The notes below the pieces were generated by a model. It saw only the letters and a program-made list of their open reading frames with translations. It did no database searches and was not told where the DNA came from. Both the position numbers and the translations under genes were made by a program. A stretch of DNA of 64,000 nucleotides from a bacterium A37T11 (lineage in GTDB: Bacteria; Bacteroidota; Bacteroidia; Sphingobacteriales; Sphingobacteriaceae). The stretch covers positions 124,001-188,000 of the forward strand of contig FOBR01000001.1 in NCBI GenBank assembly GCA_900109895.1, given 5' to 3'. Below, piece after piece: positions 1 through 64,000 of this stretch; within the stretch, counting starts at the first letter, position 1, and every line of letters begins with the position of its first letter.

Positions 1-898
1 CGCCCCGTATAAGGGCAGGGAAAAGATAGCGATCGGCAAGCCTGCGGGTAGCTGACTATTTAGGTCATTCTGAAACCAGAGAATCTCGTTCCGGCTTTCC
101 CAGTGCAGGAAACTGGCAAGCCGCATTCCCCATGAAACATGGTAATCGAGCAAACTATCCACAGGTAAGCAGCCTTTGATGGCATAAAATGCCGCCTGAT
201 ATGCTACCCCTGGTTATCGGCAGGGCTGAAAATAGTATCGGGCATCCCGCGGCGTTCATTATAAGCGATCAGGTCATCCAGGGTTTGAAAACCTGCTTTC
301 CGGAAGGCTTCATCGGTAGGAACGAACCATGTATTGAGAGGATAGGTATAATTTTGGCCGTTCTCTTCAAAAATGGTCATTCCCAATTGCATGGGTGAAT
401 CCCGGTAGTACCACTGCGCGCGGTATCCTCCCGTTTGGGCAGCATAGCCGTTGGCTTTATAAAACAAATCATTGTAAACGGAATCGTTGTATTGCAGGAT
501 GCCTGTAAACAAACTGAACCGCCCGTCATCTTTCAGGAAGTCCCAAGCGCTTCTTGAAATACGGGTTATCACATTATTTATAGGCCAAATAGTGGCTTCA
601 GCCGCCTCGAAAGGAGCTGCCGCACCCATATCAACACCATTCACAAGCAAATTTCCACCTGAAAAAGACAGGCTTTGTTTTACGCTATATTGATTTCCAT
701 TAATTCGATTATACAATCCGGGAATAGTTAAAAGGCTCTCCCCAAGCCACGGACTGCCTTTGCCAGTTAATACTTGAAGGCTGGCATTTTCCTTGAGTAC
801 ATAAGGTCGTATGAATGTATCCAAGGTTTCCGGGCTGGCCTCTTCAATGGACGTAGCATCCCATCCGGCAGAATTTCAGATGATACTAAAATTCTCAT
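1..898 (-). pseudogene. fasciclin-domain protein, broken by two frameshifts (runs off window start)
   Basis: The longest open segment (204-824) encodes a fasciclin-like domain whose end reads PTDEAFRKAGFQTLDDLIA, the usual ending of such repeats. At 204-206 the frame hits TAG, but the next frame continues sensibly to base 1 (AYQAAFYAIKGCLPVDSLLDYHVSWG). Upstream, the frame opens after a TGA near 866, while an ATG at 896-898 begins a different frame. At least two frameshifts therefore separate three pieces of one protein. Fasciclin lipoproteins are common partners of outer-membrane uptake systems in Bacteroidota. The gene follows the lipoprotein gene at 911 and would belong to the heme-oxygenase transcription unit. 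No signal peptide is readable. Its exact role is unknown. Confidence 0.7.
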
Positions 899-910
899 GT
901 CTTATTTAAG

Positions 911-1904
911 CTATTGATAAATCGGCGGGGCATACCGGCGTTGTATCGTCGTCAGATAGACCTGGCCATTAATGACCTCAATACTGTTCACCGTTGCAAA
1001 CGACCTGTGATTATCTACCCCTGAATGGGTATTGATCACTAAATTGTAGATGCCTGCACCTGCGTGATAACGTCTATCTGAATAATCGTTACTGACAAAG
1101 ATCCGTTGCCCTTGCAATAAGCTGTTAATTACCGCAAAATTACCTTGTGTTTTTGTGATGAGACCTCCGGTATATTCATTGCTCCCATCCGACAGACCAT
1201 ATTCGCTATAGGCATGATGATGAATATCCAGTCCGGGAGCCAGGAAATAAAAACGCTCCCAAAGATCCGTATAGATATGATCTGTTTCATCCCCCATCCA
1301 CAGCGGAAAGCTGACATACGGCATCACAGAACCCGAGAAACTATCGTGCCGTAGCGTAGTAAGATAGGTTTTGTCAAATGCCGGACTAGCTATAGAGTCG
1401 TTCGTCAGCACAATGCTATTTGCATAATCCCCATCTTGGTGGGCTTGTCCTCTATACAATGACAGATAAATACCCATGGTATCACGAATGCATAACTGAA
1501 ACAAGCCCTCCACAACCACCGCCGGTGCAATTTTTTGGCTTTCCGGAGCCTGGTAAAAACCTTCGGCGCTGTAGTTATAGAAATTCACGTATACCCGGTC
1601 ATCCGAAAACGATTGTTTATGGAATGTTTCCTGGCGCAATAGTAGGCCACTGGCTTTGCTGGTAAAGTTTTTTTGCAAGGCATGTAGGGTATAGACTTCG
1701 CCTTCGTCCAGCTGGAACGTGGTATCGCTGAATACCTGCCTGCGATACTGCGGATCAAGCTGAAAAAAAGGCACGTCGCTCTTTGGCCGGTACATGAATA
1801 CAAAGTGTAGCTTCCCCGAAGGGACCTGTGCCCAGCTACTCAGGTCAAAGCCGTTGAGCACCGGTCCCTTCAGTACAGGACCGCAAGCCTGACTAGTTTG
1901 CTGT
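911..1904 (-). pseudogene. lipoprotein of unknown family, N-terminally truncated
   Basis: An open frame of about 330 codons ends at 911. Its first readable residues, SQACGPVLKGPV, look like the Cys-containing lipobox end of a lipoprotein signal peptide, with the Cys codon at 1884-1886. An in-frame stop at 1905-1907 and the end of the preceding gene at 1914 leave no room for the hydrophobic part of a signal peptide or a start codon. The simplest reading is a deletion that removed the 5' end. A GTG at 1859-1861 could start translation but would give an unexported protein. The body is beta-rich (for example FVFMYRPKSDVPFFQLDPQY) and lies next to a fasciclin gene. I do not recognise the family. 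Confidence 0.6.
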
Positions 1905-1913
1905 TACTTGCAG

Positions 1914-2921
1914 TTATACGTAAACGCATTTACTCCCTGACCAATTCATGGTCATGCTAACCGGCAAATTCTTATCATTGTATTCATAGGTTAGGGCGGT
2001 ATTAATGTCTTTAAGTTCTGCCTTTGCCGTTGCATTATTTAATTCAAAGAGTTTTCCGGTAATTTTTACTGGATTGTTCTTGCTCAGGATGGCGCAGCGG
2101 CCCGCCCAAAAACGTACCCCATCCAGATTATAGGCGCCAAAACCGTTAAAATCATTGCCTATAAATTTCCAATATTTGGAGATGGACGTATATGGGGAGG
2201 GTTTGTCGTCATAGGTAATATTCAATAACTCATCAGAAGTCTGTTTGTAATCGATACGGCTTTCACCAGACGGATAATCCGTGATTTTTTTTGACCAATC
2301 CATTATAATTTTCACTTGTGTTACATTGTCATGGGCATCATAGGTGAAACTGAATTCATACCTGATAAATGAAAAACCGTCTGCATCCTTGCTATAGCCG
2401 TCAGCTGGTATTAAAACGGAAGTCAGGTGTTTTTTGGGATCGTCATATAAGTATTGAAACATTAGATTGGTTGTTGTGGAAGATCCGGAGATGGTAGAAG
2501 CAAATAATTGATTGATATATTCAGGATTGCCATCATAAATATTTCCGCTTCCCCCACTATACGTATAAGTAATCGTAATGGTGCCGTAGTAATGATGCCC
2601 CAAGCCGTCTACCGATGACGACGGATAGGCGTCAATCACTTTATCAGGTGCAATGGTTCTGACAAAAGGCCCGTAATAATAATTCGGCCCCGTCATCTTT
2701 GTCAATAAACCTTTATCATCATATTCAAAGTTACGCAGCCCAAGCGACTGGTCAACGTCACTGGCGAGTGCACAGCCCGTCGGATTTTCTACGTCGGGAT
2801 CAGGTTCATCACCATCACCGGGTTTTCCGCAACTATACAAAGTAATCAATAAGCTACTAATGAGTAAAACGGCAAGCGCAGACCCGTGAACGCTTGTTTT
2901 GGCTTTTTTTAAGTTTTGCAT
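1914..2921 (-). CDS. exported lipoprotein with YD-like repeats, function unknown
   Basis: This 335-residue protein starts at the ATG at 2919-2921, giving MQNLKKAKTSVHGSALAV, a hydrophobic stretch and a lipobox ending LYSC. The ORF continues upstream of this ATG, but the extension would put about 30 residues before the signal peptide. After an acidic linker (GDGDEPDPDVENP) the body has short motifs such as FEYDDKGLLTKM, FTYDAHDNVTQV and YEYNDKNLPVSM. These resemble the YD/RHS-like strands seen in many Bacteroidota surface lipoproteins. It lies between the Fur-like gene and two damaged lipoprotein genes on the same strand, probably one transcription unit started at the heme oxygenase. It has no visible disabling change. 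Function unknown. Confidence 0.65.
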   Translation of the reverse strand: MQNLKKAKTSVHGSALAVLLISSLLITLYSCGKPGDGDEPDPDVENPTGCALASDVDQSLGLRNFEYDDKGLLTKMTGPNYYYGPFVRTIAPDKVIDAYPSSSVDGLGHHYYGTITITYTYSGGSGNIYDGNPEYINQLFASTISGSSTTTNLMFQYLYDDPKKHLTSVLIPADGYSKDADGFSFIRYEFSFTYDAHDNVTQVKIIMDWSKKITDYPSGESRIDYKQTSDELLNITYDDKPSPYTSISKYWKFIGNDFNGFGAYNLDGVRFWAGRCAILSKNNPVKITGKLFELNNATAKAELKDINTALTYEYNDKNLPVSMTMNWSGSKCVYV

Positions 2922-3041
2922 TATTACATGGATAAAATTTGCATAATATGACCATGCAAATAAATAATATGCGCCAAAAATAAACGTACGATTTTGTTGC
3001 AAATGCTTACGCATTTGTTGTATTCTTGGTGGGATTGCCTA

Positions 3042-3329
3042 CTATTGAATAACAGTATAGGTATAACTACGGGGTCCGCGGCCGCTACGTATCAGCCAGC
3101 CATGCCGGGCCAGCAGGTTTAGATTGGTATATACCGTAGCCCAACTGATGCCATATTGTTGGCGTAATTGCATCCAAAATGCCTCTACATCATCCACGCT
3201 GCCCGCTGCACAAAGTGCAGCGATCAGGATACGACGCTGTTGGCTTATCAAATAGCCCTGGCGGGCCAGCCCCTCCATGATCTGCCCAGCCAGGGTTATT
3301 GAAGCTTGGGTTACTGCTATAGGCTCCAT
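3042..3329 (-). CDS. Fur-like winged-helix mini-regulator (DNA-binding domain only)
   Basis: This 95-residue protein starts at the ATG at 3327-3329, 19 bp after the heme oxygenase stop. Residues 15-85 match the Fur N-terminal domain: RRILIAALCAAGSVDDVEAF, then ISWATVYTNLNLLARHGWLI (61-80), where ISWATVYTNL is the Fur recognition helix (ISLATVYR in typical Fur). The C-terminal dimerisation domain with its His/Cys/Glu metal ligands is absent; the protein ends SYTYTVIQ. Typical Fur proteins have 130-160 residues. It could still bind DNA alone or interfere with full-length Fur at iron promoters, or be a remnant. Its tight linkage to heme oxygenase suggests a role in iron or heme response. The family call is firm for the fold; the function is inference. 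Confidence 0.75.
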   Translation of the reverse strand: MEPIAVTQASITLAGQIMEGLARQGYLISQQRRILIAALCAAGSVDDVEAFWMQLRQQYGISWATVYTNLNLLARHGWLIRSGRGPRSYTYTVIQ

Positions 3330-3348
3330 CAAAGGAAATAACACAAGC

Positions 3349-3918
3349 CTAGCCTGCGACTGTTTGAAAATCCTGTTCGAAGACATCGCCAAAGCGGGCA
3401 AAGGTTTCATTGGCAGTGCGGATGGCCTGAGCCTCCTCTTCGGCATTGCCCGCCTGCGCACTCAACGCGGCTGTAAATGCTCCCCACATGCGGCCGGTAT
3501 TTTCGCCATATCCCGAGAAAAAGGAGAAACCGGTAGTCATGCCATACTTCTGCAGCATTTGGACAATATAAGGCCCGCCCATGATCGAGCCTTCCAACAC
3601 ATATAATGCGCTCAAAGCCTCAAGCGGGCTGTTTATCATGGGGGTATAGACCACAGGCAGCTGGTCTACACTGCTCCCAAGTGCCTCTATATCGTTCCGG
3701 AGATAGGATGAATTGCGACGGTCTGCCTGGTCGGGAAGCAGCGTTTCACTGATATAAGGGGCAATCACCGATTCCACGGCGTTAAAATAAGCATAAAAAT
3801 ATTTCAGGAAGCCGGCATAATCTTCGGCGCTGCGGATCGATTTCAATTTAAGGACCACCGTTTTTTCCAGTTGCTGATGTGCTTCACGGGTCGCTTCTTT
3901 GATTTTTGTACTGAGCAT
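3349..3918 (-). CDS. hmuO: biliverdin-producing heme oxygenase
   Basis: This 189-residue protein has the heme oxygenase family length. It would open heme to biliverdin, CO and ferrous iron in the cytoplasm. Visible features are REAHQQL with the likely proximal heme ligand H14, the YVLEGSxxGG motif (106-115, read as LYVLEGSIMGG) and SGYGENTG (135-142), corresponding to the distal glycine-rich helix. The ATG start at 3916-3918 is the first plausible one. It heads a minus-strand unit (heme oxygenase, mini-Fur, lipoproteins) divergent from the heme ABC importer hmuTUV, so imported heme could be used as an iron source. Three copies of a 21-bp repeat lie in the shared upstream region. The gene appears intact. 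Confidence 0.9.
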   Translation of the reverse strand: MLSTKIKEATREAHQQLEKTVVLKLKSIRSAEDYAGFLKYFYAYFNAVESVIAPYISETLLPDQADRRNSSYLRNDIEALGSSVDQLPVVYTPMINSPLEALSALYVLEGSIMGGPYIVQMLQKYGMTTGFSFFSGYGENTGRMWGAFTAALSAQAGNAEEEAQAIRTANETFARFGDVFEQDFQTVAG

Positions 3919-3985
3919 AATAATATATTTAATGAATAAAACATCTGAATAAACAAAGGTGGGTATTGAGAACGGAACACATTCT

Positions 3986-4048
3986 ATGCGATCCGGATTA
4001 TTTTATATGCAATCCGTATTATTTTATATGCAATCCGTATTATTTCGG
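3986..4048 (+). repeat. three tandem 21-bp repeats in the hmuO/hmuT divergent region
   Basis: Three head-to-tail 21-bp units at 3986-4006, 4007-4027 and 4028-4048 share the core GCAATCCGTATTATTT. The first unit differs at three positions within this stretch. Single copies of the same core occur at 11871-11891 upstream of hmuY and at 32581-32600 upstream of the hmuY remnant. The placement between divergent iron genes and before hmuY copies suggests a regulator-binding element, but a degenerate mobile repeat cannot be excluded. Confidence 0.7.
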
Positions 4049-4078
4049 CAGCCTGCTGGCTACATTGCTCTGTTGGTT

Positions 4079-4086
4079 TATCTTTG
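4079..4086 (+). promoter_or_regulatory. TANNTTTG (-7) element five bases before hmuT ATG
   Basis: TATCTTTG matches the Bacteroidota -7 consensus and ends five bases before the ATG at 4092. A transcript from it would start at or next to the start codon (leaderless). No convincing -33 element was found, so this is tentative. Confidence 0.4.
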
Positions 4087-4091
4087 CGGAT

Positions 4092-4934
4092 ATGCGGAGA
4101 ACGATCAGCTTTATCTATATATTTAACCTGTTGGTCCTTTGCGCCGTCGCTGCCCCGCCCAAACGGATCATCACGCTGAGCGGAGCGCTTAGTGAAACGG
4201 TGGATGCCCTGGGCTTAGGTTCGTCCATCGTTGCTGTGGATGTCACCAGCATCTATCCGGCCTATGTGAAGGCATTGCCACGGGTCAGCAAAAACCGTTC
4301 AGTCTTGGCTGAAGGCCTGATGGCTTTTCACCCCGATCTCGTGCTCGCCCCGGCAGGGAACGTTTCACCCGAAGTGGAGCGGCAGCTCAGGACCCTGGGA
4401 GTAAGGTGGGTAAATATCCGCCAGGAATAATCGGCCAAAGGTGCACTGCATTTTATCCGTGAAGTAGCTACCGCCGTAGGATTGCCCGAAAAAGGGAAAC
4501 TACTGGCCAGTAAAACAGAAAGTCAGATCGGGCAAGCCCTTCAGGAAGTCAAGTCAAGGACAGTTAACTATACGCCCCGCTTGCTTTTTATCTATGCCCG
4601 GGGCGCCGGTACGATGAGCGTTGCCGGCAAAGGCAGCAGCCTGGACGCCATCATCAGCCTGGCCGGAGGCCGCAATGCCGTGCAGGAATTCAATGATTTT
4701 AAACCCTATATTACCGAGTCGTTGGTCAAAGCCAATCCGGACGTCATCCTGCTCTTTGACTTTGGCCTCAGCAGCTTGGGTGGCACCTCCGCCGTATTGA
4801 AAATGCCGGGCATGGCCCTTACCAACGCCGGCAAAAATAAACGCATTGTGCAGATGGATGGACAGTTGCTCATCAATTTCAGTGTACGGCTGGCTGATGC
4901 TATTCGTAGCCTCAACAAACTGCTTATTCCATAA
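4092..4934 (+). pseudogene. hmuT: heme ABC transporter substrate-binding protein HmuT, interrupted by an in-frame TAA
   Basis: The ATG at 4092 begins a short signal peptide (MRRTISFIYIFNLLVLCAVA) followed by the TroA-like heme-binding fold: PPKRIITLSGALSETVDALG, then FHPDLVLAP. At 4428-4430 a TAA interrupts it (WVNIRQE, stop, SAKGALHFIREV). The same frame then continues without shift to 4934 through PRLLFIYARGAGTMSVAGKG and KANPDVILLFDFGL, both typical of HmuT. An aromatic codon is expected here, so TAT or TAC to TAA by one substitution is the likely event. As read, only a 112-residue N-terminal piece would be made and periplasmic heme delivery to HmuUV would be lost, unless the stop is suppressed. 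A start at 4482 would lack a signal peptide. Confidence 0.85.
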
Positions 4935-4942
4935 TAGTCCTT

Positions 4943-5983
4943 TTGAAAAGAAAAATCATATACGTTTTGCTCGTTGCCGGGCTATTGCTGTCAGTAGCCC
5001 TGTCCCTCAGTTTTGGGGCCATGCACATTCCCCTGCGTGATGTACTATTGGCTTTTGCCCATCGGCTAGGCTTGTGGACAGACATGCAGCTGGATGAAAC
5101 TTACGCAGGCGTCATTAACGTCCTGCGTTTACCCCGCATATTGCTGGGCATGCTCGTGGGTGCTGCACTGGGTATTTCAGGCGCCGCGATCCAGGGTATC
5201 TTTCGCAATCCGTTGGCAGAACCCGGCCTTATCGGTATCTCAGCCGGGGCTTCGCTGATGGCCGCTACCATTATTGTGCTTGAACCGATGCTCTTGGCAG
5301 GACTCAGCGCCATTCTTGGCTATTATTTATTGGCCTTCGGCGCATTTGCCGGTGCAGGCTTTGCCGCCTTCCTCATTTATCAGATCGCCAAAAGCGACGG
5401 ACGCCCTCAGGTAGCTACCATGCTGCTCGCCGGTATTGCCATCAATGCACTGGCAGGAGCGCTTACCGGCATCATCAGTTACCTCTCTTCTGAACAACAG
5501 CTCCGGTCCATCACTTTCTGGATGCTGGGAAGCCTGGGCGGAGCCAGCTGGGAAATGGTCTGGTGCCTGTTGCCGTTTGCCGGGCTTGCCATTGTATTGT
5601 TGCCCTTTCAGGCCCGCTCGCTCAATGCCTTTGCTTTAGGCGAATCGCAGGCCGACCAACTGGGCATGCGCAGCGGCCGGATCAAGACACAGGTCGTATT
5701 ACTGACCACGTTGGCCGTCGGGGCTTCTGTGGCCGTATCCGGCATCATTGGTTTTGTCGGCTTGCTGGTACCTCACATCTTCCGGTTGCTTGGCGGCCCT
5801 GACCACAAGTATGTATTGCCGGCCTCCGCTTTAATGGGAGCTTTTATCCTCACCATTGCCGATCTGCTGTGCCGCGTGCTCACCGCTCCCATAGAATTGC
5901 CCATTGGCGTGATCACAGCCTTACTGGGGACACCTGTTTTCTTATATATCCTCATAAAAGACAAAAAGAAATTGCTCCATTAA
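4943..5983 (+). CDS. hmuU: heme ABC transporter permease (FecCD family)
   Basis: This 346-residue polytopic membrane protein has FecCD/BtuC hallmarks: LRLPRILLGMLVGAALGISG, GAAIQGIFRNPLAEPGLIGI and VSGIIGFVGLLVPHIFRLL (the EAA-like coupling region), then ADLLCRV and a C-terminal ELPIGVITALLGTPVFLYIL. It would form the inner-membrane channel of the heme importer with HmuT and HmuV. The most likely start is the TTG at 4943-4945, eight bases after the hmuT stop, giving MKRKIIYVLLVAGLLL, whose first hydrophobic segment is the expected first helix. The gene is complete, in contrast to the broken hmuT just upstream. Confidence 0.9.
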   Translation: MKRKIIYVLLVAGLLLSVALSLSFGAMHIPLRDVLLAFAHRLGLWTDMQLDETYAGVINVLRLPRILLGMLVGAALGISGAAIQGIFRNPLAEPGLIGISAGASLMAATIIVLEPMLLAGLSAILGYYLLAFGAFAGAGFAAFLIYQIAKSDGRPQVATMLLAGIAINALAGALTGIISYLSSEQQLRSITFWMLGSLGGASWEMVWCLLPFAGLAIVLLPFQARSLNAFALGESQADQLGMRSGRIKTQVVLLTTLAVGASVAVSGIIGFVGLLVPHIFRLLGGPDHKYVLPASALMGAFILTIADLLCRVLTAPIELPIGVITALLGTPVFLYILIKDKKKLLH

Positions 5984-5984
5984 C

Positions 5985-5992
5985 TATATTTG
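5985..5992 (+). promoter_or_regulatory. TANNTTTG element five bases before hmuV ATG
   Basis: TATATTTG fits the Bacteroidota -7 consensus. The spacing to the ATG (five bases) equals that at hmuT and at the SWIM gene, which suggests a leaderless internal promoter. No clear -33 partner was identified. Confidence 0.35.
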
Positions 5993-5997
5993 CCTGC

Positions 5998-6849
5998 ATG
6001 ATGCTCAGTACGGAAGCCATTACTTACTCCATAAAAAACCATATCCTGCTTAAGGATGTCTGTTTTAGCCTTCACAAAGGTGAACTATTGGCTATTCTGG
6101 GTGCCAATGGTGCTGGTAAGTCTACACTCATCCGTTTGTTAAGCGGAGAGAAAAAGCCCGATTCAGGTAGCATACGGCTTGCTGGCAAACCCATCGGCAC
6201 CTACACCTCCACTGAACTTGCTTTATTAAGGGCAACGATGAGCCAGCAGCAGGCGGTGTCCCTTGATTTCACGGCCGAAGAGATCGTGCTGATGGGCCGT
6301 TACCCCCATTACAAGAATCAGCCGGCCCCGTCTGACCGGCTCGCCGTGGAAGAAACCATGGCTGTATGCGGAGTGGGCCATTTGGCAGCACGCAGCTATC
6401 TGTCCTTGTCGGGTGGCGAGCAGCAACGTGTACAACTGGCGCGGGTGCTATCGCAGATATGGGACCGCCCTGGCGCCCTGCTGCTCATGGATGAACCTGT
6501 TTCGGCCATGGACATGCAGTTTCAGCACCAAACGCTGGCCATTATACGGGCTCTGGCCAACCGCGGGTTTATGGTGATCACGGTATTGCACGATATCAAC
6601 CTGGCCGCGCAATATGCAGACCGCATACTCCTGATGAAAAATGGCCGGAAACTCTATGACGGCACACCAGCCGAAGTACTGAACAGCCGGAATATCTATA
6701 CAGTATTTTCTATGGATGTGCAGGTGCAGGTTAACACGGCTTCCTTAAAGACCATTGTACTGCCTAAAGAGATCAAAATGGGGGTAGAAAGCTTTAACAG
6801 CATGTTGCCGTCAGAAAAGCTTAAAGCGGAAAGCGAAAATATTAGTTAA
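5998..6849 (+). CDS. hmuV: heme ABC transporter ATP-binding protein
   Basis: This 283-residue ABC ATPase has Walker A GANGAGKST (35-43), signature LSGGE (137-141), Walker B LLLMDE (161-166) and the switch histidine in VLHDINLAAQYADRI. The layout matches HmuV/FecE-type ATPases that power heme or siderophore import with a FecCD permease. ATGs at 5998 and 6001 are both in frame; the first is chosen. A TATATTTG at 5985-5992 ends five bases before it and may give a separate, leaderless transcript. It ends the hmuTUV unit and converges on the AraC regulator gene across a repeat-rich spacer. No defects are seen. Confidence 0.9.
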   Translation: MMLSTEAITYSIKNHILLKDVCFSLHKGELLAILGANGAGKSTLIRLLSGEKKPDSGSIRLAGKPIGTYTSTELALLRATMSQQQAVSLDFTAEEIVLMGRYPHYKNQPAPSDRLAVEETMAVCGVGHLAARSYLSLSGGEQQRVQLARVLSQIWDRPGALLLMDEPVSAMDMQFQHQTLAIIRALANRGFMVITVLHDINLAAQYADRILLMKNGRKLYDGTPAEVLNSRNIYTVFSMDVQVQVNTASLKTIVLPKEIKMGVESFNSMLPSEKLKAESENIS

Positions 6850-6851
6850 AG

Positions 6852-7067
6852 TCAAATCTGGTCAGCCCTCCAGTGGCTGGGAACTCCCACTGCGTGAGCC
6901 CCGGTTTCACTCCGCTACGTTCCCTAGACCGCTTCCCGGCTAACCAGATTTGATTTGAACGCTGATTTAAATTCCATTGGGCATGCGAGCGGCATGGGAA
7001 CAATAGGCGGAGGGACCGAGGCCCGCAGCCGGCTTGTTCCAGCCGGGAGCAGTCCAATGGAATTTAA
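6852..7067. repeat. two adjacent long inverted repeats between convergent genes
   Basis: The spacer between hmuV (plus) and the AraC gene (minus) holds two about 100-base hairpin units. Unit 1 has arms at 6852-6867 and 6938-6953 (TCAAATCTGGTCAGCC against its complement with one mismatch) and an inner GGGAAC/GTTCCC pair. Unit 2 has perfect 14-base arms at 6967-6980 and 7054-7067 (TTAAATTCCATTGG) and an inner GGAACAA/TTGTTCC pair. The interior is GC-rich. This could be a bidirectional transcription barrier or a REP/MITE-like pair. No gene is seen in it. Confidence 0.75.
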
Positions 7068-7111
7068 TCCTTGTAAAATTTAGTTTTTAATAAAAATCGT
7101 AAATCGAATAA

Positions 7112-8086
7112 TTATTTCAAATCACTAGGCGGAATGCCAAAGTATTTCTTGAAGGCAATGCTAAAATTATTCTGATGGGAGAAGCCCACCAGCGAGGCAA
7201 CTTCAAAGATCGGCCTATTTTCTTCCAGCAGCAGATGGCGCGCATGTTCCATACGCAAGCGTGTAATGTAATCATACACGGTGGTGCCAAAATATTCTTT
7301 AAAGCCACGCCGCAGTTTAAATTCATTGAGCATGACTTCCCTTGACAGTTCTTTTTGGGTCGGCGGATGATGGAACCTTTCCCCCAAGATCTGGCGAGCA
7401 TGCTCCAATTTTGTCACATCATCACCTTTTACCTGCTCAGGTTCAGGGCTGCCATGGTTTAATTGTTCCAGCTGGTACATCAGCAATTCCAGAATGCGGG
7501 CTTCTGTATGAATGCGCTTAAGCTCGCCATGCTGCCGGCAGCTGATCATATCGTCAATCACGCGCCGCATCTCCATCGTTACAAAAAAATCCTCTGAAGC
7601 AAAAGAGGTATATTCCCCCCGCTCAATCTCCTTCACGAAATCTTCATGCAACAGGGAATGCCTGTCAATGAGGTTAAAATAATAATCTTTGCTAAGCACT
7701 ACCAGAAAATAAGTATACTCCACATCTTCCCTGATCAGGTGCGATTCAATGGTTGACGGAATATAGCGGATGTTGTGCCGGCTACGTCCATAAAGCGTAT
7801 TGGGTTGTTTTTTACCCAGGTCCTGGCTCTGTCGGTAAAAGATGAATTGGCTGGTGATCGTTTCACCTACCACTTCTGTCTGGATATTAAGTGCCTCGTC
7901 AAATTTCATTTCTGAATGCATGACGAACAATCCCCCTGTTGTTAGCTGTTGGTTGACCATAAAAACCGGGCTGCGTTTGATAGCTACTTGTTTCTCTGCT
8001 AAACGGTAGCCAGGTGTATAAGAATCCGGAATATCCTCTATAAACAGCCAATCATTGTGACCGTCAATCTTTGATTTTATCAGCAT
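7112..8086 (-). CDS. PchR-like AraC family regulator
   Basis: This 324-residue protein starts at the ATG at 8084-8086, preceded by GGATAGG. The C-terminal 100 residues form the AraC double helix-turn-helix (LRRGFKEYFGTTVYDYITRL, then IFEVASLVGFSHQNNFSIAF and FGIPPSDL). The N-terminal 200 residues are the less conserved sensor region typical of PchR-type regulators of siderophore and heme uptake genes. It lies between the heme importer and the heme receptor, which suggests it activates one or both. Its own promoter carries a Fur-like box (8122-8146), so it is probably repressed when iron is plentiful. A second regulator of the same type lies at 19040. Confidence 0.85.
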   Translation of the reverse strand: MLIKSKIDGHNDWLFIEDIPDSYTPGYRLAEKQVAIKRSPVFMVNQQLTTGGLFVMHSEMKFDEALNIQTEVVGETITSQFIFYRQSQDLGKKQPNTLYGRSRHNIRYIPSTIESHLIREDVEYTYFLVVLSKDYYFNLIDRHSLLHEDFVKEIERGEYTSFASEDFFVTMEMRRVIDDMISCRQHGELKRIHTEARILELLMYQLEQLNHGSPEPEQVKGDDVTKLEHARQILGERFHHPPTQKELSREVMLNEFKLRRGFKEYFGTTVYDYITRLRMEHARHLLLEENRPIFEVASLVGFSHQNNFSIAFKKYFGIPPSDLK

Positions 8087-8110
8087 CCTATCCTTTTTTG
8101 ATATTCCCCA

Positions 8111-8146
8111 CAAATATAACAATTATTTATATTCGTTCTAAATAAT
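8111..8146 (-). promoter_or_regulatory. Fur-like box overlapping the AraC gene promoter
   Basis: On the minus strand, TATATTTG at 8118-8111 is a good -7 element. Immediately upstream, 8122-8146 holds an imperfect palindrome with arms ATTATTTA and TTCTAAATAAT around a short centre. It resembles the ATTTAGAATnATTCTAAAT iron box. Occupancy would cover the -33 region and block transcription. Confidence 0.6.
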
Positions 8147-8256
8147 AAAACTTTTTTTGCCGCCGCCTTCTAACTGCACGCTTTTACACGCGTTTCCCCG
8201 CATGGAAACCGGCCGTTGACATCTTCTGCTTAGAAAGCGGTCCCGCTATTGGTGCA

Positions 8257-8280
8257 TTCATCGGGATCTGTGCTACGCTA
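8257..8280. repeat. REP-like 24-bp repeat, copy 1
   Basis: A segment beginning TTCATCGGGATCTGTGCTAC recurs at 31902-31925 with 22 of 24 bases identical. Here it overlaps the stop codon of the TonB receptor gene. Both copies lie beside decayed iron genes. Confidence 0.55.
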
Positions 8281-10478
8281 TGAAAAGTTTTTTAAAAAAA
8301 AACGGTAGGTGAAACCGGCCATGAATACCCGGACGGGCTGGCCCGGCACCAGCATGTTTTGAAAACCGAGCAGGTTGTCTGCGCTGAAACGCAGGCTCAG
8401 GTGCTGGTCCATCAGTTTTTTTTCCAGCGCGGCGTTGAGCAAGGTATATCCCGGCACGAAGGTGTCATATCGATCAATGAACTGGTTGCCGTTATAGTCG
8501 CTGAAAGGATATTTTCCCCGGTAGTTGACCCGGATGTTGGCACTCAGGTCCCAGGGCCGGTAGGTATAGAACACACGGGCATTGAGCATATGCCGCGACC
8601 GGTTCTCGATGCCCCAGTAGTCTGACGGCCTGGGTGCAAACGAGTCGCCGGTGGCCGGGTCATGGATGTTCTGGTTATAGGGGCAATGCCCGGCCCTGAT
8701 GCTATCCTCCACACTCAGGTCTTTGGAGATCAGGTATTGGTAACCCATACTCAGCTCCAGGTCTGGCAGCGGGTTCAGCGTCAGGCTGGCCTCCACCCCT
8801 TTATTGACTGCCTCCGGCAGATTTTGGTATGAATAGATCTGGCTGATGCCGGTACCCGTAGCCACCAGCACCGGGTTGATCTGGTCGCGGATGCGATGAT
8901 AAAAGCCCCCGGCCTCCAATGTGGCCTGTTGCGAGGGCTTCCAGGTGATACCCGCATTCCAGGACGTATTGCGTTCAGCACGGAGGTTCTTGTCCAGCTG
9001 GCCCACCACATAGCGCCTGATCTCGCTGATCTGCCCTTCAGCCTGCATCTGGCTAAGGGTTTGGTTAAGCAGGTCGTTGCCAATAACCATGTAATTGGCA
9101 GCCGGATTATAAAAGACCAGATAGCGCATGCGAAAATCAGGGGCTTTGAACCCCATTCCTACCCCTGCCCTAAAAAGCCACTGCGGGCTTAGCTGGTATT
9201 GCAAGCCCAGATTGGGGTTTGCTTTTCCGCCATAACTCCGGGTATGGTCATAACGCATTCCACCCAATGCCGAGAGCTTTTTGCTGATCCGCCAATCGCC
9301 CTGGATATAAGCAAAGGCCGTCGTGAGGCTGTGTACATCGCTCAGTGCCTGGTCATCCATCTTTTCCAGGCTGCCCCCTGCCCCAGCCGTCAGATTCAGG
9401 CCGGCAGCCGGCAGGCCCAGCGCAAACTGCTGCTCAAAGCGGTGTAGGTCCTGCCCGAATACCTCCTGGCCTGCCACCGATTGCTGTGCCTGCCACAACA
9501 CACTCATGTCTGAAGTATAACGTGTAAAATAATAGCGGCTCATGCTACGCATGCCCGAGCGGAAAGTATGGTCAAACGTGGCGGCCAGGTTCAGGTCGTT
9601 TTCGTCCTGGCTATCCCCGGATACGAGGCCATCGCCCCAATCTTTAGGCATGTACGACCTGCGCAGGCCGTAACGTACACTGCCCCCCACGGTACTGTTC
9701 TTGCTCAGCCGGTACCGGGCGCGGCCTTGTATGCTGTAATTATCATAAGGGGGTGCCGTTGTGCCCGACATCAGATAGGGATTGGTATTAAAACCATCTG
9801 TGCGGTAATAATTGCCTGATACCGTAACCGATCCGCGCTGGTTGCGAAAGGGCGTCTCCCCTTCCAGTGTAGCGTCCACAATGTTCAGGCTGCCGTAACT
9901 CAACGATGCGGAGGCCTGTGGCGTAATGGCCCCGTACCGTGTGATGATGTTGATGGCCCCACTCATGGCCTCGCTGCCGAACAAACAAGAAGAAGTCCCT
10001 TTGACGATCTCGATGCGTTCAATATTGCTGACGCTGATGCGCGAAAGGTCAAAATTGCCGCTGTTTCGGCCTACCATGGGCTGCCCGTCTATGAGGACCA
10101 TGACGTAATCACTGCTGAAACCCTGCATCTGCACCCCTACCGAACGTGCCCCACCACTTATGTTGTTAACGATGGCCATACCGGTCTGCTCCTTGAGCAC
10201 TTCATCCAGCCGGCGGCTGCCCATTAGCTCAATCGTGCGGCGCGTAATGACCTGGACGGGCATCGCACTGCGGTCCAACCGGAGGAAGTTATCAGGATTT
10301 TCACCCGCCGTTTTTTCACCAACCACCGACACCTCATCCAGGGCGCTGCTGCCCGGATGGAGTGTGATATTCAGCTGCTGTACTTGACCGGCTTCAATCG
10401 TCACCTAATCACGATAAGTGCCGTAGCCCATATGGCTCACCTCCAGCACATAGGTGCCGGCATAGTTTTGACACCGGT
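8278..10478 (-). pseudogene. hmuR: heme-type TonB-dependent receptor, 5' end deleted and in-frame TAG
   Basis: The plug and barrel are open from 10404 to 8278 (708 codons): plug motifs MPVQVITRRTIELMGSRRLD, VMVLIDGQPMVGRNSG and GSEAMSGAINIITR, a FRAP-like GFKAPDFRM and NLRAE, then a C-terminal AGFTYRFFLKNF. FRAP and NPNL-type motifs are typical of HmuR/HemR heme receptors. Upstream, the frame contains the end of a carboxypeptidase-regulatory-like domain (NYAGTYVLEVSHMGYGTYRD) and is cut by TAG at 10405-10407. Before about 10475 the sequence changes to the 3' part of hmuY2. The signal peptide and half of the N-terminal domain are therefore missing. A start at the GTG at 10404 would give a protein without an export signal, so the receptor is very probably non-functional. 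Confidence 0.85.
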
Positions 10479-11114
10479 GTAGAGCGATGCCGGGAAATCC
10501 TGCGCCATCCGTTCTGACAAGGCATACAGCATATGAGCGTAATTGGCCGCCTCCAGTTGCACATCCAGCGGATAGGATGTATCCAGATACCCTACCACTT
10601 TATCGGGCCGGAACATGTTGCGAAAGAACGTGTAGGCCACATGACCCATGCCGTTGCCAAACTCAACGATAGCATCGAGGCCTGAATATCCCGGAAAAGC
10701 AAATAAACCGTCTTAGGGTACGTCCTGAATGATACTATATGCGAGTTCAGCAAGATACAACCCACCTACGGCCGAAGAACCATACCCCAATCCGGCTACC
10801 TTACCGTTATTGGTAGTTATACTGCTTCTTCCCTGACCCGAAAAAGCCATGTCCCAGCGATCAGTAGTCTTATAAAGGGTGTTCGTGGAGTTGAGTTTTT
10901 CCAGACTAAAATACAAAGGGTCGTTTGCATCCAAAGGCTTGTGGCCTTCAGGAAGGTTGTCGCCGAGATTCATGACCAGGATATCGCGGTTGAACAACGT
11001 ATCACTCATCGGCACATCCGGTTCATAGTCGAAACCGTTCAGGTCATAAACATCGCCGCAGGAAGCCACCATGAGAGCTATGGCAACAACAACTGCAAAT
11101 GGTTCTTTGGACAA
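10475..11114 (-). pseudogene. second HmuY-like lipoprotein, in-frame TAA and fused 3' end
   Basis: The likely start is the TTG at 11114, preceded by AAGGGA, giving a lipoprotein signal (FAVVVAIALMVASC). The body has HmuY-family features: PLYFSLEKLNSTNTLYKTTD then RWDMAFSGQGRSSITTNN. TAA at 10713-10715 interrupts it after SIIQDVP. The same frame then runs on through GLFAFPGYSGLDAIVEFG and PDKVVGYLDTSYPLDVQLEA to about 10475, where it meets the heme receptor sequence in another frame. One nonsense change and one deletion junction are therefore present. HmuY-type lipoproteins bind heme at the cell surface and pass it to the TonB receptor. The gene overlaps no neighbour and follows hmuY by 20 bases. 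Confidence 0.7.
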
Positions 11115-11134
11115 TTTCCAACATCCCTTAACAG

Positions 11135-11836
11135 TTAACGTGTGTTCAGGTTCCTGCTCCCATCCTGCTGCACAAAATAGCGGAATGTAAAATAAGGTGC
11201 CGGCCAATACATGTCTGTCACAGCGGGCGGGTTACCCTTATAGGCACTTAAAAGCTGTAGTTTCGCATACTTCCCATTGGGCAGGCGGAGCACATATGTA
11301 CGATTGGGAAGGGCTTTCAAAAGATGGGTGGTCAAGTCGTAGGAGAACCAGCCCCCATCGCCCTCTGCTTGTGACCAGCCGGTTTTAGTGAGCGAACTTT
11401 GGTCAAATTCGGCATCCGATGGCGCCTCAATTACGGCCTCGTAAGATTGCTGCTTCAGCAGGATAGCCGTATGGTTGGCCGGTCCGCCAAAACCAGGATT
11501 ACCGGCATCCGTAGTATTGTTAAGGTATACTTCGCTGTTATAGTTGCCCGTAAAAGCAATATCCCAATCAGCGGTTTTCAACCACTGCGACGAATCGGCT
11601 TTCGTCCGTGTCCATATTTGCTTTTTGTCACTGAAACGGAACAAAAACGGATAGAATGGTCGGTTTTCCTTCCCATCTATACCACCTGCCACCGAAGCCT
11701 GCGTATCGCCGGCCAGGTCATAGACCACGGTACTTTTGCCATCTTCCAACGAAGGCGTAACGTGTTCATCCTTTCCGCAGGCAGTCAGAAGAAATAGAAG
11801 CCAAACACTATTTATATTTGTTCTAAATAAATTCAT
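11135..11836 (-). CDS. hmuY: HmuY family heme-binding lipoprotein
   Basis: This 233-residue lipoprotein starts at the ATG at 11834-11836. The signal peptide MNLFRTNINSVWLLFLLTAC ends in a lipobox Cys at residue 20. The HmuY pattern is clear: DGKSTVVYDLAGDTQASVAG, FLFRFSDKKQIWTRTKADSS, WDIAFTGNYNSEVYLNN, GGWFSYDLTTHLLKALPNRT and the C-terminal FTFRYFVQQDGSRNL. HmuY proteins capture heme at the cell surface for the cognate TonB receptor. The gene looks intact although hmuY2 and hmuR downstream are damaged. A perfect hairpin overlaps the start codon, and a Fur-like motif lies inside codons 2-9. A remnant of a close paralogue is at 32395-32570. Confidence 0.85.
   Translation of the reverse strand: MNLFRTNINSVWLLFLLTACGKDEHVTPSLEDGKSTVVYDLAGDTQASVAGGIDGKENRPFYPFLFRFSDKKQIWTRTKADSSQWLKTADWDIAFTGNYNSEVYLNNTTDAGNPGFGGPANHTAILLKQQSYEAVIEAPSDAEFDQSSLTKTGWSQAEGDGGWFSYDLTTHLLKALPNRTYVLRLPNGKYAKLQLLSAYKGNPPAVTDMYWPAPYFTFRYFVQQDGSRNLNTR
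11808..11830 (-). promoter_or_regulatory. Fur-like motif inside the 5' coding region of hmuY
   Basis: On the minus strand TTATTTAGAACAAATATAAA matches the 23-base ATTTAGAAT-type palindrome at 19 of 23 positions. It encodes residues 2-9 of HmuY. This may be a roadblock operator or chance. Confidence 0.4.
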
Positions 11837-11855
11837 TCCGCAAAAATGCGGAATG
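11834..11855 (-). promoter_or_regulatory. perfect 9-bp hairpin spanning the hmuY start codon
   Basis: CATTCCGCA (11834-11842), four A, then TGCGGAATG (11847-11855) form a perfect inverted repeat whose minus-strand end is the hmuY ATG. In an RNA starting upstream it would bury the start codon. A weak -7-like CATTTTTG lies within it, so the alternative is a promoter with a palindromic operator. Confidence 0.45.
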
Positions 11856-11870
11856 CACACCGGTTAGCAT

Positions 11871-11891
11871 ATATTCAATCCGTATTATTTG
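11871..11891 (+). repeat. single copy of the 21-bp iron-locus repeat
   Basis: ATTCAATCCGTATTATTTG matches the core of the tandem repeats at 3986-4048 with one change. It lies 35-55 bases upstream of the hmuY start codon and has the same orientation relative to hmuY as the tandem array has to hmuO. Confidence 0.6.
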
Positions 11892-11966
11892 CCTGCATGG
11901 CAATTTAACATATGCAGCGATCTATTTTCTCCCTGATTTTCTTTATCTCTGGTTTTAAAAGCTTAC

Positions 11967-12596
11967 TCATTCTTCGATTTTCTGCGCTACAAAACGGATC
12001 ACGCTGCCCTTCCCATTATGATACAGGCCTTCATTGAGGTAAATAACTTTTTCTTCCATAGTTAAAAAATGACAGCCTGCAAAATCTTCCTGCAGCTCTT
12101 CTATAGAAAACAAACTTTCCAGATCTGACGGCCCCCCCACTTTTTCGTTTTTCAAACGATAAGGCAGATGATTTTTACTGAAGGCTTCAAAAATGATGAT
12201 CCCCCCTTTGCATAATAATTTAAGGAGTATTTTGTGATAGGCAGATTTAATAGGAGCCGGAAAATGTGCGTAAATCAACACCAGGGCATCAAATTGATCG
12301 GCATGGTACGCTAAATGTGTTAACTCGCCAACCTGATAATCGATAGACACATGGTGAAGGCCTGCCAGGGTTACGGCCTTCTTTTTCCCTTCAGGGCTGA
12401 TGTCAAATGCACACACATCCCACCCCTTTGTTGCGGCATATACGGCATTTCTGCCCTCTCCTTCTGCCGCAAACAACGCTTTGCCCGGCGCAACATATTC
12501 AAGTTGTGTCTTGAGGTACTCATTGGGTACCACTCCGAAGGCATATTCGGCTTTACTATACCGATCGTCCCAACGCGCTAACCAGCTATTTTTCAT
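11967..12596 (-). CDS. class I SAM-dependent methyltransferase (TehB-like)
   Basis: This 209-residue protein starts at the ATG at 12594-12596. It has the Rossmann methyltransferase motif [17 protein letters not shown] followed by acidic motif II VCAFDIS, and the post-I segment [12 protein letters not shown]. The form LAEGEGRN occurs in the small TehB/thiopurine-like methyltransferases that act on small molecules or metalloids. The substrate is unknown. It follows the ABC/M1 permease gene on the same strand but has its own promoter (-7 TACATTTG at 12629-12636) under a 31-base palindrome, so it is probably separately regulated. No defect is visible. Confidence 0.8.
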
Positions 12597-12628
12597 GTCG
12601 CATTCATTAAAAGGCTTTTGCCGCCATC

Positions 12629-12669
12629 CAAATGTAGCTTTTTCATTTATAATAGTTATAAATGAAAAA
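12629..12669 (-). promoter_or_regulatory. promoter with 31-bp perfect palindrome (operator-like) of the methyltransferase gene
   Basis: TACATTTG on the minus strand (12636-12629) is a -7 element. Directly upstream, TTTTTCATTTATAA (12639-12652), three bases TAG, and its exact complement (12656-12669) form a palindrome covering the -33 region. It looks like a repressor operator. A weak AT-only terminator for the preceding gene is the alternative. Confidence 0.5.
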
Positions 12670-12714
12670 TTAAAAAAACCATGAAATGGCAATATCGCAA
12701 TTATTATCGCTGAC

Positions 12715-15690
12715 TTACTTCACAAAGTGATATTGCCCAATATCTGTATTTGTCAGAAGTTTACCGAGTTCTTCCCGGCGGGAAACGGGGATGTGCGTTT
12801 TCAGTAATTCATAAAAGTCGCTTACATCTGTGACCTTCTTTTCCTTCCCCAAGCGGTAAAAATCCGAAATGATCATATTTAGCCGCTGCTTACCTATTTT
12901 TTTTGCCAGTTGGTAAAAAACGATCGGTCCCTTTTTATCCGAAACATAGGTGCTTTCTTCGTCTACCTGCAATAATGAAGGCTCCTGATTACTCTCCGCT
13001 GCCCTACCCTTCAGGTAAAGCTTCTCCTCTTTTTGAAGATGTTTCTGCACCGTTTCACCATTTTGTTTTGCGACCAGCTGCTGCAATGCGAGGTAACCGG
13101 GAAGAGAAGAAATAAGCATCGGATAACCTTGTGTGCGACTAATGCGAAGCTGCCGGAAGTACTGGGCAGCTACCGAACGTGTAATGATATAACGTAAATA
13201 ATCGAGGTCTTTTTCCTGATGGATATACGCCAACCAACCGTGGCTTTCAGGAAAAATAACCAGATTTCCAGTAACAGTCAACGTTTCATCGTATGCTGGC
13301 CGCTCGGCAATACGCAGTACCGGATACGGCTAGGTTCCTAAAAGAGGCTGCAACATAACCAATGCGTCTTTGGCGCATTCGGCGATCTTCGCCACATTGT
13401 ATGAATGGCCAGGATGTGCATATACCTCAACTGAAGTCGTTTTTCCCTGAATGGAAACCGTTGAAACGATATGCTTATAGGTTGCAGAAAGGAGTTTCAG
13501 GTCATAAACGTCCGGAAAAACAGACCTATACCTGAAATGGGGACGCCCGTGGCTGTACCACTGTTTTTCCAACCGCCCGGGAGCGACGATGGTTTGCCCT
13601 GCATCGGTACTAACGGAGAGTAGAAAGTCAGCTTTTACGGCCTGGTTTGACGCAAACAAGGTATTTCCAGCAACGGGAGCCCCGGGTGCTGCCAATCGCG
13701 ACCGTAGTTTGGGCAGGCCATATTTTACACGGTAATTATTTTCCTTCAGCGTTCGCCGGTCATCATAGCCAAAAAAAGGGACCAAGTCTTGTAAAAAACT
13801 ACCATTGAAGGTGAGGTCTTTTTGCGGATCCTCGTTGGTGAACCCTTTATAATGTTGCTCGCCGCTAATGGCCAAGCCCATCGTCGCGCCGGCTGGTAGG
13901 GCAGGTTCAAGCACATAGATCGCATGCCTCAGCACCGTATCACACATTATTCGGGTGAAACGGTATCCCGTAGCAGCAATGTGTTGGATCTCTGAAAAAT
14001 CTTTCCACTCGATGTGCAGGGTGTCTATTGGGCGGTCAGTGGTATTGGCCATTTGCAAGGAAGCCCGGTACTGCAATGTACGGCGCGACGGATATAGATC
14101 GGCATGAAGCCATATCGATTCGATCAAAGGGCGCGGCGTTCGGGCATAATGCCAATACTTACGTTCATACAGCGCCTTTTCCCTCCGGCCCTCTTCAGTT
14201 GGCTGAAAATGCCGATGCTGTTCAACGATGCCTAAATCATGCAGCAGCGAACTGATCACCAGAATAGCAACACACAGCCATATGCTGGCATACCGGAGGG
14301 CGGTAACACCCGCAATGAACGTACAGAGCAATATATAACACACGTATTTGGGCACCCAACGCAATAACATGTTCCGGAAATACATATTCCATTCAATCTG
14401 ATCATACCCTTTAAGAAACTGTATAGCAATCGCCAGTGTGATCAGGGAAACCATCAAAAAGAACGCAACCATCAGCATGGCGCACACCTTTGACAGTACA
14501 CTTAGCCACGATGGAACAGGCAGTGCATCGCCGATGTTACAAAAACCGGATGTTTGATCGCGAAACAACAGCTCAACCGTCTGTACCACCAGAAAAAGTT
14601 GTATATAAAAAGACAGTGGCCCAACTATCTGCGTCATTTCTAGGGCTGTAGGCAGCGTAGGAGCGACCGAATAATAAGCCTGCTGCCACATGGCTGCATA
14701 GCAAACATAAATAAACAGGATAAGGGCCAAAAAAATACGAAAACCAACGGGCCGCACCACCGATTTAAAAGCGAGCCACGACAAAGGCAGTAATTTCCTC
14801 CAATAGCCCGCTATGGAAAACCGAAACTGCCGCCCCGAAAGGGTGTACATATTGGTTGACACAAAGCTTCCCGTCCCCAACGCTTCCTTTTTGTTTTTCT
14901 TCAAACGCAACGATGAAAACTGCCGGTAAGAAAAACGTCGGTATGCTATGATGAAAGACAGCAATGCCAGGCCCAGCCATAGCAAGCGATTATAGCCGAG
15001 CAGGCCCGAAAACGAAGGGGAAAAGGCATTTTTTTCGGCCGTAGAAAGATTTTCGAGCAACTGATGCAATACCGTGAACGCCGTAGGATCGGCCAGCACG
15101 ATGCGTGGATAGTTGCCGAAGCTGCTTTCGGCAAAGATCATGAGCAAGATGCCTGCAAGGGCTACCATATAAGCCGCGCGGATGTTTTTGCTGAGAACCG
15201 CGATTGAAAAGGCCAATGTATACAGGATAAGCACATTTGGTATAAAAATTAACAGCAGCGCGCGAAAAAAGGCCATCCATGAAAAAGGGCCCAAATGGGC
15301 AACCGGCAAAAAATTATAGCTCCAAATGCCTAACAGATAGCCGCTGCAAAGGAACGCCAAAACACAAAGCGACCCCGCATACCTGGCCAGGAAATAGGTA
15401 CTTTCATGTACACGGGTCGTAAACAGAATCGGCGCCGTGCGGTATTCCAGGTCTTTTCCAAGCGCTGTACCTGCCAAAATTGCCCCCACAATAAAAGAAA
15501 GATACCCCATCCCTGCCAATACCGTATAGACAATAGCCGGAGCATTGGCATGAGTCTCATCGGCGCTATAAAATTCGCCGGCATGGTGCATGTAAAAAAC
15601 CCCTTGGGCGATCATTAAGACCAGGAAAACCCAGGTAAAGGCTTTTTTTACGTGCTGCTTTATTTCGAAAGAAAAGAGGGTGCTGATCAT
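12715..15690 (-). pseudogene. ABC-2 permease fused to an M1-peptidase-like domain, in-frame TAG
   Basis: The reading frame from 15690 encodes an ABC-2-type permease half (several hydrophobic segments in the first 500 codons: FTWVFLVLMIAQGVFYM, FRALLLIFIPNVLILYTLA), then a periplasmic M1-aminopeptidase-like region (WYSHGRPHFRYRSVFPDVYD). TAG at 13330-13332 interrupts it after MLQPLLGT. The same frame continues to 12715 through PYPVLRIAERPAY and NLVIFPESHGWLAYIHQEKD. At the position of the zinc motif HExxH the sequence reads RSVAAQYF, so the peptidase domain would be inactive even if full length. The ATP-binding partner overlaps it by four bases upstream. Such exporters often accompany TonB receptors. 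As read, the protein is truncated to 786 residues. Confidence 0.75.
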
Positions 15691-16550
15691 AATTGCGTAA
15701 AATAAACATCTTCAAGCGTTGGTGGTTTGGAAATGAATTGGCTATCAGGAGCCTCGTTTGCCAAGACGGTAACATGCAGCTGTCCCGCATGAAAATGTGA
15801 GGAGATCACCGAAAGCTGCTGCTGGCAGCGTTCCAGCTCATCGCGGCTAACCGGCTTTTGCCACAAGTGGCCAAGCAGGGTTTGCTCCAGTTGCTGTGGC
15901 TTGCCAGTGAGCAACACCTTGCCCTGCCCCATGATGGCCATATCACGGCAAAGAGTGGCCACATCCTCCACGATGTGTGTAGACAAGATCACGATGGTAT
16001 TTTCTCCAATTTGGCTCAGCAAATTGTAAAAGCGGTTCCGCTCCCATGGATCAAGCCCGGCAGTGGGTTCGTCCACAATGATGAGCATTGGCTGGCCGAT
16101 AAGTGCCTGCGCAATACCGAAGCGCTGTTTCATGCCGCCGGAATACGTCCCGAGCTTTTTGTGGCGCACATCATACAGGTTTACACGGGCCAGCAATTCA
16201 TCAACGGCTTCCTTTAAGCCCTTCCCCGACCGAACCCCTTTCATTGAGGCAATGTAAGCCAGCATTTCATGGGCGCTCACATTGGGATAAACACCAAAAT
16301 CCTGGGGCAAATACCCCAGCACTTTCCGCACTTCCTGCGGTTGTTTCAGTACATCCAGCCCGTCTAGGAACACCGTTCCCGCATCTGCATCCTGTAAGGT
16401 AGCCAGGGTGCGCATCAGCGTTGATTTGCCTGCGCCGTTCTGCCCAAGCAATCCAAACATACCTTTACCGATCTCAAGGGACACCTCGTCAAGGGCCCGA
16501 TGACCGTTTTGATAGGTTTTGCTGAGTTGGTTGATAATTAACTTAGTCAT
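15687..16550 (-). CDS. ABC-2 exporter ATP-binding protein
   Basis: This 287-residue ATPase has Walker A GQNGAGKST (36-44), signature YSGGM (136-140), Walker B with D-loop LIIVDEPTAGLD (156-167) and switch histidine in ILSTHIVEDV. It would power the permease encoded by the next gene, whose ATG overlaps its stop (ATGA at 15687-15690). It starts eight bases after the stop of the second TonB receptor gene, so the three probably form one operon. The ATPase is intact, but both flanking genes are broken, so the exporter is probably not assembled in full form. Confidence 0.9.
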   Translation of the reverse strand: MTKLIINQLSKTYQNGHRALDEVSLEIGKGMFGLLGQNGAGKSTLMRTLATLQDADAGTVFLDGLDVLKQPQEVRKVLGYLPQDFGVYPNVSAHEMLAYIASMKGVRSGKGLKEAVDELLARVNLYDVRHKKLGTYSGGMKQRFGIAQALIGQPMLIIVDEPTAGLDPWERNRFYNLLSQIGENTIVILSTHIVEDVATLCRDMAIMGQGKVLLTGKPQQLEQTLLGHLWQKPVSRDELERCQQQLSVISSHFHAGQLHVTVLANEAPDSQFISKPPTLEDVYFTQL

Positions 16551-16558
16551 ACGAAATC

Positions 16559-18933
16559 TTAAAAACGGGTCCGCAGGGTAAGGCCGTAGGTTCTGGGTGC
16601 ACTCAGCAATACCAGGGCACTGGCGGCCGGTGAGGGCATATAAGCATACGGAATGTATTGTTTATCGGCCAGGTTCTTCACCCAAACGCCCAGCTCAATG
16701 GCTTTATACCCCAACCCGCCAGACAGGTTAAACAGGCTGAATGGTGACTGTTCCAGGTCGTTGTAAAAATTGAGGTATTGCTTTGACAGATATTTCCATT
16801 CAGGTACGATAAAAAGATGTGCTTTATTGCCTGGCAAATGATAACGATAGGTAAAACTGAGCGAAGATGTCAATGCAGGGGCAAATACCTGCCCGTTCCC
16901 CCTGGCATCCATGTTCTCCCCGGTATTGTAGTCAGTAAGGACCAATTTTTTGTACTCCGAATGAAATAGTCCCAAGTTATAATTGACCTCCAAACCTTTC
17001 ACAGGCAACAAGCTTAGCTCAAGCTCAGCCCCCTGGTTCACCAGCCTGCCGATATTCGCGATATAAAAATCAGGGACGATCAGCGCTTGCTGCTGGTCTT
17101 TCCAATTGGTATAAAATAGATTTACGTTGGCCCGCAGGAGGTGGTCCAGCCATTCGGTTTTAGCACCTAACTCTACGTTGTCAGAATATTCCGGATCATA
17201 GGTCAGGTAGTCGGTCGTCGTAAATTGGTTGAAGCCACCCGCCCGGAACCCACGTGCATAACTGGCATAAACGAGCACGTCTTTAGCGGCTGCATATGAA
17301 AGGCTGAGGCGCGGCGAAAGGGAATGGTTGTGGCCTTTAAGCTGCTGTTCCGGGCTGGCTTCTGATGCATTGGGTTCTTTCACAAAAGTATTGGAGATAT
17401 TCAAACGGCGCGACTCATAGTCATAGCGTACACCACCGGTTAGTTTCCAGCGTTCAGCAAACATATACGTAAGGTTGGCATATCCCGAAAGGCCATATAC
17501 CTTTTTTGTTGAATTGGTCACGTTGGTATAGGGCGCCATTTCATCAATCCCAAATGCTGCAGCGTCACTTCCGGTAAAGCTGCGGTTATCGGCCTTCTTG
17601 AGATCGGTAAATCCAAAGATCCCTCCGGTTAATTGCAAAGGCCGCTCATCGGCCGTAACAATGCGGAATTCCTGGGTCACTGTCTTCTGGTTGTTCAGGG
17701 GAAGGTCGTACCCATACACCTCGTAAGGGCTCAGGTCGTTATCATAATCCTCATACGTGTCATCCAGGTTTGTAAAGCCCGTGATAGACTGAAGGGTTGC
17801 AAACGGAATCCGATAAGATGCAGCCAATGAAGCTGTATAAAGCTTCCTTTTTTCAATGTTCTGGCCGTTTTGGTTCACCGTGTAACCGTTCTTATACGCT
17901 GAATCGGCATTGATAGCATACGGGAAGGATCCCTTCACATCATTGTATTCCGCTTTTGCATTCAGTGTTAAGGTAAGCCTGTCTGTCGCCAGGTATTTTA
18001 CGTAAGCATCGCCATGGTGTACGTACGCGGTTTGTCAAAATCTTTTCCCGTGTAAAGGTTTTTAAAATACCCATTACGCGTATCGTATAAAGCGCTTATT
18101 CCTGCAAATAGCTTGTTCTTAACCAAAGGCCCGGAAAATCCAAGCGCGTATTGCTGGCTACCGTAGTTACTCAGGCCAACACTGGCAAAACCCTGTGTTA
18201 CATTCGTTGGGCTGCGGGTAATGATGTTGATCACACCTCCCAATCCAGTACGTCCGTACAGTGTACCCTGCGGACCGCGAAGTACTTCCACCCGGTCAAT
18301 GTTCTGCAATTGGATGGAACTGGAATATCCGTCAAACATGGGCACCCCATCTACATATACACCGATGGCTGGATCGGTCGTATACGTGGCCACCCCCCGG
18401 ATGGAAATAAGATTCAGCGTGGGAGCCCCGGCATTAAACGTCATGGTATTCGGGGATGCGAGCAAAAGATCGCTCACCTCACGGATGTTCCGTTCTTCGA
18501 TCTGCCTGCCCGAAATAACGGTGAGCGGCAACGGCACTTTTTGCATATCGGCCTGCTTCTTTTCTGCCGTAACCGTAACAGGGCTCAGCATTTGCGGATT
18601 GGGATTGATCGTAAAACGCATCCCATTGACAGCATCAGGACGGACAATAATTTTGCTGATCAGCGTCTGATAACCGACCATCCGGATATGAGCCGGATAA
18701 GTGCCAAACGGAAGATTATCAAAGATAAAATAACCATCCTCATTGGTCAGTGTTTCCGTTTGCCGCCCTTCCAATGAAACCGTTGCATGCGCAATGGGTT
18801 CGTTGGAAGGGCCATATACATAACCTTTGGCTTCTCCGGTTTGCTGTGCAGAAACGGGAGAATACAGCCAACCAGTGAACGCACAGCAAAAAAGGCAGGG
18901 TATTATTTTTTTGATTTGTTTAGGAAAATCCAT
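16559..18933 (-). pseudogene. TonB-dependent siderophore-type receptor, single frameshift
   Basis: The ATG at 18931-18933 starts MDFPKQIKKIIPCLFCCAF, a signal peptide ending in VSAQQ, then a carboxypeptidase-like domain (GEAKGYVYGPSNEPIAHATV) and a plug (VPLPLTVISGRQIEERNIRE, VDGVPMFDGYSSS, RGPQGTLYGRTGLGGVINII). After RTYTMAMLT the frame stops at 17998. The next frame resumes with GDAYVKYLATDRLTLTLNAK and reads through the barrel to LTLRTRF at 16559. One base lost or gained near 18015-18025 explains this. The motif RGPQGTLYGRxGxGG is typical of pesticin/FyuA-like receptors. The start is preceded by a -7 element and a strong Fur-like box, and a divergent AraC gene shares the region. Without correction no barrel is made. 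Confidence 0.85.
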
Positions 18934-18943
18934 ACAATTTGTC

Positions 18944-18974
18944 TTATTTAGAATTATTTTAAAAAACAAAATTA
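18944..18974 (-). promoter_or_regulatory. promoter and Fur-like box of the second TonB receptor
   Basis: Minus-strand TAATTTTG at 18974-18967 is a -7 element. Directly after it, 18944-18966 reads ATTTAGAATTATTTTAAA in its core, 21 of 23 bases matching the palindrome TTATTTAGAAT-n-ATTCTAAATAA. It would cover the transcription start and is the best iron box in the window. The divergent AraC gene begins 66 bases away. Confidence 0.7.
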
Positions 18975-19039
18975 GGGCGGAAATGCCTGGCGGTAACGAC
19001 GCCAGCGGGATCAATTTCGACGTTAAACGGATTTCGAAG

Positions 19040-20020
19040 ATGCAAATACAGATAACACACGAAGACTTAAAGGAGATCTTTATACAGCATAGCTATGATC
19101 AGCATTACGCATTCCAAAAAGACGGTGTCACAGAGCGAACCATCCAGATAAAAAATACGTTCGCTAACGGAGCCCACCGGGAGATCTTTTTTGAAGGCAT
19201 CCATATCGGATATGGCGACATTTGCCTGGGGCAGCCCACACGCCTGCGGTTCGAAACAGATTATGAAACGGTCGAAATGCATTTTACCCTATCCGGTACT
19301 TCAGAAACCAAAATAACCGGGATGCCGCAATATCAGTTCGCATCAAATTACCATAACATTTTCTATGCACCGCAGGTCAAAGGCCGGATCTCGTTCACAG
19401 ACCTCCGCTCCAAACTATTGGAAATATATCTACAGCCTACTTTATTCCGCAAGTACATTCCTGAAGGACATTTGTTTGACCGTTTCATGGATCATATCAG
19501 GCTGCAGGCCCCTACGCAAATGAACCGTCGGAACTTGCCGGTAACGGCAAAGATGATGCACATCATCCGGGATATCCTTGACGACACCATTGACAGGCCA
19601 TTTAAACGCCTGTTCCTGGAGCAACGCATCCTGGAACTGCTGCTACTACAACTGGAACAAATCAACGGATCCGAAGGCAAAGCCGTAGACAGGATAAGCC
19701 CAAATGACCGGGAGAAAATCTTTGAGGCAAAAAATAGGATAGAAGCGGGTTTCCAAAGCCCTTGCTCGCTGATAGACCTGGCCCGAACGGTCGGCACCAA
19801 TGAATTCAAACTAAAAAAAGGATTCAAACAACTGTTTGGAACCACCGTATTTGGCATGATAGCCGACCTCCGGATGGAACATGCCCGGCAATTGCTGCTT
19901 AGCAGGGAAAAGAACATCAATGAGATCAGCGAGATCGTCGGCTACAAAAATGCGACGCATTTTACGCAGGCTTTCAAGCGGAGATTTGGTGTCACCCCTG
20001 GAAAATATACCAAAAACTAA
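19040..20020 (+). CDS. PchR-like AraC family regulator
   Basis: This 326-residue protein starts at the ATG at 19040. The C-terminal AraC domain reads TVGTNEFKLKKGFKQLFGTT, MIADLRMEHARQLLLS, INEISEIVGYKNATHFTQAF and FGVTPGKY. The N-terminal part is a sensor region with QLEQINGSEGK at the hinge, close in pattern to the regulator at 7112-8086 (ILELLMYQLEQLNHG there), so the two are paralogues. It is divergent from the second TonB receptor and probably activates it in response to its ligand, as PchR does for pyochelin receptors. The gene is intact although its presumed target is frameshifted. Confidence 0.85.
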   Translation: MQIQITHEDLKEIFIQHSYDQHYAFQKDGVTERTIQIKNTFANGAHREIFFEGIHIGYGDICLGQPTRLRFETDYETVEMHFTLSGTSETKITGMPQYQFASNYHNIFYAPQVKGRISFTDLRSKLLEIYLQPTLFRKYIPEGHLFDRFMDHIRLQAPTQMNRRNLPVTAKMMHIIRDILDDTIDRPFKRLFLEQRILELLLLQLEQINGSEGKAVDRISPNDREKIFEAKNRIEAGFQSPCSLIDLARTVGTNEFKLKKGFKQLFGTTVFGMIADLRMEHARQLLLSREKNINEISEIVGYKNATHFTQAFKRRFGVTPGKYTKN

Positions 20021-20202
20021 ACTTCAAAAATGCACCGACTGACTCTTATATTTGAGTGATTTCTATCTTTTCAGCATTTTCTTACACGATCATACCCGTT
20101 AATTCCTCGGCATTCATACGGCCACAATGATCTTAATATATTATAGGTTATCTAACAGCGATAAGGTATCATTTTGAGACAGTTGAGGGGCACTTTAGCT
20201 TG
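20021..20202. other. spacer between convergent AraC and sigma genes
   Basis: AT-rich spacer of about 180 bases. A TATATTTG at about 20049 lies in the plus direction but leads to no recognisable gene. No hairpin terminator stood out. Confidence 0.4.
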
Positions 20203-20760
20203 TCAAAAGCTAGTCGGGGGGCCGATCAGGTTCACAGATTGGGTTTTGAGTGCAGCCAGGGCCCGGTAGATCAGTTTATAAACCGCTTCCGTGCGGATAT
20301 GGAAGATCTGGCCGATTTCCTGGTAACTGAAATCTTCGACGTAATACAGATAAATGGCTTCTTTTTGGCGGCTGGTGAGGGTTTGGAGCAATTGGATGAG
20401 GGAAGGAGAAAGGTGGTCGGTATGTATTTCAAATGTCGGCTCAACGTCTGCATGAAGGGCCTCGAGATCGGCAGCGTCGCCATAATACACCATGCGGCTT
20501 TTGAGGGCATTTTTATTATAGATGATGTTCCGCAACGCCCGTAGAAGGTAGTGTTTCTGGGATGATGGACAGCTCAGACGATCGCGTTTCGTCCAAATAT
20601 TGATGAAAAGGTCCTGGATGCACTCGCCAATAAAGCTTTCGTCTGTACTATATTGCCGGGCATACCGTACCAAACAGGGATACATGCCCTCATATAGCCG
20701 TTTAAAGGCTGCCTGGTCGCCCTCGATAATCTGTTGCCAAAGCGCAGTGTCAGCTGTCAT
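20203..20760 (-). CDS. ECF RNA polymerase sigma factor (FecI-like)
   Basis: This 185-residue sigma-70 family factor has region 2 (KRLYEGMYPCLVRYARQYST, then CIQDLFINIWTKRD) and region 4 (LTSRQKEAIYLYYVEDFSYQ, then IGQIFHIRTEAVYKLIYRAL). Start at the ATG at 20758-20760. In Bacteroidota such factors usually sit just upstream of a fecR gene. Here fecR is 9 kb away at the other end of a six-gene operon on the same strand, and this sigma gene has its own promoter. It would direct transcription of the TonB receptor operon when FecR relays an outer-membrane signal. A Fur-like box immediately upstream indicates iron-controlled expression. It is separated from the peptidase gene by a strong hairpin. 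Confidence 0.9.
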   Translation of the reverse strand: MTADTALWQQIIEGDQAAFKRLYEGMYPCLVRYARQYSTDESFIGECIQDLFINIWTKRDRLSCPSSQKHYLLRALRNIIYNKNALKSRMVYYGDAADLEALHADVEPTFEIHTDHLSPSLIQLLQTLTSRQKEAIYLYYVEDFSYQEIGQIFHIRTEAVYKLIYRALAALKTQSVNLIGPPTSF

Positions 20761-20767
20761 ACCGTGG

Positions 20768-20801
20768 CAAAATTAATATTATTTAGAATTAATAAAAATA
20801 A
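20768..20801 (-). promoter_or_regulatory. promoter and Fur-like box of the ECF sigma gene
   Basis: Minus-strand TAATTTTG at 20775-20768 ends seven bases before the ATG, so the transcript would be almost leaderless. The box at 20779-20801 begins TTATTTAGAATTA on the plus strand and matches 20 of 23 positions of the ATTTAGAAT palindrome. It covers the -33 region. Confidence 0.65.
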
Positions 20802-20827
20802 TAAAATGAATATTACAGTAGGATTAT

Positions 20828-20861
20828 CATCGAATGCCGGGTTATGCCCCGGCATTCGATG
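20828..20861 (-). terminator. strong hairpin terminator after the peptidase operon
   Basis: A perfect 14-bp stem (CATCGAATGCCGGG at 20828-20841 with its complement at 20848-20861) and a six-base loop lie ten bases after the stop codon at 20871. No long T-run follows. Confidence 0.7.
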
Positions 20862-20870
20862 GGGAGAAAA

Positions 20871-23084
20871 TTACTTTTTGCCTGCGGGCTCGGGCAGGCC
20901 TAGGATAGCGGCGGTGCGCCTGGCCTGCTCCTTTAACGCTTCGGGACCATTTTCCAATAAACGTGTGCACAGAGCCTGAATAAGGGGCTTTTGATACGAT
21001 AGCTTATACCAGCTAAGTGCTTCAAGGGCAGCGATGCGGTTGGCTGGAACCTGGCTACCGTCTTCCACAAAGGCGACCGCCTGTGGTACGGCCTGGTGAT
21101 AGCGGTAAGCTCGCAGGCTGCGTACACTAAACATCCGGCTTTTTATTGCGATGCTGCTATCCAGGAGCGTTTGGTAATCATTCTTGAGTTTGGCAGCGGT
21201 GTTTTTCTGCGAAAGGAGCAACTGCTTCTCAAGGGCAGGCCCATCCACCAGGTAAGCTGCTGCGGCAATCTGTCGTTTGATCTCCTCGCTCATCTTCTCC
21301 GGGCTCATGAACGACGCTGCGGTGTTAGCCCGGTACAATACGCGTTCAGATTGTCGGTCGTTGATGAGTGAAGAAACGAGCACAGGAATAAGTTCATCGT
21401 TGCCCGCTTCACCGATCAGGCCGATGGCCAGCCGGCGGGTAAGTTCATAGGGGTCGTTGGCTGCCGCGCGCAGCACCTCCAGATAATCGGCATTGGCCAG
21501 CTGGCTGAGCAGTTTAAGTGCTTCCAGGCGCAGGGTGGCATTGGCCGACTGGAAATAGGTTTTCCTGAGGAGGGCCGAGCTGCGTTCCCCTTGCAGGCGG
21601 AACAGGTGGATGAGGGCCAATGACTGTACATCGGGGTTTTCAGCTGCCAGCAGTTTTTGCCAGGAAGCGGGTTTTTGGTCGCCATATGCGATCACCTGGT
21701 TCAGGTCGTCGGAATGCTGGCTTGAAAAGGCAAAGGTGGGGTCGCCCAGCAGGTGGGTTTCCAAATAAGCTGTCTCCTTAAACCAGTTACCCAGGCGTAC
21801 GCCATGGTCCAGCAATCCGAGCAGTTTATCGGGCCACTGGTCTTGCAGCACGGCAACACTGTTGGCCAGTACAGCGATGCTGTTGCCATTACCAAAAACA
21901 TAATGGGCGCCGATGTAATCGTCCAATAGAAAGGCTCCGTTGGTACAGGCATCCATGATGACCAGGCGGGCATTGGGTTTGAGCTGCTGCAGGTCAGGAA
22001 TAAGGATCTCCGTGTAGGTATTCAGGATAGAATCTGCCGCTTTGACCGGATTAAGCAGGGCATCATCCATCCAGCTATAAGGTACACCCAGGCTTTCGTG
22101 GTAGCGTTTTTTAGTGGCAGCGGTATCACCTTTATCTTCGGCAACCGCCTGGATCTTGGCACGCAGATATCGCCGGATATTGTCGATAGCGGGTTGCGGC
22201 GCGCTCACTTCAGGATAGCCATTGATGAGTTGCGAGTCTTCACTGCCGTGGTCGTGGAAAATGGCAATATCAAGGTCCGGCCGTTGTATTTCAGACAAAA
22301 TACGGTCTTTCATGCGCAGATCCATGCTAAAACGCAGAAACTTGGCCTGGCCACCGGGGCGGAAAAGGACGGGAAGCTGTTCACGCAGGGCCACCTGTTC
22401 GCCCGCCCAGGCATTGAGCGATTCTGAATGGTAGCCATGCCCGGTGTAAACGGCCAGTTGCCGCAGCGCTTGCTGCTGCTTTGCCTGGGCGACGGCTTTT
22501 TTGAGATATCGCCGTATGCCTTCATAAAAGTCTGAAGGGCTGGTTTTTGGAGGCTTGATACGCGCACTGTAAATATCCATTTGGATATATTGGGGCGAGG
22601 CCGGGTCAAGGCTGTAGTAATAATAGGCCTTCTGCAGCGAATCTTGTTTAAGGTATTGAAAGCGAAGGTCGAAGTCATCGTAAAATCGGTCGGAAGGCAC
22701 GGATGATCGTTTCCAGTCCATGCGTTGGTCCATTTTGAACGTGGAAGTAAGATGTTGGGCATCCCTGATCATCGGGACGGGGATATCGCCAACGAGCAAC
22801 GTGCCTTCGAGCTTTGGCTTTTGCTGATATAGCCGCAGCAGGACGTCGCGCACCTGTTCCGGATTTTTCCAGTCATGGTGGATGAGATAAGCACCAAGGC
22901 CTTTGGCCTCAACCGATGCTTTATAGGCTTCAAGTTCCGCTTTTGCTTGCTGATAAGTCGCCTCATCGGCGATGATGGCAAAGGTGGTTGTGAAATGCTG
23001 GCCGGATGGCTGTTCAATGGTCTGTGCGCTGAGCGGCTGGCTGTAGGCCAGCAGTAAAATTAGAAGAAAAGGCATTTTGTTCAT
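20871..23084 (-). CDS. exported C25-like (gingipain-type) cysteine peptidase with HEAT-like repeats
   Basis: This 737-residue protein has a signal peptide (MNKMPFLLILLLAYSQPLSA). Residues 30-455 resemble the C25 caspase fold: LLVGDIPVPM (97-106), FHDHGSED with candidate catalytic H279, LVIMDACTNGAF with candidate catalytic C380, and AYLETHLLGDPTFAF (439-453), the usual end of the domain. From about 460 to the end run helical repeats of HEAT type (LALIHLFRLQGERSSALLRK, ANATLRLEALKLLSQLANAD, ELTRRLAIGLIGEAGNDELI). No type IX secretion C-terminal domain is seen, so it is probably periplasmic. It is the last gene of the operon with a TonB receptor, DUF4876 and DUF6850. It may process the imported ligand or a partner protein. 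The fold call is good; substrate unknown. Confidence 0.75.
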   Translation of the reverse strand: MNKMPFLLILLLAYSQPLSAQTIEQPSGQHFTTTFAIIADEATYQQAKAELEAYKASVEAKGLGAYLIHHDWKNPEQVRDVLLRLYQQKPKLEGTLLVGDIPVPMIRDAQHLTSTFKMDQRMDWKRSSVPSDRFYDDFDLRFQYLKQDSLQKAYYYYSLDPASPQYIQMDIYSARIKPPKTSPSDFYEGIRRYLKKAVAQAKQQQALRQLAVYTGHGYHSESLNAWAGEQVALREQLPVLFRPGGQAKFLRFSMDLRMKDRILSEIQRPDLDIAIFHDHGSEDSQLINGYPEVSAPQPAIDNIRRYLRAKIQAVAEDKGDTAATKKRYHESLGVPYSWMDDALLNPVKAADSILNTYTEILIPDLQQLKPNARLVIMDACTNGAFLLDDYIGAHYVFGNGNSIAVLANSVAVLQDQWPDKLLGLLDHGVRLGNWFKETAYLETHLLGDPTFAFSSQHSDDLNQVIAYGDQKPASWQKLLAAENPDVQSLALIHLFRLQGERSSALLRKTYFQSANATLRLEALKLLSQLANADYLEVLRAAANDPYELTRRLAIGLIGEAGNDELIPVLVSSLINDRQSERVLYRANTAASFMSPEKMSEEIKRQIAAAAYLVDGPALEKQLLLSQKNTAAKLKNDYQTLLDSSIAIKSRMFSVRSLRAYRYHQAVPQAVAFVEDGSQVPANRIAALEALSWYKLSYQKPLIQALCTRLLENGPEALKEQARRTAAILGLPEPAGKK

Positions 23085-23095
23085 GTTTGGGAAAA

Positions 23096-23734
23096 TTAAT
23101 GTTGGCCGTGATCCATACTGAGGTTTTCCGGATTCATCATGATGTGCGCTTTATAGGTACCGGCTTCCATAAGCCAGGGCAAACCGGGCACACTGGGTGT
23201 TTCAGAGAGGCCGGTGCTGGCGCCGGTGGCATAGGGTATGTATACCACATAACGCCGCAGAGCGTCTTTGATCTCGCCGGTTTCGCGGTCAAGATTTTCT
23301 TCTTCACCCCAGTAGACATACAGGATGCTGGCTTGTTTGGGCATCTTTAGTTTGCCTGACTTGACCTCCGCCTCGCGGATATCGTTCTTTTCCTGGTACT
23401 TTTTACCTTCGGCAACCAGTTCACGTCCACGAGCCATAAAGGGTTCAAGCTGGTCAAAATAGGCGTAGGCAAAGAGCCCGGCCTGTTTAGGATTTGGGGC
23501 CAGGCATATGGTATGGTTACTGCCTACCCGGAGTACGGTGAAGTCACCCTGGGGGGAATAACCGTATACCTTGGCACCTGCACGCTGGTCAGGCGGTGCA
23601 GCCTGCTCAGCAATCTTAATCTGAAGTGTTGCCGGTAAGATGCTGGTTCTTTTGGCCTGGGCCTGGGCTTGACCGCAGACGACAAGGCTGGACAGGATAG
23701 TTAATTTAAAGATACTTTTTTGAATGGTATTCAT
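23096..23734 (-). CDS. small exported protein of unknown function in the TonB operon
   Basis: This 212-residue protein starts at the ATG at 23732-23734. The signal peptide is MNTIQKSIFKLTILSSLVVC followed by GQAQAQA. The mature part has no motif I recognise. It includes VGSNHTICLAPNP, a charged helical stretch (FMARGRELVAEGKKYQEKND), VVYIPYATGASTGLSETPSV and LPWLMEAGTYKAHIMMNP, and ends with MDHGQH. His, Met and Asp residues near the C-terminus could bind metal or heme, but this is speculation. Twelve bases separate it from the peptidase gene and 13 from the DUF6850 gene, so it is part of the same operon. Confidence 0.7.
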   Translation of the reverse strand: MNTIQKSIFKLTILSSLVVCGQAQAQAKRTSILPATLQIKIAEQAAPPDQRAGAKVYGYSPQGDFTVLRVGSNHTICLAPNPKQAGLFAYAYFDQLEPFMARGRELVAEGKKYQEKNDIREAEVKSGKLKMPKQASILYVYWGEEENLDRETGEIKDALRRYVVYIPYATGASTGLSETPSVPGLPWLMEAGTYKAHIMMNPENLSMDHGQH

Positions 23735-23747
23735 GCGATGGTTCACG

Positions 23748-25310
23748 TTAATAATATGCTCCTATACTGAATGACAGGTATTGGCGGGAGTTGCCATATC
23801 CCGGATACAGGCCCTGGTCTGTACGTTGCCGGAATGTACCCTGCCCCTCTATGAAAAATGCCGTGTTTTTGGCACACGGCACCCAAAATTGATAGCGCAG
23901 TCCGGCCTGGGCCTGCCAGCCCTGGCTGCTGAGGTAATCATAGTCTGGATTAAGCAGGCCATTGGCCACCTCGGGACTACTGCCGGTGCTGCTAAGGCTC
24001 CGCCGCAGGCATTGACGATAACCAGCACCTGCCGAAACCTGCCACTGCCGCCCGGGATACCACTTGCCGGATAGCTGGTATTCCAGCAGGTTGACCTGTT
24101 GCGAGCCAGGTTGACTAAGCAGGTAGTCGTTGGAAAGCCCGGTGTACATGACCTGGGCTTCGGCCAGCCAACGCAGGCCGTGAAGGCCGTAAGGCTGGTA
24201 GATCTGATAGGCCAGGGTGCCAGTACGGAGTTCTGACCGGTAAAAAATCGCCTCGAAGATGGTTTGGTAGCTGCTGCTTGAATTAACGTATTCCTCATGG
24301 TACTCACGTCCGGCACCTTTTTCATATTGGAAGGCTGCCCGGAGCTGTTGCAGGTATTGTTGCCCCCACTGCAGGCTGTTGTTGAACTGAATAGATTGCC
24401 GTTTGTATTGGCCTCCATTACGGGGGCTGGTAATACCGTCACGGGTATTTTCCAAATAGGCTACGTAACCCAGGCTGCTTAGGAACGCGACACCTTGGCT
24501 TGACTCCAACTGATATTGAGCCCCCCCTCCCCAGCTCTTGCCGCCGTAACCACGGGAAGCGCCAGAGGAAGTGGGTTCTGGCGTATTGTGCATACCCAGA
24601 CCTTTTAATTTATAGATGCCATAGATGCGGTCGTTGCGCCGCAGTCCAATGTCAATGTCTTCCTTAAAATAGCCGTAATGGCCGCTGAGCCCTGCCTGCT
24701 GGCCACTGTTGATCTGATAAATGGCCGATGGGTTGAGATCAAGCTGGTTGACGTAACTAAGTGGGCGTGGGTCGTTTTGGCGTGCACCGGTGTTGGCCTG
24801 GTAACTAATACCCAGCCCGGGTGTCAGCTTGCCATTGGCCAGTGGCGCCGTGGCGGCTTTGGCTTCCAGGTGAAAGAACTGCTTTTTCCAGTCGCCCCCA
24901 ACAGAGTCGGCCAGCAGATAGGGGCTGCCGCGAAAAGGGTCGAGCACGTCGCTCCATTGGATGTTTTTAGCCCAGTCCTGCCGGTATTCAAACAGCCCGT
25001 AAAATCCGGCCTTTCCTAGTGGCTGGTAGCGCTCCGAACGGAACAGTAACTGTTTATCGGTACTGGCTTCCTGAGGACGGTGGTAACCGCCGTCCGTATA
25101 GGCATAACCGGCATAGGTACGTCCATAAGCCAGTTGGCCCAATTGATTCACGGCAGCAGCATTGCTGGTTTGCAGCCATGGATATTGCCGGGCCAGGAGG
25201 TCCCATTGGGCGGCATCGGCGATTAGGCTGTCTGCCGGCTTTTCCTGGGCTGCGGTTGGACGTATGCAGCCTAGGGATATCATCGCGATCAAGAAAACGG
25301 CCCTCCGCAT
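23748..25310 (-). CDS. DUF6850-like outer-membrane beta-barrel protein
   Basis: This 520-residue protein starts at the ATG at 25308-25310, ten bases after the DUF4876 stop. The signal peptide MRRAVFLIAMISLGCIRPTA ends near AAQ. The rest is a series of amphipathic strands rich in Tyr, Gln and Gly (AGFYGLFEYRQDWAKNIQWS, VAFLSSLGYVAYLENTRDGI) ending YLSFSIGAYY with a terminal aromatic, typical of outer-membrane barrels. The family assignment to DUF6850 comes from general resemblance and the neighbouring DUF4876 and TonB genes. It may form a second outer-membrane component of the uptake system. Intact. Confidence 0.7.
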   Translation of the reverse strand: MRRAVFLIAMISLGCIRPTAAQEKPADSLIADAAQWDLLARQYPWLQTSNAAAVNQLGQLAYGRTYAGYAYTDGGYHRPQEASTDKQLLFRSERYQPLGKAGFYGLFEYRQDWAKNIQWSDVLDPFRGSPYLLADSVGGDWKKQFFHLEAKAATAPLANGKLTPGLGISYQANTGARQNDPRPLSYVNQLDLNPSAIYQINSGQQAGLSGHYGYFKEDIDIGLRRNDRIYGIYKLKGLGMHNTPEPTSSGASRGYGGKSWGGGAQYQLESSQGVAFLSSLGYVAYLENTRDGITSPRNGGQYKRQSIQFNNSLQWGQQYLQQLRAAFQYEKGAGREYHEEYVNSSSSYQTIFEAIFYRSELRTGTLAYQIYQPYGLHGLRWLAEAQVMYTGLSNDYLLSQPGSQQVNLLEYQLSGKWYPGRQWQVSAGAGYRQCLRRSLSSTGSSPEVANGLLNPDYDYLSSQGWQAQAGLRYQFWVPCAKNTAFFIEGQGTFRQRTDQGLYPGYGNSRQYLSFSIGAYY

Positions 25311-25320
25311 CGGGTATCGT

Positions 25321-26532
25321 TTACCAGCCTTTTGGCGTGGGTGGGCTAATGAGTTCAAAATCATTGCTGCTGTTATTGGTGTCCTGCAGCAATTTGCGGT
25401 CGTTGACGGTTGTTTTGACCTTCCGCCGGATGGATTCGCCGCTGTAAGAGTTGCTGGCCGACTGATAACCTGCATCCAATGAAACCGGGAGCCGCTTAAA
25501 TTCCGCAGGGGCCCCTTTGCTGATGCAATCCACGGCGTCGATCACATAGCTGACTGGAAGTTGCGGGTAGGTACGGGTAGTGTTGGCACCCGGTTCAACA
25601 ATGTATGGCAGCCCGGCTGGGTCCGGGTGTTTAAAGATCACAATGCTGGGACCGAAAACATAGGGTATCCAGTCAAACAGAGTCGCGGTGGCAAAGTATA
25701 AAATCTTCAGGTTGGGCACGTCGGGGTTATCGGTGTCCCTGCCCGATTCTTCACGGTATACTTCAAAATCGGCGACGCCTGTTCCAAGGTCTACGGGCGA
25801 TTGCGGGTTACCGGAGGGGTCAGAATGGTGGTTAATGGCTGAACGGGCGATCAGGATGGATTTGCCGGGTTCTACCGGGTAAGTTCTTCCATCGCCCGTG
25901 ATCATCATCAGGTTGATGAAATAAACATTCTTGTCGTCTGATTTAAAGCCGCTGGGCTTGGAGGAAGCTGATAAGTAAGGACTGCCTACCACGTCGCCAA
26001 TGCACAGGCTGTCGGCATAGAGGGTGCTACTGCTGTTGTTATAGATTTCGTAAAACTGGTCATTGCTGTAACTGCCACTGGCAGGAGCACCTGAAAAATA
26101 AATTTCCTTAAGTACGAAGCCTCCGGTATTGCTGCCGGCCAGCTGGATCTCATAGCTGCCACCTTCAGCCGGGATGGCATAATTGCTTAGGGAGGCACTA
26201 AGAAAAAGTTCGCCTTCACGGCCAGTTTGGGCAAGGGCCTCGGCTGAGCTCAGGTTCTTGCTCACGCTGATGTTGTAGTTGCCAGGAAGGAGGCTGCTGA
26301 AGCTCGCCAGGCCCGATGCGTCGCTTTCCTGGCTGGCACTTACGCCAGTAACGGCATTGGTGAGGGTTATGGTGGCCCCGCTGGCATTGATGTCTTTGAA
26401 GTTGCCGGGATAGAGGATACTAAAGGAGTAGCCGGTGGTAACGGCCGGGCCATCGTCGTTATTGGAGCAACTGCTAAACAGGGTTGTTCCTGACAGAAAG
26501 CTGAGCAAGATGTAAATAATACTAGTTTTCAT
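25321..26532 (-). CDS. DUF4876-type lipoprotein
   Basis: This 403-residue lipoprotein starts at the ATG at 26530-26532 with the signal MKTSIIYILLSFLSGTTLFS and lipobox SSC. Residues 35-130 form a carboxypeptidase-regulatory-like domain (ASGATITLTNAVTGVSASQE, ASFSSLLPGNYNISVSK). The following part, GGFVLKEIYFSGAPASGSYS then NDQFYEIYNNSSSTLYADSL, is the lamin-tail-like signature of DUF4876 proteins. It probably sits on the outer membrane surface as a ligand-binding partner of the TonB receptor 40 bases upstream. The C-terminus includes the motif GESIRRK. Intact, with no frame problems. Confidence 0.8.
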   Translation of the reverse strand: MKTSIIYILLSFLSGTTLFSSCSNNDDGPAVTTGYSFSILYPGNFKDINASGATITLTNAVTGVSASQESDASGLASFSSLLPGNYNISVSKNLSSAEALAQTGREGELFLSASLSNYAIPAEGGSYEIQLAGSNTGGFVLKEIYFSGAPASGSYSNDQFYEIYNNSSSTLYADSLCIGDVVGSPYLSASSKPSGFKSDDKNVYFINLMMITGDGRTYPVEPGKSILIARSAINHHSDPSGNPQSPVDLGTGVADFEVYREESGRDTDNPDVPNLKILYFATATLFDWIPYVFGPSIVIFKHPDPAGLPYIVEPGANTTRTYPQLPVSYVIDAVDCISKGAPAEFKRLPVSLDAGYQSASNSYSGESIRRKVKTTVNDRKLLQDTNNSSNDFELISPPTPKGW

Positions 26533-26571
26533 TTTTTATTGATTTTATTGTCTGATTTATTTTATGTGCTG

Positions 26572-29500
26572 TTATTTGATTTTGACGGATAGCTCGGCCC
26601 CAAAGAAAAATGCCTGGTTACGCCTTGTATATTGGCCGGCCCAGCGGGTGCTTTCTTCCAGGGGCCTGTTCATAAATATGTTATTGGCATAAAAGGAAAA
26701 GCCGATGCTTCGGCCGATCTCCTTGCTGAGACGAAGGTTAAAAAGCCATAGGGGCTTCCAGCTTTCGGTGAGGTAATACTCCGGAGATATATCCTGGGTG
26801 ATATCGTCATCGCTAAGCTTCGCTGGATCCAGGGCAGCACTTTCTTCGGGCGTGAGCCAGGTGACCTGGCCGCTTTGTTTACTGAGGTACCCAATGGCAC
26901 GGGAGTCATAGTTGATGTATTTTTGTTCATCCTTCCAAATAGTTTGTATGGTAAGAGTAGCTACCAGTCTGAACTGAGGTATGTGGTGAATAGCACGCAG
27001 GGTGGTATTGAAGCGGGTATTTTCAGAACCTCTACCCTCCGGGTAGATACCTACGCGATTTTGTTCGGTTTCGCCGGTCACTGCCAGTTTCAGAAAATAA
27101 GGAGCAGCGGATGTCTGGCGCGATTGCATCCAGGCCCCGCTGATGACAAAAGAGGTACGGATGTCTTGGATTTGCCCCAGATCGGCATCAAATTCAATGC
27201 CTCTGTTGAGGTTGATTTGATGGTTGGTGGGGATGGTATAGTCGGTAAAAAAAGTATCAATACGTGCAGGCATCGGATCAACAATCGGAGGTTGCCCGGC
27301 CGCCTTGGCAGCTACCGTGTAGCGTTCTACAGTATACCGGTCATAGGTGCCCAGGCTATTGTCAAACACATAGCCGTTCATGGTCTTTTCATGATAGGCG
27401 ATTACGGTAAAATGCCGGTCGTGATCGTCCCAGGTAAACCCCAGCTCATTTTTGGTGCTTTTGGCGACATGCAGCTCCGGGTTTTCACGGTTGTATACAT
27501 AGGTGGAGACAAGAATAAGCCGCTCAGCAGGATTATCCGGAAAATAGTTCAGGTTAACAGGGTCAAAATAGGCATCCTGCGGATACAAGTAGGCCAGTGT
27601 GGGGGCCTTGGCCGAAATACCGTAACCGCCGTGAATGGAGAGGTGCCGGCTAAGCTGATAAGACGCGTTGATACGTGGCGACAGTACACGTGCAAAGCCA
27701 GTGCCGGTTAGGCCATGCGGGTCCATGTTATCATAACGGAGGCCCGCAGTAATATACAGCGTTTTGCCGGCAATGCGGCCCTGGGACTGGTCTTCGGCAT
27801 AGATGGAAAAGAGTTGTAAGCCGGGAATATCCTGGTAGGGCCGTGGACGCGTACCAGCACCTGCCTGCAAACGAGGTGGCCTGGTGAGATCATAGATTTT
27901 TCCGGCACCCTTGTTGCTTTCCGAACGCCATTCGGCTCCCACCAAGATACGATGGCTGAACGGTCCTGTTTTGGCGTACAGACGGTCTGTGACCTTGGCA
28001 TAGAGGTTTAACGGCATTCCCTCTACGCTCATCTGGCTAAGATAAAGCCCTGGGACGATGCTGGTGGGAACGGCATGAGCATTTACCAACGAGGTGGCAA
28101 TGCCATAGACATTATTTCCTACCAGCTCCTGCTCATATCCGCGCTGTAAGGTATAGTCGGCGGAGAAGGTATACAATAAAGACCGTGCGAGTGGCTTTCC
28201 GGGATTCCATTGGCCGCTCGTATTAAAACGATAGCTATAATTAGAAGCTTTGTTCATGGTCTGTGCCGGATCGTCCGGATCGAGCTTATTTTGACCGATA
28301 TTGGCCCCGAAGGTGAAATTAGTATTGGTTTGCAAGGGGATATTTTTAAAAAACGATTTTTCATATTGTAAACTGGCCGTATAACGGTCAAAACTATTGA
28401 CATCAAAACGCTGGTCTGCCAGGGCGTGGGTGTAATCGAGGTTGATATTCAGGTTCCCTCCGATACGGCCGGGGCTAAATCCCTTTTCTGCGGCAAACTG
28501 GGTAAGGTTAGGGTTGATGCGGGCGGTGAGGTGAAAGGGTACTTGGCCTGATTTGGTTTTCACCACGACTGCTCCGGAGGTAAGGTCGCCGTATTCTACA
28601 GAGGGGATACCACGGATCACTTCCACCGATTCCACATTGTCAGCACTGAATTGCCTGAAATCTACCCCACCGCCGGCAGTGGTGGCATAACCGGCCAGTA
28701 CACCGCTCTTGGGTGTATTGTTTAATTGGAGGTTGGCATTGTTGGATACAGGCACGCCATTGATGATAAGGGAGGTACCCAGGCTTCCGACGTTGTCAGT
28801 ACCGATCTGCCGTAACGCAACCTGATTGACACTCGTGAGGTTAGGGTTATTGGCAAGGTTCCCTGGAACCAATTGCAGGATGTCTGCAAGGCTGGTGGCC
28901 TGCAAATGATCGATGGCCTGCCGGTCAATGCGGGAGGCCGTAGCAGCACCTTTGCCCGATTCTTCCGTAGCGACGACTTGTACCTCGTTGAGACTAAGCA
29001 CTTCTTCTTCCATGAGAAAATTGAGCTCCTGTTGGCTTTGCTGTTGCAGATGAATGTTTTTTTCCTGTGCCAACATACCCAGGCTTTTGATCTGTACCAA
29101 GTAATCGCCCGATGGTACCTGGCTGAAACGGTAGGCGCCTTGCTGGTCTGTGAGCGTAGAGAGACTGAGTGCAGGCAGGCTCGCCGTGGCATAGGGGATG
29201 GCCTGGCCATTATGGCTGTTCCTGACCTGACCATGGATTTGGCCGCCTTTTTCCGCTGTCGTTCCACCGGCTTTGCCTATGCCGAAGGCAGGGTCTTTCA
29301 CAATGCTGTAATAACCTCTGCTGATGGTTTTATAGGTGAGGCCATTGGGCGATAACCATTGGCTGAGTGTTTTTTCCGGTATTTGCGTGCCTGATCCGGT
29401 TGCAGGAAGTGATACACTGATTCCATGAACTAAGGACCGTTGATATGAAAAATGGACATCATACTTTCCTTCTAAGGCCTTTAACGCATCGGCCAATGCA

Positions 29501-29595
29501 ACTGTCGGGCTGTTTTGCGCAGTAAGGCCAAAAGGCATTAATAAACAACTGATCAATTGTATAAAATAGGTAATATTTGCGCGTTTCCCCTTCAT
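26572..29595 (-). CDS. TonB-dependent receptor with STN domain (SusC/FecA-type)
   Basis: This 1007-residue receptor has a signal peptide (MKGKRANITYFIQLISCLLM to LTAQN), an STN domain (about 30-100: ALADALKALEGKYDVHFSYQ, LSQWLSPNGLTYKTISRGYY), a carboxypeptidase-like domain (GQIHGQVRNSHNGQAIPYAT) and a plug (SLADILQLVPGNLANNPN, VESVEVIRGIPSVEYGDLTS, GAVVVKTKSG). A 22-strand barrel follows, ending FFFGAELSVKIK. The STN domain is the periplasmic signalling domain that contacts FecR, and fecR overlaps it upstream by four bases. It imports an unknown ligand energised by TonB-ExbBD. No defect is present, unlike the two receptors in the heme island. Confidence 0.9.
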   Translation of the reverse strand: MKGKRANITYFIQLISCLLMPFGLTAQNSPTVALADALKALEGKYDVHFSYQRSLVHGISVSLPATGSGTQIPEKTLSQWLSPNGLTYKTISRGYYSIVKDPAFGIGKAGGTTAEKGGQIHGQVRNSHNGQAIPYATASLPALSLSTLTDQQGAYRFSQVPSGDYLVQIKSLGMLAQEKNIHLQQQSQQELNFLMEEEVLSLNEVQVVATEESGKGAATASRIDRQAIDHLQATSLADILQLVPGNLANNPNLTSVNQVALRQIGTDNVGSLGTSLIINGVPVSNNANLQLNNTPKSGVLAGYATTAGGGVDFRQFSADNVESVEVIRGIPSVEYGDLTSGAVVVKTKSGQVPFHLTARINPNLTQFAAEKGFSPGRIGGNLNINLDYTHALADQRFDVNSFDRYTASLQYEKSFFKNIPLQTNTNFTFGANIGQNKLDPDDPAQTMNKASNYSYRFNTSGQWNPGKPLARSLLYTFSADYTLQRGYEQELVGNNVYGIATSLVNAHAVPTSIVPGLYLSQMSVEGMPLNLYAKVTDRLYAKTGPFSHRILVGAEWRSESNKGAGKIYDLTRPPRLQAGAGTRPRPYQDIPGLQLFSIYAEDQSQGRIAGKTLYITAGLRYDNMDPHGLTGTGFARVLSPRINASYQLSRHLSIHGGYGISAKAPTLAYLYPQDAYFDPVNLNYFPDNPAERLILVSTYVYNRENPELHVAKSTKNELGFTWDDHDRHFTVIAYHEKTMNGYVFDNSLGTYDRYTVERYTVAAKAAGQPPIVDPMPARIDTFFTDYTIPTNHQINLNRGIEFDADLGQIQDIRTSFVISGAWMQSRQTSAAPYFLKLAVTGETEQNRVGIYPEGRGSENTRFNTTLRAIHHIPQFRLVATLTIQTIWKDEQKYINYDSRAIGYLSKQSGQVTWLTPEESAALDPAKLSDDDITQDISPEYYLTESWKPLWLFNLRLSKEIGRSIGFSFYANNIFMNRPLEESTRWAGQYTRRNQAFFFGAELSVKIK

Positions 29596-30611
29596 CTTGC
29601 CGGGTTAATAAGGATGGATGAACCGCTTAGAGCTTCCAAAGCCGTGGAAACATGCGAAAGGCTGTCAAACGGAATAGTTCCATCCAGGGTTTGCTGAGAA
29701 GCATCCGGCTTTTGAAGCCGGATAGACCGTCCAAAAGTCTCTTCTGCTAACCGGATAACCTGGCCGATGGGGGCATTGTCCATGCGAAGCTCACGACTTT
29801 CCCACAAATAATGAAGAGCTGGCATGATGTTGCGTAATGAAAGCCCTTTTTCTTTTTGCATCTCCACGGTTTCACCAGGCCGGAGGGTACGTTGTTGTTG
29901 CTGATAAGAAACATGTACCGACCCTGATTCTAAAGTGACCTGCGTTTGTGTGGCTTGTTGCCAAACACTGAATTTGGTACCCAGGACTTCTACGATACCA
30001 CCTTGTGAGGTGTAAACCACAAACCGGTCATTGGGTTGTAAAGGTGTGCCGTTTCGGTGGATATGTGCCACCTGAAAATGAGCCTGACCATCCAGCCATG
30101 CCTCCCGGGGATGACGCCATCCACCGGTATGCACACGTAACCGGCTATTGGCTCCCAAAAGGACCGTGGAGCGGTCGGGCAGCATGATCTCTTTTTGTTC
30201 GCCATAAGCTGTTTGGTATTGGCTAACGGTTGGCTGGCTGAGTTTATATAAGAAAAGACTGAAGCCAATGGCCAGGCAAACGGCGGCAGCGATATACAGC
30301 CAGGTTAAGCGGTTGCCGGCCCTGCGGAGAGACTGTGGGGGTTCTGCGGGCGTTTCCCGAAAAAGACTCCTGGCAATCTGGTCCCAGGTTTGTTGTGAGG
30401 CCTGGCCATCGGGAAGTGCAGGCTGCCGCAGAGAACAGATTACGGCAGCTGCTTCGTCTGCCAGCTTTTGTTTTGGTGATGGCAGCTGCGATAAAACCGA
30501 ATGCCAATATGTTTGCACGGTGGGGTCCCCTCCGGGGTGCAATATCCATTCTTTAAAGTTTTCATCCGTTAAAAAATCAATCAGTTCGTATGTATGGTAA
30601 TCTTTCTGCAT
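29592..30611 (-). CDS. fecR: FecR family anti-sigma/sigma regulator
   Basis: This 339-residue protein starts at the ATG at 30609-30611. A cytoplasmic N-terminal segment (MQKDYHTYELIDFLTDENFK, then LFRETPAEPPQSL) precedes one membrane helix (WLYIAAAVCLAIGFSLFLYK, about 98-118). The periplasmic FecR domain follows (YGEQKEIMLPDRSTVLLGAN, FVVYTSQGGIVEVLGTKFSV, VTLESGSVHVSYQ) and a C-terminal DUF4974-type domain (MDNAPIGQVIRLAEETFGR). It would sense the receptor STN domain and control an ECF sigma factor. The gene overlaps the receptor by four bases. The sigma gene is not adjacent upstream; the nearest is at 20203-20760. Confidence 0.9.
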   Translation of the reverse strand: MQKDYHTYELIDFLTDENFKEWILHPGGDPTVQTYWHSVLSQLPSPKQKLADEAAAVICSLRQPALPDGQASQQTWDQIARSLFRETPAEPPQSLRRAGNRLTWLYIAAAVCLAIGFSLFLYKLSQPTVSQYQTAYGEQKEIMLPDRSTVLLGANSRLRVHTGGWRHPREAWLDGQAHFQVAHIHRNGTPLQPNDRFVVYTSQGGIVEVLGTKFSVWQQATQTQVTLESGSVHVSYQQQQRTLRPGETVEMQKEKGLSLRNIMPALHYLWESRELRMDNAPIGQVIRLAEETFGRSIRLQKPDASQQTLDGTIPFDSLSHVSTALEALSGSSILINPAR

Positions 30612-30768
30612 CCGCGTAGGGCTGTTTTGCCTATAAGACAGTTTTGCGGGACGCAATTACCCCAAGCCGTGTATTTTTTTAAAAAAAGCTACAACAGCCC
30701 AGGCTGCGTTCACAGCCCTTACCAGGAACACCCGTTACTTAGCGAAACATGGCTTTAGTGGGAAGTCC
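30612..30768. other. upstream region of fecR, no gene
   Basis: This spacer holds an AT-rich self-complementary tract (CTTTTTTTAAAAAAA on the minus strand, near 30672-30690) and no recognisable -7 element. The expected sigma gene is absent. Confidence 0.4.
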
Positions 30769-31068
30769 TTAAAATTTACACCTTAGGCTGGCAGCAACAT
30801 TCCGGGTGGCTTGCGGATTTCCCGCGCTTTTCCAGAAGTGTTCGTTACCGAGGTTGTTCATTTTTACGTTAAAACTTTATTTGGGCTTGTCATAAAAAAT
30901 ACTGGCATTCAGCATAGTATAGCCCGGCAGTGTGAACGTTTTGGTAATATTAAACCACGAATCACTGATGTAGTTGTCTCCGGCACCGAACCCTAAACTA
31001 GCAGCCTTGCCACGCATAAGTTTATAGCTGATCCAAGTTGCAGCAGCATGCTTACTTTGTTGTCCCAT
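30769..31068 (-). pseudogene. C-terminal remnant of a siderophore TonB receptor with in-frame TAA
   Basis: The minus-strand frame reads SKHAAATWISYKLMRG, SLGFGAGDNYISDSWFNITK and FTLPGYTMLNASIFYDKPK, then TAA, then in the same frame FNVKMNNLGNEHFWKS, GNPQATRNVAASLRCKF and a final TAA at 30769-30771. This is the last 100 residues of a FhuE/FpvA-like receptor barrel. The internal stop lies where a Tyr is expected. The rest of the receptor (about 600-700 residues) is missing. It shows that a further siderophore receptor once stood here. Confidence 0.8.
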
Positions 31069-31086
31069 TGATGATTTAGTATAGGT

Positions 31087-31140
31087 ATTTCTACATTAAA
31101 AGGCTTTCCGGGCTCACGAAGGGTGGCTTGCTGTTCCATG
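31087..31140. repeat. about 55-bp dispersed repeat, copy 1
   Basis: The core TTAAAAGGCTTTCCGGGCTC and a following TTGCTGTTCCA recur at 38733-38788. Both copies lie in decayed intergenic DNA. Confidence 0.55.
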
Positions 31141-31322
31141 CGGGGGCAAAGTTAAGGAATTAGGGGTTTATTTTGAGTGTATCGGTTATTTGATATAAGT
31201 GCAAATAACGTTATCTTTGTATGGGATAGGTAGAAAATAGGTAACCATGGAGCAATTACTATACATTATCTAATTGCACGACTGGATAATATTTTCTTTT
31301 TTTGATTAAAAATCGGAACGTT

Positions 31323-31559
31323 ATGGGAACTTTGGAGCTACAGCAACTTTTGATACATCGTATTTCTGAAATTAATGATACGGCATTTCTGAATGCCATC
31401 AAAGTCTTGTTGGATTCTAAAGTAGATAACAGTGTGCTTACACTTACTCCAGAGCAGCAGGAAGAAATTGCGATATCCCGCAATGAAATAAAACAGGGAT
31501 TGTACATAACGCAGACTGATTTAGACCTGGAAATGGATGCATGGCTAAAAAATGGATAA
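31323..31559 (+). CDS. putative type II antitoxin
   Basis: This 78-residue, largely helical and acidic protein (MGTLELQQLLIHRISEINDT, LTLTPEQQEEIAISRNEIKQ) starts at the ATG at 31323. It overlaps the following RelE/ParE-like toxin frame by 19 bases. The pattern TPEQQEEIAISRNEIKQGLYI is common in antitoxins of this size in Bacteroidota, where the C-terminal part wraps the toxin. No DNA-binding motif is obvious. It appears intact while its toxin is frameshifted. Confidence 0.7.
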   Translation: MGTLELQQLLIHRISEINDTAFLNAIKVLLDSKVDNSVLTLTPEQQEEIAISRNEIKQGLYITQTDLDLEMDAWLKNG

Positions 31560-31841
31560 TTTGGTCACATAAAGCAAAGATAAAACTTTATGAAATCATG
31601 GAGTTTTATGCAGAGCGCAATCATAGCAAGGTATACTCGATCAAACTGTATAAAAAATTCACTAAAAATCTCAACCTTTTATTAAAAACATCCAGACCTT
31701 GGTATTAAGACCAACGAAAAAGGGATGCGGGGTTTGATTGTCCCTAACTATATACTTTTTTATGAGGTTATAGGAAACGATATAATTGTACATACGCTGT
31801 GGCCAAGCAAACACAACCCGGACGATCTTATCATAAAGTAA
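31541..31841 (+). pseudogene. RelE/ParE-family toxin, frameshifted at an A-run
   Basis: From the ATG at 31541 the frame reads MAKKWIIWSHKAKIKLYEIM, EFYAERNHSKVYSIKLYKKF and NLNLLLK, typical of a ParE/RelE toxin. After the five-A run in TTATTAAAAACATCC (about 31680-31694) it stops. The next frame continues HPDLGIKTNEKGMRGLIVPN, YILFYEVIGNDIIVHTLWPS and KHNPDDLIIK to the stop at 31839-31841. One A fewer would restore a roughly 99-residue toxin. It is either inactivated, a sequencing error in the A-run, or slippage-expressed. Confidence 0.75.
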
Positions 31842-31893
31842 ATCGCTCCTAATTCCTAATTCATCATCCATAACCTATCATCATTCCAATATC

Positions 31894-31927
31894 CGCTACG
31901 CTTCATCGGGATCTTTGCTGCGCTACG
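31894..31927. repeat. REP-like repeat, copy 2
   Basis: 31902-31925 matches 8257-8280 in 22 of 24 bases (TTCATCGGGATCT core). It is flanked by direct copies of CGCTACG at 31894-31900 and 31921-31927. It lies in the spacer after the toxin. Confidence 0.55.
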
Positions 31928-31983
31928 ACATACCTCACCTTATCATCCGGCAGGCAGATAAATGTGATCTTTCTCTCATTTTA

Positions 31984-32394
31984 TCAGTGATGCTCGTGAT
32001 GCCTGCTATGCCTACGGCTGGACAGCGTGAGCAGGTGCTGATGGATCTCATAACCGGTCTTGCCCGGTTGGAAATAACCAACTTTCAATAGTTGATCCAG
32101 TAATTCGAGCATGCGTTTTGCTTCTGCAGGAGCCAAAGGTACTGCTTTGGTAACGATGGAATAGGGTTCCAGCTTTTCCTTCCGGCCGTCTAAATAGATC
32201 CGTTCACCGCGGTACACCGTTTTGTTGGGGTGTACCGTTTTGCGGGCGTTGATCTTGATAACGTCTTCGTCTGACCCAGTCCTTACAAAATCGGCAGGTA
32301 CTTTATTCAGGATGCTGGCATAGCGGTTCAGGTGATACAGGCTGTACGATTCGGCACTGGTCAGGTCTTCGCAAGCGCTACTTCCTTGAGCCAA
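31984..32394 (-). pseudogene. C-terminal fragment of an unknown protein with His-rich tail
   Basis: About 130 codons read cleanly (SYSLYHLNRYASILNKVPAD, VHPNKTVYRGERIYLDGRKE, AEAKRMLELLDQLLKVGYFQ) and end in SSRRHSRHHEHH. No start codon or signal peptide lies upstream. Instead the sequence joins the hmuY remnant at about 32395, in a different frame. It is best read as the 3' part of a gene fused by deletion. The His-rich tail could bind metal. I do not recognise the family. Confidence 0.45.
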
Positions 32395-32570
32395 ATCTGT
32401 TTTTTGAAATTAAAACGAAAAAGAAACGAATAAAATGGTCTTTTTCCTTTTCCATTTACACCTCCCGCTATTGATGCTTGCGTATCACCCGCCAAATCAT
32501 AGATTAACGTACTTTTTCCATCTTCAAGCGAAAGACTAGTTACATTATCTTTATTACAAGACGCGCGCCG
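32395..32570 (-). pseudogene. N-terminal remnant of a third hmuY gene
   Basis: The minus strand encodes SCNKDNVTSLSLEDGKSTLI, YDLAGDTQASIAGGVNGKG and RPFYSFLFRFNFKKQIW. This closely matches residues 19-70 of the HmuY at 11135-11836 (SLEDGKSTVVYDLAGDTQAS, FLFRFSDKKQIW). The signal peptide before the lipobox Cys is missing, and homology ends abruptly at about 32397 where another gene's 3' end begins. The 21-bp repeat lies just upstream, as at hmuY. This is a decayed paralogue or the scar of a duplication. Confidence 0.8.
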
Positions 32571-32580
32571 TTTAGCGTAT

Positions 32581-32600
32581 ATGCAATCCGTATTATTTGA
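32581..32600 (+). repeat. single copy of the 21-bp iron-locus repeat
   Basis: ATGCAATCCGTATTATTTGA matches the core of the tandem repeats at 3986-4048. It is placed upstream of the third hmuY remnant in the same relative orientation as at 11871. Confidence 0.65.
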
Positions 32601-32627
32601 ACGCGATCAATAAGAGGAATGTATAGT

Positions 32628-33329
32628 TTATTGCTTTAAAATGTTACGCAGCATAGCCAAATAACTATCACCTACTTGTATTTCCCGGTTTGTAAGGCCC
32701 AATTTTTTATTCCGAAGGTACCTAATTTTTTCAACCGATACAATAAAACTGCGGTGCACACGTAAAAATTGCGACTCAGGCAATTTATCCAAGATTTTTT
32801 TTAGGGAAAATAAGGTAATAACGGGCTTACCTTCGGTCAGGTAAATCTTAATATAATCTTCCATCCCTTCAATGTATTCTATTTGGTTGAGAGGGATCCT
32901 AACCAACTTATAACTTGAATATACTGTAATAAATGGCACTTCCTGCCCGGCTAAATTTATTTGGTTTTGATAGGCCATTAATGATCCAGCCTTACTAATC
33001 GCCCTTTCAAAGCGGTCAAATGTAAACGGCTTTAATAAATAGTCAACAGCATTTACTTCAAAGCCTTCATGCGCATGCTGTTTATAGGCCGTAGTAAAAA
33101 TCACCATGGGCGGTTTTGGCAGCGAGCGTAATAAATCCAAACCATTAATATCTGGCATGTTAATATCCAGCAATAGTAGATCCGGCAACGACGATCTCAG
33201 GTATTCACCAGCGGACAGGGCATCATCAAAGCACGCCTTTAACTGTAAAAAAGGAATCTGCGAGGCATATTTTGCAATCAATTGAAGCGACAATGGCTCA
33301 TCGTCTACCGCTACACACGTTATGTTCAT
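32628..33329 (-). CDS. LytTR family response regulator
   Basis: This 233-residue regulator has an N-terminal receiver domain (VAVDDEP acidic pair at 9-11, phosphorylation site D55 in LLLLDINMPD, VIFTTAYKQH with the conserved Lys) and a C-terminal LytTR DNA-binding domain (YKLVRIPLNQIEYIEGMEDY, LPESQFLRVHRSFIVSVEKI). It overlaps its sensor kinase gene by four bases and is its partner. Targets are unknown; the adjacent beta-helix lipoprotein gene is the obvious candidate because such pairs often control their neighbour. Confidence 0.9.
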   Translation of the reverse strand: MNITCVAVDDEPLSLQLIAKYASQIPFLQLKACFDDALSAGEYLRSSLPDLLLLDINMPDINGLDLLRSLPKPPMVIFTTAYKQHAHEGFEVNAVDYLLKPFTFDRFERAISKAGSLMAYQNQINLAGQEVPFITVYSSYKLVRIPLNQIEYIEGMEDYIKIYLTEGKPVITLFSLKKILDKLPESQFLRVHRSFIVSVEKIRYLRNKKLGLTNREIQVGDSYLAMLRNILKQ

Positions 33330-34453
33330 TGGTTGATAGTTAAGACCGCTGTATAATTATCGTCCTCCTGTTTAAGATCCAATTGATAGCGGTTTTTGAA
33401 CAAAGCATCCAATCGTTTTCTGGCATTTGCCAAACCGATTCCGCCACCTTTTTCATTTTGCTGATGCTTATGCACCTGATTTTTACAAAAAAATGTAATC
33501 CCCTTTTGGGTAATATGCAGCATAATGATGATGGGCGAGGAATATTTTTTGCTTATGCCATACTTAAATGCATTTTCGATAAACCCCATAAGAATGAGTG
33601 GAGGAACCTCATAACCTTGTAAATTTTCGGCGATGGAAATTTCAATATTAGCTGTTTTTCCAAGCCTAAGCATTTGTAAAGCGATGTAATCGCGGATGCA
33701 ATCGGCCTCTCGCTGCAATGGCACCAAGTCATCATTGTCCCCATCCGTCATATACCTCATAATATTTGACAAACGCAAAATACTTTCGGCCGTATGTTCA
33801 TTATGAGTAAGAGCCAGCGTGTAAATATTGTTGAGGGTATTAAATAAAAAATGAGGATTTACCTGGGCTTTTAAAAATGATAATTCGGCAGCGGTTTTGG
33901 CATTTTCTGCCTCTGTAGCCCTGTTCTCGCTCGCTTTCCAGCGCGCCGTTACGCCAACAGCAGTACTCAAAGCAACCACCATAACGAAAATAAACAGGCT
34001 GATCAGGTCAAATCGCGGCATTGGCCGAAGCATGGGACCACCCCGATGTATTGGCCGGTCAGGCATATCCGGGCCTGACATAAATTCAGGTGGAGGTGGT
34101 CCGTCTCTGTGGATGAGCGGGCGAGAAGTCAAGTCTTGTACATTATTATCTGGTTGCGCATGTCTGATTAATAGATCAAATGGTTTAACCATAAAAAAAA
34201 TCAAAAGTAATGTCAATAAGCTTACCGTGTAGGCCCCATACCGTTTAGCTACCAGGAGTTTTGGAATGAGCACCCAGCTATTCAAATAGTACAAACCCAA
34301 AAAACTCAGGCAAAACAACCAGTAAAATCCTGAAGATAATAGCAGCCAAGCATCTTCTGTGGATTGATTGCCCACAAAGATGAGTGGAAGCGATACAAAC
34401 AGCAAACAGCTGGCTATATGAATAAGGATATAATTAAAACGGTATCCAGACAT
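33326..34453 (-). CDS. LytS-like sensor histidine kinase (HisKA_7/His_kinase family)
   Basis: This 375-residue kinase starts at the ATG at 34451-34453. It has four predicted membrane helices in the first 180 residues, with a Pro/Met-rich periplasmic or loop segment (IHRDGPPPPEFMSGPDMPDR). The phospho-acceptor region FLKAQVNPHFLFNTLNNIYT and a short ATPase domain (GFIENAFKYGISK, GGGIGLANARKRL) follow. This is the standard LytS/YpdA architecture in Bacteroidota. A TATCTTTG element at 34460-34467 ends six bases before the ATG, suggesting a leaderless transcript. The stop overlaps the response regulator start. Confidence 0.9.
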   Translation of the reverse strand: MSGYRFNYILIHIASCLLFVSLPLIFVGNQSTEDAWLLLSSGFYWLFCLSFLGLYYLNSWVLIPKLLVAKRYGAYTVSLLTLLLIFFMVKPFDLLIRHAQPDNNVQDLTSRPLIHRDGPPPPEFMSGPDMPDRPIHRGGPMLRPMPRFDLISLFIFVMVVALSTAVGVTARWKASENRATEAENAKTAAELSFLKAQVNPHFLFNTLNNIYTLALTHNEHTAESILRLSNIMRYMTDGDNDDLVPLQREADCIRDYIALQMLRLGKTANIEISIAENLQGYEVPPLILMGFIENAFKYGISKKYSSPIIIMLHITQKGITFFCKNQVHKHQQNEKGGGIGLANARKRLDALFKNRYQLDLKQEDDNYTAVLTINQ

Positions 34454-34459
34454 GAAGTT

Positions 34460-34467
34460 CAAAGATA
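34460..34467 (-). promoter_or_regulatory. TANNTTTG element six bases before the kinase ATG
   Basis: Minus-strand TATCTTTG fits the Bacteroidota -7 element. With six bases to the ATG the transcript would be leaderless or nearly so. Confidence 0.45.
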
Positions 34468-34480
34468 ATTACTTCTCATC

Positions 34481-36025
34481 TTACATCCGCATAATATTGC
34501 CACCTATCTGCGTCACTACGGCACTGCTTGTAAATTGGGCAGAAGCAGTTCCTCTGGTATAAGTACCCTTTGTATAAAGTCCATGTACCTCCGTACCATT
34601 GGTTACGCTACCACCCAGGTATATGTTGTAAGTCGTATTGGCTAACAATCGGGGGCTAGCATACAGCAGTGTATTGAAGCTGACCGGTATATTAAAAGTT
34701 AACACTTCTTTTCCATCTTTATCTTCAATATGTATAATTTGACCCGCATTTGCACCACCTGCGATGAGCGATCTCACGGTGCTTTCCGTGCTTGAAGGAC
34801 CACTAGTAGAACCACCAGTCCCTAGCACGAGCCCGCCACTAATCTTAAGCGTATTGCCGTCGCAATCTATTCCGTCTTCCCTGCCTGAACCAATACCTAT
34901 AACCAAGCCACCCGTAATAGTAAAAGTTCCATTGGAATCCATGGCATCATTACCACTACTTTTTGCATAAACTGTTCCGCCGTTAATATAAATAGCCTTT
35001 CCGGCATTGATCCCGTCATCTGCCGTATTGGTACTGATATCCCCATTATTGATTGTTAGTATACTTTTGCTCTCTATCCCCTCTCCTTTGGTGGTAGTGA
35101 TGTTTATGGTACCTCCATTGACCACAATATACGGATCGATGCTTGCATCCCCTTCATTATAAGAGGCCGCAATACCATCATCAGCAGCATTCACGGTTAT
35201 AGTTCCATCGTTTAGAATAATATGACCCTGATCTGCTTCGATACCATCACTTTTCGCAGTGATCGAGATCGTGCCACCGTCTGCAATAAAATAGTCGTTA
35301 CAATGAATACCATCTTTAACAGCATTGCTTACGGTGATCGTACCTTCTGAAACACGGATATAATCATCACTCGCAATGGCATGGTTATTATTTCCTGCCA
35401 CCGTAAGACTACCCGTGCCACTAAAAAGCAACTGGCCTTCGCCAAACAAGGTGCTTTTCTGATCCTCGCCATCCGGGGCACTGGCGTAGGTGGTACCGTC
35501 CGAAAGACTGTTCTGGGTACCCGCAGCCAATACAATAAATGCACTTTTACCTGATTGTATATTAATGGCAGGACCATCATTGTTAGTAATGCTCACGCCA
35601 TTTAAGGTCAGCCTAAATTTATTGTCACTATATATCTTGACAGAACCGTTGCTGGTCGTGCCTGTTAATACATATTCAACTTCCTTAATGGTAGAAGTGA
35701 TGGTAATATCCTGACCGCTTTGTGTGATGGATACCCCATTATTGGCAAATGCATTGCTTATTGTGACGGCATCGCCAAAAGTGATATTTACCGTTTTAGA
35801 AAAAGTTGAATTACTAAGTAAATCGTTTTCATCTGCGCCAGTTTCTGCAGAACCTTCGTGTGCGCCCGAAGCATAAGCTGTTTCCTCAATGGTTACCGTT
35901 CCACCGGCTGGTGCATCAATACTGACATCACCTGTATTTTCATCATTATCCTTGGAGCAACCAAGGGCTAAGCCCGAAAGCAGCAGGGCTATATAAGCCA
36001 ACGTATTAAATCCATGTGTTTTCAT
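34481..36025 (-). CDS. carbohydrate-binding-domain (DUF4353-like) beta-helix lipoprotein
   Basis: This 514-residue protein starts at the ATG at 36023-36025 with signal MKTHGFNTLAYIALLLSGLA and lipobox LGC. After a Glu/Ala-rich linker it carries a long run of about 22-25-residue turns with DGI/DGIxA spacing (IRVSEGTITVSNAVKDGIHC, FIADGGTISITAKSDGIEAD, IILNDGTITVNAADDGIAAS). This is the parallel beta-helix of DUF4353 carbohydrate-binding proteins. A final beta-sandwich follows (VSFNTLLYASPRLLANTTYN). Such lipoproteins are often linked to CotH kinases or polyphosphate genes, which are absent here. It is transcribed toward the LytS/LytTR genes on the same strand and may be under their control. 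Intact. Confidence 0.75.
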   Translation of the reverse strand: MKTHGFNTLAYIALLLSGLALGCSKDNDENTGDVSIDAPAGGTVTIEETAYASGAHEGSAETGADENDLLSNSTFSKTVNITFGDAVTISNAFANNGVSITQSGQDITITSTIKEVEYVLTGTTSNGSVKIYSDNKFRLTLNGVSITNNDGPAINIQSGKSAFIVLAAGTQNSLSDGTTYASAPDGEDQKSTLFGEGQLLFSGTGSLTVAGNNNHAIASDDYIRVSEGTITVSNAVKDGIHCNDYFIADGGTISITAKSDGIEADQGHIILNDGTITVNAADDGIAASYNEGDASIDPYIVVNGGTINITTTKGEGIESKSILTINNGDISTNTADDGINAGKAIYINGGTVYAKSSGNDAMDSNGTFTITGGLVIGIGSGREDGIDCDGNTLKISGGLVLGTGGSTSGPSSTESTVRSLIAGGANAGQIIHIEDKDGKEVLTFNIPVSFNTLLYASPRLLANTTYNIYLGGSVTNGTEVHGLYTKGTYTRGTASAQFTSSAVVTQIGGNIMRM

Positions 36026-36134
36026 AGGCGTAAATTTACTTACGAAATTAAAATCTAAAAACAGGTATCGGCAGATCGTGTGATTGTATCGATTAACGTT
36101 GTCCCAGGTCATACCAGCTGGAATAAATACCCTA

Positions 36135-36165
36135 TTGTGAACTTCACTCACAGTTAATACCTTTG
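36135..36165 (+). promoter_or_regulatory. promoter of the WG/Sel1 repeat gene
   Basis: ATTG ending at 36137, a 20-base spacer and TACCTTTG at 36158-36165 match the Bacteroidota -33/-7 layout. The ATG is at 36188. Confidence 0.55.
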
Positions 36166-36187
36166 ATCCGAATTATCCTATATATAC

Positions 36188-38083
36188 ATGTCGCATCGCA
36201 TATATCTTTATAATTTTAAGCAGAAAGAACGAATACATCCCGAAATACACCCTATAGAAAAAGATTTTAGCAATCCGCTAGACCTGTTGTCAAACATAGG
36301 TTATATTGATGATGAAACCCTGTTGGTAGTAGAGTGGAATTATGAATTGCCCGTGTTTTTCTACCCGCTCCTGGCAGGACACCCTTTCCTGGGATCCACA
36401 CTTTATAATGATCCGCAAGGAGGAATATTTGCTTCAGCCGAAGAAGGGCGCAACTTATTCCGGGTTTGGTATAATTTTCTTGAACGTCATGCTGATGTTT
36501 TGGTGAATAATGTGGACGCTTTCAGAAAGGTTAAAGAAAAATTAGTTAATTTTCTGGAAGAAGAAATCGTACACCCCTACATGCATTTGGATGCTTCAGA
36601 CGTATTTAACATGCAAGATGAAAGCCATGCGGCACAAGGTGCAACACTTTTACAAGAAATTAATGAAACCAACAACCTGATCAAAAAAGCGATAAATGAG
36701 GACGACCCCGCTGTCCTTGACAATTTACGTATCATAAAACATCCTATTTATGGATATTCAACTTTTAAACATCTATTGAATGATTCAACCTATGGCTACG
36801 GTTTGAAAGCAATCATGCATGAAGAGGATGAAAAAGATGAAGAGGATGAAATCAATACAGTTCCGGTTGAATTTGAGATCGTCAACCGAGATGGTTTGTT
36901 TGGGCTTTTAGATAAAATGGGTAACGAGATCCTCCCAGTAATGTATACCCGCATATATCCAGTAGGCAGCCGTGTATTTGAGGTACATGAAGGAATTAAC
37001 CGCGGATTATATATGGCAGGTTTCGGATTTTTGGCAAAGCCTTGTCAGGATATCTTTGAAATGAATGAGAAATTTGCCGTGTATGCCTTCAAACAACATT
37101 ATAAATGGGGAATCTGCAGCACTAATAAAGGCATGGTTAGTAAGCCGGTCTGGAACAGCCTGGTATCGCATTTAGACTATATTAAGGAAGGAGATTGGCG
37201 CTGCTTGGTATTCAGTGAGCAAAATTGCCTTTTTGTATTTGCTGACACCAGTACCCGGAAGTTATCTCCAGAAGAATGCCTCCATTTTCTGGGTGAAGAG
37301 TGGGAATATGCGTTGGAAGAAGAACAAAAGATAATCCTTTTAAAACAAGCTGGAGAAATTGTTCCGCCAATATTATTACAAAAATTTGGATCATATCTGC
37401 TAGACGCAGGGCGTATCGCTAAGGCATATCCTTTGCTGGAAAAAGCGGGAAAAAAAGGCAATGCAGATGCCCTATTTGAGCTAGGATGTATTCATATAGA
37501 CTGTGAAGGATTTATTGATCATGTAAAAGGATATAATTTACTTACTCAAGCAGCCGCAGCAGGTTCATCATCTGCTTTGAACGCATTGGGTGTTTGTTTT
37601 CAGTTTGGATACGGCGTCAAGCCAGATAATAAAAAAGCCATGCATTATTATAACGAAGGCGCCAGTCTGGGAGTTCCCGATGCCTACCTTAACCTGGGAA
37701 AAATATATGTAGAAGGAGAACTAGCCGCATACGACCTCGATAAAGCATACACTTATTTAAAACGAGCTGAAGCCGAAAATGAATACGCATACGATTACCT
37801 AGGTTTTGTGCATGAAAAACGCTTAGAATATGATGATGCCTTATTTTATTATAAAATTGGGCAACAAGCTGGTAGTGGATACTGTGCAAACTGTTTGGCT
37901 GCCATGTATGAAGAAGGACTGGGTTGCCGGGCTGATACCAGAAAAGCATTAAGCATGTACGAAAAAGCTTGGAAGTTGGGCTATACCCAAGCAGTTAATG
38001 AGATCATTAGGATCTATCGATATGACGAAGAGCTGAAAAATGAATCCAAAGCGCAGGATTGGGAACAAAAAAAATATAGTTAA
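36188..38083 (+). CDS. WG-repeat and Sel1-like repeat protein
   Basis: This 631-residue cytoplasmic protein has no signal peptide. The first 200 residues (MSHRIYLYNFKQKERIHPEI, LLVVEWNYELPVFFYPLL) form a domain of unknown function common in Bacteroidota. Residues 225-340 resemble WG repeats (GLFGLLDKMGNEILPVMYTR, YKWGICSTNKGMVSKPVWNS). From about 390 to 610 run Sel1/TPR-like repeats (ALFELGCIHIDCEGFIDHVK, ALNALGVCFQFGYGVKPDNK, AYLNLGKIYVEGELAAYDLD). Both repeat types mediate protein contacts, so an adaptor role is likely. It lies alone on the plus strand with its own promoter. Function unknown. Confidence 0.8.
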   Translation: MSHRIYLYNFKQKERIHPEIHPIEKDFSNPLDLLSNIGYIDDETLLVVEWNYELPVFFYPLLAGHPFLGSTLYNDPQGGIFASAEEGRNLFRVWYNFLERHADVLVNNVDAFRKVKEKLVNFLEEEIVHPYMHLDASDVFNMQDESHAAQGATLLQEINETNNLIKKAINEDDPAVLDNLRIIKHPIYGYSTFKHLLNDSTYGYGLKAIMHEEDEKDEEDEINTVPVEFEIVNRDGLFGLLDKMGNEILPVMYTRIYPVGSRVFEVHEGINRGLYMAGFGFLAKPCQDIFEMNEKFAVYAFKQHYKWGICSTNKGMVSKPVWNSLVSHLDYIKEGDWRCLVFSEQNCLFVFADTSTRKLSPEECLHFLGEEWEYALEEEQKIILLKQAGEIVPPILLQKFGSYLLDAGRIAKAYPLLEKAGKKGNADALFELGCIHIDCEGFIDHVKGYNLLTQAAAAGSSSALNALGVCFQFGYGVKPDNKKAMHYYNEGASLGVPDAYLNLGKIYVEGELAAYDLDKAYTYLKRAEAENEYAYDYLGFVHEKRLEYDDALFYYKIGQQAGSGYCANCLAAMYEEGLGCRADTRKALSMYEKAWKLGYTQAVNEIIRIYRYDEELKNESKAQDWEQKKYS

Positions 38084-38178
38084 ACATTCGTTATAAATGT
38101 CTAATTTTTTTCATAAAACAACTATGGAGTTAGCTATTTCAAATATACACCATAAGTTTGTCGCAAACATTTTTAGCT

Positions 38179-38676
38179 ATGCCGTTACAAATAGTACCCT
38201 TGCACAATGATTCAGCAGACGCAATCATTGATATAATCTTATCTATTCAACAAAAGGAATTTCATATACCCATCACCCTGGAAGATCAACCAGACCTGCT
38301 GGAAATTGATCAATTTTACCATACAGATGGCGGAGGATTTTGGGGAGCATACATCGATGGTCAACTGGTAGGGACCATTTCACTTATTAAGTATTCATCA
38401 CATAGCGGGGCCATAAGGAAAATGTTCGTAAAAAAGGAATTCCGGGGCAAAAAATGGGGTGCAGCCCAGCAATTACTCAATACACTGGTTAACTACGCTA
38501 AAAACCATCAAATTACCGATATTTATTTAGGAACTATTCATATTTTGCATGCCGCCATCCGATTTTATGAGCGAAACCATTTTGAGCAAATCGCAAAAAA
38601 GGACCTCCCAACGGCATTTCCGGTAATGGGTGCAGATAACACTTTTTACCATTTAACAGTCAGTAAATGGAATTGA
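38179..38676 (+). CDS. GNAT family N-acetyltransferase
   Basis: This 165-residue protein has the GNAT fold: GFWGAYIDGQLVGTISLIKY (strands 2-4), IRKMFVKKEFRGKKWGAAQQ with an acetyl-CoA pyrophosphate-binding loop of RxxGxG/A type, and a C-terminal FYERNHFEQI. The ATG at 38179 is chosen; a TTG 21 bases upstream is an alternative. TAAGTTTG at 38153-38160 is a possible -7 element. The substrate is unknown. It is a single-gene unit. Confidence 0.85.
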   Translation: MPLQIVPLHNDSADAIIDIILSIQQKEFHIPITLEDQPDLLEIDQFYHTDGGGFWGAYIDGQLVGTISLIKYSSHSGAIRKMFVKKEFRGKKWGAAQQLLNTLVNYAKNHQITDIYLGTIHILHAAIRFYERNHFEQIAKKDLPTAFPVMGADNTFYHLTVSKWN

Positions 38677-38732
38677 CATAAACACCCAAAGTGTATGTTG
38701 AACAAAACAGGTCTTTTCCCATTCAATGGCCT

Positions 38733-38788
38733 CTACGTTAAAAGGCTTTCCGGGCTCACTAAAGGCAGTTTGCTGTTCCAAGGAGGGC
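38733..38788. repeat. about 55-bp dispersed repeat, copy 2
   Basis: It shares TTAAAAGGCTTTCCGGGCTC and TTGCTGTTCCA with 31087-31140. Confidence 0.55.
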
Positions 38789-38841
38789 TGCAAATGGATG
38801 GGAAGAAAATGAAAAAAGTTTTGTAGTGTGGTTGTGGTTGA

Positions 38842-39042
38842 AACAATCTATTTTTTAATCTGCTGTTTGCTACACGCCGCACGCGCAGACTGAAAATAAG
38901 CCGCTTTAAACTGGATGATATGCGCAATAAAGGGAAGTTGACCACCTTAAAGAAGCATCCGGATGACCGCGAAGTACGCCTGCTACGCACTGAAGTGGAA
39001 GCGGCACGGGTATGGTACAGCATTCCCAAGGGGAAAGTTTAG
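38842..39042 (+). pseudogene. C-terminal fragment of an unknown protein
   Basis: An open frame without start codon reads RRTRRLKISRFKLDDMRNKG then KHPDDREVRLLRTEVEAARV and YSIPKGKV before the stop at 39040-39042. Its charged, helical composition looks coding. The upstream part is missing (TGA at 38839). Family not recognised. Confidence 0.35.
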
Positions 39043-39506
39043 TGGTGTGCAAAAATTTTGGCGTTTTGGCCATTCCTTTTGCAATGCCGGCCATCAAAAT
39101 TTTTGCAGTTGCAATGACTAGTTAGGCAGGCGCGATCACCGTTATTGGAATGGCAAAGACTTTTGTTTAAATCTTCCTTGCCATTTGAAGAATGATCATT
39201 GAAAGTTATACGACTTTGATGCTAACTACATTTTCTGCCATGCCTTTTTTAAAACCGTTTATTACAAAAACACCCAAAGCAATCACTTAATTCAAAAAGG
39301 TAATTGCCGAGGTAAAAAAAGTAACGGCGTGGGTTGGAAAAACAACAGCTTATTTAAAAAAGCAAGAACAGTTGTTATCCCAGCAATGAATACTGTTGAC
39401 CCTGCTATGGTTAGTTAGGAAAAAGCAAGTAACCTTTTACAACGTACACTTGTAAATGAACGATTCGTTATTAATGAGATTATAAAAGGAATTGCCGGTT
39501 AAACGA

Positions 39507-41216
39507 TTAAAGCCGCCCCTGCAAAAAAAGCAGGAAGGCGTTGTGCTGCGCGTGTGCCTGGTTTTTTAAGTGTTGTTTAATAAGGGTAGACAGCTCCAAC
39601 CGCGGAAAATGCATGAGCAATAGTTCTAAGAGCGCGGGGAATGCTTGCCGCTGTGCTACTACGTCGGCCTCCTTATAATCCCACAAAATGCGCAGGTAGC
39701 TATCATTGACCGTCAGTATGCCCTTAAGTAGCCCCAGTTTATCGGCGGTTGCCATGTCCGGTCCATAGGTCAGGATCAGCTGGTAGGGCACATAAGGGGC
39801 CAACTGCTGTACCATCCTTTTATATTCCTGCTCAGCATGCAGCACGCCAAAGGTAAAAAGTAAGGCAGGCAAGTTCCCTTTCTGCAGCTCATTATGGGCT
39901 TTGTTCCATATTTTGGAACGCCATTTATAGCGTTCTTCCTGGTTAGTGAGCTGGGCACTGACCCATAAAAAGTCTACGGGCTGGAACGTATATGGAACCA
40001 GTCCCGTAAGCACACGCATCAGCTGCTGGTCCTGGTGATGGGTACGATAAATGTCGCGCAGCAGTTGCCAATAAGGAATGTTAAACTCTTCCCGTACGTT
40101 ATTCCTGATCTGTTCCTGGCAATATTGGGCCGCCCGGGAAGTGTTTCCCACCCTGATCAGCTCTCCAATGAGCTGCATGTTGAAGTCATTGTTGTAGGAA
40201 ATGGGCTTAAAAAGATCTGCATGTGCCTTAAACAGATCATTTTCCTGCAATATCTGGAATAGGGTAATGGTATACCGATCCCCATTGAGCATGTGGGGAG
40301 CATCAATGGTAGCATAAAGCTGCAACAACTGCTGGATAAGTTGCTGCCGGCGGTTTGGGTCGGCGACTTGGCACAGGTTATCCAGGTGTTTAAGGTAATT
40401 CAGCCTGACCTCAGGATGGTTGCTGATGATCAGATTTTTGACGAAGAAACTGAAGGCCGTTTCCCAGGCCTCCGCTTGCTGTAGTTGGAAAAGGGCAGGT
40501 ACCGACTGCCTGAGCCGGTGCTCCACGTACTTGGGTATGCGGGTGCTGTTGGTACGGATCTGTGCCTGGAAGTCCAGGCAGCTCTCAAGCAGGCTATGGA
40601 ACAGCAGGAAGGCCTTAGGGTCGGTGGCGTGGTCCTGGTAGTATTCTACCATGGGGGTATGCACCTTTTCCCAGAGTTCTACCAGTTTTTTGACCTCGCT
40701 CACATCCAGTTTCTTGCGGTTTTTAACCACCGCTTGCACAGCGTCAAGGGTAATTTTTTCGGCATCGGATGGGGTGTATACTTTTTCTTGGTCCGAAAAG
40801 TGGTGCACGAAGGCCAGTTCAGCATCTTTATTCTTGGTAAACAGCTCACCAAGCCAGGCTTTGAGCGCAGTGGCATCGGTGTTCTCCAATAATTGAAGCG
40901 CCGGGCTGAGCTTTTTGACCCTTTTGATGCCTTTGACAGGTGTCTTTGCTTTACCCGCAGGGTTATCGGCCACATACATCAGCAGGGCGGCGCGGTGCCG
41001 GCAAAAGGCAGGCTGTCCGCAATCGCAGCTATGCGCGCTAACCTCCCCTTTTTCATCCAGACTGATGGAAACATCGTAGGTTTCAGTCGCCTCGTCTACA
41101 TAGGACACAAAGGTTCCCGGGGGCTGTTCGTCACATTCACGCACCAAACATTTCCCGGCTTGCTGCAAGAGGGTTTTGACCAAAACCTTTCCATAATTTT
41201 CTCGAGATAGCTGCAT
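39507..41216 (-). CDS. SWIM zinc-finger protein
   Basis: This 569-residue protein starts at the ATG at 41214-41216. Residues 60-80 hold the SWIM motif CDCGQPAFCRHRAALLMYVA (CxCx6CxH). The rest is helical (LQLLENTDATALKAWLGELF, DAVQAVVKNRKKLDVSEVKK) and resembles bacterial SWIM proteins of unknown role. SWIM domains bind DNA or proteins. A TTTTG/TATATTTG promoter ends five bases before the ATG, so the transcript is probably leaderless. Next upstream on the same strand is an AraC regulator. Intact. Confidence 0.8.
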   Translation of the reverse strand: MQLSRENYGKVLVKTLLQQAGKCLVRECDEQPPGTFVSYVDEATETYDVSISLDEKGEVSAHSCDCGQPAFCRHRAALLMYVADNPAGKAKTPVKGIKRVKKLSPALQLLENTDATALKAWLGELFTKNKDAELAFVHHFSDQEKVYTPSDAEKITLDAVQAVVKNRKKLDVSEVKKLVELWEKVHTPMVEYYQDHATDPKAFLLFHSLLESCLDFQAQIRTNSTRIPKYVEHRLRQSVPALFQLQQAEAWETAFSFFVKNLIISNHPEVRLNYLKHLDNLCQVADPNRRQQLIQQLLQLYATIDAPHMLNGDRYTITLFQILQENDLFKAHADLFKPISYNNDFNMQLIGELIRVGNTSRAAQYCQEQIRNNVREEFNIPYWQLLRDIYRTHHQDQQLMRVLTGLVPYTFQPVDFLWVSAQLTNQEERYKWRSKIWNKAHNELQKGNLPALLFTFGVLHAEQEYKRMVQQLAPYVPYQLILTYGPDMATADKLGLLKGILTVNDSYLRILWDYKEADVVAQRQAFPALLELLLMHFPRLELSTLIKQHLKNQAHAQHNAFLLFLQGRL

Positions 41217-41221
41217 GACAG

Positions 41222-41250
41222 CAAATATAATGATTTACTGCCAATTGCAA
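41222..41250 (-). promoter_or_regulatory. promoter of the SWIM gene, leaderless type
   Basis: Minus-strand TTG (part of TTTTG) at 41250-41248, an 18-base spacer and TATATTTG at 41229-41222 fit the Bacteroidota promoter. The ATG follows after five bases. Confidence 0.55.
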
Positions 41251-41256
41251 AACGGC

Positions 41257-42102
41257 TCAAAAAATGGCCATCCGCTGGTAATCGGTCGGGTTAATGCCTG
41301 ATATGTGCTTAAAAAAACGGCTGAAATGCGAGCCGGTGTCAAAATTTAATTTAACGGCGATCTCTTTGATGCTCATGCCCGATACGTGAAGCCAATACTT
41401 GGCTTCGCGCAGGATGCGTTGGTGGATGAGGTGCAGGGCGGGCTGGCCGGTATGTTCTTTAACCACCTCGCTGAGGTACTTGGCGCTCACAAACAGCCGG
41501 TCTGCATAAGCTTGTACGGTGCGGTCTGTGAGGTAATACTGGTCAATGAGCGCACTGTATTGCTGCACGAGGTGTTGCTGCCTGCTGGGAAGTGCCAATA
41601 CTGGCGCAGGGGTATAGATGCTGGAGCGGCCGGCCTCGATGAGCAGCTCCACAAAGAGTAGCCGCAGCATTTGTGCGTGGAATAATTTTTTGCTGCGGTA
41701 TTCATGGTCCAGCCGCTGGAAAATGCTGCGGATGTTATGGAAGCCCCGCTTGTCCAGGCTGCTGATGATGGGTTCCTCTTGGTTGTCGCCCAGGAAATTG
41801 TGCAGCAGGGGCTCACCCAACAGGGTGCTGGCCAGAAAATTTTTCTTGAAAAGCACGATGTCGCACTTAAAGTCATGGCTGGTCTGCTCAAACAAATTTT
41901 CTTTGCGGTGTTTTAATAAGTACAGGTTGCTGGCGTTTAGCTTAAAGCAATAGTTGTCAACAGTGCATATGCTGGAGCCGTTAAGTACAAGCATTAACGC
42001 ATAGTAATCATCCATGGCCGGCCACCCACCTATACAGGTTTGGGTGTTGTAATGGACAACAGCCAGATTGCTATCGCTTAGGGTGGGTATATCGTTATTC
42101 AT
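41257..42102 (-). CDS. AraC family transcriptional regulator
   Basis: This 281-residue protein starts at the ATG at 42100-42102. The C-terminal AraC domain is clear (YLTDRTVQAYADRLFVSAKY, LHLIHQRILREAKYWLHVSG, IKEIAVKLNFDTGSHFSRFF, SGINPTDYQRMAIF). The N-terminal part is a cupin-like sensor (ALMLVLNGSSICTVDNYCFK, LNASNLYLLKHRKENLFEQ). It differs in type from the PchR-like regulators at 7112 and 19040. Targets unknown; the outer-membrane barrel gene upstream is the nearest. Intact. Confidence 0.85.
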   Translation of the reverse strand: MNNDIPTLSDSNLAVVHYNTQTCIGGWPAMDDYYALMLVLNGSSICTVDNYCFKLNASNLYLLKHRKENLFEQTSHDFKCDIVLFKKNFLASTLLGEPLLHNFLGDNQEEPIISSLDKRGFHNIRSIFQRLDHEYRSKKLFHAQMLRLLFVELLIEAGRSSIYTPAPVLALPSRQQHLVQQYSALIDQYYLTDRTVQAYADRLFVSAKYLSEVVKEHTGQPALHLIHQRILREAKYWLHVSGMSIKEIAVKLNFDTGSHFSRFFKHISGINPTDYQRMAIF

Positions 42103-42201
42103 ATAGTATTTTTGGTGATGCAAAACAACGAATATACCGGCAATTTTACGTTATTGTAATCTCATATTTACTTAAATATAGGTAACTTTCTTGCATAAAA
42201 A

Positions 42202-42231
42202 AGCCTGCCCCGCATGACGGCGGGGCAGGCT
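42202..42231 (-). terminator. rho-independent terminator after the outer-membrane barrel gene
   Basis: A perfect 12-bp GC-rich stem (AGCCTGCCCCGC with its complement), a six-base loop and a following T-run on the minus strand. Confidence 0.85.
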
Positions 42232-42281
42232 ACAATTTAAAATTAAACAATATTCACCAGATCATGACAGGTTTGTTATTT

Positions 42282-42842
42282 CTATAAACCAAAAGCGTAA
42301 GCTACGCGAAGGCCTAAATAGTTGGCACTGCTGCCACCTTCTACCAGTTTGGTATTACCCTGGAATTTAAAACCTAAATCCAGTGCGCTTTTCCCACCTA
42401 AGCTAAAAAGGTAACCAATTTGAGGCGCATACGTAAATACCGTAGATTTCACGCCTTCATAATCGTCTTTGTTGGCTAAGAAAGAGGCACCTGCTTCTGC
42501 CTGTACGTAGAATTTACCTACAGGAAAGTATTTCAAACCTGCTTTTACAGGGATCAATTGCAGGTCTTTGCCAGAAACGCCACTAAAGTCTTTTGCGAAG
42601 AAATTAGAATAACCCGCATTTAAGGTCACAAAAAGGCTGTTTTGGTAAATGGCATAATCAGCCTGGATAGATCCGCCAATGCTCCAGTCATAGCCGTCTT
42701 TCAAATCACCGATAGGCAAGCTTGCTTCAGGGCCTACGCTTAGGCGCCATTTACCTCCGTCTGTTTCTTGTGCTTTGGCGCTAAATGTGCTGATCGTAAA
42801 AATCGCTAATAATAAGGTACTCAGTTTAAGGATAGTTTTCAT
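42282..42842 (-). CDS. outer-membrane beta-barrel protein
   Basis: This 186-residue protein starts at the ATG at 42840-42842 with signal MKTILKLSTLLLAIFTISTF ending SAKAQ. The mature part is a small barrel of the OmpW/opacity type (WRLSVGPEASLPIGDLKDGY, LFVTLNAGYSNFFAKDF, GLKYFPVGKFYVQAEAGASF, SALDLGFKFQGN) ending YLGLRVAYAFGL. It has a full promoter (TTG at 42982-42980, 20-base spacer, TACCTTTG at 42959-42952) and a strong terminator, so it is a monocistronic gene with a roughly 100-base leader. Function unknown. Confidence 0.85.
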   Translation of the reverse strand: MKTILKLSTLLLAIFTISTFSAKAQETDGGKWRLSVGPEASLPIGDLKDGYDWSIGGSIQADYAIYQNSLFVTLNAGYSNFFAKDFSGVSGKDLQLIPVKAGLKYFPVGKFYVQAEAGASFLANKDDYEGVKSTVFTYAPQIGYLFSLGGKSALDLGFKFQGNTKLVEGGSSANYLGLRVAYAFGL

Positions 42843-42951
42843 TTTTTTAATTAATTGTTGTTGTTTATTCATTCACTGTTTAGAGAGACTCCCCTAGCCT
42901 CTTTGTTTAATGCTGTTTATGGTCTGGTGAAACCTTGTTCATTTATAGCAT

Positions 42952-42982
42952 CAAAGGTAGGGGGGTTATGAATGCACATCAA
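42952..42982 (-). promoter_or_regulatory. promoter of the outer-membrane barrel gene
   Basis: Minus-strand TTG at 42982-42980, 20 bases, TACCTTTG at 42959-42952. This is the clearest -33/-7 pair in the window, and the leader is about 100 bases. Confidence 0.65.
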
Positions 42983-43022
42983 TTCCAAAAACGCGGTAAG
43001 TAGAACCAATTTTTCCGAAAAC

Positions 43023-43050
43023 AAAAAACCCCCGGGGTCGGAGGTTTTTT
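43023..43050 (-). terminator. terminator after the Gfo/Idh/MocA gene
   Basis: AAAAAACC and GGTTTTTT arms form an eight-base stem with an inner CC/GG part, and T-rich sequence follows on the minus strand. It begins three bases after the stop codon. Confidence 0.7.
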
Positions 43051-43052
43051 AT

Positions 43053-44453
43053 TTATTTTACAGTCTCGGCCTTGCTAAGCGCCAGCGTACTGAGATAGTA
43101 TTTAGCCAGTATATTGGGAACCTCCCATGCTGGCAACGATTTGGTCTTTAAAAAACCCAGGTATTTTTGCGTAACCTGGGCAAAATGCTGCTCGTGCACG
43201 GTCACCAGGCTGGGGTCTACACCAATCTTATACAGCCCATTTTTGTCTGGACTGTAAGTAAGCCCGGCATATGTGCCCTTTAGTTTTTCAATGACCTTTT
43301 TCAGGGATGCTTCAAAGCCTTTGGCGGCTTCTTTAGTGGCCGGCTCAACATAGAAGACGGGTTTGTAGTTTTGCTCTGCCCCTTGTTTGATGATCAGGTT
43401 GGCGTTCTTGCCGCGCATGATGGAGTAATGAGTATCGCCGGTACCTTCCGGAGCCTGGAAGTTCCAAATAACAGATACCTTGGCGTAGGTGCCTTTGAGC
43501 TTATAGTTAATCTCGCCGTTTGAAAAGACGGCGAGCTGACCTTTGGCATCCAGGTTGCTTTTTAAGAAGGCAGGGATACTGTCTTGACCCGTTACCTTGG
43601 CAAATTGTTCTTTGCTGAGTAAGGTAGGCCAGCGTTTAGCCGACAGGAGCTCAATGTCTTTTTTATAGTCGATGGTTTGCTCCGGGTAGCATTCCCACTG
43701 CACCAGGTCGATCAGGTGCGTAGTAACATCCACAATCCCTTCTCCTTGTTGTTTCACATCAAAATACCAGGTGGGCCGGGTTAGCGGATTGCCCGAAACA
43801 ACTTTGAAAAAATGGTGAACGCTTTCTTTAGTAACAGCGGGCTGCGCTGGTGTGCCGGTAATGAGGCCTCCAAAAAATTCAGGCTGCCTTGAAAACTCGC
43901 GCTGTAGCGTGCTATTGATTTCATAACGCTCAGTCATGATGTCATATAGCAATACGTTTTTTTCAGCGGCAGTGGCAAAGTCTTTTTCCAGTTGTTTAAA
44001 CCCGGCAGTATCAATCACCATGGGCTTGTCTGACAAAACATTTAATCCGGCCTGGATGGACTGAGTAATGTAGTTGATCTTATCCCGGTTATTGCCGGCC
44101 AGTACCACCACGTTGCCTTTCTTTTCCGAAAGCATCTTGCTAAGGAAATCGGGCCCTTTGTAAACCACCTCATCCCAATGGGTAGGTTCTTCTGGCCGGG
44201 TGTTAAATTGCTTGATCAGGTTGAGATGGGCCTCCACATCCGGTCCTTCCGGGGCATAGACATGGACCACGCTGTCTTCGCCGGGAACCATAAATTTCTG
44301 TACCAGTGCGGCATGAAAATGGCCGGGGGCCAGGGTAATAAACTTCACTTTGTCCGGGGCCTTTTCTTTAAGCGTTTTAGGCGTATTGCCTGTACAGGCG
44401 GCCAGGACTAACATTAGGGCTAATAATTTTAATAGTGAATGGGGGTTTTTCAT
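43053..44453 (-). CDS. Gfo/Idh/MocA family lipoprotein oxidoreductase
   Basis: This 466-residue protein has a lipoprotein signal (MKNPHSLLKLLALMLVLAAC). A Rossmann-like NAD(P) domain (KFITLAPGHFHAALVQKFMV, VVVLAGNNRDKINYITQSIQ, GLNVLSDKPMVID) is followed by the oxidoreductase C-terminal domain (GEGIVDVTTHLIDLVQWECY, GTYAKVSVIWNFQAPEGTGD). DKPM replaces the usual EKP motif. Family members are NAD-dependent sugar oxidoreductases or glycosidases; the lipid anchor suggests periplasmic action. It follows nuoN by 33 bases on the same strand but is unrelated to complex I. Intact. Confidence 0.8.
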   Translation of the reverse strand: MKNPHSLLKLLALMLVLAACTGNTPKTLKEKAPDKVKFITLAPGHFHAALVQKFMVPGEDSVVHVYAPEGPDVEAHLNLIKQFNTRPEEPTHWDEVVYKGPDFLSKMLSEKKGNVVVLAGNNRDKINYITQSIQAGLNVLSDKPMVIDTAGFKQLEKDFATAAEKNVLLYDIMTERYEINSTLQREFSRQPEFFGGLITGTPAQPAVTKESVHHFFKVVSGNPLTRPTWYFDVKQQGEGIVDVTTHLIDLVQWECYPEQTIDYKKDIELLSAKRWPTLLSKEQFAKVTGQDSIPAFLKSNLDAKGQLAVFSNGEINYKLKGTYAKVSVIWNFQAPEGTGDTHYSIMRGKNANLIIKQGAEQNYKPVFYVEPATKEAAKGFEASLKKVIEKLKGTYAGLTYSPDKNGLYKIGVDPSLVTVHEQHFAQVTQKYLGFLKTKSLPAWEVPNILAKYYLSTLALSKAETVK

Positions 44454-44486
44454 CGTTCATTTATTGGATATTATTGATTTTATCAG

Positions 44487-45866
44487 TTAAAGCCAGCCCG
44501 CTAGCAGGGAGGGAAATATGCCAATGGCTATCGTAAGCAGCGCCCCGATAAATAGGACCGCTTTATAGTTGGCATTGACAGTGACCTCTTCGCGGTCTGC
44601 TGGGCGGAAGTACATGGCAACGATCACCCTGAAATAGTAATAAATACCCATGGCGGCATTGAGCACGGCCAGCAGCAGCAATACGATGTGATAATTGGCC
44701 AATACGCCTGAAAACATCATGAACTTACCGACAAAACCGGCGGTAAGTGGAATACCTGCCAATGAAAGCATAGCGACGCTGAGGGTAAAGGCCAGGTAGG
44801 GATTTTTGGCGGCCAGCCCGTTAAAAGCTTCAAAATGCTCACTGCCACGGCTGCGCTTAACCAGGATGAGGACGGCAAAGGCCACTACCGAGGCGATTGA
44901 ATAAGCGGCAGAATAGACAAAGATAGCTCCGGCAGAGGCTGCCCCTATGGAAAGGATGCCAAAGAGCATATAACCAGCGTGTGATATACTGGAGTAAGCA
45001 AGCATGCGCTTAAAGCTTTGCTGTGCCAGGGCGCTGATATTGCCAATAAACAGGGTGAGCACAGTGATCACTAATAACACGGGTGCCCAAAAGTCCTGCA
45101 AAGGGACAAAACAGGTTAAGAACAAGCGTAGAAAACCAGCGAATGCGGCTGTTTTGACCACGGTGCTCATAAAGGTGGTAATGAGGATGGGGGCGCCTTC
45201 ATACACGTCTGGTGTCCAGAAATGGAAGGGTGCCGCGCCTACTTTGAAGGATAGGCCTATGATGAGCAGCAGGATGCCGCTGTAGAACAGGGGCGAGATG
45301 CTGTGCGGGTTTGCAATGAGGTAATTTTTGATCTCGGTGAGGTCAAAAGAGCCGGTAGCCCCATAGATCAACGTAATACCAAACAGCAGGAAGCCGGTTG
45401 AAAACGCGCCCATTAAAAAGTATTTCAACGCGGCTTCGTTTGAAGAAAAATCGCGCTTGCGGATGCCTACCAATATATATAAAGCCACAGACATAATCTC
45501 AATACCGATAAAGAGCATGGCCAGGTTATGGAACGATACAACCAGCAGCGCCCCCGTGAGCGAAAAGATGATCAAGGCGTAATACTCAGCGACATGTTCG
45601 CTGATGCTGTCAAAATAATCCCGGGAAAGCAAAAAGACTAAGCCGGTAATAAAGAGGCTGAGGATGGAAAAGGCCACGGCAAAGTGATCAAACAGCACCA
45701 TGCCACTGTATAGGGGTTCGGCATCGGTGTCCCATTGGATACTGTACAATACGATGGCTGCCAGCAGCCCCAGTAAAGAGACAGGCAATAGCGCTTTTTT
45801 AGCTTTAAATAAACCCAGGTATAGGAGCAATACAGCTAAAAGGGATAATGTGATGATGGCACTCAT
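44487..45866 (-). CDS. nuoN: NADH-quinone oxidoreductase subunit N
   Basis: This 459-residue antiporter-like membrane subunit of complex I has about 14 helices. The proton-channel signature is ALKYFLMGAFSTGFLLFGIT with the key Lys, then FKVGAAPFHFWTPDVYEGAP and KRMLAYSSISHAGYMLFGIL. It is the last gene of the nuo operon, 22 bases after nuoM. Length fits the family. Intact. Confidence 0.95.
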   Translation of the reverse strand: MSAIITLSLLAVLLLYLGLFKAKKALLPVSLLGLLAAIVLYSIQWDTDAEPLYSGMVLFDHFAVAFSILSLFITGLVFLLSRDYFDSISEHVAEYYALIIFSLTGALLVVSFHNLAMLFIGIEIMSVALYILVGIRKRDFSSNEAALKYFLMGAFSTGFLLFGITLIYGATGSFDLTEIKNYLIANPHSISPLFYSGILLLIIGLSFKVGAAPFHFWTPDVYEGAPILITTFMSTVVKTAAFAGFLRLFLTCFVPLQDFWAPVLLVITVLTLFIGNISALAQQSFKRMLAYSSISHAGYMLFGILSIGAASAGAIFVYSAAYSIASVVAFAVLILVKRSRGSEHFEAFNGLAAKNPYLAFTLSVAMLSLAGIPLTAGFVGKFMMFSGVLANYHIVLLLLAVLNAAMGIYYYFRVIVAMYFRPADREEVTVNANYKAVLFIGALLTIAIGIFPSLLAGWL

Positions 45867-45888
45867 AATGATTTATTTCGCTATCAAT

Positions 45889-47337
45889 TTACTTTAAGGA
45901 GACCTGATTAATTAACTGGCTGACGGCTGCCTCGGATAGATGCAGCAGGGGCTTCGGATACACTCCAATGCCCACGACCAGCAAGACGATAATTCCCAAT
46001 ACGAGGACCTCTGTTCCGGCAATATCTTTAAAGCGGGCATTTTGTTCAGGCGTTTCACCCAGCATGGTCTTTTGGTAAAGCCTTAGCATGTATACAGCGC
46101 CCAATATCAGGGTGAGGCCTGCAAAAACAGCGTACCACAACCCATAGTTATAAATACCCACTAGCAGCAGGAATTCCCCGACAAATCCGTTGGTCAGTGG
46201 CAGGCCGATGGCTCCCATCACAATGATGAGAAAAACGGCTGCCAGCTTTGGTGCTGGTTTGGCAAGGCCACCTGTTAGCTTGATGTCATGGGTGCCCAAG
46301 CGCTGCGCAATGATATCCAAAACAAAGAACAGGCCCACAACGCTGATGCCGTGATTAACCATTTGGATTACGGCTCCCTGCAACCCCTGTACATTCCAGG
46401 CAAAAATGCCAGCGGCCATGAGGCCAACGTGTGCGATGGAGGAATAGGCAACGACCCGTTTAATATGTTGTTGTTTGAAAGCAATGATGGAGGCATAGAC
46501 CAGCCCAATAACGGCCAGGATAATGGCCAGTTGTCCATAGGCAGCTACGCCAAGCGGAGCGATGGGGATGAGCCAACGAATAAGACCATACAATCCCATT
46601 TTGAGCATGATACCTGCCAGCAGCATGGTGCCAGCGGAAGGAGCTTCAGTGTAGGTATCGGGCTGCCAGGTATGGAATGGAAAGATGGGTATCTTGATGG
46701 CAAAGGCAATGAAAAAAGCCCAGAATATCCAGCCTTGGGTAGGTGCGTCAAGCGCGAGCTGGTAGAAAGAACGGAGTTCGTAGCTATGGCCAGGTACCTG
46801 CAAATGAAGATAAATAATGGCAATAAGCATAAGCAAACTGCCAAAGAAGGTGTAAATGAAAAATTTGATAGTAACCCGTATGCGGTTTTCGCCGCCCCAG
46901 AGCGCACAGATAAAATAAATGGGAATCAATGCAGCTTCCCAGCCCACATAGAAGACGAAGGCATCCAGTGCGGTGAAGACCAGCAACAAACCGGCCTGCA
47001 TAAATAGTACCAGTGCATAGAAGTCGCCCTTATATTTCCGGCCATAGCTGGCCAGGATGATGAGCGGCACAAGTACATTGGTGAGCAGCACCAGGGGCAG
47101 GCTGATCCCGTCAATCCCAACATGGAACTGTATGCCCAGGGATGATATCCATGGCACCTGCTGCTCAAACTGCATACTGGCGTCCGGCACGAAATGAAAC
47201 AGGAACGACAGGGAATAGGCAAGACTGAGTAGGGGAAAAAGGAGGGCCAATGTCTTTGCTGAGGCTGACTTGCCGGTGAGGGCAAGGACCAGCGCTCCAA
47301 CGACGGGAATGAAGATTAATATAAAAAGATTATCCAT
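45889..47337 (-). CDS. nuoM: NADH-quinone oxidoreductase subunit M
   Basis: This 482-residue antiporter-like subunit of complex I shows FKQQHIKRVVAYSSIAHVGL and FALKIPIFPFHTWQPDTYTE-like motifs (read as IAFAIKIPIFPFHTWQPDTY), with membrane Glu in YVGWEAALIPIYF. Start ATG at 47335-47337, 24 bases after nuoL. It pumps protons with NuoL and NuoN. Intact. Confidence 0.95.
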   Translation of the reverse strand: MDNLFILIFIPVVGALVLALTGKSASAKTLALLFPLLSLAYSLSFLFHFVPDASMQFEQQVPWISSLGIQFHVGIDGISLPLVLLTNVLVPLIILASYGRKYKGDFYALVLFMQAGLLLVFTALDAFVFYVGWEAALIPIYFICALWGGENRIRVTIKFFIYTFFGSLLMLIAIIYLHLQVPGHSYELRSFYQLALDAPTQGWIFWAFFIAFAIKIPIFPFHTWQPDTYTEAPSAGTMLLAGIMLKMGLYGLIRWLIPIAPLGVAAYGQLAIILAVIGLVYASIIAFKQQHIKRVVAYSSIAHVGLMAAGIFAWNVQGLQGAVIQMVNHGISVVGLFFVLDIIAQRLGTHDIKLTGGLAKPAPKLAAVFLIIVMGAIGLPLTNGFVGEFLLLVGIYNYGLWYAVFAGLTLILGAVYMLRLYQKTMLGETPEQNARFKDIAGTEVLVLGIIVLLVVGIGVYPKPLLHLSEAAVSQLINQVSLK

Positions 47338-47361
47338 ATACTAGCTTATAAATCGCTGCTT

Positions 47362-49281
47362 CTAAATCTTGATGAGACCATATACCAGCAGGGCAATGAC
47401 ACCCACTACCATCATAAAGATATAAAAACCAACATTACCACTTTGCAACAGCCGGATGCCTTTGCCCGATTCTTCGGCGGTGCGACCCAGTCCGTTGACC
47501 AGCCCGTCTATGCCTGCCCGGTCTATCACCTTATACAGAAAAACGGACAGCTTGTTCAGTGGACGAACGATGAGCGCATCGTATATCTCATCGATATAAA
47601 ATTTATGATAAGACAGGCGCGACAACAAACTCCGTTCTGCACCATCTGCCACCGGAACCGTTTTCTTGCTGACGTAGGTGCCGTAGGCCCAAATGGCCAT
47701 TATAATAGCGGCTATGCCTGAGGCAGCCATGAGTGCATATTCGGTGCCGTGTTCCAAATGGAATTCACCGGTTTTGGCAGTGGAGGCGGCGAAGACGGGC
47801 TCCAGGTAATGGGCCAGCCATTCTCCCCCACCCAACGCTGCGGGAATATTCAGCAACCCTCCGAAAGCGGCCAAAATAGCCAGGACGATCAGTGGAAAGG
47901 TCATGCTACCTGGCGACTCATGGAGGTGATGGGCTTGTTCTTTACTGCCTCTGAACTCTCCAAAAAAGGTGAGGAACAACATCCGGAACATATAGAAGGC
48001 GGTAAACAGGGCTCCGATGAATCCGAGTACCCACAACACTTTGTTTTGTACAAACGCATGGGCCAGTATTTCGTCTTTGGAGAAAAAGCCCGAGAGCGGC
48101 GGTATCCCCGAGATAGCGATGGTGCCTATGAGCATGGTAATATACGTGATGGGCAGTTTCTTTTTAAGCCCACCCATTGACCGCATATCCTGCTCGTCGC
48201 TCATGGCGTGGATCACCGAGCCTGCGCCCAAAAATAGCAGGGCTTTAAAGAATGCGTGGGTCAACACATGAAAAAAGGCTCCGGTAAAGGCGCCGACGCC
48301 CAATCCCAGGAACATATAACCCAGTTGGGATACGGTGGAGTAGGCCAGAACCTTCTTGATATCGTTTTGTGTAAGCGCGATGGCAGCGGCAAGCAATGCC
48401 GTGGCAATGCCAATACCGGCCACGATCTGCAAGGTGACGGGTGCCAGGGTAAATAAGATATTTGAACGCGCGATCATGTAAATACCGGCGGTCACCATGG
48501 TGGCTGCGTGGATAAGTGCTGATACGGGTGTTGGGCCAGCCATGGCATCCGGCAGCCAGGTGAACAGGGGTATCTGTGCCGACTTGCCGGTAGCGGCTAC
48601 AAATAGTAATAGTGTAATTAGCAATAAAGTGCCGTCTCCTGAAACCCGACCTGCAGCCTGTGGAAATATGCTGCTAAACTCAAAGGAGCCAAAAGTGGTG
48701 AAGATCAGAAAAACGGCAATCAGAAAGCCCAGGTCACCGATGCGGTTCATAACAAATGCTTTTTTGGCGGCGCCGGCGTAGGCTTCGTTTTTGTACCAGA
48801 AGCCGATGAGCAGGTAGGAGCACAACCCCACGCCTTCCCAACCGATAAACATAACGATGTAATTGGAACCTAGTACCAACAGCAGCATGAAGAAGATAAA
48901 AAGGTTCAGGTAACTGAAAAACTTGCCAAAACCAGGGTCATGGCTCATATACCCGATGGAATACACATGGATCAGAAATCCGATGCCTGTAACAATGAGC
49001 AGCATAATGGAACTGAGCGGATCAAGCATAAACGAGAGGCCCACGCTCAGTTTGCCGGCACTGATCCATTCAAAAATAGGAACAGTAAAGGCACCATCAC
49101 CGCCTGCCTGGCGAGCGTCATAGACGTGAGAGAACAGGCAACAGCTGAGCAGGAAGGATACGAATACTACGCCACTGCCAATAATGCCTATAAGCGGTTT
49201 ACCCAGTATATTCCTGCCAATCCCGTTGATGAGGAACCCGATGAATGGTAAGAGCGGAACGATCCAAATTAAGTCTGTCAT
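47362..49281 (-). CDS. nuoL: NADH-quinone oxidoreductase subunit L
   Basis: This 639-residue subunit is the largest proton-pumping component of complex I. It shows FIGWEGVGLCSYLLIGFWY, KAFVMNRIGDLGFLIAVFL, SAQIPLFTWLPDAMAGPTPV and KKVLAYSTVSQLGYMFLGLG. The C-terminal part contains the long lateral helix region (YHKFYIDEIYDALIVRPLNK). The length agrees with the family. It lies between nuoK and nuoM. Confidence 0.95.
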   Translation of the reverse strand: MTDLIWIVPLLPFIGFLINGIGRNILGKPLIGIIGSGVVFVSFLLSCCLFSHVYDARQAGGDGAFTVPIFEWISAGKLSVGLSFMLDPLSSIMLLIVTGIGFLIHVYSIGYMSHDPGFGKFFSYLNLFIFFMLLLVLGSNYIVMFIGWEGVGLCSYLLIGFWYKNEAYAGAAKKAFVMNRIGDLGFLIAVFLIFTTFGSFEFSSIFPQAAGRVSGDGTLLLITLLLFVAATGKSAQIPLFTWLPDAMAGPTPVSALIHAATMVTAGIYMIARSNILFTLAPVTLQIVAGIGIATALLAAAIALTQNDIKKVLAYSTVSQLGYMFLGLGVGAFTGAFFHVLTHAFFKALLFLGAGSVIHAMSDEQDMRSMGGLKKKLPITYITMLIGTIAISGIPPLSGFFSKDEILAHAFVQNKVLWVLGFIGALFTAFYMFRMLFLTFFGEFRGSKEQAHHLHESPGSMTFPLIVLAILAAFGGLLNIPAALGGGEWLAHYLEPVFAASTAKTGEFHLEHGTEYALMAASGIAAIIMAIWAYGTYVSKKTVPVADGAERSLLSRLSYHKFYIDEIYDALIVRPLNKLSVFLYKVIDRAGIDGLVNGLGRTAEESGKGIRLLQSGNVGFYIFMMVVGVIALLVYGLIKI

Positions 49282-49307
49282 ATTTCTTTCTTATTCGCTT
49301 TATAATA

Positions 49308-49637
49308 TTACCACTTGAGCCGGCTGAGGGCGTTGATATCCACTGAACGCGTATTGCGGTATACCATGACGATGATGGCAAGACCTACGGCTACTTCTGC
49401 CGCGGCCAGAGCCATGACAAAAAACACAAATACCTGTCCAGAGGCGTCACCTTTGTATGCTGAAAATGCGGCCAGCAATAAGTTGACCGAGTTCAGCATC
49501 AGTTCTACCGACATCATGATAACGATGACGTTGCGGCGGATAAGCACGCCAATTACCCCAATGGCGAAAATAATACTGCAAAACAGGATGTAATGATTGA
49601 TGGGGACACCTTGAAGGTTGGTAACGACGGTTTCCAT
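49308..49637 (-). CDS. nuoK: NADH-quinone oxidoreductase subunit K
   Basis: This 109-residue, three-helix membrane subunit has the conserved Glu in IMMSVELMLNSVNLLLAAFS and the second in ALAAAEVAVGLAIIVMVYR. Its ATG overlaps the nuoJ stop by one base (TAATG), which implies translational coupling. Confidence 0.95.
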   Translation of the reverse strand: METVVTNLQGVPINHYILFCSIIFAIGVIGVLIRRNVIVIMMSVELMLNSVNLLLAAFSAYKGDASGQVFVFFVMALAAAEVAVGLAIIVMVYRNTRSVDINALSRLKW

Positions 49638-50134
49638 TAGATCTTTTTGGTTTCGTTTTTGGCGAGCAGTACTGCGCCCACCATGGCTGTCAATAATAAG
49701 ATGGATGATATTTCAAACGGCAGCAGAAATTCGCTGAAGAGCACTTTGCCCAGATTGCTCACCAAACCAATGCCGGGATCTTTGAGCACCACGGGGTTGG
49801 AGGTTTCCAACAGTTTTAATGAGCCGGCGATAGTAACCACCAGGCAAAGCCCCGCGATGACCCCGATTATCTTGATCAAATTGGATTTGAGGGGTTCGGT
49901 ATCTTTGTTGAGATTAAGCAACATGAGCACAAACAGGAATAACACCATGATGGCTCCCATATATACAATAAAATTAACAACGGCTAAAAATTGGGCGTTC
50001 AGCAAAATGTAATGGATGGTGAAGGTAAAAAAAGTGATCACCAGGTAAAGTACGCTGTGTACCGCATTTTTCGTGAAGATGGTCATCAACGCGAAAAAGA
50101 TGGAAAGAAAAGCTACGAAATAAAATACGGACAT
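49637..50134 (-). CDS. nuoJ: NADH-quinone oxidoreductase subunit J
   Basis: This 165-residue membrane subunit has five helices. LNAQFLAVVNFIVYMGAIMV is the conserved third helix with a Tyr at the pi-bulge. It is translationally coupled to nuoK and starts three bases after the nuoI stop. Confidence 0.95.
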   Translation of the reverse strand: MSVFYFVAFLSIFFALMTIFTKNAVHSVLYLVITFFTFTIHYILLNAQFLAVVNFIVYMGAIMVLFLFVLMLLNLNKDTEPLKSNLIKIIGVIAGLCLVVTIAGSLKLLETSNPVVLKDPGIGLVSNLGKVLFSEFLLPFEISSILLLTAMVGAVLLAKNETKKI

Positions 50135-50137
50135 CCC

Positions 50138-50641
50138 TTAATCGTTAATTTCAAATTTGGGTTCAACCAGTTTATCTTTTCCATAAATAAAGTCTTTGCG
50201 CAGGTATTCAGGCTGAACGTGGGGACCATCCAGATAGATGGCTTCTTTCGGACAGGCCTCTTCACACAGCCCACAAAAGATGCAACGCAGCATGTTGATT
50301 TCATAGACGGCTGCATATTTTTCTTCTCGGTACAGGATTTCTTCCCCTTTTTTCCGCTCTGCAGAGATCATGGTGATGGCTTCTGCCGGGCATGATAGCG
50401 CACATAAACCGCACGCGGTACACCGTTCACGGCCTTGTTCATCGCGCTTGAGGGAGTGTTGCCCCCTAAAGTTTTTAGAATAGGGCCGCTTTTGCTCCGG
50501 ATACTTAATGGTGGGTATGCGTTTGAAAAAATGGCGCAAAGTTATGGTTAGCCCTTTAAAAACGGCTGGCAGGTAGATACGCTCCCAGAAGTTCAATGGC
50601 TTCTGCTCCAATACTTTTTTTCTGTTGCTTAATGACTGCAT
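50138..50641 (-). CDS. nuoI: NADH-quinone oxidoreductase subunit I
   Basis: This 167-residue ferredoxin-like subunit carries two 4Fe-4S motifs, CTACGLCALSCP and CIFCGLCEEACP (clusters N6a and N6b). They pass electrons from NuoG toward NuoB in the peripheral arm. The N-terminal amphipathic helices contact NuoH. Length is normal. Confidence 0.95.
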   Translation of the reverse strand: MQSLSNRKKVLEQKPLNFWERIYLPAVFKGLTITLRHFFKRIPTIKYPEQKRPYSKNFRGQHSLKRDEQGRERCTACGLCALSCPAEAITMISAERKKGEEILYREEKYAAVYEINMLRCIFCGLCEEACPKEAIYLDGPHVQPEYLRKDFIYGKDKLVEPKFEIND

Positions 50642-50657
50642 CTCTTTCTTCTCCTTT

Positions 50658-51692
50658 TTAGAAAAATGTATCTTTCACTATGGTAATAACCCCGGTCAAT
50701 ACAATGTTGGCAATGGACAAAGGAATCAGCATTTTCCATCCAAGGTTCATCAGCTGGTCATAACGGAAACGCGGCAAGGTCCAGCGGATCCACATGAAAA
50801 AGAAAATGAACGCAAAGATCTTGAGGAAAAAGATTACCATACCCAATATGGCCAGCAGATTAGGCGAAAGCCCCAAACTGTCTATAAAGGGAAAATTATA
50901 CCCCCCAAAATAGAGGGTGACCATGACGGCCGAAGATACGAACATGTTAATGTACTCTGAAAACATGTACAGTCCCAATTTCATGGACGAATATTCGGTG
51001 TGGTAACCGCCAATAAGTTCGGTTTCACATTCGGGCAAGTCAAAAGGCACACGGTTACACTCAGCAAAGGCACAAGTGCAAAAGATGAGGAAACCCAGGG
51101 GTTGTACCCAAATGTTCCAATTAAAGCCGGCTTGCTGCTCGACAATTTCGCGGAGTGACAGGGTCTGTGTGACCATCAGCATGGCGATGATGGATAGCCC
51201 CATGGCTATTTCATAACTGATACTTTGGGAGGCTGCCCGTACAGCGCCCATCAGAGAAAATTTGTTGTTTGAAGCCCACCCGCCAAGCATAATGCCATAA
51301 ACGCCCAAGGCTACAACACCAAATACATACAGAATGCCTACGTTAATATCGGCTACCTGCAACGGTACGACACGCCCTGCGATGGTGAGATCACGACCCC
51401 AGGGGATAACCGCACTGCTGATACAGGCCGTGATGATGGCGATAGTGGGACCCAGGATGAACAGGGCTTTATGCGCCCCTGCAGGGATAATTTCCTCTTT
51501 AAAGAAAAACTTACCGCCGTCGCACAGGGGCTGGAGCATGCCAAAAGGGCCTGCGCGGTCAGGGCCATAACGGTCTTGCATGAAGCCGGCTACTTTTCGC
51601 TCGGCCAGGGTGGAGTACATGGCGATGACCAGGGTGACCACAAAGATGAGGATGACCAGTGCAAATTTTTCAATGATGAATGCTAATTCCAT
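50658..51692 (-). CDS. nuoH: NADH-quinone oxidoreductase subunit H
   Basis: This 344-residue membrane subunit forms part of the quinone chamber. Signatures are AERKVAGFMQDRYGPDRAGP, ADINVGILYVFGVVALGVYG, RAASQSISYEIAMGLSIIAM and NRVPFDLPECETELIGGYHT. It lies between nuoG and nuoI with two- and 16-base gaps. Intact. Confidence 0.95.
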   Translation of the reverse strand: MELAFIIEKFALVILIFVVTLVIAMYSTLAERKVAGFMQDRYGPDRAGPFGMLQPLCDGGKFFFKEEIIPAGAHKALFILGPTIAIITACISSAVIPWGRDLTIAGRVVPLQVADINVGILYVFGVVALGVYGIMLGGWASNNKFSLMGAVRAASQSISYEIAMGLSIIAMLMVTQTLSLREIVEQQAGFNWNIWVQPLGFLIFCTCAFAECNRVPFDLPECETELIGGYHTEYSSMKLGLYMFSEYINMFVSSAVMVTLYFGGYNFPFIDSLGLSPNLLAILGMVIFFLKIFAFIFFFMWIRWTLPRFRYDQLMNLGWKMLIPLSIANIVLTGVITIVKDTFF

Positions 51693-51694
51693 GG

Positions 51695-52705
51695 TTATAA
51701 TTTAACAGCCCTTTCCAATTGTTCTTTATTTGCTTCCTGCAACCTTAAATTCTTTTTAATGACCGGTGGCGGGGCGGGTAATTCGTAATGATTTGCTGAG
51801 ATCACCGAGGTATTTTCAATATGTCTCGGCCCATCGATCACCCAGTCAACCGTAGCTTTCTTATCAAAACGACAAGTGTTACAAATAAATTCTTCTACCT
51901 CTCCGTACACGTCTTTACGGGCTGTAACCCGTAATACTTCTTCCCCTTTGTACCAAAGCGTTACTTTTCCGCTGCAGGTAGGGCAATCCCGGTGTGCATC
52001 TACAGGTTTGGTAAACCATACCCTGTTCTTAAACCGGAAGGTTTTATCGGTCAATGCACCCACGGGGCAAACATCGATGATATTTCCGGAAAAATCGTTA
52101 TCGATGGCTTTTTCAATATAAGTGGATATTTCTGAGGCGTCTCCCCTACCCAGCACACCGTGTACCCGTTGATTAGTGATCTGGTCTGCGGTGTAGACAC
52201 AACGGTAACACAGGATGCAACGCGTCATGTGCAGTTGTATTTTATCACCAATATCGATCTTCTCAAAGGTACGCCGTTCAAATTCATAGCGCGTAGCGGC
52301 AGAGCCGTGTTCATAGCCCAGATCCTGAAGCTTACATTCACCGGCTTGGTCACAAATGGGGCAGTCCAACGGGTGGTTGAGCAATAAGATTTCAACAACT
52401 CCTTTGCGGGCCTCTACCACTTCGGGTGAAGTGATATTGAGCACTTCCATCCCATCCATCACCGTGGTACGGCAGGAAGCAACCAGTTTAGGCATGGGCC
52501 GCGGATCCTTTTCTGAACCTTTGCTTACTTTAACCAGACAGGTACGGCACTTACCGCCGCTTCCTTCTAGTTTGGAGTAATAACACATAGCAGGTGGCAC
52601 AATGTCACCGCCTATTTGTCTTGCTGCATTTAGGATCGTCGTTCCCGGTGCTACTTCAACCGGTATTCCGTCTATACTTACTTTAAATTTAACGTCATCA
52701 GCCAT
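51695..52705 (-). CDS. nuoG: NADH-quinone oxidoreductase subunit G, short form
   Basis: This 336-residue protein has the N-terminal 2Fe-2S domain (MCYYSKLEGSGGKCRTCLVK), a His-ligated 4Fe-4S (HPLDCPICDQAGECKLQD) and a second 4Fe-4S region (CILCYRCVY), then a CPTC/CNTC pair that could hold a further cluster or zinc. The large C-terminal molybdopterin-type domain of E. coli NuoG (over 900 residues) is absent. The gene is not broken: it ends cleanly with three bases to nuoH. Short NuoG proteins are known in Bacteroidota. Confidence 0.9.
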   Translation of the reverse strand: MADDVKFKVSIDGIPVEVAPGTTILNAARQIGGDIVPPAMCYYSKLEGSGGKCRTCLVKVSKGSEKDPRPMPKLVASCRTTVMDGMEVLNITSPEVVEARKGVVEILLLNHPLDCPICDQAGECKLQDLGYEHGSAATRYEFERRTFEKIDIGDKIQLHMTRCILCYRCVYTADQITNQRVHGVLGRGDASEISTYIEKAIDNDFSGNIIDVCPVGALTDKTFRFKNRVWFTKPVDAHRDCPTCSGKVTLWYKGEEVLRVTARKDVYGEVEEFICNTCRFDKKATVDWVIDGPRHIENTSVISANHYELPAPPPVIKKNLRLQEANKEQLERAVKL

Positions 52706-52724
52706 ATCTATTCGCGTTTAGCAA

Positions 52725-54083
52725 CTAGCTTTGAACAAGCGGTTCCAAGGGGTCTGCATAGTGCGCCAGCCCATAGTTCCGTATTTGTGATTCTTCCCTG
52801 TTTGACACATGCCACTCAAACTCATCCCTGAAATGACGGATGGCGCTGGCTACCGGCCATGCAGAGGCATCGCCCAACGGGCAAATGGTATTTCCTTCAA
52901 TCTTTTTGGATACATCGACCAGCAGATCCATATCACTGAATGATCCATGGCCGTATTCAAGCCGATGCAATATTTTTTCCATCCACCCGGTGCCTTCGCG
53001 GCAGGGTGAGCATTGTCCACAACTTTCATGATGGTAAAATCGGGCAAAATTCCAGGTGTTGCGAACTATACATTGGTCTTCGTCAAAAACAATAAATCCG
53101 CCAGAACCCATGGACGAGCCACTGACAAAACCACCGTCAGCAAGGGATTCATAGGTCATCAGACGCGATTCACCCTTGGCGGTTTTTGTCGCCAGGTTGG
53201 CGGGCAGGATGGGTACGGATGAGCCGCCGGCTACCATAGCTTTAAATCGTTTGCCATTGGCAATACCGCCGCAATACTCGTCTGAATAGATAAATTCTTC
53301 GACAGGTACTCCCAATTCAATTTCATATACACCGGGTTTGTTGATGTTGCCGGAGGCTGAGATGAGTTTGGTACCCGTGCTGCGCTCAATGCCTATCTTG
53401 GCATATTCTTCGCCGCCATCATTAATAATAGGTACGGTAGCTGCAATGGATTCAACGTTGTTTACCACAGTTGGACTACCGTAAAGTCCGGAAACAGCGG
53501 GAAAAGGAGGTTTCAGCCTTGGATTACCCCGCTTTCCTTCTAATGATTCCAGCAAGGCAGTCTCTTCGCCACATATGTAAGCTCCGCCGCCTGGTTGTAC
53601 GTAAAGCTCCAGGTCGTAGCCGGTACCCAAAATATTTTTACCCAGTAATCCAGCGGCTTTGGCTTCGGCAATGGCTTTTTCCAATATCCTTATTTGCGGC
53701 ATCATTTCGCCGCGTACGTAAATATAGGAAACCTTTGCGCCCAAGGCATAGCTGGATACGATCATACCCTCAATAAGCGCATGGGGGATGTAGGTCATTA
53801 AAAAACGATCTTTGAAGGTGCCGGGTTCGGATTCATCCCCATTGCATACCAGGTATCGCGGCACACCTTCAGGTTTGGCCAGAAAACTCCACTTCATCCC
53901 GGTAGGGAATCCGGCTCCGCCCCGGCCGCGAAGCCCTGATTTTTTGACTTCCTCCACCACTTCATCGGGAGTCATGGTTTTTAATGCCTTCTCCACGGCC
54001 CTGTATCCCCCTTTTTGACGGTATACTTCCAAGGTATTGATACCGGGGACATTGATATTTGCTAACAATAACTTCCTTGCCAT
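52725..54083 (-). CDS. nuoF: NADH-quinone oxidoreductase subunit F
   Basis: This 452-residue subunit contains the FMN and NADH sites (GLRGRGGAGFPTGMKWSFLA, GAYICGEETALLESLEGKRG) and the 4Fe-4S cluster N3 ligands (SCGQCSPCREGTGWMEKIL, with NTICPLGDASAWPV). NADH is oxidised here. It is adjacent to nuoE, its partner in the dehydrogenase module. Confidence 0.95.
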   Translation of the reverse strand: MARKLLLANINVPGINTLEVYRQKGGYRAVEKALKTMTPDEVVEEVKKSGLRGRGGAGFPTGMKWSFLAKPEGVPRYLVCNGDESEPGTFKDRFLMTYIPHALIEGMIVSSYALGAKVSYIYVRGEMMPQIRILEKAIAEAKAAGLLGKNILGTGYDLELYVQPGGGAYICGEETALLESLEGKRGNPRLKPPFPAVSGLYGSPTVVNNVESIAATVPIINDGGEEYAKIGIERSTGTKLISASGNINKPGVYEIELGVPVEEFIYSDEYCGGIANGKRFKAMVAGGSSVPILPANLATKTAKGESRLMTYESLADGGFVSGSSMGSGGFIVFDEDQCIVRNTWNFARFYHHESCGQCSPCREGTGWMEKILHRLEYGHGSFSDMDLLVDVSKKIEGNTICPLGDASAWPVASAIRHFRDEFEWHVSNREESQIRNYGLAHYADPLEPLVQS

Positions 54084-54087
54084 ATGA

Positions 54088-54630
54088 TTAGCTGTTGGCG
54101 CTTAGCGGTTGGCTGCCAGCGTTGTTTTTCAGATTTGTTAAGAGCTCGTCGACCTTTTCTTCGGTCAGGTTTTCATAAAACGTATATTCAGGTCCTATTT
54201 GTAATACCGGCCCGAATCCGCAGGCGGCCAGGCATTCTACACCCCGCCAGCTGAAGAGCCCGTCTGCCGTGACTTCGCCTTCCTTTACGCCCAGCCGGTC
54301 TTCAAGGTGCTCCATAATACGTTCTGCGCCCACTAAGCAACAGGGCCCGGTACGGCAAACTTCCAGCATGTATTTTCCCTGCGGCTGCAGGAAATACATG
54401 GTATAAAACGTAGCGACCTCGTATACTTCAATCGGTTCCAGCTTTAGATAGCTGGCCACCTGATCCATAGCGGGTACACTAAGCCATCCAAAATGCGCTT
54501 GCACTTCATGTAATATGGGCAGTAGTGCCGACTTATGACGGCCTTCCGGATAGCGGCCTACGATATCTGCAAATTTAGCCAGCAGCGTTGGCGCAAATTC
54601 AACCGGTTCGTTTTGTGTTACACTAAGCAT
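54088..54630 (-). CDS. nuoE: NADH-quinone oxidoreductase subunit E
   Basis: This 180-residue thioredoxin-like 2Fe-2S protein (cluster N1a) has CRTGPCCLVG and CLAACGFGPVLQ as the four Cys ligands. The N-terminus has the helical IVGRYPEGRHKSALLPILHE. Its start overlaps the nuoD stop by eight bases. Confidence 0.95.
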   Translation of the reverse strand: MLSVTQNEPVEFAPTLLAKFADIVGRYPEGRHKSALLPILHEVQAHFGWLSVPAMDQVASYLKLEPIEVYEVATFYTMYFLQPQGKYMLEVCRTGPCCLVGAERIMEHLEDRLGVKEGEVTADGLFSWRGVECLAACGFGPVLQIGPEYTFYENLTEEKVDELLTNLKNNAGSQPLSANS

Positions 54631-55864
54631 CTAATTCTCCTGCAATAACGTTTAAGCTACTCATGTTGATGATAGCATCTGATAGCAGCATACCGCTGCT
54701 CATGGGTGCGTACATTTGATAGTTGATAAAAGAAGGCCTCCTGAAATGTAACCGATAGGGCGAGCGGCCGCCATCGTTGATCAGGTAAAAACCTAACTCG
54801 CCGTTGCCGCCTTCTACGCAGTGGTATACTTCTGATTTGGGGGTATCAACTTCGCCCATCACAATTTTAAAGTGATAGATAAGGGCTTCCATATTGTTAT
54901 AAACCTGTTCTTTGGGCGGCAGGTAAAATTCTGGCACGTCGGCATGAAAGATCCCTTTGGGTTCTTTGGCTATTTTTTCCAGGCATTGATCAATCATTCG
55001 CATGCTTTGGCGCATTTCCTCGTTGCGTACCATATACCGGTCATAGACGTCGCCATTGGTGCCAACCGGAACGTCGAAATCAAGTTCGTCATAGGATGAA
55101 TAGGGTTCATTCGCTCTTACATCATAGTCAACGCCGGTAGCCCGAAGGATGGGTCCGCTCCAGCTGTAGCTCAGGGCAGTCTCCGGGTCGACAGCTGCGA
55201 CACCTGCGGTACGGTCTATAAAAATCCGGTTGCGGGTAAAGAGTTCTTCAAATTCATCCAATACAGGGGTAAACCGTTTGGTGAAGGCTTTGATCTTGGC
55301 CAGAGCAGTTTCATTAAAATCACGCTCAAGCCCGCCTATACGGCCAATATTGGTAGTAAGACGTGAGCCGCATATTTCTTCAAAGATCTCGTAGATAAAC
55401 TCCCGCTCTTGCATCACGTACAAAAAGCCTGAAAATGCGCCGGTGTCGACCCCCAATATACCGTTGCAAATAATGTGATCGGCAATGCGGGAGAGTTCCA
55501 TAATGATAATGCGCATGTATTGCACCCGTTTGGGTATTTCGATATTCAGCAGTTTCTCAACAGTCATGTGCCAGCCCATGTTATTGATGGGCGACGAACA
55601 GTAGTTAAGACGGTCTGTGAGTGGCGTTATTTGATAAAAAGGCCGGTGCTCGGCAATTTTTTCAAATGCCCGGTGAATATAACCAATGGTTGAAACGCCG
55701 CTGACGATACGCTCTCCATCTACCTGCAATACGTTTTGAAAAACGCCGTGGGTAGCCGGATGGGTAGGCCCCAAATTGAGGGTGGTCAGTTCATCCTGCG
55801 GATCATTGTCCGTAAAAACGGGATGATTATGGTTCAGGTGCTGGGGTGTGATCAATTCGCTCAT
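54623..55864 (-). CDS. nuoD: NADH-quinone oxidoreductase subunit D
   Basis: This 413-residue 49-kDa-type subunit lines the quinone site. It shows LGPTHPATHGVFQNVLQVDG, EKIAEHRPFYQITPLTDRLN and GGNGELGFYLINDGGRSPYR. It is separate from NuoC (not fused as in E. coli). Intact and of family length. Confidence 0.95.
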   Translation of the reverse strand: MSELITPQHLNHNHPVFTDNDPQDELTTLNLGPTHPATHGVFQNVLQVDGERIVSGVSTIGYIHRAFEKIAEHRPFYQITPLTDRLNYCSSPINNMGWHMTVEKLLNIEIPKRVQYMRIIIMELSRIADHIICNGILGVDTGAFSGFLYVMQEREFIYEIFEEICGSRLTTNIGRIGGLERDFNETALAKIKAFTKRFTPVLDEFEELFTRNRIFIDRTAGVAAVDPETALSYSWSGPILRATGVDYDVRANEPYSSYDELDFDVPVGTNGDVYDRYMVRNEEMRQSMRMIDQCLEKIAKEPKGIFHADVPEFYLPPKEQVYNNMEALIYHFKIVMGEVDTPKSEVYHCVEGGNGELGFYLINDGGRSPYRLHFRRPSFINYQMYAPMSSGMLLSDAIINMSSLNVIAGELDA

Positions 55865-55873
55865 GTTGCTGTT

Positions 55874-56377
55874 TTATCGGCCAAAGAAATAATCCTTTTT
55901 GTCTACCCGGTTAGGGTCTTCTAACGGAAATTCTTTACGCATGGGAAATGCTTCCATATCGTCTACGTTCAGGATTCGCCGAAGGTCGGGGTGCCCTATA
56001 AATTGTACACCAAAAAAGTCGTATGTTTCACGCTCCATCCAGTTGGCGCCATTCCAAAGTACGGTGGCAGTTGGTATAGCCGGGTAATTGCCATCAATAT
56101 ATACTTTAATACGTATCCGAAGGTTATTGACCAGACTATGCAGGTGATAAACGACGGCTATGGAGAGTGCTTGCTCCGGATAATGGACGGCGGTGATATC
56201 TGTGAGGTAATTGAACTGCAACTGGGGGTCGGTTTTTAAATATTCAAGCACCTCCAAAATGTCTTCTTTGGTTACCTCGATGGTATACAAGCCATAGGGT
56301 TCGGAGGTATTTTTGATGCGCTCTGCAAACCGTGCCTGCAGTTGTTCAGATAACCGGTTATTTGTTAACTTATCCAT
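55874..56377 (-). CDS. nuoC: NADH-quinone oxidoreductase subunit C
   Basis: This 167-residue 30-kDa-type subunit has [20 protein letters not shown] and [20 protein letters not shown], the family signature ERETYDxFG. It joins the peripheral arm with NuoD and overlaps nuoB by eight bases. Confidence 0.95.
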
Positions 56378-56921
56378 TGTTGTGGATTCCGTATTTTTCT
56401 AATAATGCTTTGTATTCAGTCGTTTCGCGCCTTCTCAAGGATTCATTTTTTACAATTTCCTGCAAACGCATGACGCCATCCAAAATGGCTTCAGGCCTGG
56501 GTGGACAACCAGGCACGTAAACATCCACCGGGATAATTTCATCAATACCTTGCAAAACGGAATAGGTGTCAAATATACCCCCACTGGATGCACACGCTCC
56601 TACGGCGATCACCCACCGGGGTTCGGCCATTTGGATATAGACTTGTTTAAGGACTGGTCCCATTTTCTTGGCAATGGTTCCCATGACCAATAACATATCA
56701 GCCTGGCGGGGAGAAAAACTGGGTCTTTCGGCACCGAAACGGGCCAAGTCATAGGTAGAACCCATCGTAGCCATGAATTCGATGCCACAGCACGAAGTAG
56801 CAAATGGTAACGGCCATAATGAATTGGATCGTGCCAATCCGATGACTTTATCAAGGGATGTAGCAAAGAACCCAGATCCTTCCACTCCTGCCGGAGCATT
56901 GGCTAATTTAATATCACTCAT
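56370..56921 (-). CDS. nuoB: NADH-quinone oxidoreductase subunit B
   Basis: This 183-residue subunit carries the terminal 4Fe-4S cluster N2: [32 protein letters not shown] and [14 protein letters not shown] provide the ligands. It passes electrons to quinone. A perfect palindrome and possible promoter lie between it and nuoA. Confidence 0.95.
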
Positions 56922-56948
56922 ATCTACTCGCTTCCAGAAAATAAAAAA

Positions 56949-56984
56949 GCTTACCTGTAGTACTACAGGTAAGCAACAAATTTA
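56949..56984 (-). promoter_or_regulatory. perfect 26-bp palindrome with possible promoter between nuoA and nuoB
   Basis: GCTTACCTGTAGT and its exact complement (56949-56974) form a 13-bp stem without loop, followed on the minus strand by TTTTTTAT, so it resembles a terminator or attenuator. Just before it in the reading direction, TAAATTTG at 56984-56977 fits a -7 element. This could tune expression of nuoB-N relative to nuoA. Confidence 0.6.
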
Positions 56985-57043
56985 CGAACTATAAACGCTA
57001 GTAACGGATAGTTCTTTTATTTAGAAACATTCTAGAAAACAGG

Positions 57044-57424
57044 CTAATCCCACTCTAACGCCCGCTTTTTAATGACGTAAATAAAGCCCAGAAGTAGCAG
57101 AGCCATAAAAATAAACATTTCAAGCAGTCCCGATAATCCGAACTGCCTGAAATTAACTGCCCAGGGATACATAAATATCACCTCGATGTCAAAAAGGACA
57201 AACAATATAGCCACCATGAAATATTTAATAGAAAATGGCTGCCGCGCGTTGCCAATTACTTCAATGCCCGACTCAAAGGATCCCAATTTATTCTCTGTTT
57301 TAACTTTGGGCCCTATTAAATGGGTTATGATTATGGTACCTACACCAAACCCCCCAGCTACAATGAGCTGAAACAGGATGGGCAAATAATTAGCCGATGT
57401 GTTGACTGCTTCTGCTTGTGTCAT
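57044..57424 (-). CDS. nuoA: NADH-quinone oxidoreductase subunit A
   Basis: This 126-residue, three-helix membrane subunit has GPKVKTENKLGSFESGIEVI, then FSIKYFMVAILFVLFDIEVI with the conserved Asp/Glu, and MYPWAVNF. It heads the nuo genes, 26 bases after the TPR protein gene, and is separated from nuoB by 122 bases holding a palindrome. Confidence 0.95.
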   Translation of the reverse strand: MTQAEAVNTSANYLPILFQLIVAGGFGVGTIIITHLIGPKVKTENKLGSFESGIEVIGNARQPFSIKYFMVAILFVLFDIEVIFMYPWAVNFRQFGLSGLLEMFIFMALLLLGFIYVIKKRALEWD

Positions 57425-57450
57425 ATGCCTTGCTTCTTTACAAAAACAAC

Positions 57451-59238
57451 TTACTTTTTAGTGGTCTTTTTAGTACTATCCTGAGCAGCACCAGCAGCTG
57501 CAGGGGCAAGTTTATCCAGCGAGTCTTTAGCGTATGCATCCGTTGGATCTATTTCCAGAGCTGCACGAAAGGCTTCACGTGCCTTTTCATATTGCTCCTT
57601 ATTGACGTAATAAGCTCCGATGTTTGCGTAAGCTGAAACCAAGTTCTTTTTTTCTTTTTGAATCTCAGCATCACCCTTGGACTTTACAATATCAATGTAT
57701 TTTTGGAACGGCTCGATGAAAATGCCTTGCCATTGTGCGGGATCATCGTTATCCAGCAATTTATAGCTAAGTGCATTATAAAAATAGGCTTGTGAAATGC
57801 TATCCTGAATGGTGTTTACCTTGGCAAACCCGGCTATGGCATCCTTCAGGATATCTTTGCTGGGTGGAGGCAACGTCGTATCGCGCTTTGCGTAGGCATA
57901 GTTCAGGTATTGTGAAAGACCCCAATAAAAAGCATCGGTTCCGGCATTTTTATTTTTAATCACAGGAATCTGGGCGCCGACTTTATAAATAGCTGCTGCT
58001 TGGGCAAAATGCTTTTTTGCATAATACTTTTTGGCAATGTCACTCAAACCTTCAGCAAGCGTAGAGTCTTTGGTAATGGCCAACGACAAATTTTTAACGC
58101 CTTCTCTAAAGATGGTGGTGTCAATGGTATTATTAACCGTATCAGATGATAAAGCAATATTATCCAGTCCTAAGTGCTGGTAATCCTGGGCGATGACCCT
58201 GCTCGCATTAACCTTGCTTAAGAATTTATCAAGGGCTGCTTTACTTTCAGCATATTGTCCATTCTGATATTCGGCGTAGCCTAAATAACGAAGTATTTTT
58301 GGATTAATATTCTCGCTTTTTGCCAATTCTTGTGCTTGGTCCTGCAATGCTTTATAATCTTTAGCAATAATAAGGAAGTCTGCATAACGGATGCGCGATT
58401 CTACAGAATAATCGGTCCGGTCCATGTATTGCTTGTAATATTTTAAGGCCTCCTGGTTACGGGCATTGTAGTCTGAATCAGTTGTAGAAAATTGTCCCCA
58501 AGCATTGTAAGTTTCTGCAAGCTCCCGGTAAGTAGGCGCATAGTCTGGATTTGAGGCTACAATCTTCTTCAGATCTTCAGAAGCTTCCGGCCATGCCCTG
58601 GCTTTTTTGGAAATAACCGCCATTTGCACTTTTGGCTTCAAAAGATTTGGATCAAGGTCTTCAACCGAACGGTAGGCAGAAAAGGCATCACTGGCCCTGC
58701 CAGCTGAAAGGTAGGCATCGCCAAGGGAAACATAGATATCTGCATCCTTTTGATTTAATAGCTTAGCTTGCTCAATATAGGTAACTGCCTTTTCATAATA
58801 AGGCTTGCCCAAAGTATCTGGCTTTTGATCGCCGGTAATGAGGTAAGCCTTGCCTATATACAAAGGTACTTCATATTCCTTCTTTTTAATATCTGTGTTT
58901 AACTCCGTAAATTTTGATTCTGCTGCTGCGTCATTGCCTTTGTAAAGATCAACAGAGGCCACACCTACGGCGTTTATTTTAAGCTTAGGGTCTGCCGCCA
59001 ATCCTTGTTCAAAAATTATTTTAGCAGAATCGGGATTATCAGACAGCAGGTAGACCTGCCCCAGATAAAAGAAATTCTCTGCATCTTTTGGCTTATTAGC
59101 CACCAGGGTTTTCAAAAATCCCTTCGCCTTTGCATACTGTTCTGCATCAATCGCTACTTTGGCATCTTCCAAGCTCTGTGCGTAGGCTCCAGAAACCATA
59201 AATGCCAAAGAGAGACCTATGTTCACTACTTTTTTCAT
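57451..59238 (-). CDS. exported TPR-repeat protein
   Basis: This 595-residue protein has a signal peptide (MKKVVNIGLSLAFMVSGAYA). Tetratricopeptide repeats run along its length (AENFFYLGQVYLLSDNPDSA, ADIYVSLGDAYLSAGRASDA, APTYRELAETYNAWGQ, VSAYANIGAYYVNKEQYEKA) and it ends in a Lys-rich tail (STKKTTKK). It lies between the PstS-like gene and nuoA, in the TonB/ExbBD cluster typical of the group. It is probably a periplasmic scaffold. Intact. Confidence 0.85.
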   Translation of the reverse strand: MKKVVNIGLSLAFMVSGAYAQSLEDAKVAIDAEQYAKAKGFLKTLVANKPKDAENFFYLGQVYLLSDNPDSAKIIFEQGLAADPKLKINAVGVASVDLYKGNDAAAESKFTELNTDIKKKEYEVPLYIGKAYLITGDQKPDTLGKPYYEKAVTYIEQAKLLNQKDADIYVSLGDAYLSAGRASDAFSAYRSVEDLDPNLLKPKVQMAVISKKARAWPEASEDLKKIVASNPDYAPTYRELAETYNAWGQFSTTDSDYNARNQEALKYYKQYMDRTDYSVESRIRYADFLIIAKDYKALQDQAQELAKSENINPKILRYLGYAEYQNGQYAESKAALDKFLSKVNASRVIAQDYQHLGLDNIALSSDTVNNTIDTTIFREGVKNLSLAITKDSTLAEGLSDIAKKYYAKKHFAQAAAIYKVGAQIPVIKNKNAGTDAFYWGLSQYLNYAYAKRDTTLPPPSKDILKDAIAGFAKVNTIQDSISQAYFYNALSYKLLDNDDPAQWQGIFIEPFQKYIDIVKSKGDAEIQKEKKNLVSAYANIGAYYVNKEQYEKAREAFRAALEIDPTDAYAKDSLDKLAPAAAGAAQDSTKKTTKK

Positions 59239-59267
59239 CTTTTTCTATTTTTAATTCTAGTTATGGT

Positions 59268-60170
59268 CTAATTTTTAATATTTATCTCCCTTGGAGGTAT
59301 ACTATCAGGCAACAAGCCAGACTTCAGGATGATCTTCTGCCCACGTTCGCCTGACATAAACGATGCAAATCCCATTCCTAAACCTGTTTTATACCCGCAA
59401 TCTATAAAATAAAGGTGTCTTGAAAATGCATAAAGCCCCAGTGCCAAATTGGTCTGGGAGGGTTTGTAGTAGCCATCGCTGCCAGGTTTACCTGACACAT
59501 TCTTAACGCTCAACACCTTAATATTTTTCAAATAGCTTTCCATTAATGTATCCGGTTGCACAATCCAATTGACGCCGATGACCCCGATAGATCCAGGATA
59601 TTCATACACGTATTTAACGACATCTGCGTTTGACCGCAGCGCATAAACCCCATTTTCGGGTAGTTTTTCTACATTTGCAAATGTTTTAAACTGCCGTACG
59701 GTACTCGAATTCTGATTATCAAATACCAATTGTTTCACAACCGACGCTTTTCCCTGCATTAGTTTGATCACCTCATCCGCATTAATTAAGCTATCTGGAT
59801 TGGACTTATTGGTAATCAATGCAATTCCATCTGTTGCAAATCTTCTCGCCCGTGGATAAAATTTCCGGGATTCGATCTGCTTTATTTCATCATTTGTCAA
59901 AGTGCGCGACAAGATAGCAAATTTTGCAGAATCTTTTAACAATGCATTTACTAAATTATTTTCAGGTCCTGAACGCAATGTTATTTCTGAGGAGGTGTAA
60001 GTGCTTTCAAATACGTCTTTGACGTCTTCAACGATAGGCAAAATGGTTTGGTCTACTAATACGGTTATGCGGCCGGTAATGACGGTTTGTTTGTCTTTTG
60101 AAGGCGGATTGCTGCATCCAGCGATACAAAGAGGTAACAAAAACACCATATATGTTTTAAGAATCCTCAT
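59268..60170 (-). CDS. PstS-like phosphate-binding lipoprotein
   Basis: This 300-residue lipoprotein (MRILKTYMVFLLPLCIAGCS) has the PstS-like periplasmic binding fold: ITGRITVLVDQTILPIVEDV, DGIALITNKSNPDSLINADE, FDNQNSSTVRQFKTFANVE and VYEYPGSIGVIGVNW, which resemble PBP-like domain proteins that bind phosphate. No PstCAB genes are nearby. Its place between tonB and the TPR gene suggests a role with energy transduction or the cell envelope. Substrate uncertain. Confidence 0.75.
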   Translation of the reverse strand: MRILKTYMVFLLPLCIAGCSNPPSKDKQTVITGRITVLVDQTILPIVEDVKDVFESTYTSSEITLRSGPENNLVNALLKDSAKFAILSRTLTNDEIKQIESRKFYPRARRFATDGIALITNKSNPDSLINADEVIKLMQGKASVVKQLVFDNQNSSTVRQFKTFANVEKLPENGVYALRSNADVVKYVYEYPGSIGVIGVNWIVQPDTLMESYLKNIKVLSVKNVSGKPGSDGYYKPSQTNLALGLYAFSRHLYFIDCGYKTGLGMGFASFMSGERGQKIILKSGLLPDSIPPREINIKN

Positions 60171-60181
60171 TTTACAATCCC

Positions 60182-60427
60182 TTACCTATGATAGTAACTA
60201 CTCCGGTTCCAAGTCCTTACAAATCTTAAAAAGGAATAAATAATTAGCACGGCCCCAAATAATATACGGTATTGACGTTCCAATTTTATAGGAAAATCAC
60301 TCCAAAAGATAATGACTAAACCAAGAACAAAATACAATCCGAACATAAATAATCCTAAAACAAACAGAAATCGCTTTGCGGGCGATTCCCGTTTGTTTTT
60401 ATTTATATTCTGATTATTGTTAATCAA
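60182..60427 (-). CDS. small two-helix membrane protein
   Basis: From the TTG at 60427-60425, just after the TonB stop, 81 residues include a charged N-terminus (NKNKRESPAKR) and two hydrophobic helices (FLFVLGLFMFGLYFVLGLVI, ILFGAVLIIYSFLRFV). It is in the right place and orientation to be an operon member. No family recognised; the start is uncertain because longer in-frame starts overlap tonB. Confidence 0.6.
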   Translation of the reverse strand: MINNNQNINKNKRESPAKRFLFVLGLFMFGLYFVLGLVIIFWSDFPIKLERQYRILFGAVLIIYSFLRFVRTWNRSSYYHR

Positions 60428-60429
60428 TT

Positions 60430-61263
60430 TTATTGCACTCCTACTTTCAATGCGATTGGCAGGGTATAGGTCACGCGTACCGGACGCCCGTTTTGGATAC
60501 CCGGCTTCCATTTTTTGGCACTTTTCAGTACCCGCGCAGCTTCTTCACCGGTGCCGTATTTCAAGTCGCGCAACACTTTAATGTCGGTTAAGGAACCATC
60601 CCGTTCTACCACAAACTGTAGCGTAACGCGACCATTGATACCGTTATCTACAGCGGCTTGCGGATAATGATAGTTTTCGCCAATGTACCGAAGAAATGCT
60701 GCCATACCACCTGGTGGCTCTGGTTTAACTTCAACACTGGTAAAATCATACACACCCGATCCGGCTTCCGTAACCTGTGCATCTTTAGGCCCTTCTCCTA
60801 CTGGCACATCAATACGAATATCAGCATCCGGATCGCCTGCGATTGTTTTAGGACCTGGATCTGCCTTCTTTAGTTCTTCTACAGTTGGTGGTTCGTCTTT
60901 TACCTGTTCTGCAGGCACTACCACAGGTGGCGGCATCCTCACCTGGTCCTTACGGGGAGGAGGAGGCTCCACAGGGGGCGGAGGAGGAGGCGTTTTTTCG
61001 TCTACAGGAGGTGGCTCCTGCAAAACAACTTCAGTCTCTACTAATTTTTCTGGCGGGGCTTGCTCATCATTACCCTTGATCAGGGAAATGATTTTTGGCG
61101 ACGCAATCACCACCACGAATAGCAAAACGCCGAGTAGCAAGGATTTTGCGGTGACCTTTGATGAATTTTTACGAAGGTCATAAGCGCCATAGACCTTATT
61201 CCTATCGTTAAAAATGACATCCAGCCAGTCTTTGTTAAATATATCTAATTTAGAACCAAACAT
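60430..61263 (-). CDS. tonB: TonB energy transducer
   Basis: This 277-residue protein has a cytoplasmic N-terminus (FNDRNKVYGAYDLRKN), one membrane helix (SLLLGVLLFVVVIASPKIIS), a Pro-rich periplasmic spacer (TPPPPPPVEPPPP) and the C-terminal TonB domain (IGENYHYPQAAVDNGINGRV, LKSAKKWKPGIQNGRPVRVT). It transmits proton-motive force from ExbBD to the TonB receptors in this window. Intact. Confidence 0.9.
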   Translation of the reverse strand: MFGSKLDIFNKDWLDVIFNDRNKVYGAYDLRKNSSKVTAKSLLLGVLLFVVVIASPKIISLIKGNDEQAPPEKLVETEVVLQEPPPVDEKTPPPPPPVEPPPPRKDQVRMPPPVVVPAEQVKDEPPTVEELKKADPGPKTIAGDPDADIRIDVPVGEGPKDAQVTEAGSGVYDFTSVEVKPEPPGGMAAFLRYIGENYHYPQAAVDNGINGRVTLQFVVERDGSLTDIKVLRDLKYGTGEEAARVLKSAKKWKPGIQNGRPVRVTYTLPIALKVGVQ

Positions 61264-61295
61264 GCTTTCTAATTATTTTTTGGGCTTACCATACA

Positions 61296-61817
61296 TCATT
61301 TATAAATTCCATCGCGCTTAATCAACTCCACTTCCGGATCAGAAATATCACCAATCATGTATTGCTGCGCGTTAACGATTTTCATTTCATCAAGTATGTC
61401 CACCAAGTTTTTATAATTGGACTTATCACTGGGGCGTATGATCACGATGAGTCCTTTTTTTGGATCACCTGTAAGTTGGGGGACTCTTTTAATTTGCTCC
61501 AAGAGAACCTTACGCACACCTTCTTTGCCATAACTAGTTACGGTAGGTCCACCCAGAGGTTTTTCTAATTGCCCCATGTAATATTCCAATTTATTGTTTG
61601 AACCGAGTAATACCGTCATGGTACGGTTATCAGCAACCTGTAATTGATCCTGGTCTTGCGGGTCTTTTTCTTTATCGGGCATAGCCACGTCCATCGCATG
61701 CGGCTTTGCCAGGGAAGTCGTTAGCATGAAGAACGTGATCAACAGGAACGCCAGATCAACCATTGCTGTTAAGTCGACCCTTGGTTGCTGTTTACCCCCG
61801 GTATTTAATTCTGCCAT
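61296..61817 (-). CDS. exbD: ExbD family protein
   Basis: This 173-residue inner-membrane protein has an N-terminal helix with the conserved Asp (RVDLTAMVDLAFLLITFFML) and a periplasmic domain. It forms the proton channel complex with ExbB and TonB. A second ExbD paralogue lies immediately upstream, as often seen in Bacteroidota. Confidence 0.9.
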   Translation of the reverse strand: MAELNTGGKQQPRVDLTAMVDLAFLLITFFMLTTSLAKPHAMDVAMPDKEKDPQDQDQLQVADNRTMTVLLGSNNKLEYYMGQLEKPLGGPTVTSYGKEGVRKVLLEQIKRVPQLTGDPKKGLIVIIRPSDKSNYKNLVDILDEMKIVNAQQYMIGDISDPEVELIKRDGIYK

Positions 61818-61849
61818 TTTTTAATCTTTCTTTTTAGATGATAATTCTA

Positions 61850-62467
61850 TTAAAAATCGTCAGTCCTGAGACTGGTGATCAGGCTGAACTTATTCAATTT
61901 CTGATCTTGCAGAACGTCGATGACTTTCTTTATCGCCGGGTACTCTTCTTTGGCATCCCCCTTGATGGCTACACGCATTTCCACATTATGCTCTTCTTTG
62001 GTAGCATAACGCGCTGCAAGCAACCATTCTTTCAGTTGATTATCAGTGGAATCTGCCGGTATACCGCCTTGCAAACCTGGTTTAGCACGGGCATTGGCAT
62101 CCAACGCAATAACTTGCTTTAATTGCCCTATTGGTACGCCAAAACCATCCATTAAACCAAAACGTTGTTTTTCCTCAGCTGTAAATGGTATGCTGTAATG
62201 TTCTGATATACGCTCCAGCATACGCTGACGCACCTGTGGTTCTGCTATTCCGAAAAATATTTTGCCTCCGGAACCCACCGTGATCGTCCCGATATCTTTA
62301 TCAGGTACTTTAATCTGAACGGTCGATGAGGGAGTATCAACCGGCAAAGGTTCCGGTTGACGAGCCGTAGCCGTCAGAATAAAGAATGTCAGCAAGAGAA
62401 ATGACACATCACACATGGCGGTCATGTCTATGGTGGTGTTTGCTCTTTTTATCTTTGGCCTTGCCAT
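61850..62467 (-). CDS. exbD: ExbD family protein, second paralogue
   Basis: This 205-residue ExbD has the membrane helix with the key Asp (TIDMTAMCDVSFLLLTFFIL) and a longer periplasmic domain (TITVGSGGKIFFGIAEPQVR, EYPAIKKVIDVLQDQKLNKF). It lies between exbB and the other exbD gene; the pair may form a heteromeric complex. Intact. Confidence 0.9.
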   Translation of the reverse strand: MARPKIKRANTTIDMTAMCDVSFLLLTFFILTATARQPEPLPVDTPSSTVQIKVPDKDIGTITVGSGGKIFFGIAEPQVRQRMLERISEHYSIPFTAEEKQRFGLMDGFGVPIGQLKQVIALDANARAKPGLQGGIPADSTDNQLKEWLLAARYATKEEHNVEMRVAIKGDAKEEYPAIKKVIDVLQDQKLNKFSLITSLRTDDF

Positions 62468-62557
62468 AATTTCTATCCTTTAATAAAAAATGATTCGTTG
62501 ATTAATTCTCTGATGATTAATTACTGGTTATTCCATAAATTAATCTCACTTTTTATT

Positions 62558-63391
62558 TTATTGGTGTGTGGAGGCGTAAGTCTGTACAATAGAAAATCCA
62601 GCCTCATCAATTGAATAGGTCAATTTGTCAATTTTTGAGGTAAAGATGTTGTACATAATAATTGCCACAGTTGAGGTAAAGATACCCGTTGCTGTATTGA
62701 TCAACGCTTCAGAAATACCATTTGCCAATTGTGCCTGGTCTGGTGCCCCGCCTGTTGCCAATGCTGCAAAGGCCTTGATCATCCCAGTTACAGTTCCCAA
62801 CAACCCGCATAACGTACCGATGGATACCAACGTTGCAATAACAGTGAGATTTTTTTCCAACATGGGCATTTCAAGAGACATGGCTTCTTCGATTTCCTTT
62901 TGGATGGCAATAACCGCGTGTTCTTTGTCTAATTTTGGATCTAAGGATACTTCTTTGTATTTAGTAAGACCAGAACGGATCACATTGGCCACAGACCCTT
63001 GTTGCTTGTCGCTTTGGGCAATGGCACCATCAATATCACCATTCGCTAATAAAGATTGTACTTTTTTCACATAAACGTCAACATTTCCTTTGCCAGAAGC
63101 TTTGCTGATAACGAAAAAACGCTCAATAGAAAAAACAATCACCATCGTTAACAGACCGATCAGTATTGGTACAATGACCCCCGCCTTGTAGACCATTCCA
63201 AAATAATTACCTGGATTTGGATGGCCGTTAACAGGATCCCCTCCTTCAAAATTGCCGGGATCGCCCATAATAAATTTCCAAACCAAGGCTCCAACTAGTA
63301 AACAAATTACGATTGCTAAACTTGCAAATACGTTGGATCCTGAATTACTGCTCTCGCTCTTTGCATTAATTGTTTTTGGTGCGTTTGCCAT
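62558..63391 (-). CDS. exbB: MotA/TolQ/ExbB proton channel family protein
   Basis: This 277-residue protein has an N-terminal hydrophobic segment (ASLAIVICLLVGALVWKFIM), a helix near 85-105 (VIVPILIGLLTMVIVFSIER) and the TolQ signature block (LEKNLTVIATLVSIGTLCGL, LGTVTGMIKAFAAL, LINTATGIFTSTVAIIMYNI). It is the proton-conducting stator for TonB. It starts the minus-strand cluster, with a promoter at 63507-63536. Confidence 0.9.
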   Translation of the reverse strand: MANAPKTINAKSESSNSGSNVFASLAIVICLLVGALVWKFIMGDPGNFEGGDPVNGHPNPGNYFGMVYKAGVIVPILIGLLTMVIVFSIERFFVISKASGKGNVDVYVKKVQSLLANGDIDGAIAQSDKQQGSVANVIRSGLTKYKEVSLDPKLDKEHAVIAIQKEIEEAMSLEMPMLEKNLTVIATLVSIGTLCGLLGTVTGMIKAFAALATGGAPDQAQLANGISEALINTATGIFTSTVAIIMYNIFTSKIDKLTYSIDEAGFSIVQTYASTHQ

Positions 63392-63783
63392 TTTTCTAAT
63401 TTTTAATTTTTAATTTTTAAATTGATGATTTTGCTATTAAACTGGATATTTTTTAAACTATACTCTAAAATAATTTACACGACGCTTTATTAAATTTAAG
63501 CGAAAACAAAGTTAACATTTATATATAAAAACAAAATTAATGTCACAATAATTATTTGGTCATCAGTATTTAATTCCTTCAGATATTCAACAGCAGCATC
63601 AACATCTGACTAAAAAAAACAGGTTCTGTTTAATTACTGAAACATCAGGGTACAATGAAAACTATTTTTTTCTGCATTTGCAAATAAATAAGGCATTTTT
63701 TAGAAATTTTTTTTCCTTTATCTCCGATTAACGATCTCCATTTGCCGTTATTTGGGTATACATTTATCCAACTGCTTTTCTCA
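63392..63783. other. AT-rich spacer upstream of exbB
   Basis: Apart from the exbB promoter this 392-base region holds only AT-rich sequence, including short repeats of TTTTTAATTTTTAA next to exbB. No gene or clear hairpin terminator was found. Confidence 0.45.
63507..63536 (-). promoter_or_regulatory. promoter of the exbB-exbD-exbD-tonB cluster
   Basis: Minus-strand TTTTG at 63536-63532, a 17-base spacer and TAACTTTG at 63514-63507 fit the Bacteroidota promoter. The leader to the exbB ATG is about 110 bases and AT-rich. Confidence 0.55.
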
Positions 63784-64000
63784 TTATCCCCCAATCATTT
63801 TAGCCCTATAACCGTCTGCCAGCAACAAATCTACGATACGTTTTCTAAAATCACCTTGTATTAAAATCTCCTTATTCTTAATGGAACCACCCACACCGCA
63901 CTTTTGTTTCATCTTTTTCCCTAGTTCTGCTAAATCATCTTCACTCCCTATAAAGCCCGTAACAATGGTTACCGCCTTTCCATTCCGATTCTTTTTATCA
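63784..64000 (-). CDS. SUI1-family translation initiation factor (partial, 5' end outside window)
   Basis: The frame from 63999 down to TAA at 63784-63786 encodes [39 protein letters not shown] and [18 protein letters not shown], then KMIGG. This is the C-terminal part of the bacterial SUI1/YciH eIF1-like family, with the CGxGGS motif typical of it. About 70 residues are visible and the start is beyond the window. Function in bacteria is not well defined. Confidence 0.9.

Follow-up and report, generated by a model that had tools for sequence, protein, structure and literature searches.

A short Fur-like gene located beside a heme oxygenase gene in this soil-type Bacteroidota genome belongs to a conserved family of naturally short Fur proteins (mini-Furs), which end just past the winged helix, are maintained by purifying selection and are recurrently linked to heme oxygenase. 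We tentatively suggest, with a probability of about 0.4, that the mini-Fur acts as a regulator independent of metal, that it is co-produced with heme oxygenase in a Fur- and AraC-controlled heme regulon and that it damps uptake promoters, although we infer both its target and the direction of its effect. The features of the heme locus in the window (the whole stretch of DNA analysed, 64,000 nucleotides) are as follows.

3042-3329, minus strand: mini-Fur, a 95-aa Fur-type winged-helix domain (Pfam, family profile and predicted structure)
3349-3918, minus strand: heme oxygenase of the HemO/PigA type (PF01126)
3982-4041, minus strand: three tandem 18-bp copies in the heme oxygenase/hmuT divergent promoter, predicted AraC activator sites (repeat matches)
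3966-4934, plus strand: periplasmic binding protein gene (hmuT-like) with an in-frame TAA at 4428-4430 that splits it (intact relative in locus L138)
4943-5983, plus strand: FecCD-family permease (hmuU-like)
5992-6849, plus strand: ABC ATPase (hmuV-like)
7112-8122, minus strand: AraC-family regulator (PF12833, E 2.3e-22)
8125-8143, plus strand: Fur-box-like palindrome ATTTATATTCGTTCTAAAT, just upstream of the AraC gene (conserved position in related loci)
8278-10404, minus strand: TonB-dependent receptor (hmuR-like)
11135-11860, minus strand: HmuY heme-binding protein (PF14064)
11810-11828, plus strand: Fur-box-like palindrome ATTTATATTTGTTCTAAAT at the hmuY start (conserved position in related loci)
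11869-11886, minus strand: single 18-bp iteron copy with 2 mismatches, before hmuY (repeat match)

A conserved short Fur without the metal-binding half

The mini-Fur gene runs from an ATG at 3329 to a stop at 3042 and encodes 95 aa. An alternative GTG frame (3042-3461, 139 aa) overlaps the heme oxygenase gene, and the 95-aa form is preferred because it fits the lengths of the homologues. The original prediction had described an undamaged gene whose 95-residue product ends after the winged helix, and its coordinates and size proved correct. When the single protein was compared with the Pfam FUR profile, it scored 20.5 bits over profile positions 3-61 of 121, which is below the cut-off of 23.1, and 33 of the 39 aligned family members matched the same profile. 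A profile built from these 39 proteins retrieved Fur/PerR chains from the PDB with a best E value of 5.8e-14. The AlphaFold model (mean pLDDT 89) consists of four helices and a two-strand wing, and its best PDB matches in Foldseek were the DNA-binding domains of PerR and MgFur (TMq 0.66-0.76). Judged by profile and predicted model, the mini-Fur is a Fur-type winged-helix DNA-binding domain.

Fur proteins are metal sensors whose DNA binding is gated by metal. The mini-Fur resembles the Fur family (Fur, PerR, Mur; PF01475) in its N-terminal winged helix, on which profile, predicted fold and backbone-contact residues agree, but it ends just past the wing without the C-terminal dimerisation/metal-binding domain, lacks the metal ligand His33 and carries two Trp residues in place of a Tyr and an Arg of the host Fur. 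Its 95 residues contain one Cys and one His, and no C-terminal ligands are present. The DNA-binding domain of E. coli Fur (PDB 2fu4, 83 residues) has about the same extent, indicating that this half can fold alone; that structure is presumably of a fragment cut in the laboratory, whereas the mini-Fur is a natural, conserved short gene. Searches of the open literature brought up no account of a naturally occurring Fur that consists of the DNA-binding part only.

The same genome also encodes an ordinary Fur of 166 aa, a 144-aa member of the Fur family resembling Zur, and a second mini-Fur of 97 aa. This paralogue lies about 5.6 kb away, just beyond the window (G000:C15:121235-121535; L004 11230-11535), is 55% identical to the mini-Fur of the window and exceeds the Pfam FUR cut-off with 24.9 bits. 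It is positioned just 3' of an IPT/TIG lipoprotein gene and ahead of an ECF sigma / FecR / SusC / SusD / metallopeptidase / DUF4302 operon, and a fasciclin-type lipoprotein is encoded between the two mini-Furs.

Among 399 genomes from its bacterial family, a search with the single protein revealed short-ORF relatives in 38, including the named species Sphingobacterium tabacisoli, S. faecale, S. pedocola, S. corticibacterium and S. micropteri. The original prediction had pointed to full-length orthologues as the sign of a mere remnant, but all 39 proteins of the aligned set are 79-111 aa long, and they have 0-17 residues past the wing, where 16 ordinary Furs from this bacterial family have 58-76. 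When the family profile was run over 400 genomes, ordinary Fur was detected in nearly every one, with scores of about 59 bits and frames of some 155-230 aa. The mini-Furs scored higher, about 70-113 bits, and none of their frames exceeded 147 aa; only the most divergent one (genome G280, 63 bits) came near the scores of ordinary Fur. In a quick tree, the 16 ordinary Furs grouped in a single clade (support 0.98) that contained no mini-Fur, and a handful of the most divergent mini-Furs branched outside the main mini-Fur group, so that the mini-Furs may not all share a common origin. The dN/dS values were 0.069-0.164 for related mini-Fur pairs with a usable estimate and 0.229 for the mini-Fur of the window against its paralogue; the family is under purifying selection.

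One might still regard the mini-Fur as a truncated remnant of a full-length Fur, since the FUR profile is matched over its first half only and two genes nearby, hmuT and a second hmuY, are interrupted in the same genome. However, the short form is conserved across those 38 genomes as a sequence group of its own with low dN/dS, and an ordinary Fur is present elsewhere in the genome. With orthologues that are short and not full-length, we rejected this explanation, whose likelihood appears close to nil. A class-wide search of 395 genomes at E 1e-17, a threshold that excludes ordinary Fur, gave no mini-Fur relative beyond the window's own genome, and close relatives therefore look confined to this bacterial family, while more diverged ones may occur elsewhere. 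Relatives were also looked for in viral contigs and in plasmids; none was found in either, and a mobile or phage-borne gene was rejected on this ground.

Linkage to heme oxygenase and the heme uptake locus

The heme oxygenase gene lies 19 bp upstream of the mini-Fur gene, the distance given in the original prediction and measured here between 3329 and 3349. Its product matches PF01126 with an E value of 2.3e-15 over positions 3-203 of 204, that is, over the full length of the family, and has pa-HO (1sk7) and HemO (1j77) as solved relatives, so that heme-degrading activity would be expected from its family. The two genes are probably in the same operon and would then be co-transcribed.

Conserved heme oxygenase/mini-Fur neighbours, for which the original prediction had proposed a search, do exist. 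Heme oxygenase is found within two genes of the mini-Fur in 15 of 41 other loci and in the window, giving 16 linked loci, and in 10 of these it immediately precedes the mini-Fur on the same strand, 1-19 bp away. These ten loci usually also encode an AraC regulator and a heme-type ABC transporter as well as HmuY. Eight loci beyond the window have a common arrangement, in which an AraC gene and a heme-type ABC transporter are followed by the divergent promoter, heme oxygenase, mini-Fur and HmuY. Genes for heme oxygenase are widespread, occurring in 235 of 399 genomes, and most heme oxygenases therefore occur without a mini-Fur. In 35 of the 41 loci, a gene of an iron or heme uptake type lies within six genes of the mini-Fur, a figure that includes some background, TonB receptors being common in Bacteroidota. 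Mini-Furs without heme oxygenase are often last in TonB receptor operons, for example with DUF4374 lipoproteins. In five loci (L045, L046, L047, L048 and L060), the mini-Furs lie away from any recognised iron gene, and the upstream sequence is conserved around TTATGCAATATATA.

HmuY and a TonB receptor are common to the window locus and the Hmu/Hfp heme uptake systems of Bacteroidota (HmuY, HmuR). In Flavobacterium psychrophilum, the hfp genes for HmuY and a TonB receptor are under iron control, with Fur as the suspected regulator (PMC9331221). Beyond these components, the window locus adds the heme oxygenase, the mini-Fur, the ABC transporter and the AraC regulator with its iterons.

Iterons and Fur-box-like palindromes

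The strongest cis-element found was an 18-bp iteron, AATACGGATTGCATATAA, which is repeated at a 21-bp pitch in the divergent promoter (3919-4092), with exact copies at 4003-4020 and 4024-4041 and a copy with 3 mismatches at 3982-3999. Within 3 mismatches, the window contains 5 matches against 0.15 expected. The iteron recurs exactly before heme oxygenase in eight relatives, usually again before hmuY, and more than one near-exact copy is present in 10 of 399 genomes, all of which also carry a mini-Fur; five other genomes of the 399 have a single copy with one mismatch, which is about the rate of the reversed control. Another one-mismatch copy is located at 32577-32594 of the window, just downstream of a response-regulator gene (32628-33329).

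We first considered the mini-Fur itself as the protein that binds the iterons upstream of heme oxygenase and hmuY, with monomers lined up along the DNA, since direct repeats would suit a monomeric binder and all ten genomes with more than one near-exact copy possess a mini-Fur. However, in locus L138 (genome G279) the iterons are found between hmuT and hmuY beside an orthologous AraC gene with no mini-Fur there, and the mini-Fur/heme oxygenase pair of that genome lies on another contig without iterons. In addition, the AraC regulator, which has an AraC-type HTH C-terminal domain, is 67-74% identical in all eight relatives with the iteron in the heme oxygenase promoter and its HTH helices are near-invariant, like the iteron, while the mini-Furs of the same loci are 33-48% identical and have a changing recognition helix. 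Direct repeats at a 21-bp pitch are also usual for AraC/XylS activators, and the window likewise has a local AraC gene together with iterons of this pitch, to which its product is predicted to bind. Binding of the mini-Fur to the iterons was largely rejected on the basis of L138 and the AraC conservation, and we consider it very unlikely. From the co-conservation and from L138, the iterons are probably AraC activator sites. By inspection, about 23 bp separate the end of the iteron closest to heme oxygenase from a TTTTG-like -7 box that follows it, a placement that would fit the position of an activator.

For the boxes of the original prediction, the outcome depended on their definition: the window contains 2 copies of the bare 9-mer ATTTAGAAT where 1.05 would be expected, which is no enrichment, whereas the full palindrome ATTTAGAATNATTCTAAAT is enriched when up to 3 mismatches are allowed, with 6 copies against an expectation of 0.07. 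The palindromes at the AraC start (8125) and at the hmuY start (11810) occupy the same places in related loci. Further Fur-box-like palindromes are present outside the heme locus at window positions 18946 and 20781, with 2 and 3 mismatches, respectively.

DNA-reading residues and the proposed role of the mini-Fur

In MgFur, Lys15, Tyr56 and Arg57 read the DNA, and Thr17, Gln19, Arg20, Ser51 and Thr54 hold the backbone (PMC4506495). Among the 39 mini-Furs, Arg20 is kept in 36, Ser51 in 36, Thr54 in 33 and Tyr56 in 29, with His at the last position in 8 others. His33 is replaced by Ile or Val in 32 of 39, and is Val in the protein of the window. All 16 sampled copies of the host's ordinary Fur carry identical residues at the positions that read DNA (Arg at 15, Arg52, Tyr56, Asn57 and Glu60), whereas the mini-Furs are variable at 15 and have mostly Trp52, Tyr or His at 56, Ser, Asn, Thr or Lys at 57 and mostly Arg or Lys at 60. 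The recognition-helix positions differ even between mini-Furs with the same neighbourhood. Binding to the same boxes is uncertain because the mini-Furs differ at these positions from the host Fur and among themselves; by residue comparison the picture is mixed, some contacts being kept and some changed. The loss of Arg57, which we dropped as proof against Fur-box binding, is uninformative on shared boxes since the host Fur itself has Asn57. The other differences, together with the variability among the mini-Furs, suggest that not all of them read the same DNA site.

These residues bear directly on the proposal in the original prediction that a DNA-binding-only Fur competes at the iron boxes. 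If the mini-Fur occupied the Fur boxes of the island instead of iron-loaded Fur, it would keep heme uptake on. The Fur-box-like palindromes located where AraC and hmuY begin, both in the window and in related loci, are consistent with such competition, as is the Tyr-Asn pair at 56-57 that some mini-Furs (L062, L068 and L072) share with the host Fur, and the missing Arg57 is no counter-argument. However, the mini-Fur diverges from the invariant host Fur at positions 15, 52, 56, 57 and 60, and it would have to compete with dimeric Fur without a dimerisation domain of its own. We regard competition as unlikely, although it is the alternative to be taken most seriously. Thus, the picture of an undamaged, DNA-binding-only Fur that is coupled to heme oxygenase and is no remnant stands, while its extension to competition at the iron boxes is made uncertain by the differing DNA-reading positions.

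It could also be that the mini-Fur works through another protein, as a heterodimer or adaptor with full-length Fur or AraC, or in a heme-responsive form, for example via the Cys of the LC motif. The Trp residues conserved at two positions (35 of 39 and 29 of 39) and absent from ordinary Fur could form a contact surface, and the Cys in question (Cys40) is kept in 23 of 39 mini-Furs; against this, it is lost in several heme-oxygenase-linked members. We think that a partner or heme-responsive form is quite improbable.

For the favoured explanation, a metal-independent regulator made with heme oxygenase, we propose the following order of events. Low iron would relieve Fur repression at AraC and hmuY, as the palindromes suggest, and the AraC-type activator would then drive heme oxygenase, mini-Fur and hmuY through the 21-bp-pitch iterons. 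The mini-Fur would accumulate alongside heme oxygenase once the local heme regulon has been turned on and, needing no metal, would act by occupancy of DNA. Since the metal-sensing and dimerisation half is lost, its activity should depend on the amount made and not on iron binding. One point against this is that a Fur DNA-binding domain may have a low affinity for DNA as a monomer. Most likely, the mini-Fur would bind at least one heme or iron uptake promoter and damp it, serving as a local feedback repressor without a need for iron; repression rather than activation is a guess. Against this explanation also stand the variation of the recognition helix among members with the same neighbourhood, the possible partial decay of the locus in this genome and the outcome of the operator search. 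No operator common to the mini-Fur promoters of 24 groups was found, the best 7-mer (1.8e-5 over about 3450 words) being non-significant after correction, and promoter alignments of close mini-Fur groups gave no trustworthy palindrome.

More broadly, the mini-Furs may, at slightly less than even odds, represent an undescribed class of metal-independent regulators across the heme and iron operons of Sphingobacteriaceae, which consist of the Fur DNA-binding domain only, each with its own operator, and whose expression level would set repression or anti-repression of heme uptake. If so, the Fur fold would have been put to a new use in heme oxygenase operons, as a regulator that does not sense. 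The mini-Fur offers a small system for asking what a lone Fur winged helix can do, and heme uptake of Sphingobacteriaceae, which include culturable species, gains a concrete proposed wiring of Fur boxes, AraC, iterons and mini-Fur.

Some heme uptake genes are interrupted in this genome. Besides the split hmuT, the gene for a second HmuY-type lipoprotein after hmuY (10437-11207) appears to be broken into two frames, while its counterpart in L138 (9513-10415, 300 aa) is intact. The broken frames may be draft errors, and the broken hmuT and hmuY copies otherwise indicate that the heme locus may be partly decayed in this genome. A further hmuY copy preceded by an iteron, near 53,000-54,000 of C15 in locus L099 (G000:C15, about 52,500-55,500), is broken into several frames and lies beside an ECF-type sigma factor gene.
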